Assembly: GCA_946480295.1 (NCBI GenBank)
Contig: CAMLIT010000109.1
Coordinates: forward strand, 1 to 14,399
DNA: 14,399 nt
Direction: 5' to 3'
Source: an uncultured Gemmatimonadota bacterium
Lineage (GTDB): Bacteria > Gemmatimonadota > Gemmatimonadetes > Gemmatimonadales > Gemmatimonadaceae
Shown: one piece after another, positions 1 to 14,399 of the stretch
How positions within the stretch are numbered: the first letter of the stretch is position 1
How the letters are laid out: each line of letters opens with the position of its first letter
Position numbers and translations under genes: made by a program
The notes under the pieces: generated by a model
The model's input: only the letters and a program-made list of their open reading frames with translations
What the model was told of the DNA's origin: nothing
Databases searched by the model: none

Positions 1-1062
1 GCGGCGATCAACCGCCGCTTCGGCCGGCGCGCGCTGTTCGTGGACGGGGAGCGGCCGTACGACCCCGGCGTCTTCTACTGCAAGGACGCGTTCGAGGGGC
101 TGGAGACGATGGACACGCTCCAGGACCCGGAGCGGCGCGCCGCCTTCACGGCGCGGCAGGTCGAGGACGCGCGGAAGGACGTGTTCCTCCACACCACCGT
201 CGGCAAGGACGTCGCGGTGGGCGACCAGGCCGGCGCGCGCAGCGACGTGTCGCAGGACCACGCCGTGCCCACGCCCCCCGCCTTCGGCACGCGCGTGCTG
301 GAGCAGATCCCGCTCGACGAGGTGTTCGAGGTGCTCGACCTCGACGAGCTGTATCGGCTGCAGTGGGGCGCGCGCGGCTCCGGGGCGCAGTTCGACGCGC
401 TCGTCAGGCAGGAGTTCGAGCCCACCCGCCTGCGCCTCGAGGCGGAGGCGAAACGCGAGGGGTGGCTCGCCCCACGCGCCGTCTACGGCTTCTTCCCCGC
501 GCAGTCGCAGGGGAACGATCTCGTCGTCTACGACCCCGAGGCGTACACCCGCGACGGCACGACGACGGAGCTCGCGCGCTTCCACTTCCCCCGCCAGGAG
601 GGGCGCGAGCGGCTCTGCATCGCCGACTACTTCCGCTCGACGGAGAGCGGCGACGTGGACGTCGTCGCCTTCCAGGTGGTGACGGTCGGCGAGAAGGCGC
701 AGCGGAAGTTCGACGAGCTGCAGGCGGCGGGCGAGTACGCCGAAGCACTGTACGTGCACGGCATCTCCGTGGAGGCCGCGGAGGCGACGGCGGAGTGGCT
801 GCACCGGCGGATCCGCCAGGAGCTCGGGATCCCGGGCGGCCGCGGGAAGCGCTACTCGTGGGGATACGGCGCGTGCCCCGAGCTGGAGGATCACGCGACG
901 CTCTTCTCGATCCTCCCCGCGGCGGAGGCGCTCGGCATGGAGCTGACGAGCGCGTACCAGCTCGTGCCCGAGCAGAGCACGGCGGCGATCATCGTGCACC
1001 ACCCGCAGGCCAGGTACTACGCGGTCCGCGGCCCAGCGGCCGACCGCATGGCGCTGGTATGA
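1..1062 (+). CDS. metH: Methionine synthase, cobalamin-dependent (3' part, start outside window)
   Basis: This is the C-terminal 353 residues of B12-dependent methionine synthase, which transfers the methyl group of methyl-tetrahydrofolate to homocysteine in the cytoplasm. The reading frame is open from base 1, so the true start lies upstream and the GTG at 40 is internal. The first ~45 residues (with KDAFEGLETMD) match the end of the cobalamin-binding domain. From about residue 100 to the end is the AdoMet-binding reactivation domain, which rescues oxidised cob(II)alamin by reductive methylation. Visible hallmarks are QWGARG, GFFPAQSQGNDL and the R284-Y-S-W-G-Y-G-A-C-P segment, matching the RxxxGYxACP motif that contacts AdoMet, and the terminal YYAVRG. 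The TGA overlaps the next start as ATGA, so the two genes are probably translationally coupled. Whether the missing part carries its own homocysteine-binding domain cannot be seen. Confidence 0.95.
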   Translation, partial: AAINRRFGRRALFVDGERPYDPGVFYCKDAFEGLETMDTLQDPERRAAFTARQVEDARKDVFLHTTVGKDVAVGDQAGARSDVSQDHAVPTPPAFGTRVLEQIPLDEVFEVLDLDELYRLQWGARGSGAQFDALVRQEFEPTRLRLEAEAKREGWLAPRAVYGFFPAQSQGNDLVVYDPEAYTRDGTTTELARFHFPRQEGRERLCIADYFRSTESGDVDVVAFQVVTVGEKAQRKFDELQAAGEYAEALYVHGISVEAAEATAEWLHRRIRQELGIPGGRGKRYSWGYGACPELEDHATLFSILPAAEALGMELTSAYQLVPEQSTAAIIVHHPQARYYAVRGPAADRMALV

Positions 1063-3071
1063 CCGACCCGCGGACGGAACCGCGTCCCGGGGTCCGGCAG
1101 CTCCTCGATCCCGACCGCATCGTCGTCTTCGACGGGGCGATGGGCACCATGCTGTACAACCGCGGCGTGTTCATCAACCAGTGCTACGACGAGCTGAACG
1201 TCCGCAGCCCGGAGCTCGTGCTCGCCGTGCACCGCGAGTACGTGAAGGCGGGGGTGGACGTGATCGAGACGAACACCTTCGGCGCGAACCGGCTGAAGCT
1301 CGCGCAGTACGGGCTGGAGGACCGGGTGGCGGAGCTCAACGAGGCCGCGGCGCGCCTGGCGCGCGAGGCCGCCGGCGAGCGGGTGCTCGTCGCCGGCTCC
1401 GTCGGGCCGCTGGGGGTGCGGCTCGAGCCGTACGGGCCGACGAGCCACGCCGAGGCGCGCGCCGTCTTCCGCGAGCAGCTCGAGAGCCTGCACGCGGCCG
1501 GCGTGGACTGCTTCATCTTCGAGACCTTCGCCGACCTCGCCGAGATCGCCGAGGCGGTCCGCGCCGCGCGCGAGGTCGCGCCGGCGGTGCCGGTGATCGC
1601 GCAGATGACGATCGGCGTGGACGGGCTCACACCGTACGGCGCGACGCCGGCGGACGTGGCGCGCACGCTCGACGAGATCGGGGCGGACGTCATCGGCCTG
1701 AACTGCTCCGTCGGGCCGCAGGCGATCCTCGAGGCGATCGAGAAGATGGCGCCGGCGACGCGGCGCAAGCTGAGCGCGCAGCCTAACGCGGGGATGCCGC
1801 GCGACGTCGGCGGCCGCAGCATGTACATGGCGAGCGCGGAGTACATGGCCAGCTACGCCCGCCACCTCATCCAGGCCGGGGCCAAGGTCGTCGGCGGCTG
1901 CTGCGGCACCACCCCGGAGCACCTGGCGGCGATGGTCGAGGGAGTGCGGCCGTTGCAGCCGCGGATGGCGGGGGGCGCGCGGGACGCGGGACGCGGGACG
2001 CGTGGTGGCGCGACGGCGTTCGACGGGACACCCGGGCGTGAGCCGGCACGCGATCTCGACCGGTCGGACGCGGCCCGCGTCGCGCGTCCCGCGGAGAGCG
2101 GACCGCGGAACGCGGACGGCATCTCCCCCGTCCCCTTCCCCGAGCGCTCCCGCCTCGCCGCGAAGCTCGCGGCCGGCGCGTTCGTCACCTCCGTCGAGAT
2201 CGTGCCCCCGCGCGGCGTGGACGCGTCGCGCATGCTCGCCGACGTGCGGCGGCTCAGGGTCGCCGGCGTCGACGCGGTCAACGTCCCCGACGGTCCACGC
2301 GCGCAGAGCCGGATGGGCGCGCTGATGACCAGCATCCTCATCGAGCAGCAGGTCGGGATCGAGACGGTCACCCACTACGCCTGCCGCGACCGCAACCTGC
2401 TCGGCATGCTCAGCGACCTGCTCGGCGCCTCCGCCGTCGGGCTGCGCAACTTCCTCTTCATCACCGGTGACCCGCCGAAGATGGGGCCGTACCCCAACGC
2501 CACCGCGGTGTTCGACATCGACTCGATCGGGCTCACGAACCTCGTGCGCAACCTGAACCACGGCCTCGATCCGGGCGGCAACACCATCGGCGCGCCGACG
2601 CAGTTCGCCGTCGGCGTCGGCGTCAATCCCGCGCCGATCGACCTCGAGCAGGAGATCCGCCGGTTCGAGTGGAAGGTGGACGCGGGCGCCGAGTTCTGCA
2701 TAACGCAGCCGGTGTTCGACGCCGAGCAGCTCGAGCGCTTCCTCGAGCGGATCGCGCACGTGCGCATCCCGGTCATTGCCGGCATCTGGCCGCTCGTCTC
2801 CGCCCGCAACGCCGAGTTCCTCGCCAACGAGGTTCCCGGCGTGTCGGTGCCCGCCCCCGTGCTCGGCCGCATGCGCGCCGCGAACGAGCGCTCGCGGGAG
2901 CACGCCGTCGCCGAGGGGATCGCCATCGCGCGCGAGATGCTGCAGCGCGTGCGCGGGCTCGTACAGGGCGTGCAGGTCTCGGCCCCGTTCGGCAAAGTCG
3001 AACTGGCGCTGCAGGTCTTCGCCGATACATTGGACGGAGAACCCACGGGCGAGGCTCTCACGCCGACCTGA
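1059..3071 (+). CDS. Bifunctional homocysteine S-methyltransferase / 5,10-methylenetetrahydrofolate reductase
   Basis: A 670-residue fusion of the type typified by Bacillus YitJ. The N-terminal half (about 1-302) is a homocysteine S-methyltransferase with D25-GAMGT near the start and the zinc ligands expected for the family: C216 in GLNCSVGP and C281-C282 in GGCCGTTPEH. The C-terminal half (about 363-670) is a FAD-dependent MTHFR that reduces methylene-THF to methyl-THF, with SVEIVPPRG carrying the likely catalytic Glu (E380) and NVPDGPR. ATG 1059 is chosen because it overlaps the metH stop (ATGA) and sits 24 residues before DGAMGT. No clear Shine-Dalgarno is visible, consistent with coupling. 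Odd feature: residues 303-362 form a long Gly/Arg/Ala/Asp-rich linker, much of it encoded by a 7-bp tandem repeat and its inverted copy. Both catalytic domains look intact, so the protein is probably functional. Confidence 0.93.
   Translation: MTDPRTEPRPGVRQLLDPDRIVVFDGAMGTMLYNRGVFINQCYDELNVRSPELVLAVHREYVKAGVDVIETNTFGANRLKLAQYGLEDRVAELNEAAARLAREAAGERVLVAGSVGPLGVRLEPYGPTSHAEARAVFREQLESLHAAGVDCFIFETFADLAEIAEAVRAAREVAPAVPVIAQMTIGVDGLTPYGATPADVARTLDEIGADVIGLNCSVGPQAILEAIEKMAPATRRKLSAQPNAGMPRDVGGRSMYMASAEYMASYARHLIQAGAKVVGGCCGTTPEHLAAMVEGVRPLQPRMAGGARDAGRGTRGGATAFDGTPGREPARDLDRSDAARVARPAESGPRNADGISPVPFPERSRLAAKLAAGAFVTSVEIVPPRGVDASRMLADVRRLRVAGVDAVNVPDGPRAQSRMGALMTSILIEQQVGIETVTHYACRDRNLLGMLSDLLGASAVGLRNFLFITGDPPKMGPYPNATAVFDIDSIGLTNLVRNLNHGLDPGGNTIGAPTQFAVGVGVNPAPIDLEQEIRRFEWKVDAGAEFCITQPVFDAEQLERFLERIAHVRIPVIAGIWPLVSARNAEFLANEVPGVSVPAPVLGRMRAANERSREHAVAEGIAIAREMLQRVRGLVQGVQVSAPFGKVELALQVFADTLDGEPTGEALTPT
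1978..2093. repeat. Heptamer-armed inverted repeat inside the fusion-gene linker
   Basis: The left arm (1978-2003) contains three exact tandem copies of GGGACGC at 1981-2001. The right arm (2068-2093) is its reverse complement with 24 of 26 positions matching and contains GCGTCCC at 2084-2090. The arms flank a 64-nt centre. The whole segment is read in frame as part of the 60-residue interdomain linker of the methyltransferase/MTHFR protein. GGGACGC differs by one base from the reverse complement of the intergenic TCGTCCC repeats found elsewhere in this window. I infer an in-frame acquisition of a dispersed repeat element; expansion of a native linker is the alternative. Confidence 0.8.
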
Positions 3072-3117
3072 TCGAGAAGCATCGCCCGCACGGTTGTACC
3101 CGCCCACGGTGCCTGCG

Positions 3118-3582
3118 ATGCCGCGACCCACCAGCACGCGTGCGGAGCAGCAGTTCAGTCCGCCCGCCCCTGATCGAAGCGCCAGTCCCGCCATGGTCGC
3201 CATCGGCGACGCCACCGTCCAGGTGGAACGGCAGGACGCGGGCGAGCTGCTGCTCACCTTGTCGTTTGGCGAGGACACGCGGCGGCTCCGCGTCGCCGCG
3301 TCCACCGTGACGCACTGGTGCGCCGACGCGGCGCTCCTCCTCGGCGCCTCGCTGACGGTCGGCGGCCGCGACGAGGCCGAGCTCCGCACGCCGATGCTCG
3401 TCGCCCTCGACGAGCAGTGCATCGCGATGAGCCGCCGCATCACCGCGAGCAGCTCGGTCGTCGCGCTCATCGTGTCGAGGTCGCCCGAGCAGATCGAGGG
3501 CGAGGGGACCCGCGGCTCCGCGCCGGACTCGCCGAGCGCCGCGCACGCGCTCATCGCCGCGCTCCGGGACGCCGCGCGGTAG
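3118..3582 (+). CDS. Hypothetical protein, unrecognised family
   Basis: I do not recognise this 154-residue protein. The N-terminal ~25 residues are rich in Pro, Ser, Thr and Arg and may be non-native: an internal in-frame ATG at 3193 would give a 129-residue product starting MVAIGDATVQVE, and neither start has a convincing Shine-Dalgarno. The body reads as a compact soluble domain: a beta-rich stretch (ATVQVERQDAGELLLTLSFG) followed by Ala/Leu-rich segments likely to be helical (around HWCADAALLLGASL and QCIAMSRRITASSS). The C-terminus is Pro/Ser/Ala-rich. No signal peptide or membrane segment is visible. Codon usage is strongly GC3-biased like its neighbours, which supports a real gene. It lies 46 bp after the methyltransferase/MTHFR gene on the same strand and may be co-transcribed. 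No function is proposed. Confidence 0.6.
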   Translation: MPRPTSTRAEQQFSPPAPDRSASPAMVAIGDATVQVERQDAGELLLTLSFGEDTRRLRVAASTVTHWCADAALLLGASLTVGGRDEAELRTPMLVALDEQCIAMSRRITASSSVVALIVSRSPEQIEGEGTRGSAPDSPSAAHALIAALRDAAR

Positions 3583-3679
3583 CGCGCCGTTCGGCTCCCT
3601 TCCGCGAGGTCGCCGTGCCCGAAGACCGGGCGCGCCACATCGCCGGCGTCCGCGGGCGGCACTTCCGGCCGGCTCGGCC

Positions 3680-3707
3680 TGTACCCGGCCCCCGGTTCCC
3701 TGTAACC
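3680..3707. repeat. Degenerate heptamer run (consensus about TGTACCC)
   Basis: Four consecutive 7-bp units, TGTACCC, GGCCCCC, GGTTCCC and TGTAACC, sit in register in the gap before the acyl-CoA dehydrogenase gene. They end in CCC or ACC and look like an eroded heptamer array. A separate 10-bp direct repeat, CGAGCGAACG twice, follows at 3721-3740. The rest of the 191-bp gap holds no recognisable promoter or terminator. Confidence 0.4.
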
Positions 3708-3773
3708 TGCAAGGGTCGCTCGAGCGAACGCGAGCGAACGGAAGGACACGACGCCAGACCAGCCACAGGCCCA

Positions 3774-4916
3774 ATGTCAGCCCTGACCTGCCTTTCCGAC
3801 GACGAGACGCTCTTCCGCGACAGCGTCGCCGGCTTCGCCGAGGAAGAGGTGCGCCCGCGCGTCCAGCAGATGGAGCGCGAGGGCAGGATCGACCCGGCGC
3901 TCCGACGGAAGTTCTTCGAGATGGGACTCATGGGGATCGAGGTGCCGGAGCAGTACGGCGGCGCCGACGGCACCCTGATGATGGTGACGCTCGCCGTCGA
4001 GGAGGTCAGCAAGATCGACCCCGCGGCGGCGATCCTCATGGACGTGCAGAACACGCTCGTGAACTACCCGATCCGCACGTACGGCAGCGATCACGTCAAG
4101 TCCACGTACCTGCCGCAGCTCGTCTCGGGTAAGGTCGGCGCCTACGCGCTCTCCGAGCCCTCGTCAGGCTCGGACGCGTTCGGGATGCAGTCGCGCGCCG
4201 AGCGGAAGGGCGACCGATGGATCCTCACCGGCCGGAAGATGTGGATCACCAACGGCGCGGAGGCGGAGATCTTCGTCATCTTCGCGAACGCGAACCCGGC
4301 CGCGGGCTACAAGGGGATCACGGCGTTCGTCGTCGAGCGCGACTTTCCGGGCTTCGGCGTCGGCAGGAAGGAGGACAAGCTCGGCATCCGCGCGTCGAGC
4401 ACGACGGAGCTGATCCTCGACGGCGTCGAGGTGCCGGACGAGAACGTGCTCGGCCCGGTGGGCCAGGGGTACAGGATCGCCATCGACACGCTGAACGGCG
4501 GCCGCGTGGGCATCGGGGCGCAGATGATCGGCGTGGCGCAGGGCGCCCTCCGCGCCGCGACCGAGTACACGAAGGAGCGGCGACAGTTCGGGAAGGCGAT
4601 CGCGGACTTCCAGGCAGTGCAGTTCCAGCTCGCCCAGGCGCGCACGGAGACCGAGGCGGCCCGCCTGATGGTGTACAACGCCGCGCGGCTGCGCGACGCG
4701 GGGCAGGACATCGTGATGGAGGGCGCGATGGCCAAGCTGTTCTCGTCGCAGGTCGCCGAGCGAGTGACGTCCACCTGCCTCGAGCTGTTCGGCGGCTACG
4801 GCTACACGAAGGACTATCCCGCCGAGAAGTTCTACCGCGACGCGAAGATCGGCACGATCTACGAGGGCACGAGCAACATGCAGCTGCAGACGATCGCGAA
4901 GCAGATGCTGAAGTAG
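3774..4916 (+). CDS. Acyl-CoA dehydrogenase, short/branched-chain type
   Basis: A 380-residue FAD flavoprotein that introduces an alpha-beta double bond into acyl-CoA thioesters, passing electrons to electron-transfer flavoprotein, in fatty acid or branched-chain amino acid catabolism. The length is normal for the family. Visible landmarks are LSEPSSGSD (126-134, family signature, substrate/FAD contact), KMWITNG, the RQFG motif, GGYGYTKDYP (340-349) and IYEGTSNMQ, whose E364 is at the position of the catalytic base in short- and medium-chain enzymes. From memory it reads closest to the short/branched-chain (2-methylbutyryl/isobutyryl) group, for example RASST and NAARL; exact substrate is inference. 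ATG 3774 fits the usual start about ten residues before the first helix; no strong Shine-Dalgarno precedes it. It appears to be a stand-alone unit between two repeat-bearing gaps; the ETF genes are not in view. Confidence 0.93.
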   Translation: MSALTCLSDDETLFRDSVAGFAEEEVRPRVQQMEREGRIDPALRRKFFEMGLMGIEVPEQYGGADGTLMMVTLAVEEVSKIDPAAAILMDVQNTLVNYPIRTYGSDHVKSTYLPQLVSGKVGAYALSEPSSGSDAFGMQSRAERKGDRWILTGRKMWITNGAEAEIFVIFANANPAAGYKGITAFVVERDFPGFGVGRKEDKLGIRASSTTELILDGVEVPDENVLGPVGQGYRIAIDTLNGGRVGIGAQMIGVAQGALRAATEYTKERRQFGKAIADFQAVQFQLAQARTETEAARLMVYNAARLRDAGQDIVMEGAMAKLFSSQVAERVTSTCLELFGGYGYTKDYPAEKFYRDAKIGTIYEGTSNMQLQTIAKQMLK

Positions 4917-5012
4917 AGCAGTGACGACAGTGAGATAGTGGACTGGAAGCGAGCGGGGACGTGAAAGGAACGGGTCGTGCAGCACGAACCGCCGCCGCCT
5001 TCACTCCACCAC

Positions 5013-5068
5013 TCGCCCCTCGTCCCTCGTCCCCTGCTCGTCCCTCGTCCCTCATCCCTCGTCCCTCG
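5013..5068. repeat. TCGTCCC heptamer array abutting a start codon
   Basis: Seven units of a 7-bp repeat: TCGCCCC (5013), TCGTCCC (5020), TCGTCCC (5027), a 4-bp interruption, TCGTCCC (5038), TCGTCCC (5045), TCATCCC (5052) and TCGTCCC (5059), then a partial TCG running directly into the ATG of the oxidoreductase gene at 5069. The array fills the place where the ribosome binding site and possibly part of the promoter would lie. The rest of the 152-bp gap (4917-5012) shows only weak AGTGA-type repetition near 4920-4945 and no terminator. Confidence 0.9.
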
Positions 5069-6037
5069 ATGCTCGCCATCCGCGTCCACGATCCCGGTGG
5101 TCCCGACGTCCTCCGGCTGGAGGAGGTCCCCGACCCGCAGCCCGGCGACGGGGAACTGCTGATCGACGTCGCGGCCGTCGGCGTCAACTTCATCGAGATC
5201 TACCAGCGCGAGGGGCGCTACCCGATGCAGCGGCCGTTCACGCCCGGGGCGGAGGCGGCGGGGATGGTGCGCGCCGTCGGACGCGGCGTGACGGGGTTCG
5301 ACGTCGGCGATCGCGTCGTGTCGCAGAGCGTGCGGGGCGCGTACGCCCAGCGGGCGACCCTGCCCGCCGCGCGCGCCGTGCGCATCCCCTCGGGGGTGGA
5401 CACGAGGACGGCGGCCGCGGTGTTCCTCCAGGGAATGACCGCGCACTACCTGGCGACGAGCACCTTCCCGCTCTCCCCCGGCGACACGTGCCTGGTGCAC
5501 GCCGCGGCCGGCGGCGTCGGGCTGCTCCTCTGCCAGGTCGCGTCGAAGCGCGGCGCCCACGTCATCGGCACGGCGTCGTCGCCGGAGAAGCTCGCGCTCG
5601 CGCGCGAGGCCGGCGCCCGCGACGGCATCGACTACACCACGCACGACTTCCTGGCGGAGGTGAAGCGCATCACCGAGGGCCACGGCGTCGACGTCGTCTA
5701 CGATTCCGTCGGCAAGGACACCTTCGACCGGTCGCTCGACTGCCTGCGCCCGCGCGGGATGCTCGTGCTCTTCGGGCAGTCCAGCGGCCCCGTGCCCCCC
5801 TTCGATCCGCAGCTCCTCAATCGCAAGGGATCGCTCTTCCTCACGCGGCCGACGCTCGCCGACTACGTCGCCACGCGCGCCGAGCTCGAGGACCGGGCCG
5901 GCGCGCTGTTCGAGTGGATCCGCCGCGGCGAGCTGCACGTGCGCATCGGCGCCGAGTTCCCGCTGGCGAAGGCGGCCGACGCGCAGCGCGCGCTGGCGTC
6001 GCGCCACACGACCGGCAAGGTCCTCCTCATCCCCTGA
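5069..6037 (+). CDS. qor: NADPH:quinone oxidoreductase (zeta-crystallin/QOR family, MDR superfamily)
   Basis: A 322-residue zinc-free medium-chain dehydrogenase/reductase expected to reduce quinones with NADPH. It follows E. coli Qor closely in recalled pattern: GGPDVL at the start, GVNFIEIYQREGRYP, GAEAAGMV, the nucleotide-binding HAAAGGVG (AAAGGVG at 145-151), VYDSVGKDTFDRSLDCL, LNRKGSLFLTRP and the terminal LLIP. No structural zinc cysteine cluster is seen, as expected for the QOR branch. ATG 5069 is chosen because the conserved N-terminus begins there; the frame is open back to a GTG at 4961, but that extension only translates repeat DNA. No Shine-Dalgarno is present: the start is the end of a heptamer array. 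The next gene starts 11 bp downstream, so this is probably the first gene of a three-gene unit whose other members handle alpha-glucans. Confidence 0.93.
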   Translation: MLAIRVHDPGGPDVLRLEEVPDPQPGDGELLIDVAAVGVNFIEIYQREGRYPMQRPFTPGAEAAGMVRAVGRGVTGFDVGDRVVSQSVRGAYAQRATLPAARAVRIPSGVDTRTAAAVFLQGMTAHYLATSTFPLSPGDTCLVHAAAGGVGLLLCQVASKRGAHVIGTASSPEKLALAREAGARDGIDYTTHDFLAEVKRITEGHGVDVVYDSVGKDTFDRSLDCLRPRGMLVLFGQSSGPVPPFDPQLLNRKGSLFLTRPTLADYVATRAELEDRAGALFEWIRRGELHVRIGAEFPLAKAADAQRALASRHTTGKVLLIP

Positions 6038-6048
6038 TCGCCGACTCG

Positions 6049-8760
6049 ATGCAGGGTGCCGAACGACTGCGGGCCGCCGAGGATGCCCGGCGCGAGAAGT
6101 TCTGGACGCGCTGGGGTCCGTACCTGCCCGAGCGCCAGTGGGGCACGGTGCGCGAGGACTACTCGGCCGACGGCGACGTCTGGCGCTACTTCCCGCACGA
6201 GCACGCGCGCAGCCGCGCCTATCGCTGGGGCGAGGACGGACTGCTGGGCATCTGCGACTTCGACTACCAGCTCTGCTTCGCCATCGCCCTCTGGAACGGG
6301 CGCGATCCGATCCTCAAGGAGCGGCTGTTCGGGCTCGACGGCCACGAGGGCAACCACGGCGAGGACGTGAAGGAGGCGTACTTCTACCTCGACAACACGC
6401 CCACGCACTCGTACATGCGGGCGCTGTACAAGTATCCGCAGGCGGAGTTCCCGTACACGCGGCTCGTGCACGAGAACGCGCGCCGGAGCCGCGCCGAGCC
6501 GGAGTACGAGCTGGTGGACACCGGCGTGTTCGACGAGGAGCGCTACTTCGACGTCGTCGCCGAGTACGCGAAGGCCTCTCCCGCCGACGTCCTGATCCGC
6601 CTGACGATCGCCAATCGCGGCCCCGAGGCGGCGCCGATCGCGCTCCTCCCCACGCTCTGGTTCCGGAACTGCTGGAGCTGGGGGCGCGGCGACGACGCGC
6701 GGCCGGTGATCGTGGCCGGCGTCGAGCGCGCGCTGATCGCGGAGCACCCGGTGCTCGGTGCGTATCACCTGCGCGCCGATCCGCGCGGCCGCGCGCCGGA
6801 GCTCCTCTTCACGGAGAACGACACCAACTTCCACCACCTGTACGGCACGCCGAATCCCACGCCGTACGTGAAGGACGCGTTCCACCGGTACGTGGTGAAC
6901 GGCGAGACCGGCGCGGTGGACCCGGCCGGCCGGGGCACGAAGGCGGCCCTCCTCTACCGCTGGACCATCGGGCCCGGCGAGAGCGTCCGCGTCGACCTGC
7001 GCCTCGCCGCCGACGGGGAGCGCGCCGGCGGCCGGTTCGGGCGCGCCTTCGACGAGGTGTTCGCGCTGCGGCGGCGCGAGGCGGACGCGTTCTACGACGA
7101 GGTGCTGCCCCGCACCGCGACCGCCGAGGCGCGCCGCGTGGCCCGGCAGGCGTACGCCGGCCTGCTCTGGACGAAGCAGGCGTACAACTACGTCGTCCGC
7201 GAATGGCTCGAGGGCGATCCCGCCCAGCCCCCGCCGCCCCCCGGGCGCTGGCAGGGGCGCAACCACGAGTGGCAGCACCTGTACAGCCGCGACGTCCTGT
7301 CCATGCCGGACAGCTGGGAGTACCCGTGGTTCGCCGCCTGGGACCTCGCCTTCCAGATGATCCCCTTCGCCCGGCTCGATCCCGAGTTTGCCAAACGACA
7401 GCTCGTGCTCCTGCTGCGCGAGTGGTACATGAACCCGAGCGGGCAGATCCCCGCCTACGAGTTCGCCTTCGACGACGTGAACCCGCCGGTGCACGCGTGG
7501 GCGGCGTGGCGGATCTACAAGCTCACCGGGCCGAAGGGCGCGCGCGACGTCCAGTTCCTCGAGCGCATCTTCCACAAGCTGCTCGTGAACTTCGCCTGGT
7601 GGGTGAACCGCAAGGACTCCGACGGCAACAACCTGTTCAGCGGCGGCTTCCTCGGCCTCGACAACATCGGCGTCTTCGACCGCAACAAGCCGCTCCCCGG
7701 CGGCGAGTACCTCGAGCAGGCCGACGCCACCGCGTGGATGGCCTTCTACGCCGCGACGATGCTCTCCATCTCGCTCGAGCTGGCGCTCCACGACGCGGCG
7801 TACGAGGACATGGCGTCGAAGTTCTTCGAGCACTTCATCCAGATCGCCGACGCGATGAACACCGTCGGCGGGACGGGAATGTGGGACGAGGAGGAGGGCT
7901 TCTACTTCGACCAGCTCGCCCTGGACGGCGCCCGGAAGCCGCTGCGCATCCGCTCCGTCGTCGGGCTGGTGCCGCTGCTGGCGCTGGAGTGCATCGACCA
8001 GGAGACGATCGACCGCCTGCCCGGCTTCAAGAAGCGCATGGAGTGGTTCCTCACGCACCGCGAGGACCTGCACCAGCAGATCTCCTGGATGCGCGCCGAC
8101 GAGGGGCTCAACCACACGCGCCGGCTCCTCGCCATCCCGTCGCGCGAGCGGCTGCTCCGCGTCCTCGCGCGCGTGCTCGACGAGAGCGAGTTCCTCTCCC
8201 CGTACGGCATCCGCTCGCTCTCACGCTGGCACCTCGAGCACCCGTTCACCCTCATCGAGGACGGCGCCGAGTACTCCGTGCACTACACGCCGGGCGAGTC
8301 GGACACCTGGCTCTTCGGCGGCAACTCGAACTGGCGCGGCCCCGTCTGGTTCCCGATCAACTATCTCTTCATCGAGGCGCTCGAGCGTTATCATCACTAC
8401 TACGGCGATTCGATGCAGGTGGAGTTCCCGAGCGGGAGCGGACGCTACATGCACCTCGGCCAGGTCGCACAGGAGCTCGCGGCGCGGCTCACCTCGATCT
8501 TCCTCCCCGACGCGACGGGCCAGCGGCCGGTGAACGGGACCGATCGCCGCTTCGCCGACAGCCCCAACTGGCGCGACCTCGTGCTCTTCTACGAGTACTT
8601 CCACGGCGAGACGGGGTGCGGGATCGGCGCGAGCCACCAGACGGGGTGGACGGCGCTCGTCACGCGCTGCATCGAGAAGGTCGCCGGCACCGTCGTGTCG
8701 CGCCCGTCCGGCGCCATGCAGGCCGTCGCCGACGCGGTCCCGGAGGCGGCGACGGGATGA
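6049..8760 (+). CDS. GH63-like glucosidase (MGH1-type family)
   Basis: A 903-residue protein of the large bacterial family usually annotated glucosidase or MGH1-like glycoside hydrolase (GH63 clan, (alpha/alpha)6 barrel). The N-terminal region has the hallmark block WGPYLPERQWGTVREDYS, followed by HARSRAYRWGEDGL, LKERLFGL and NHGEDVKE; this half is beta-rich. The catalytic barrel begins around residue 370 (LLWTKQAYNY) and contains WEYPWFAAWDLAFQ, where D432 is the best candidate general acid by analogy with other GH63 enzymes, and WRGPVWFPINYL from W762. No signal peptide is visible, so it is probably cytoplasmic. ATG 6049 starts about 17 residues before the conserved block and leaves an 11-bp gap after qor; no Shine-Dalgarno is visible. 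The 3' end overlaps the debranching enzyme gene by 4 bp, pointing to a joint role in breaking down glycogen, trehalose-like or mannosylglycerate-type compounds. The true substrate is unknown. Confidence 0.88.
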   Translation: MQGAERLRAAEDARREKFWTRWGPYLPERQWGTVREDYSADGDVWRYFPHEHARSRAYRWGEDGLLGICDFDYQLCFAIALWNGRDPILKERLFGLDGHEGNHGEDVKEAYFYLDNTPTHSYMRALYKYPQAEFPYTRLVHENARRSRAEPEYELVDTGVFDEERYFDVVAEYAKASPADVLIRLTIANRGPEAAPIALLPTLWFRNCWSWGRGDDARPVIVAGVERALIAEHPVLGAYHLRADPRGRAPELLFTENDTNFHHLYGTPNPTPYVKDAFHRYVVNGETGAVDPAGRGTKAALLYRWTIGPGESVRVDLRLAADGERAGGRFGRAFDEVFALRRREADAFYDEVLPRTATAEARRVARQAYAGLLWTKQAYNYVVREWLEGDPAQPPPPPGRWQGRNHEWQHLYSRDVLSMPDSWEYPWFAAWDLAFQMIPFARLDPEFAKRQLVLLLREWYMNPSGQIPAYEFAFDDVNPPVHAWAAWRIYKLTGPKGARDVQFLERIFHKLLVNFAWWVNRKDSDGNNLFSGGFLGLDNIGVFDRNKPLPGGEYLEQADATAWMAFYAATMLSISLELALHDAAYEDMASKFFEHFIQIADAMNTVGGTGMWDEEEGFYFDQLALDGARKPLRIRSVVGLVPLLALECIDQETIDRLPGFKKRMEWFLTHREDLHQQISWMRADEGLNHTRRLLAIPSRERLLRVLARVLDESEFLSPYGIRSLSRWHLEHPFTLIEDGAEYSVHYTPGESDTWLFGGNSNWRGPVWFPINYLFIEALERYHHYYGDSMQVEFPSGSGRYMHLGQVAQELAARLTSIFLPDATGQRPVNGTDRRFADSPNWRDLVLFYEYFHGETGCGIGASHQTGWTALVTRCIEKVAGTVVSRPSGAMQAVADAVPEAATG

Positions 8761-10694
8761 GGGACGATCGCGAGTGGCTGGTGACGGACGGCCTGGGCGG
8801 CTACGCGATGGGCTGCGCCGACGGCGTGCGCACGCGGCGCTATCATGCCTTCCTCCTCGTCGCGATGCAGAGCGACGAGCGCCGCTTCGCCCTCGTGAAC
8901 GACCTCGACGTGTCGGTGGAGGTCGACGGCGCCGTCGTCCCGCTCTCGTCGCATCGTTATGCACCCGACGCCCTGGCGCCGGACGGCGCCGCGCGGCTGG
9001 CGGCGTTCGCCGCCGAACCCTGGCCGACGTGGACGTACGCGGTGGCGCCCGGCCTGGAGGTCGCGTTCGACCTCTTCGCGCCGCGCGGGCGCGCCGCGAC
9101 GGTGCTCCGCTGGCGCCTCATCGGGGCCGCCGACCGCACGGCGACGCTGCACGTGCGCCCGCTCCTCTCCGGGCGCGACTGGCACGCGCTGCATCACGAG
9201 AACCCCGCCTTCCGCTTCGACGTCGAGCATCCGGGCGATCAGATCTGGCGGTGGTGCCCCTACCCGGGCGTGCCGCCGGTGGTCGCCCACGCGAACGCCG
9301 CGTACCGGCACGATCCGCAGTGGTACCGTGGCTTCCTCTACACCGAGGAGCGTGCGCGCGGGCTCGACCACGTCGAGGATCTCGCGTCCCCGGGCGTGCT
9401 GACGTGGGACCTCTCGGCGGGACGCGACGCCGAGCTGCTCCTCTCCACCTCCGAGGAGCAGCTCGGCTACCACGTCCCCGGCGACGTCGTCGCCACCTGT
9501 CGCGCGCTGCGCAACGCGGAGAAGGCGCGCATCGCCGCCTTCCGCCACCGGCTGCACCACTCCGCCGACGAGTACGTCGTCCAGCGGGGCCAGCGGCACA
9601 CGATCATCGCCGGCTATCCATGGTTCACCGACTGGGGGCGCGACACCTTCGTCGCGCTCCGCGGCCTCTGCCTCGCCATCGGCCGGCTGGACCAGGCGGA
9701 GCGCATTCTCGCCTCGTGGTGCGATGTCCAGTGCGGTGGGCTGATGCCCAACTACTTCCCGTCGCAGTCGAGCGCGCCCGCGTACAACTCGGTCGATGCC
9801 GGGCTGTGGTTCGTCGTCGCCACGCAGGACTTCCTGCGCGAATCGGCGCGGCGTGGCCACTGGGTGGACGGCGAACTCCAGCACCGGCTCACCGACACCT
9901 GCGAGGAGATCCTCCAGGCATACGTGCGCGGCGCGCCGCACGGCATCCGCATGGACGACGACGCGCTCCTCCGGGCGGGCGAGCCGGGGAGCACGCCCGC
10001 CGTCGCGCTGACGTGGATGGACGCGGTGGTGGACGGTCGGGCCGTGACGCCGCGCGTCGGCAAGCCCGTCGAGCTGCAGGCGCTGTGGGCGAATGCCCTC
10101 GCGTTCGGCTCGCGGTGGAGCGAGCACTGGGGCGACGTCGCCGATCGCGTCCGCCAGAGCTTCGCCGAGCGATTCTGGAATCCCGAGCGCGACTGCCTGT
10201 TCGACGTCGTGGACGTGGACCACCGCCCTGGCGCGGTGGACGCGACCGTGCGCCCGAACCAGATCCTCGCCGGCGGCGGGCTGCCGCACGCGCTCGTCGA
10301 CGGCGAGCGGCTGCGCCGCGTCGTGGACGCCGTCGAGCGGACGCTCTGGACGCCGATGGGACTCCGGAGCCTCGCACCGGACGACCCGGCCTACCGCGGC
10401 CGCTGCGAAGGCGGCCCCGCCGAACGAGACAACGCGTACCACCAGGGCACGGTGTGGCCGTGGCTCGTGCACGCCTTCGTCGACGCATGGGTACGCGCCA
10501 ACGGCGGGACGAAGGAGGCGTGGGCCGCCGCGCGTCGCCGCTTCCTTCCCGACCTCGCGCGCCATCTCGATGGCGCGGGGATCGGCCACGTGTCGGAGAT
10601 CGCCGACGGGGACGCGCCGCACACGCCGAGGGGATGTCCCTTCCAGGCGTGGTCCGTGGGCGCGACGATCCGCGCCTTCGGGCTGGGAACGTGA
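8757..10694 (+). CDS. Amylo-alpha-1,6-glucosidase / archaeal-bacterial type glycogen debranching enzyme (GH133)
   Basis: A 645-residue protein with the two-domain layout of this family: a GDE_N-type beta domain over about residues 1-230, opening with EWLVTDGLGGYAMG and TRRYHAFL, and a C-terminal (alpha/alpha)6 glucosidase domain over about 275-640. Conserved blocks are WFTDWGRDTF (289-298; D292 and D296), NYFPSQ, NSVDAGLWFV, VELQALWANAL, RPNQ, HQGTVWPWL and HVSEIADGD with E614, followed by GCPFQAWSVG. D296 (or D292) as acid and E614 as base are inference from related six-hairpin glycosidases. The enzyme would remove alpha-1,6-linked glucose stubs from glycogen branches. ATG 8757 overlaps the preceding stop (ATGA), and GGAGG at 8742-8746, 10 nt upstream, supports it. 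Its stop codon lies within the stem of the following hairpin. Confidence 0.93.
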   Translation: MRDDREWLVTDGLGGYAMGCADGVRTRRYHAFLLVAMQSDERRFALVNDLDVSVEVDGAVVPLSSHRYAPDALAPDGAARLAAFAAEPWPTWTYAVAPGLEVAFDLFAPRGRAATVLRWRLIGAADRTATLHVRPLLSGRDWHALHHENPAFRFDVEHPGDQIWRWCPYPGVPPVVAHANAAYRHDPQWYRGFLYTEERARGLDHVEDLASPGVLTWDLSAGRDAELLLSTSEEQLGYHVPGDVVATCRALRNAEKARIAAFRHRLHHSADEYVVQRGQRHTIIAGYPWFTDWGRDTFVALRGLCLAIGRLDQAERILASWCDVQCGGLMPNYFPSQSSAPAYNSVDAGLWFVVATQDFLRESARRGHWVDGELQHRLTDTCEEILQAYVRGAPHGIRMDDDALLRAGEPGSTPAVALTWMDAVVDGRAVTPRVGKPVELQALWANALAFGSRWSEHWGDVADRVRQSFAERFWNPERDCLFDVVDVDHRPGAVDATVRPNQILAGGGLPHALVDGERLRRVVDAVERTLWTPMGLRSLAPDDPAYRGRCEGGPAERDNAYHQGTVWPWLVHAFVDAWVRANGGTKEAWAAARRRFLPDLARHLDGAGIGHVSEIADGDAPHTPRGCPFQAWSVGATIRAFGLGT

Positions 10695-10722
10695 CAGGGG
10701 CGCCGCGAAGGGCGCCCCTGTC
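10693..10722. terminator. Bidirectional terminator-like hairpin between convergent genes
   Basis: A perfect 12-bp stem, GACAGGGGCGCC paired with GGCGCCCCTGTC, around the hexaloop GCGAAG. It overlaps the last two bases of the debranching-enzyme stop and lies 8 bp from the stop of the convergent minus-strand gene. No T-tract follows on either strand, so it is either a U-less hairpin terminator or an RNA 3'-end stabiliser. Its symmetry and position suggest it serves both genes. Confidence 0.7.
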
Positions 10723-10730
10723 CACTCAGT

Positions 10731-10994
10731 TCATTCCCAGCGGTTCGTGCGCTTCGGATCCCTGTCGCGATTCCCGGGGCGCGCCTGGTTGCGCGTCCCC
10801 CGCTGCTTGCCGCGATCGCGCAGCTCGAGCCGCTCCTGGTGCGACATGCCGTGCTTCGCCGAGGTGAGCTGCTTGCTCGCGCCGAGCGTCTTCCCTGCCT
10901 CGCTCGGCGACTTGCCCGCCCGGCGCGCCTCACGCGCCGCCTTGCGGCGCTGGTTCTCGTCACCTTCCATGTTGCGCTGCTGATTCCTCGCCAT
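10731..10994 (-). CDS. Small basic hydrophilic protein, uncharacterised
   Basis: An 87-residue, strongly charged protein (many Arg, Lys, Glu, Gln, Asn) without a hydrophobic segment. It starts MARNQQRNMEGDENQRRK, has a helical Arg/Ala stretch, a central SPSEAGKTLGASKQ block, then HGMSHQERLELRDRGKQR, and a Gly/Arg/Asn-rich tail that is probably disordered. I have a vague recollection of similar small stress-type hydrophilic proteins with a G-A-S-K core, but cannot name a family. The gene is well supported: on the minus strand it has an excellent ribosome binding site (GGAGGGAGG at 10999-11007) 4-8 nt before ATG 10994, and it ends at a shared terminator-like hairpin. A longer in-frame start at 11066 is less likely since it ignores that site. 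It is the only credible minus-strand gene here, transcribed divergently from the lipoprotein gene. The net positive charge would suit nucleic-acid binding, but that is speculation. Confidence 0.7.
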   Translation of the reverse strand: MARNQQRNMEGDENQRRKAAREARRAGKSPSEAGKTLGASKQLTSAKHGMSHQERLELRDRGKQRGTRNQARPGNRDRDPKRTNRWE

Positions 10995-11086
10995 CCATCC
11001 TCCCTCCGAGGGCCATGGGCGAGGGATCAACATTCGTACCGGCGAGCCGCGGCGCGACGCGTGCAACGGGCTCCACCGGACCTCTC

Positions 11087-11797
11087 ATGCGCGCGCTCCT
11101 CCTCCTTCCACTGATCGCCCTCTGCGGCTGCGGCTTCCTTCCGCGCCCGCAGCTCACGGCGGCGGAGACGGACCTGCTCGAGGCCGCACCGAAGCCGGCG
11201 CCGCGCGATTCCACCTTCGACGGTTGCGACGCCAACGGCTCGCCTCCCGACGGCTTCCTCAACGAGCGCAAGAACCGGATCGACGACGCCCGCCGCTACC
11301 TGCCGGTGCGCTGGCGTGTCGTCGCGCGGCTGCCCTGGCCGGCGACGGTGGGCTATCGCTTCCGCAACCTGTGGACGCGCGGCGAGCAGCGCGCCGTGGC
11401 GCGCTTCGAGGGCGCGCCCGTTCGCGTCGAGGGCTACCTGGCCGGCGAGCGGCTCGAGATCCCCGAGCCGCCGAACTGCTACGGGCGCAGCGAAGCGGAC
11501 CGCGACTTCCACCTCTGGCTCACCGAGGGCCCGCACGGACACGACCGCGACGCCATCGTCGTCGAGATCACGCCGCGCGTGCGGGCGATGCATCCCGGGT
11601 GGACGCTCGATCGGATCTCCCGGGTCGTGCGCGAGCAGTGGCCCGTGCGCGTGAGCGGCTGGCTCATGCTCGACCAGATGCATCCCGAGCTCGTGCGCGT
11701 GAACCGCGTCACGATGTGGGAGGTCCATCCCATCATGCACGTCGAGGTTCGCCAGCCGGACGGGCGCTGGGTCCAGCTCGACGACCTGCCCCCCTGA
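11087..11797 (+). CDS. Predicted lipoprotein, function unknown
   Basis: A 236-residue protein starting MRALLLLPLIALCGCG: a short hydrophobic signal with a plausible lipobox L12-C13-G14-C15 (signal peptidase II cleavage before C15), so likely membrane-anchored on the periplasmic side. The mature part resembles, from memory, widespread unnamed hypothetical proteins with an OB-fold-like beta core: FEGAPVRVEGYLAG, then DFHLWL (140-145), IVVEITPRV, HPGW (169-172), VRVSGWLMLDQMHP and HPIMHVEV (214-221). Four histidines (H142, H169, H214, H218) recur in these conserved-looking blocks and could be functional, possibly metal-binding, which is inference only. ATG 11087 is chosen for the signal peptide; upstream in-frame starts (from 11015) would bury it. 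It is followed after 22 bp by the DUF1003 fragment and then by a secreted protein, forming an envelope-type cluster. Confidence 0.75.
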   Translation: MRALLLLPLIALCGCGFLPRPQLTAAETDLLEAAPKPAPRDSTFDGCDANGSPPDGFLNERKNRIDDARRYLPVRWRVVARLPWPATVGYRFRNLWTRGEQRAVARFEGAPVRVEGYLAGERLEIPEPPNCYGRSEADRDFHLWLTEGPHGHDRDAIVVEITPRVRAMHPGWTLDRISRVVREQWPVRVSGWLMLDQMHPELVRVNRVTMWEVHPIMHVEVRQPDGRWVQLDDLPP

Positions 11798-11819
11798 TCC
11801 GACGTTCGTCATCCTCGCC

Positions 11820-12116
11820 ATGGTCGCGTCGGTCGAGGCGATCTTCCTCTCGACCTTCGTCCTCATCTCGCAGAACCGGATGGCCGAGGTCGAGGACCGG
11901 CGGGCGGACCTCGACTTGCAGGTCAGCCTCCTCGCCGAGCACGAGATCACGCGCCTCGTGTCGCTCGTGACGGAGATGGCGAGGCGCATGGGGATCGACG
12001 AGGCGCTCGACCCGGCGCTCCAGGAGCTGCGGCGGGACGTGCGCCCCGAGCGGGTGCTCGAGCGGATGGATGCGCACGAGGACGTGATCGAGCGAGGAGG
12101 GGACGGGACATCGTGA
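11820..12116 (+). CDS. DUF1003 family membrane protein, 5'-truncated remnant
   Basis: A 98-residue frame containing the unmistakable C-terminal half of a DUF1003 protein: SVEAIFLSTFVLISQNRM, then DRRADLDLQVSLLAEHEITR and a helical tail ending in RPERVLERMD. Intact family members are usually about 150-200 residues with two membrane helices; here only the second helix remains. The family-like sequence extends upstream of the first start codon in the same frame: DPTFVILA is encoded at 11796-11819, overlapping the end of the lipoprotein gene, but no ATG, GTG or TTG exists in that frame back to a TGA at 11700. No Shine-Dalgarno precedes ATG 11820. The upstream DNA encodes the lipoprotein, so the N-terminal half is missing, not frameshifted. 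It is either a decaying pseudogene or a single-helix derivative translated by coupling. Its stop overlaps the next GTG start. Confidence 0.75.
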   Translation: MVASVEAIFLSTFVLISQNRMAEVEDRRADLDLQVSLLAEHEITRLVSLVTEMARRMGIDEALDPALQELRRDVRPERVLERMDAHEDVIERGGDGTS

Positions 12117-12763
12117 AAGGGCTCATCAGCGCAGTCGGCCTGCTCGTGCTCGCCGCCGCGCCCGTGCACGCCCAGGAGCTCGGGGCCTACGGCGCGGTGG
12201 TCGACGGGAATCTCACGAACGTGCTCCAGTTCGGGTGGGGCGGCGGCCTCTCCTTCACCGCGCTGTATCATGCCCGGCTCGGCGCGCGCGTCGACGCCGG
12301 CTTCTACGAAGCGCTGCAGCACTATCGCGTGCCGCCGTGCGTCCCCGCGGGCACGCAGCCGTGCGCGGCCACGGCGGACATCGTGACGAGCCGCACGCCC
12401 TTCGACATGCAGGACGCGATGGTCGTGTACGCCCCGTGGACCGCGCCGGGCGGCCGCGTCTACGTCGGCGCGGGAGTGAGCCACTTCTCGTTGAGCAACG
12501 ACCAGGTCGGCGAGAACCGCGACAGCGTGTACTCGGCGAAGCAGACGGCGAACGGCACCGGCCCCGTGTTCATGCTCGGCATCATCGGCCGCCCCGACTG
12601 GCATCTCCAGATGGCCGGCGAGGCGATGCTGACGTACCACCTCACGGGCCGCCTGCGGAGCTGCGGCGCCGGCCAGGCACCGCCGCAGCCCCCGTTCTGC
12701 GGCAGCCTCGGCGTGACGGAGCTGCGGATCGGCGCGGTGTACACGCCGCGCTGGGAGCGCTGA
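12113..12763 (+). CDS. Secreted beta-barrel-like outer membrane protein, uncharacterised
   Basis: A 216-residue protein with a clear Sec signal peptide: MKGLISAVGLLVLAAAPVHA, cleavage expected after VHA at residue 20. The mature part alternates short beta-prone stretches (AYGAVVDG, LSFTALYHARLGARVDAGFYEA, GRVYVGAGVSHFSL, GPVFMLGIIG, LQMAGEAMLTYHLTG, TELRIGAVYTPRW) with polar loops, the pattern of small outer-membrane beta-barrels of the OmpW/porin-like kind, and it ends close to an aromatic residue. Four cysteines occur in two pairs (PPCVPAGTQPC and SCGAGQAPPQPPFC) that could form periplasmic or surface-loop disulfides. The start is GTG 12113, overlapping the preceding TGA as GTGA, with GGAGG at 12096-12100. 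Function is unknown; the barrel assignment is inference from the sequence pattern. Confidence 0.75.
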   Translation: MKGLISAVGLLVLAAAPVHAQELGAYGAVVDGNLTNVLQFGWGGGLSFTALYHARLGARVDAGFYEALQHYRVPPCVPAGTQPCAATADIVTSRTPFDMQDAMVVYAPWTAPGGRVYVGAGVSHFSLSNDQVGENRDSVYSAKQTANGTGPVFMLGIIGRPDWHLQMAGEAMLTYHLTGRLRSCGAGQAPPQPPFCGSLGVTELRIGAVYTPRWER

Positions 12764-12821
12764 GCGCGAGAGCCGGGCACGATGCGTGCGCGCGACGATC
12801 GCACGTCAACCGGAGGGACAC

Positions 12822-13037
12822 GTGGCCGATCGTCAACGCAGTGATCGCGAGGACCGGGAGTTCCGCGAGGATGAGAACCTCACGAACACCGACCGTGAAC
12901 GGCAGACCGACAAGGGGCTCGTCGGGCAGACCGGAGAGGACCGGAACCTGAGCGGGTCGGAGACCTATCGCACGCTCCCCGACCAGGGGGCGAGTCCGAA
13001 TCCCGGGAGAGAGGATCAGGGACCGGGACAGGGCTAG
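12822..13037 (+). CDS. Very hydrophilic 71-residue protein, probably disordered
   Basis: A small protein of almost wholly polar residues (Asp, Glu, Arg, Gln, Asn, Gly, Thr), starting VADRQRSDREDREFREDE (initiator Met from GTG), with no hydrophobic core, signal or membrane segment. The C-terminus is Gly/Pro/Gln-rich. The start at GTG 12822 is favoured by a good Shine-Dalgarno (GGAGGG at 12812-12817) 4 nt upstream; an in-frame ATG at 12786 lacks one. Composition suggests an intrinsically disordered or stress-related protein, but no family is recognised. It is the last gene of the plus-strand cluster and is followed 19 bp downstream by a GC-rich hairpin. The strong ribosome binding site is the main argument that it is real. 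Confidence 0.55.
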   Translation: MADRQRSDREDREFREDENLTNTDRERQTDKGLVGQTGEDRNLSGSETYRTLPDQGASPNPGREDQGPGQG

Positions 13038-13056
13038 CGCGCTGGGGAGAGGGATG

Positions 13057-13085
13057 CGGGACGCGTGCGGGAACGGCGCGTCCCG
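13057..13085. terminator. Hairpin after the 71-residue gene, possible terminator
   Basis: A perfect 9-bp stem, CGGGACGCG with CGCGTCCCG, around an 11-nt loop, starting 19 bp after the TAG stop at 13035-13037. There is no T-tract. The arms contain the heptamer GGGACGC and its complement GCGTCCC, the same unit as in the methyltransferase/MTHFR linker, so it may be a piece of the repeat family acting as a transcript end. Confidence 0.4.
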
Positions 13086-13190
13086 TGTCGTGTGTGCGGG
13101 AGGGATGTGCCGCCTGTCGAGAGCTCATCCGGTCCGCCTCCGCTGTGCCATGCGTCGAGCTCCTCCGCCTGGCGGGCATCACACGATGGG

Positions 13191-13338
13191 AGACGCGGAT
13201 GACCACGAATGGCGCGGATCGGCGCGGATCGCTCCGCGTGGCGGGACGGCTCCCCTCGCCGCGGCCGGCCCGGGGCCGGCGCACTCACCCCACCGCCCAT
13301 TAGCGCCGATTCGCACGATGTCCGCTCGATTCGCGTCT
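13191..13338. repeat. Inverted-repeat element, copy A
   Basis: The left arm at 13191-13230 (with GCGCGGATCG repeated twice at 13212-13231) and the right arm at 13299-13338 are imperfect reverse complements; both the AGACGCG ends and the inner ATCGGCGC blocks match. The 68-nt centre contains a near-perfect palindrome, GCCGGCCC-G-GGGCCGGC, at 13264-13280. The left part, including about 40 bp of upstream flank (from 13151), aligns with copy B at about 70 percent by eye. Confidence 0.6.
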
Positions 13339-13441
13339 GCTCTCTGGATGCTGGACGAGTAGAGGGCACGGCGGCGGCGACGAGGGGCTGGTCGCGTCGT
13401 GCGTAGCGATCCTCCGTCGGGCCGGCATCACGCGTCTCGAA

Positions 13442-13590
13442 CACGGATCCCACGGATGAACGTCACGGATGAACGCGGGTCGCTCCGCGTCGCGGCACGG
13501 CGCCTCTCACCGGCTCCGATGGTCCTGGGTGTCGCGCATTCCGGCTCACTGACCGCATCCGCTGCATCCGTGCGCTCCGTGGCATCCGCG
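13442..13590. repeat. Inverted-repeat element, copy B
   Basis: The left arm at 13442-13481 carries the CACGGATGAACG unit (with CCACGGAT and TCACGGAT) and the right arm at 13551-13590 carries its complement (GCATCCGTG, CTCCGTGG, CATCCGCG). The 69-nt centre opens with GCTCCGCGTCGCGGCACGG, close to the corresponding part of copy A (GCTCCGCGTGGCGGGACGG). Flank, arm and centre spacing all match copy A with an offset of 250-252 bp, indicating an old tandem duplication or paired insertion. Confidence 0.6.
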
Positions 13591-13655
13591 TCGAGCTGGC
13601 GTCGATGCCCGATCGACCGGGGACCCAGCGCACCGCGAAAGTGGCCAGCGGGAAC

Positions 13656-13676
13656 TCGTCCCTCGTCCCTCGTCCC
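13656..13676. repeat. TCGTCCC heptamer array (3 units) upstream of doxX
   Basis: Three exact copies of TCGTCCC at 13656, 13663 and 13670 run into a C-rich tract (13674-13689) that ends about 50 bp before the DoxX start codon. It is the same unit and orientation as the array before the oxidoreductase gene. Confidence 0.85.
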
Positions 13677-13738
13677 CCCTCCCCCCGCCCTGATACCTTC
13701 CACCATCACCCGCGCCCCACCCTGTCCCCACACCCCGC

Positions 13739-14164
13739 ATGAACCTGCTCGACCCCCTCGACCGCCCCTGGCCCGCGCGCATGCTCAGCCTCCTGCGCAT
13801 CGTCGTCGCCTTCATCTTCCTCTGGCACGGCGTGCAGAAGCTCATCGGCTTTCCTCCGACCACGCCGCCGATGCCAGCGTGGAATCCGGCGACGCTCTCG
13901 GGGGTCGCCGGGGTCATCGAGGGGATCGGCGGCGCCCTGCTCCTGCTCGGCCTCTTCACGCGACCGGTGGCCTTCATCCTCTCGGGCGAGATGGCGGTCG
14001 CGTACTTCAAGGTGCACGCGCCGCGCGCGTTCCTCCCCATCGTCAACCGCGGCGAGCTCGCGGCGGTGCTCTGCTGGGTCTTCCTCTACTTCGCCGTCGT
14101 CGGCGGCGGCCGCTGGAGCCTGGACGCCCTGCTGCGGCAGCGGCGCGAGGCGGACGTGACCTGA
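13739..14164 (+). CDS. DoxX family integral membrane protein
   Basis: A 141-residue protein with four hydrophobic segments, the normal size and topology for DoxX/DoxD-like proteins. Helix 1 (about 16-36) carries the family pattern RIVVAFIFLWHGVQKLIGF; helix 2 (about 52-73) is GVAGVIEGIGGALLLLGLF followed by TRP; helix 3 (about 77-92) has GEMAVAYFKVHAP; helix 4 (about 106-122) is AVLCWVFLYFAVVGGG, followed by W-S-L-D as is common in the family. The inner-membrane location is clear; in other bacteria relatives are linked to thiol/redox homeostasis or quinone-related oxidation, but the specific role here is unknown. ATG 13739 is the only sensible start; no Shine-Dalgarno is visible. It stands alone between two repeat-rich gaps, with TCGTCCC heptamers on both sides. 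Confidence 0.92.
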   Translation: MNLLDPLDRPWPARMLSLLRIVVAFIFLWHGVQKLIGFPPTTPPMPAWNPATLSGVAGVIEGIGGALLLLGLFTRPVAFILSGEMAVAYFKVHAPRAFLPIVNRGELAAVLCWVFLYFAVVGGGRWSLDALLRQRREADVT

Positions 14165-14193
14165 CGACGCGCGGCTCGCGCCGTGGGCAGTTG

Positions 14194-14295
14194 TTGGTTA
14201 TTGGTTCTTGGATGTTGGTCACTCGTTCCTGGCGAGCCGCTCGGGATGATTCTCACGGCGTCCCGAGGTCCGCCGATGACCAATGACCAATGACG
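14194..14295. repeat. TTGGTTA/TTGGTCA heptamer inverted-repeat element
   Basis: The left arm is four in-register heptamers, TTGGTTA, TTGGTTC, TTGGATG and TTGGTCA (14194-14221). The right arm has two TGACCAA units and a partial TGACG (14277-14295 as tgaccaa repeats), the reverse complement of the last left-arm unit. Inside the 55-nt centre is a perfect 7-bp stem, CTCGGGA (14240-14246) with TCCCGAG (14261-14267), and one GCGTCCC at 14259-14265. No gene lies in the 235 bp after doxX. Confidence 0.75.
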
Positions 14296-14313
14296 CTCGT
14301 CCGCGCCCGCGCC

Positions 14314-14340
14314 AGATCCTTCGCTTCGCTCAGGGATGAC
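14314..14340. repeat. GATCCTTCGCTTCGCTCAGG-type motif
   Basis: A sequence of the form AGATCCTTCGCTTCGCTCAG, followed by GGATGAC, sits between the TTGG element and the terminal heptamer array. I recall near-identical motifs scattered in intergenic DNA of unrelated bacteria, but cannot verify it here. It contains partly self-complementary CCTTCGC/GCTCAGG halves. Confidence 0.35.
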
Positions 14341-14347
14341 GACGCGC

Positions 14348-14399
14348 GCGTCCCTCGTCCCTCGTCCCTCGTCCCTCGTCCCTCGTCCCTCGTCCCTCG
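14348..14399. repeat. TCGTCCC heptamer array running off the window end
   Basis: One GCGTCCC unit (14348-14354) followed by six perfect TCGTCCC units (14355-14396) and a partial TCG at the window end, so total length is unknown. It is the most regular array in the window. The GCGTCCC leader directly links the intergenic TCGTCCC unit to the GGGACGC unit found in the methyltransferase/MTHFR linker. Confidence 0.92.

Follow-up and report, generated by a model that had tools for sequence, protein, structure and literature searches.

An in-frame, heptamer-armed hairpin in the linker of a bifunctional homocysteine S-methyltransferase/MTHFR as a probable member of a Gemmatimonadota class of genome-specific repeats

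The fusion gene and its hairpin

The window analyzed here is a stretch of 14,399 nucleotides from an uncultured Gemmatimonadota bacterium (GenBank assembly GCA_946480295.1, contig CAMLIT010000109.1). It carries a gene coding for a bifunctional homocysteine S-methyltransferase/MTHFR (PRK08645). The assignment relies on a score of 734.9 bits against NF006396, for a curated cut-off of 453, and on the presence of PF02574 followed by PF02219 in this order; the frame is intact (Table 1). By eye, the gene upstream (window 1-1062) resembles the C-terminal part of a cobalamin-dependent methionine synthase. Its end overlaps the start of the fusion gene by 4 nt.

A hairpin is located between the two Pfam domains, as the original prediction had placed it, and encodes residues 307-345. 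Its predicted anatomy, namely two 26-nt arms complementary at 24 positions (92%), a 64-nt centre and three GGGACGC units in the left arm, was recovered by an inverted-repeat search. In the left arm, TRF finds a tandem of period 7 with 3.6 copies and 100% match (1978-2002). The palindrome scores 20, whereas codon shuffling of the 91-codon linker gives at best 14 in 500 trials (0/500 equal the window) and the best palindrome in the remainder of the fusion gene scores 10. As RNA, the element has a folding energy of -81.6 kcal/mol, modestly beyond that of GC-rich shuffles (z-score -2.7). No match to the window was found in Rfam. The G-rich arm has three GGGACGC units, with a six-G run just upstream, where G-quadruplex heptamer repeats have four or more G tracts. 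The element is open in 5 of 6 reading frames and, like Rickettsia palindromic elements (RPE), it is a palindrome read in frame within a conserved protein gene. In an AlphaFold model of the fusion protein (20 sequences in the alignment, mean pLDDT 76, pTM 0.50), pLDDT is below 50 at residues 302-352 and secondary structure is absent from 300 to 359, with folded domains on either side. The hairpin-coded residues are thus predicted to sit in a disordered interdomain link.

Three other heptamer arrays, of the TCGTCCC type, are found in the window. All of them are unpaired and fall outside called genes when a home-made codon model is used for gene calling. Read as its reverse complement GCGTCCC, the linker unit differs from TCGTCCC by one base, the kinship pointed out in the original prediction. 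A perfect (CGTCCCT)n array (14349-14399) is cut off by the end of the window, so the repeat may have caused the contig break.

Table 1 Features of the fusion gene and heptamer arrays in the window
Feature	Position	Strand	Remarks
Bifunctional homocysteine S-methyltransferase/MTHFR gene, 670 aa	1059..3071	+	Open frame; NCBIfam NF006396
Homocysteine S-methyltransferase domain, residues 22-294	1122..1940	+	Pfam PF02574 (S-methyl_trans), E 1.9e-73
Hairpin, left arm	1978..2003	+	Three GGGACGC units at 1981-2001
Hairpin, core between arms, 64 nt	2004..2067	+	No convincing repeat in fetched sequences among listed blastn matches
Hairpin, right arm	2068..2093	+	Reverse complement of left arm, 24/26; heptamers partly degenerate
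MTHFR domain, residues 367-631	2157..2951	+	Pfam PF02219, E 2.1e-34
GGGACGA array, imperfect, intergenic	5012..5068	-	TRF period 7, 8.6 copies, 79% matches
GGGACGA array, intergenic	13655..13676	-	TRF, 3.1 copies
GGGACGA array	14349..14399	-	TRF, 7.3 perfect copies; reaches window end

Orthologous linkers and the repeat units of their genomes

The linker was delimited by two conserved motifs in the best 120 of 7,997 relatives scored in a protein search. Its length is 91 aa in the window, with a median of 67 and a range of 60-94 (n=120, namely the window and 119 homologues; the remaining one of the 120 listed lacks the motif). Linker DNA was collected from the best 80 of 334 genome contigs (75 titled Gemmatimonadota or Gemmatimonas relatives, one Roseisolibacter and four others); searches of 6 and of 395 genomes added to these, as did 60 further regions. 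Out of 173 sequences including the window, 162 gave a linker (111 distinct) and 11 gave none. The comparison of orthologues called for in the original prediction reveals no uniform linker, as the distinct linkers (n=111) vary both in length, from 54 to 112 aa, and in sequence. Period-7 arrays occur in 10 of the 111 linkers and a period-13 array in one, for 0.3 in shuffles; arrays of period 5, 8, 10 or 11 were found in none of the 111.

Palindromes above shuffle level are present in 12 of 111 linkers, against 2.8 expected. Five of them are far above this level, with scores of 20 to 30 (the window and linkers L106, L014, L092 and L087), and no other linker exceeds 12. All five are strong heptamer-armed hairpins. 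A weaker sixth, L029 (palindrome 12), was joined by eye because of its heptameric arms; L107, also at 12, is without heptamers. The strict array test misses L092, the units of which are too degenerate. The six hairpin-bearing linkers have six different units. On two quick trees of the 111 proteins with the linker omitted, the six carriers correspond to five changes, an approximate figure because many tree branches are weak. Even the sisters L087 and L092, 91% identical, have different heptamer units. Hairpin linkers measure 69-91 aa, and the 105 linkers counted as hairpin-free have a median of 63 aa, four of them exceeding the 91 aa of the window. Since the hairpin-free linkers cover the full range of 54-112 aa, the hairpin occupies room that linkers of the family have anyway, and the idea that the element gave rise to the linker had to be abandoned. 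In the 80%-identical relative P0002, the linker (RPEQSEGP...GHQDDK), judged from the protein only, resembles what we take to be a different small palindromic repeat.

Runs of three tandem units, with one mismatch and overlapping matches allowed, were counted in the same 15 genomes. GGGACTC, the L106 unit, has 536 matches in its own genome G086, 15 in G002, 2 in G365 and none in the others. GGGAACC (L014) has 51 matches in its own genome G002, 3 in G004, 1 in G257 and 0 elsewhere, the backward-pattern control giving 17 in G006. GTGGCGA (L087) is found 34 times in its own genome G365, once in G246 and not in the others (control: 1 in G003 and 4 in G077). For GGYRGAG (L092), the counts are 224 in its own genome G246, 17 in G004, 10 in G365, 1 in G001 and 0 in the others (control: 44 in G002, 39 in G004 and 5 in G005). 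GGGGTCR (L029) gives 11 matches in its own genome G003, two of which are the L029 linker itself, 10 in G006, 1 in G004 and 0 in the others (controls: 1 to 6 in four genomes). Therefore, in the five searchable carriers, the linker unit peaks in the genome to which it belongs among the 15, for L029 by only 11 to 10. The sister units of L087 and L092 are reciprocal, since either one is more frequent in the genome of its own linker (34 to 1 in G365 and 224 to 10 in G246). GGGACGM, the type found in the window, has 74 matches in G365, 5 in G086 and 0 in the others (control: 9 in G003). GGGACGC and GGGACGA are intermixed within single arrays of G365, which supports the link first drawn between the two units. 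The source genome of the window would be expected to behave like its relatives in repeat content.

Hairpins within and outside genes of relatives

Related elements, for which a search elsewhere had been proposed, are present as arrays in the window as well as in relatives. The 173 sequences, all picked around the fusion gene and in part overlapping (2.0 Mb), contain 35 strong inverted repeats, after removal of one run of N from an initial 36. According to a home-made gene caller, 27 are outside genes, one is half inside and 7 are inside, 5 of these 7 being the fusion-enzyme linker. We also analyzed regions of G365, G086 and G002 chosen around heptamer matches, about 9-11% of which is non-coding. 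Called genes contain 11 of 45, 25 of 68 and 17 of 34 period-7 arrays, respectively, and 3 of 23, 14 of 73 and 6 of 16 palindromes, some of them non-heptameric. In these three sampled relatives, heptamer hairpins are mostly intergenic and also occur in frame in genes. The proposal of an intergenic-type element turned coding without breaking the frame is supported in part: for the class, 27 of 35 repeats outside genes and the own-genome units speak for it, whereas the direction from intergenic to coding is one that we infer. The seven regions of G246, the fusion gene plus six chosen for the most part because both strands carry arrays, are not evidence of frequency.

G086 is Gemmatirosa kalamazoonensis, as indicated by 19 kb that match NZ_CP007129.1 at 100% and by a match to a second replicon. 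Among 27 GGGACTC hairpins sampled in this genome, 23 lie in gene-called regions; 8 of the 23 are intragenic, 7 with a strong coding score. As to the proposed check of other interdomain linkers, heptamer hairpins or arrays of relatives lie between or beside Pfam domains in DnaA, Mfd, MetH (two arrays), two hybrid histidine kinases, a SPOR protein, an SLBB export protein, an aldehyde dehydrogenase and DNA polymerase III alpha. In G365, such arrays are seen in MetH (L185 6473-6507 and 7382-7404) and in DNA polymerase III alpha (L187 1897-2136). Other copies fall within a Pfam stretch, in MutS domain III, in IleRS (two in G086, one in G002) and in a GAF-histidine kinase. One IleRS site bears hairpins of four units in 4 of 25 readable genomes (30 searched) and measures 34-40 aa with a hairpin versus 15-33 aa in the other 21 genomes. 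The units of L236 and L237 at this site were left out of the own-genome counts. G. kalamazoonensis has one full-length IleRS match, which bears two hairpins, and its best DnaA match contains the insert. DnaA was considered as a second recurrent site, with 19 of 24 fetched loci tried and one motif-less. A hairpin was found in just 1 of 18 readable linkers, and a period-7 array without hairpin in another. Further along the DnaA gene of Gemmatirosa (L205 5898-5932), a second GGGACTC array has no partner arm.

With 26 of 200 genomes in the phylum matching the GGGAMNC-type pattern, this part of the class has a patchy distribution. Seven is not an exclusive period, as G086 also has period-8 (17) and period-11 (9) arrays. 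In regions L193-L212 of Gemmatirosa, 73 palindromes were seen in 223 kb picked around GGGACTC matches, and many tandem-armed hairpins have units of about 8, 9 or 11 nt besides heptamers.

In the G086 sample, all 27 pairs have the G-rich arm first and 0 are reversed; 5 arrays are unpaired. At least four GGG tracts are present in 24 of the 27 left arms. In the 22 short loops, 6-mers are shared in 27 pairs, for a mean of 4.8 and a maximum of 15 in 500 shuffles. With all 27 loops the figures are 32 pairs against 13.2, but long unrelated loops are then mixed in and the short set was preferred. Short-loop families occur both within and outside genes, which points to copying of whole hairpins in G086. 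The L014 linker loop is similar to loops dispersed in its genome (longest shared word 6.4 on average versus 4.6, a value reached in 0/300 shuffles). The L106 linker loop fits none of the loop families of its genome, and hairpin cores of G365 differ from one another. For the window, the suggestion that the whole 116-bp element recurs was not borne out. Among the blastn matches listed against the fetched sequences, its 64-nt core has no convincing match (best E 0.02, 20 nt) and repetition is confined to the arms.

Target-site duplications, as expected of MITEs, were not above control in the 27 G086 hairpins (4 versus 6 in the control for k=4, 1 versus 3 for k=5). Five of 20 genomes, G002 among them, have the Y1 transposase domain Y1_Tnp (PF01797), which is absent from G086, G365, G246 and G003. 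RAYT mobilization is accordingly unsupported for these four.

As seven and three are coprime, all frames of a strand read a heptamer array as one heptapeptide cycle. Each of thirteen heptamer units tried yields one heptapeptide cycle per strand, and eleven are stop-free on both strands. In G086, 16 of 27 hairpins are open in six frames, compared with 73 of 703 intergenic 80-mers of unmatched length. Because hairpins are open in most frames, read-through is easy once the total length is a multiple of three.

Origin of the window element and comparison with known repeats

Taken together, the recurrent architecture and the own-genome units argue that the window element is quite probably an in-frame member of a Gemmatimonadota class of genome-specific heptamer-armed hairpin repeats. 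Each genome would favour its own heptamer or heptamers, forming scattered inverted pairs mostly between genes. As suggested by the loops shared in one genome, hairpin copies may well move as units. GC-rich units being usually stop-free on both strands, a hairpin would be readable in nearly any frame if its length is divisible by three. Intragenic copies would then persist where the frame is kept, no stop arises and extra residues are tolerated, as in interdomain linkers, tails and some loops. By such filtering, tolerated sites would retain hairpins and other sites would lose their copies. In the fusion gene, the hairpin would thus have become part of the disordered link between domains, presumably with a near-neutral effect on the enzyme.

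Local growth would be a different origin. A G-rich heptamer would have multiplied through slippage in a linker that tolerates it, and the second arm would stem from a template switch across the hairpin, with nothing brought in from elsewhere. The unique core of the window and the dissimilar cores of G365 fit with this idea, as do target-site duplications at control level and four genomes without Y1 transposase; moreover, according to the available part of one study, heptamers outnumber other long simple repeats in many bacteria (PMC4679880). However, slippage alone leaves arm pairing unexplained (27 pairs versus 5 unpaired arrays in the G086 sample). The linker unit also tracks the repertoire of its genome, and whole hairpins recur in G086 with loops in common, while the L014 loop looks like dispersed ones. 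We therefore hold local growth to be unlikely. For the window copy taken by itself, insertion and growth in place both stand.

Selection for the structure is much less probable still. In this view, the hairpin would slow ribosomes between domains or regulate the transcript, either as such or through a G-quadruplex formed by the G-rich arm. Its position at a domain boundary and its stable folding would suit such a role, as would the GGG tracts of the G086 left arms, comparable to those of Xanthomonas G4 repeats in the part of the source available (PMC4692102). Nevertheless, 105 of 111 orthologous linkers are counted as hairpin-free, copies are also found inside domains, in tails and in intergenic DNA, and the z-score of the window element is modest. 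Chance, or faulty assembly of GC-rich repetitive DNA, is hardly credible. The linker is indeed GC-rich and repeats such as the terminal array may disturb assembly, but no codon shuffle matches the palindrome score and the same arrangement recurs in other genomes, including Gemmatirosa, where hairpins are located on a 5.3-Mb contig.

A class of genome-specific hairpins can be compared with several known systems. As far as the available text of the sources goes, RPE are in-frame insertions within conserved genes; these and Wolbachia protein-coding palindromes resemble the present elements by a size of about 100-150 bp, by their intergenic and in-frame locations and by the extra residues that they add (PMC2229807, PMC10969869). 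As described there, RPE families encode a conserved peptide and their hosts are intracellular. Here, in contrast, arms are made of tandem heptamers, the unit varies by genome and the encoded peptide with it, and hosts are Gemmatimonadota. We therefore read the heptamer hairpins as candidates for a separate entity that would act like RPE. Heptamer arrays of Xanthomonas are often inverted and were described as G4 elements. With these GGGAATC-type repeats of Xanthomonas and Nostoc, the hairpins share G-rich heptamers, a preference for four units and a mostly intergenic location, and two Xanthomonas have 70 and 75 convergent inverted pairs, with 11% and 7% at least partly genic. The available part of that account deals with G-quadruplexes and transcripts and does not mention in-frame inserts, units specific to each relative or shared loops (PMC4692102). 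Four GGGAATC arrays were found in G002. REPINs are short dispersed hairpins with many copies, mobilized by RAYT. The hairpins studied here are also short and dispersed but, unlike REPINs, occur in genomes without a Y1_Tnp match (G086, G365, G246 and G003). TAACTGA heptamers of Beggiatoaceae likewise form abundant dispersed arrays, mostly intergenic; in contrast, as the available text has it, they are mainly direct repeats with stops in forward orientation, tolerated chiefly at protein ends (PMC4679880).

Rickettsia is described as having an unusual abundance of in-frame palindromes, and the available part of a 2024 review finds the same conceivable in other prokaryotes (PMC10969869). The hairpins appear to be another such case, of different architecture, in G. 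kalamazoonensis, which is cultured and free-living. Among the literature matches listed, which were open-licence only, none reports heptamer or in-frame palindromes in Gemmatimonadota, and absence from print is not thereby proven. Short repeats of G. kalamazoonensis were only counted, at about 11 per 100 kb and 471 in total with 90- and 150-bp classes; the main text does not contain the words heptamer, palindrome or tandem, and its available part does not mention coding copies (PMC11237797). Very likely, these two classes include the heptamer hairpins.

The passage of a repeat from intergenic DNA into proteins, the suitability of a 7-nt unit for it and the speed of linker rewriting become testable. 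Possibly, though we would not call it likely, the hairpins form a self-propagating, frame-neutral class with the repeat unit as sole identity, the current unit of each genome sweeping fixed tolerant sites and replacing the previous unit in both arms together. Protein linkers, including linkers and loops of essential proteins, would then be rewritten in step with the repeat repertoire of the genome. Another dispersed family was seen at locus L012, where 22 kb contain three intergenic palindromes, related to one another and about 200 bp long (11899-12094, 18036-18233 and 20185-20383).
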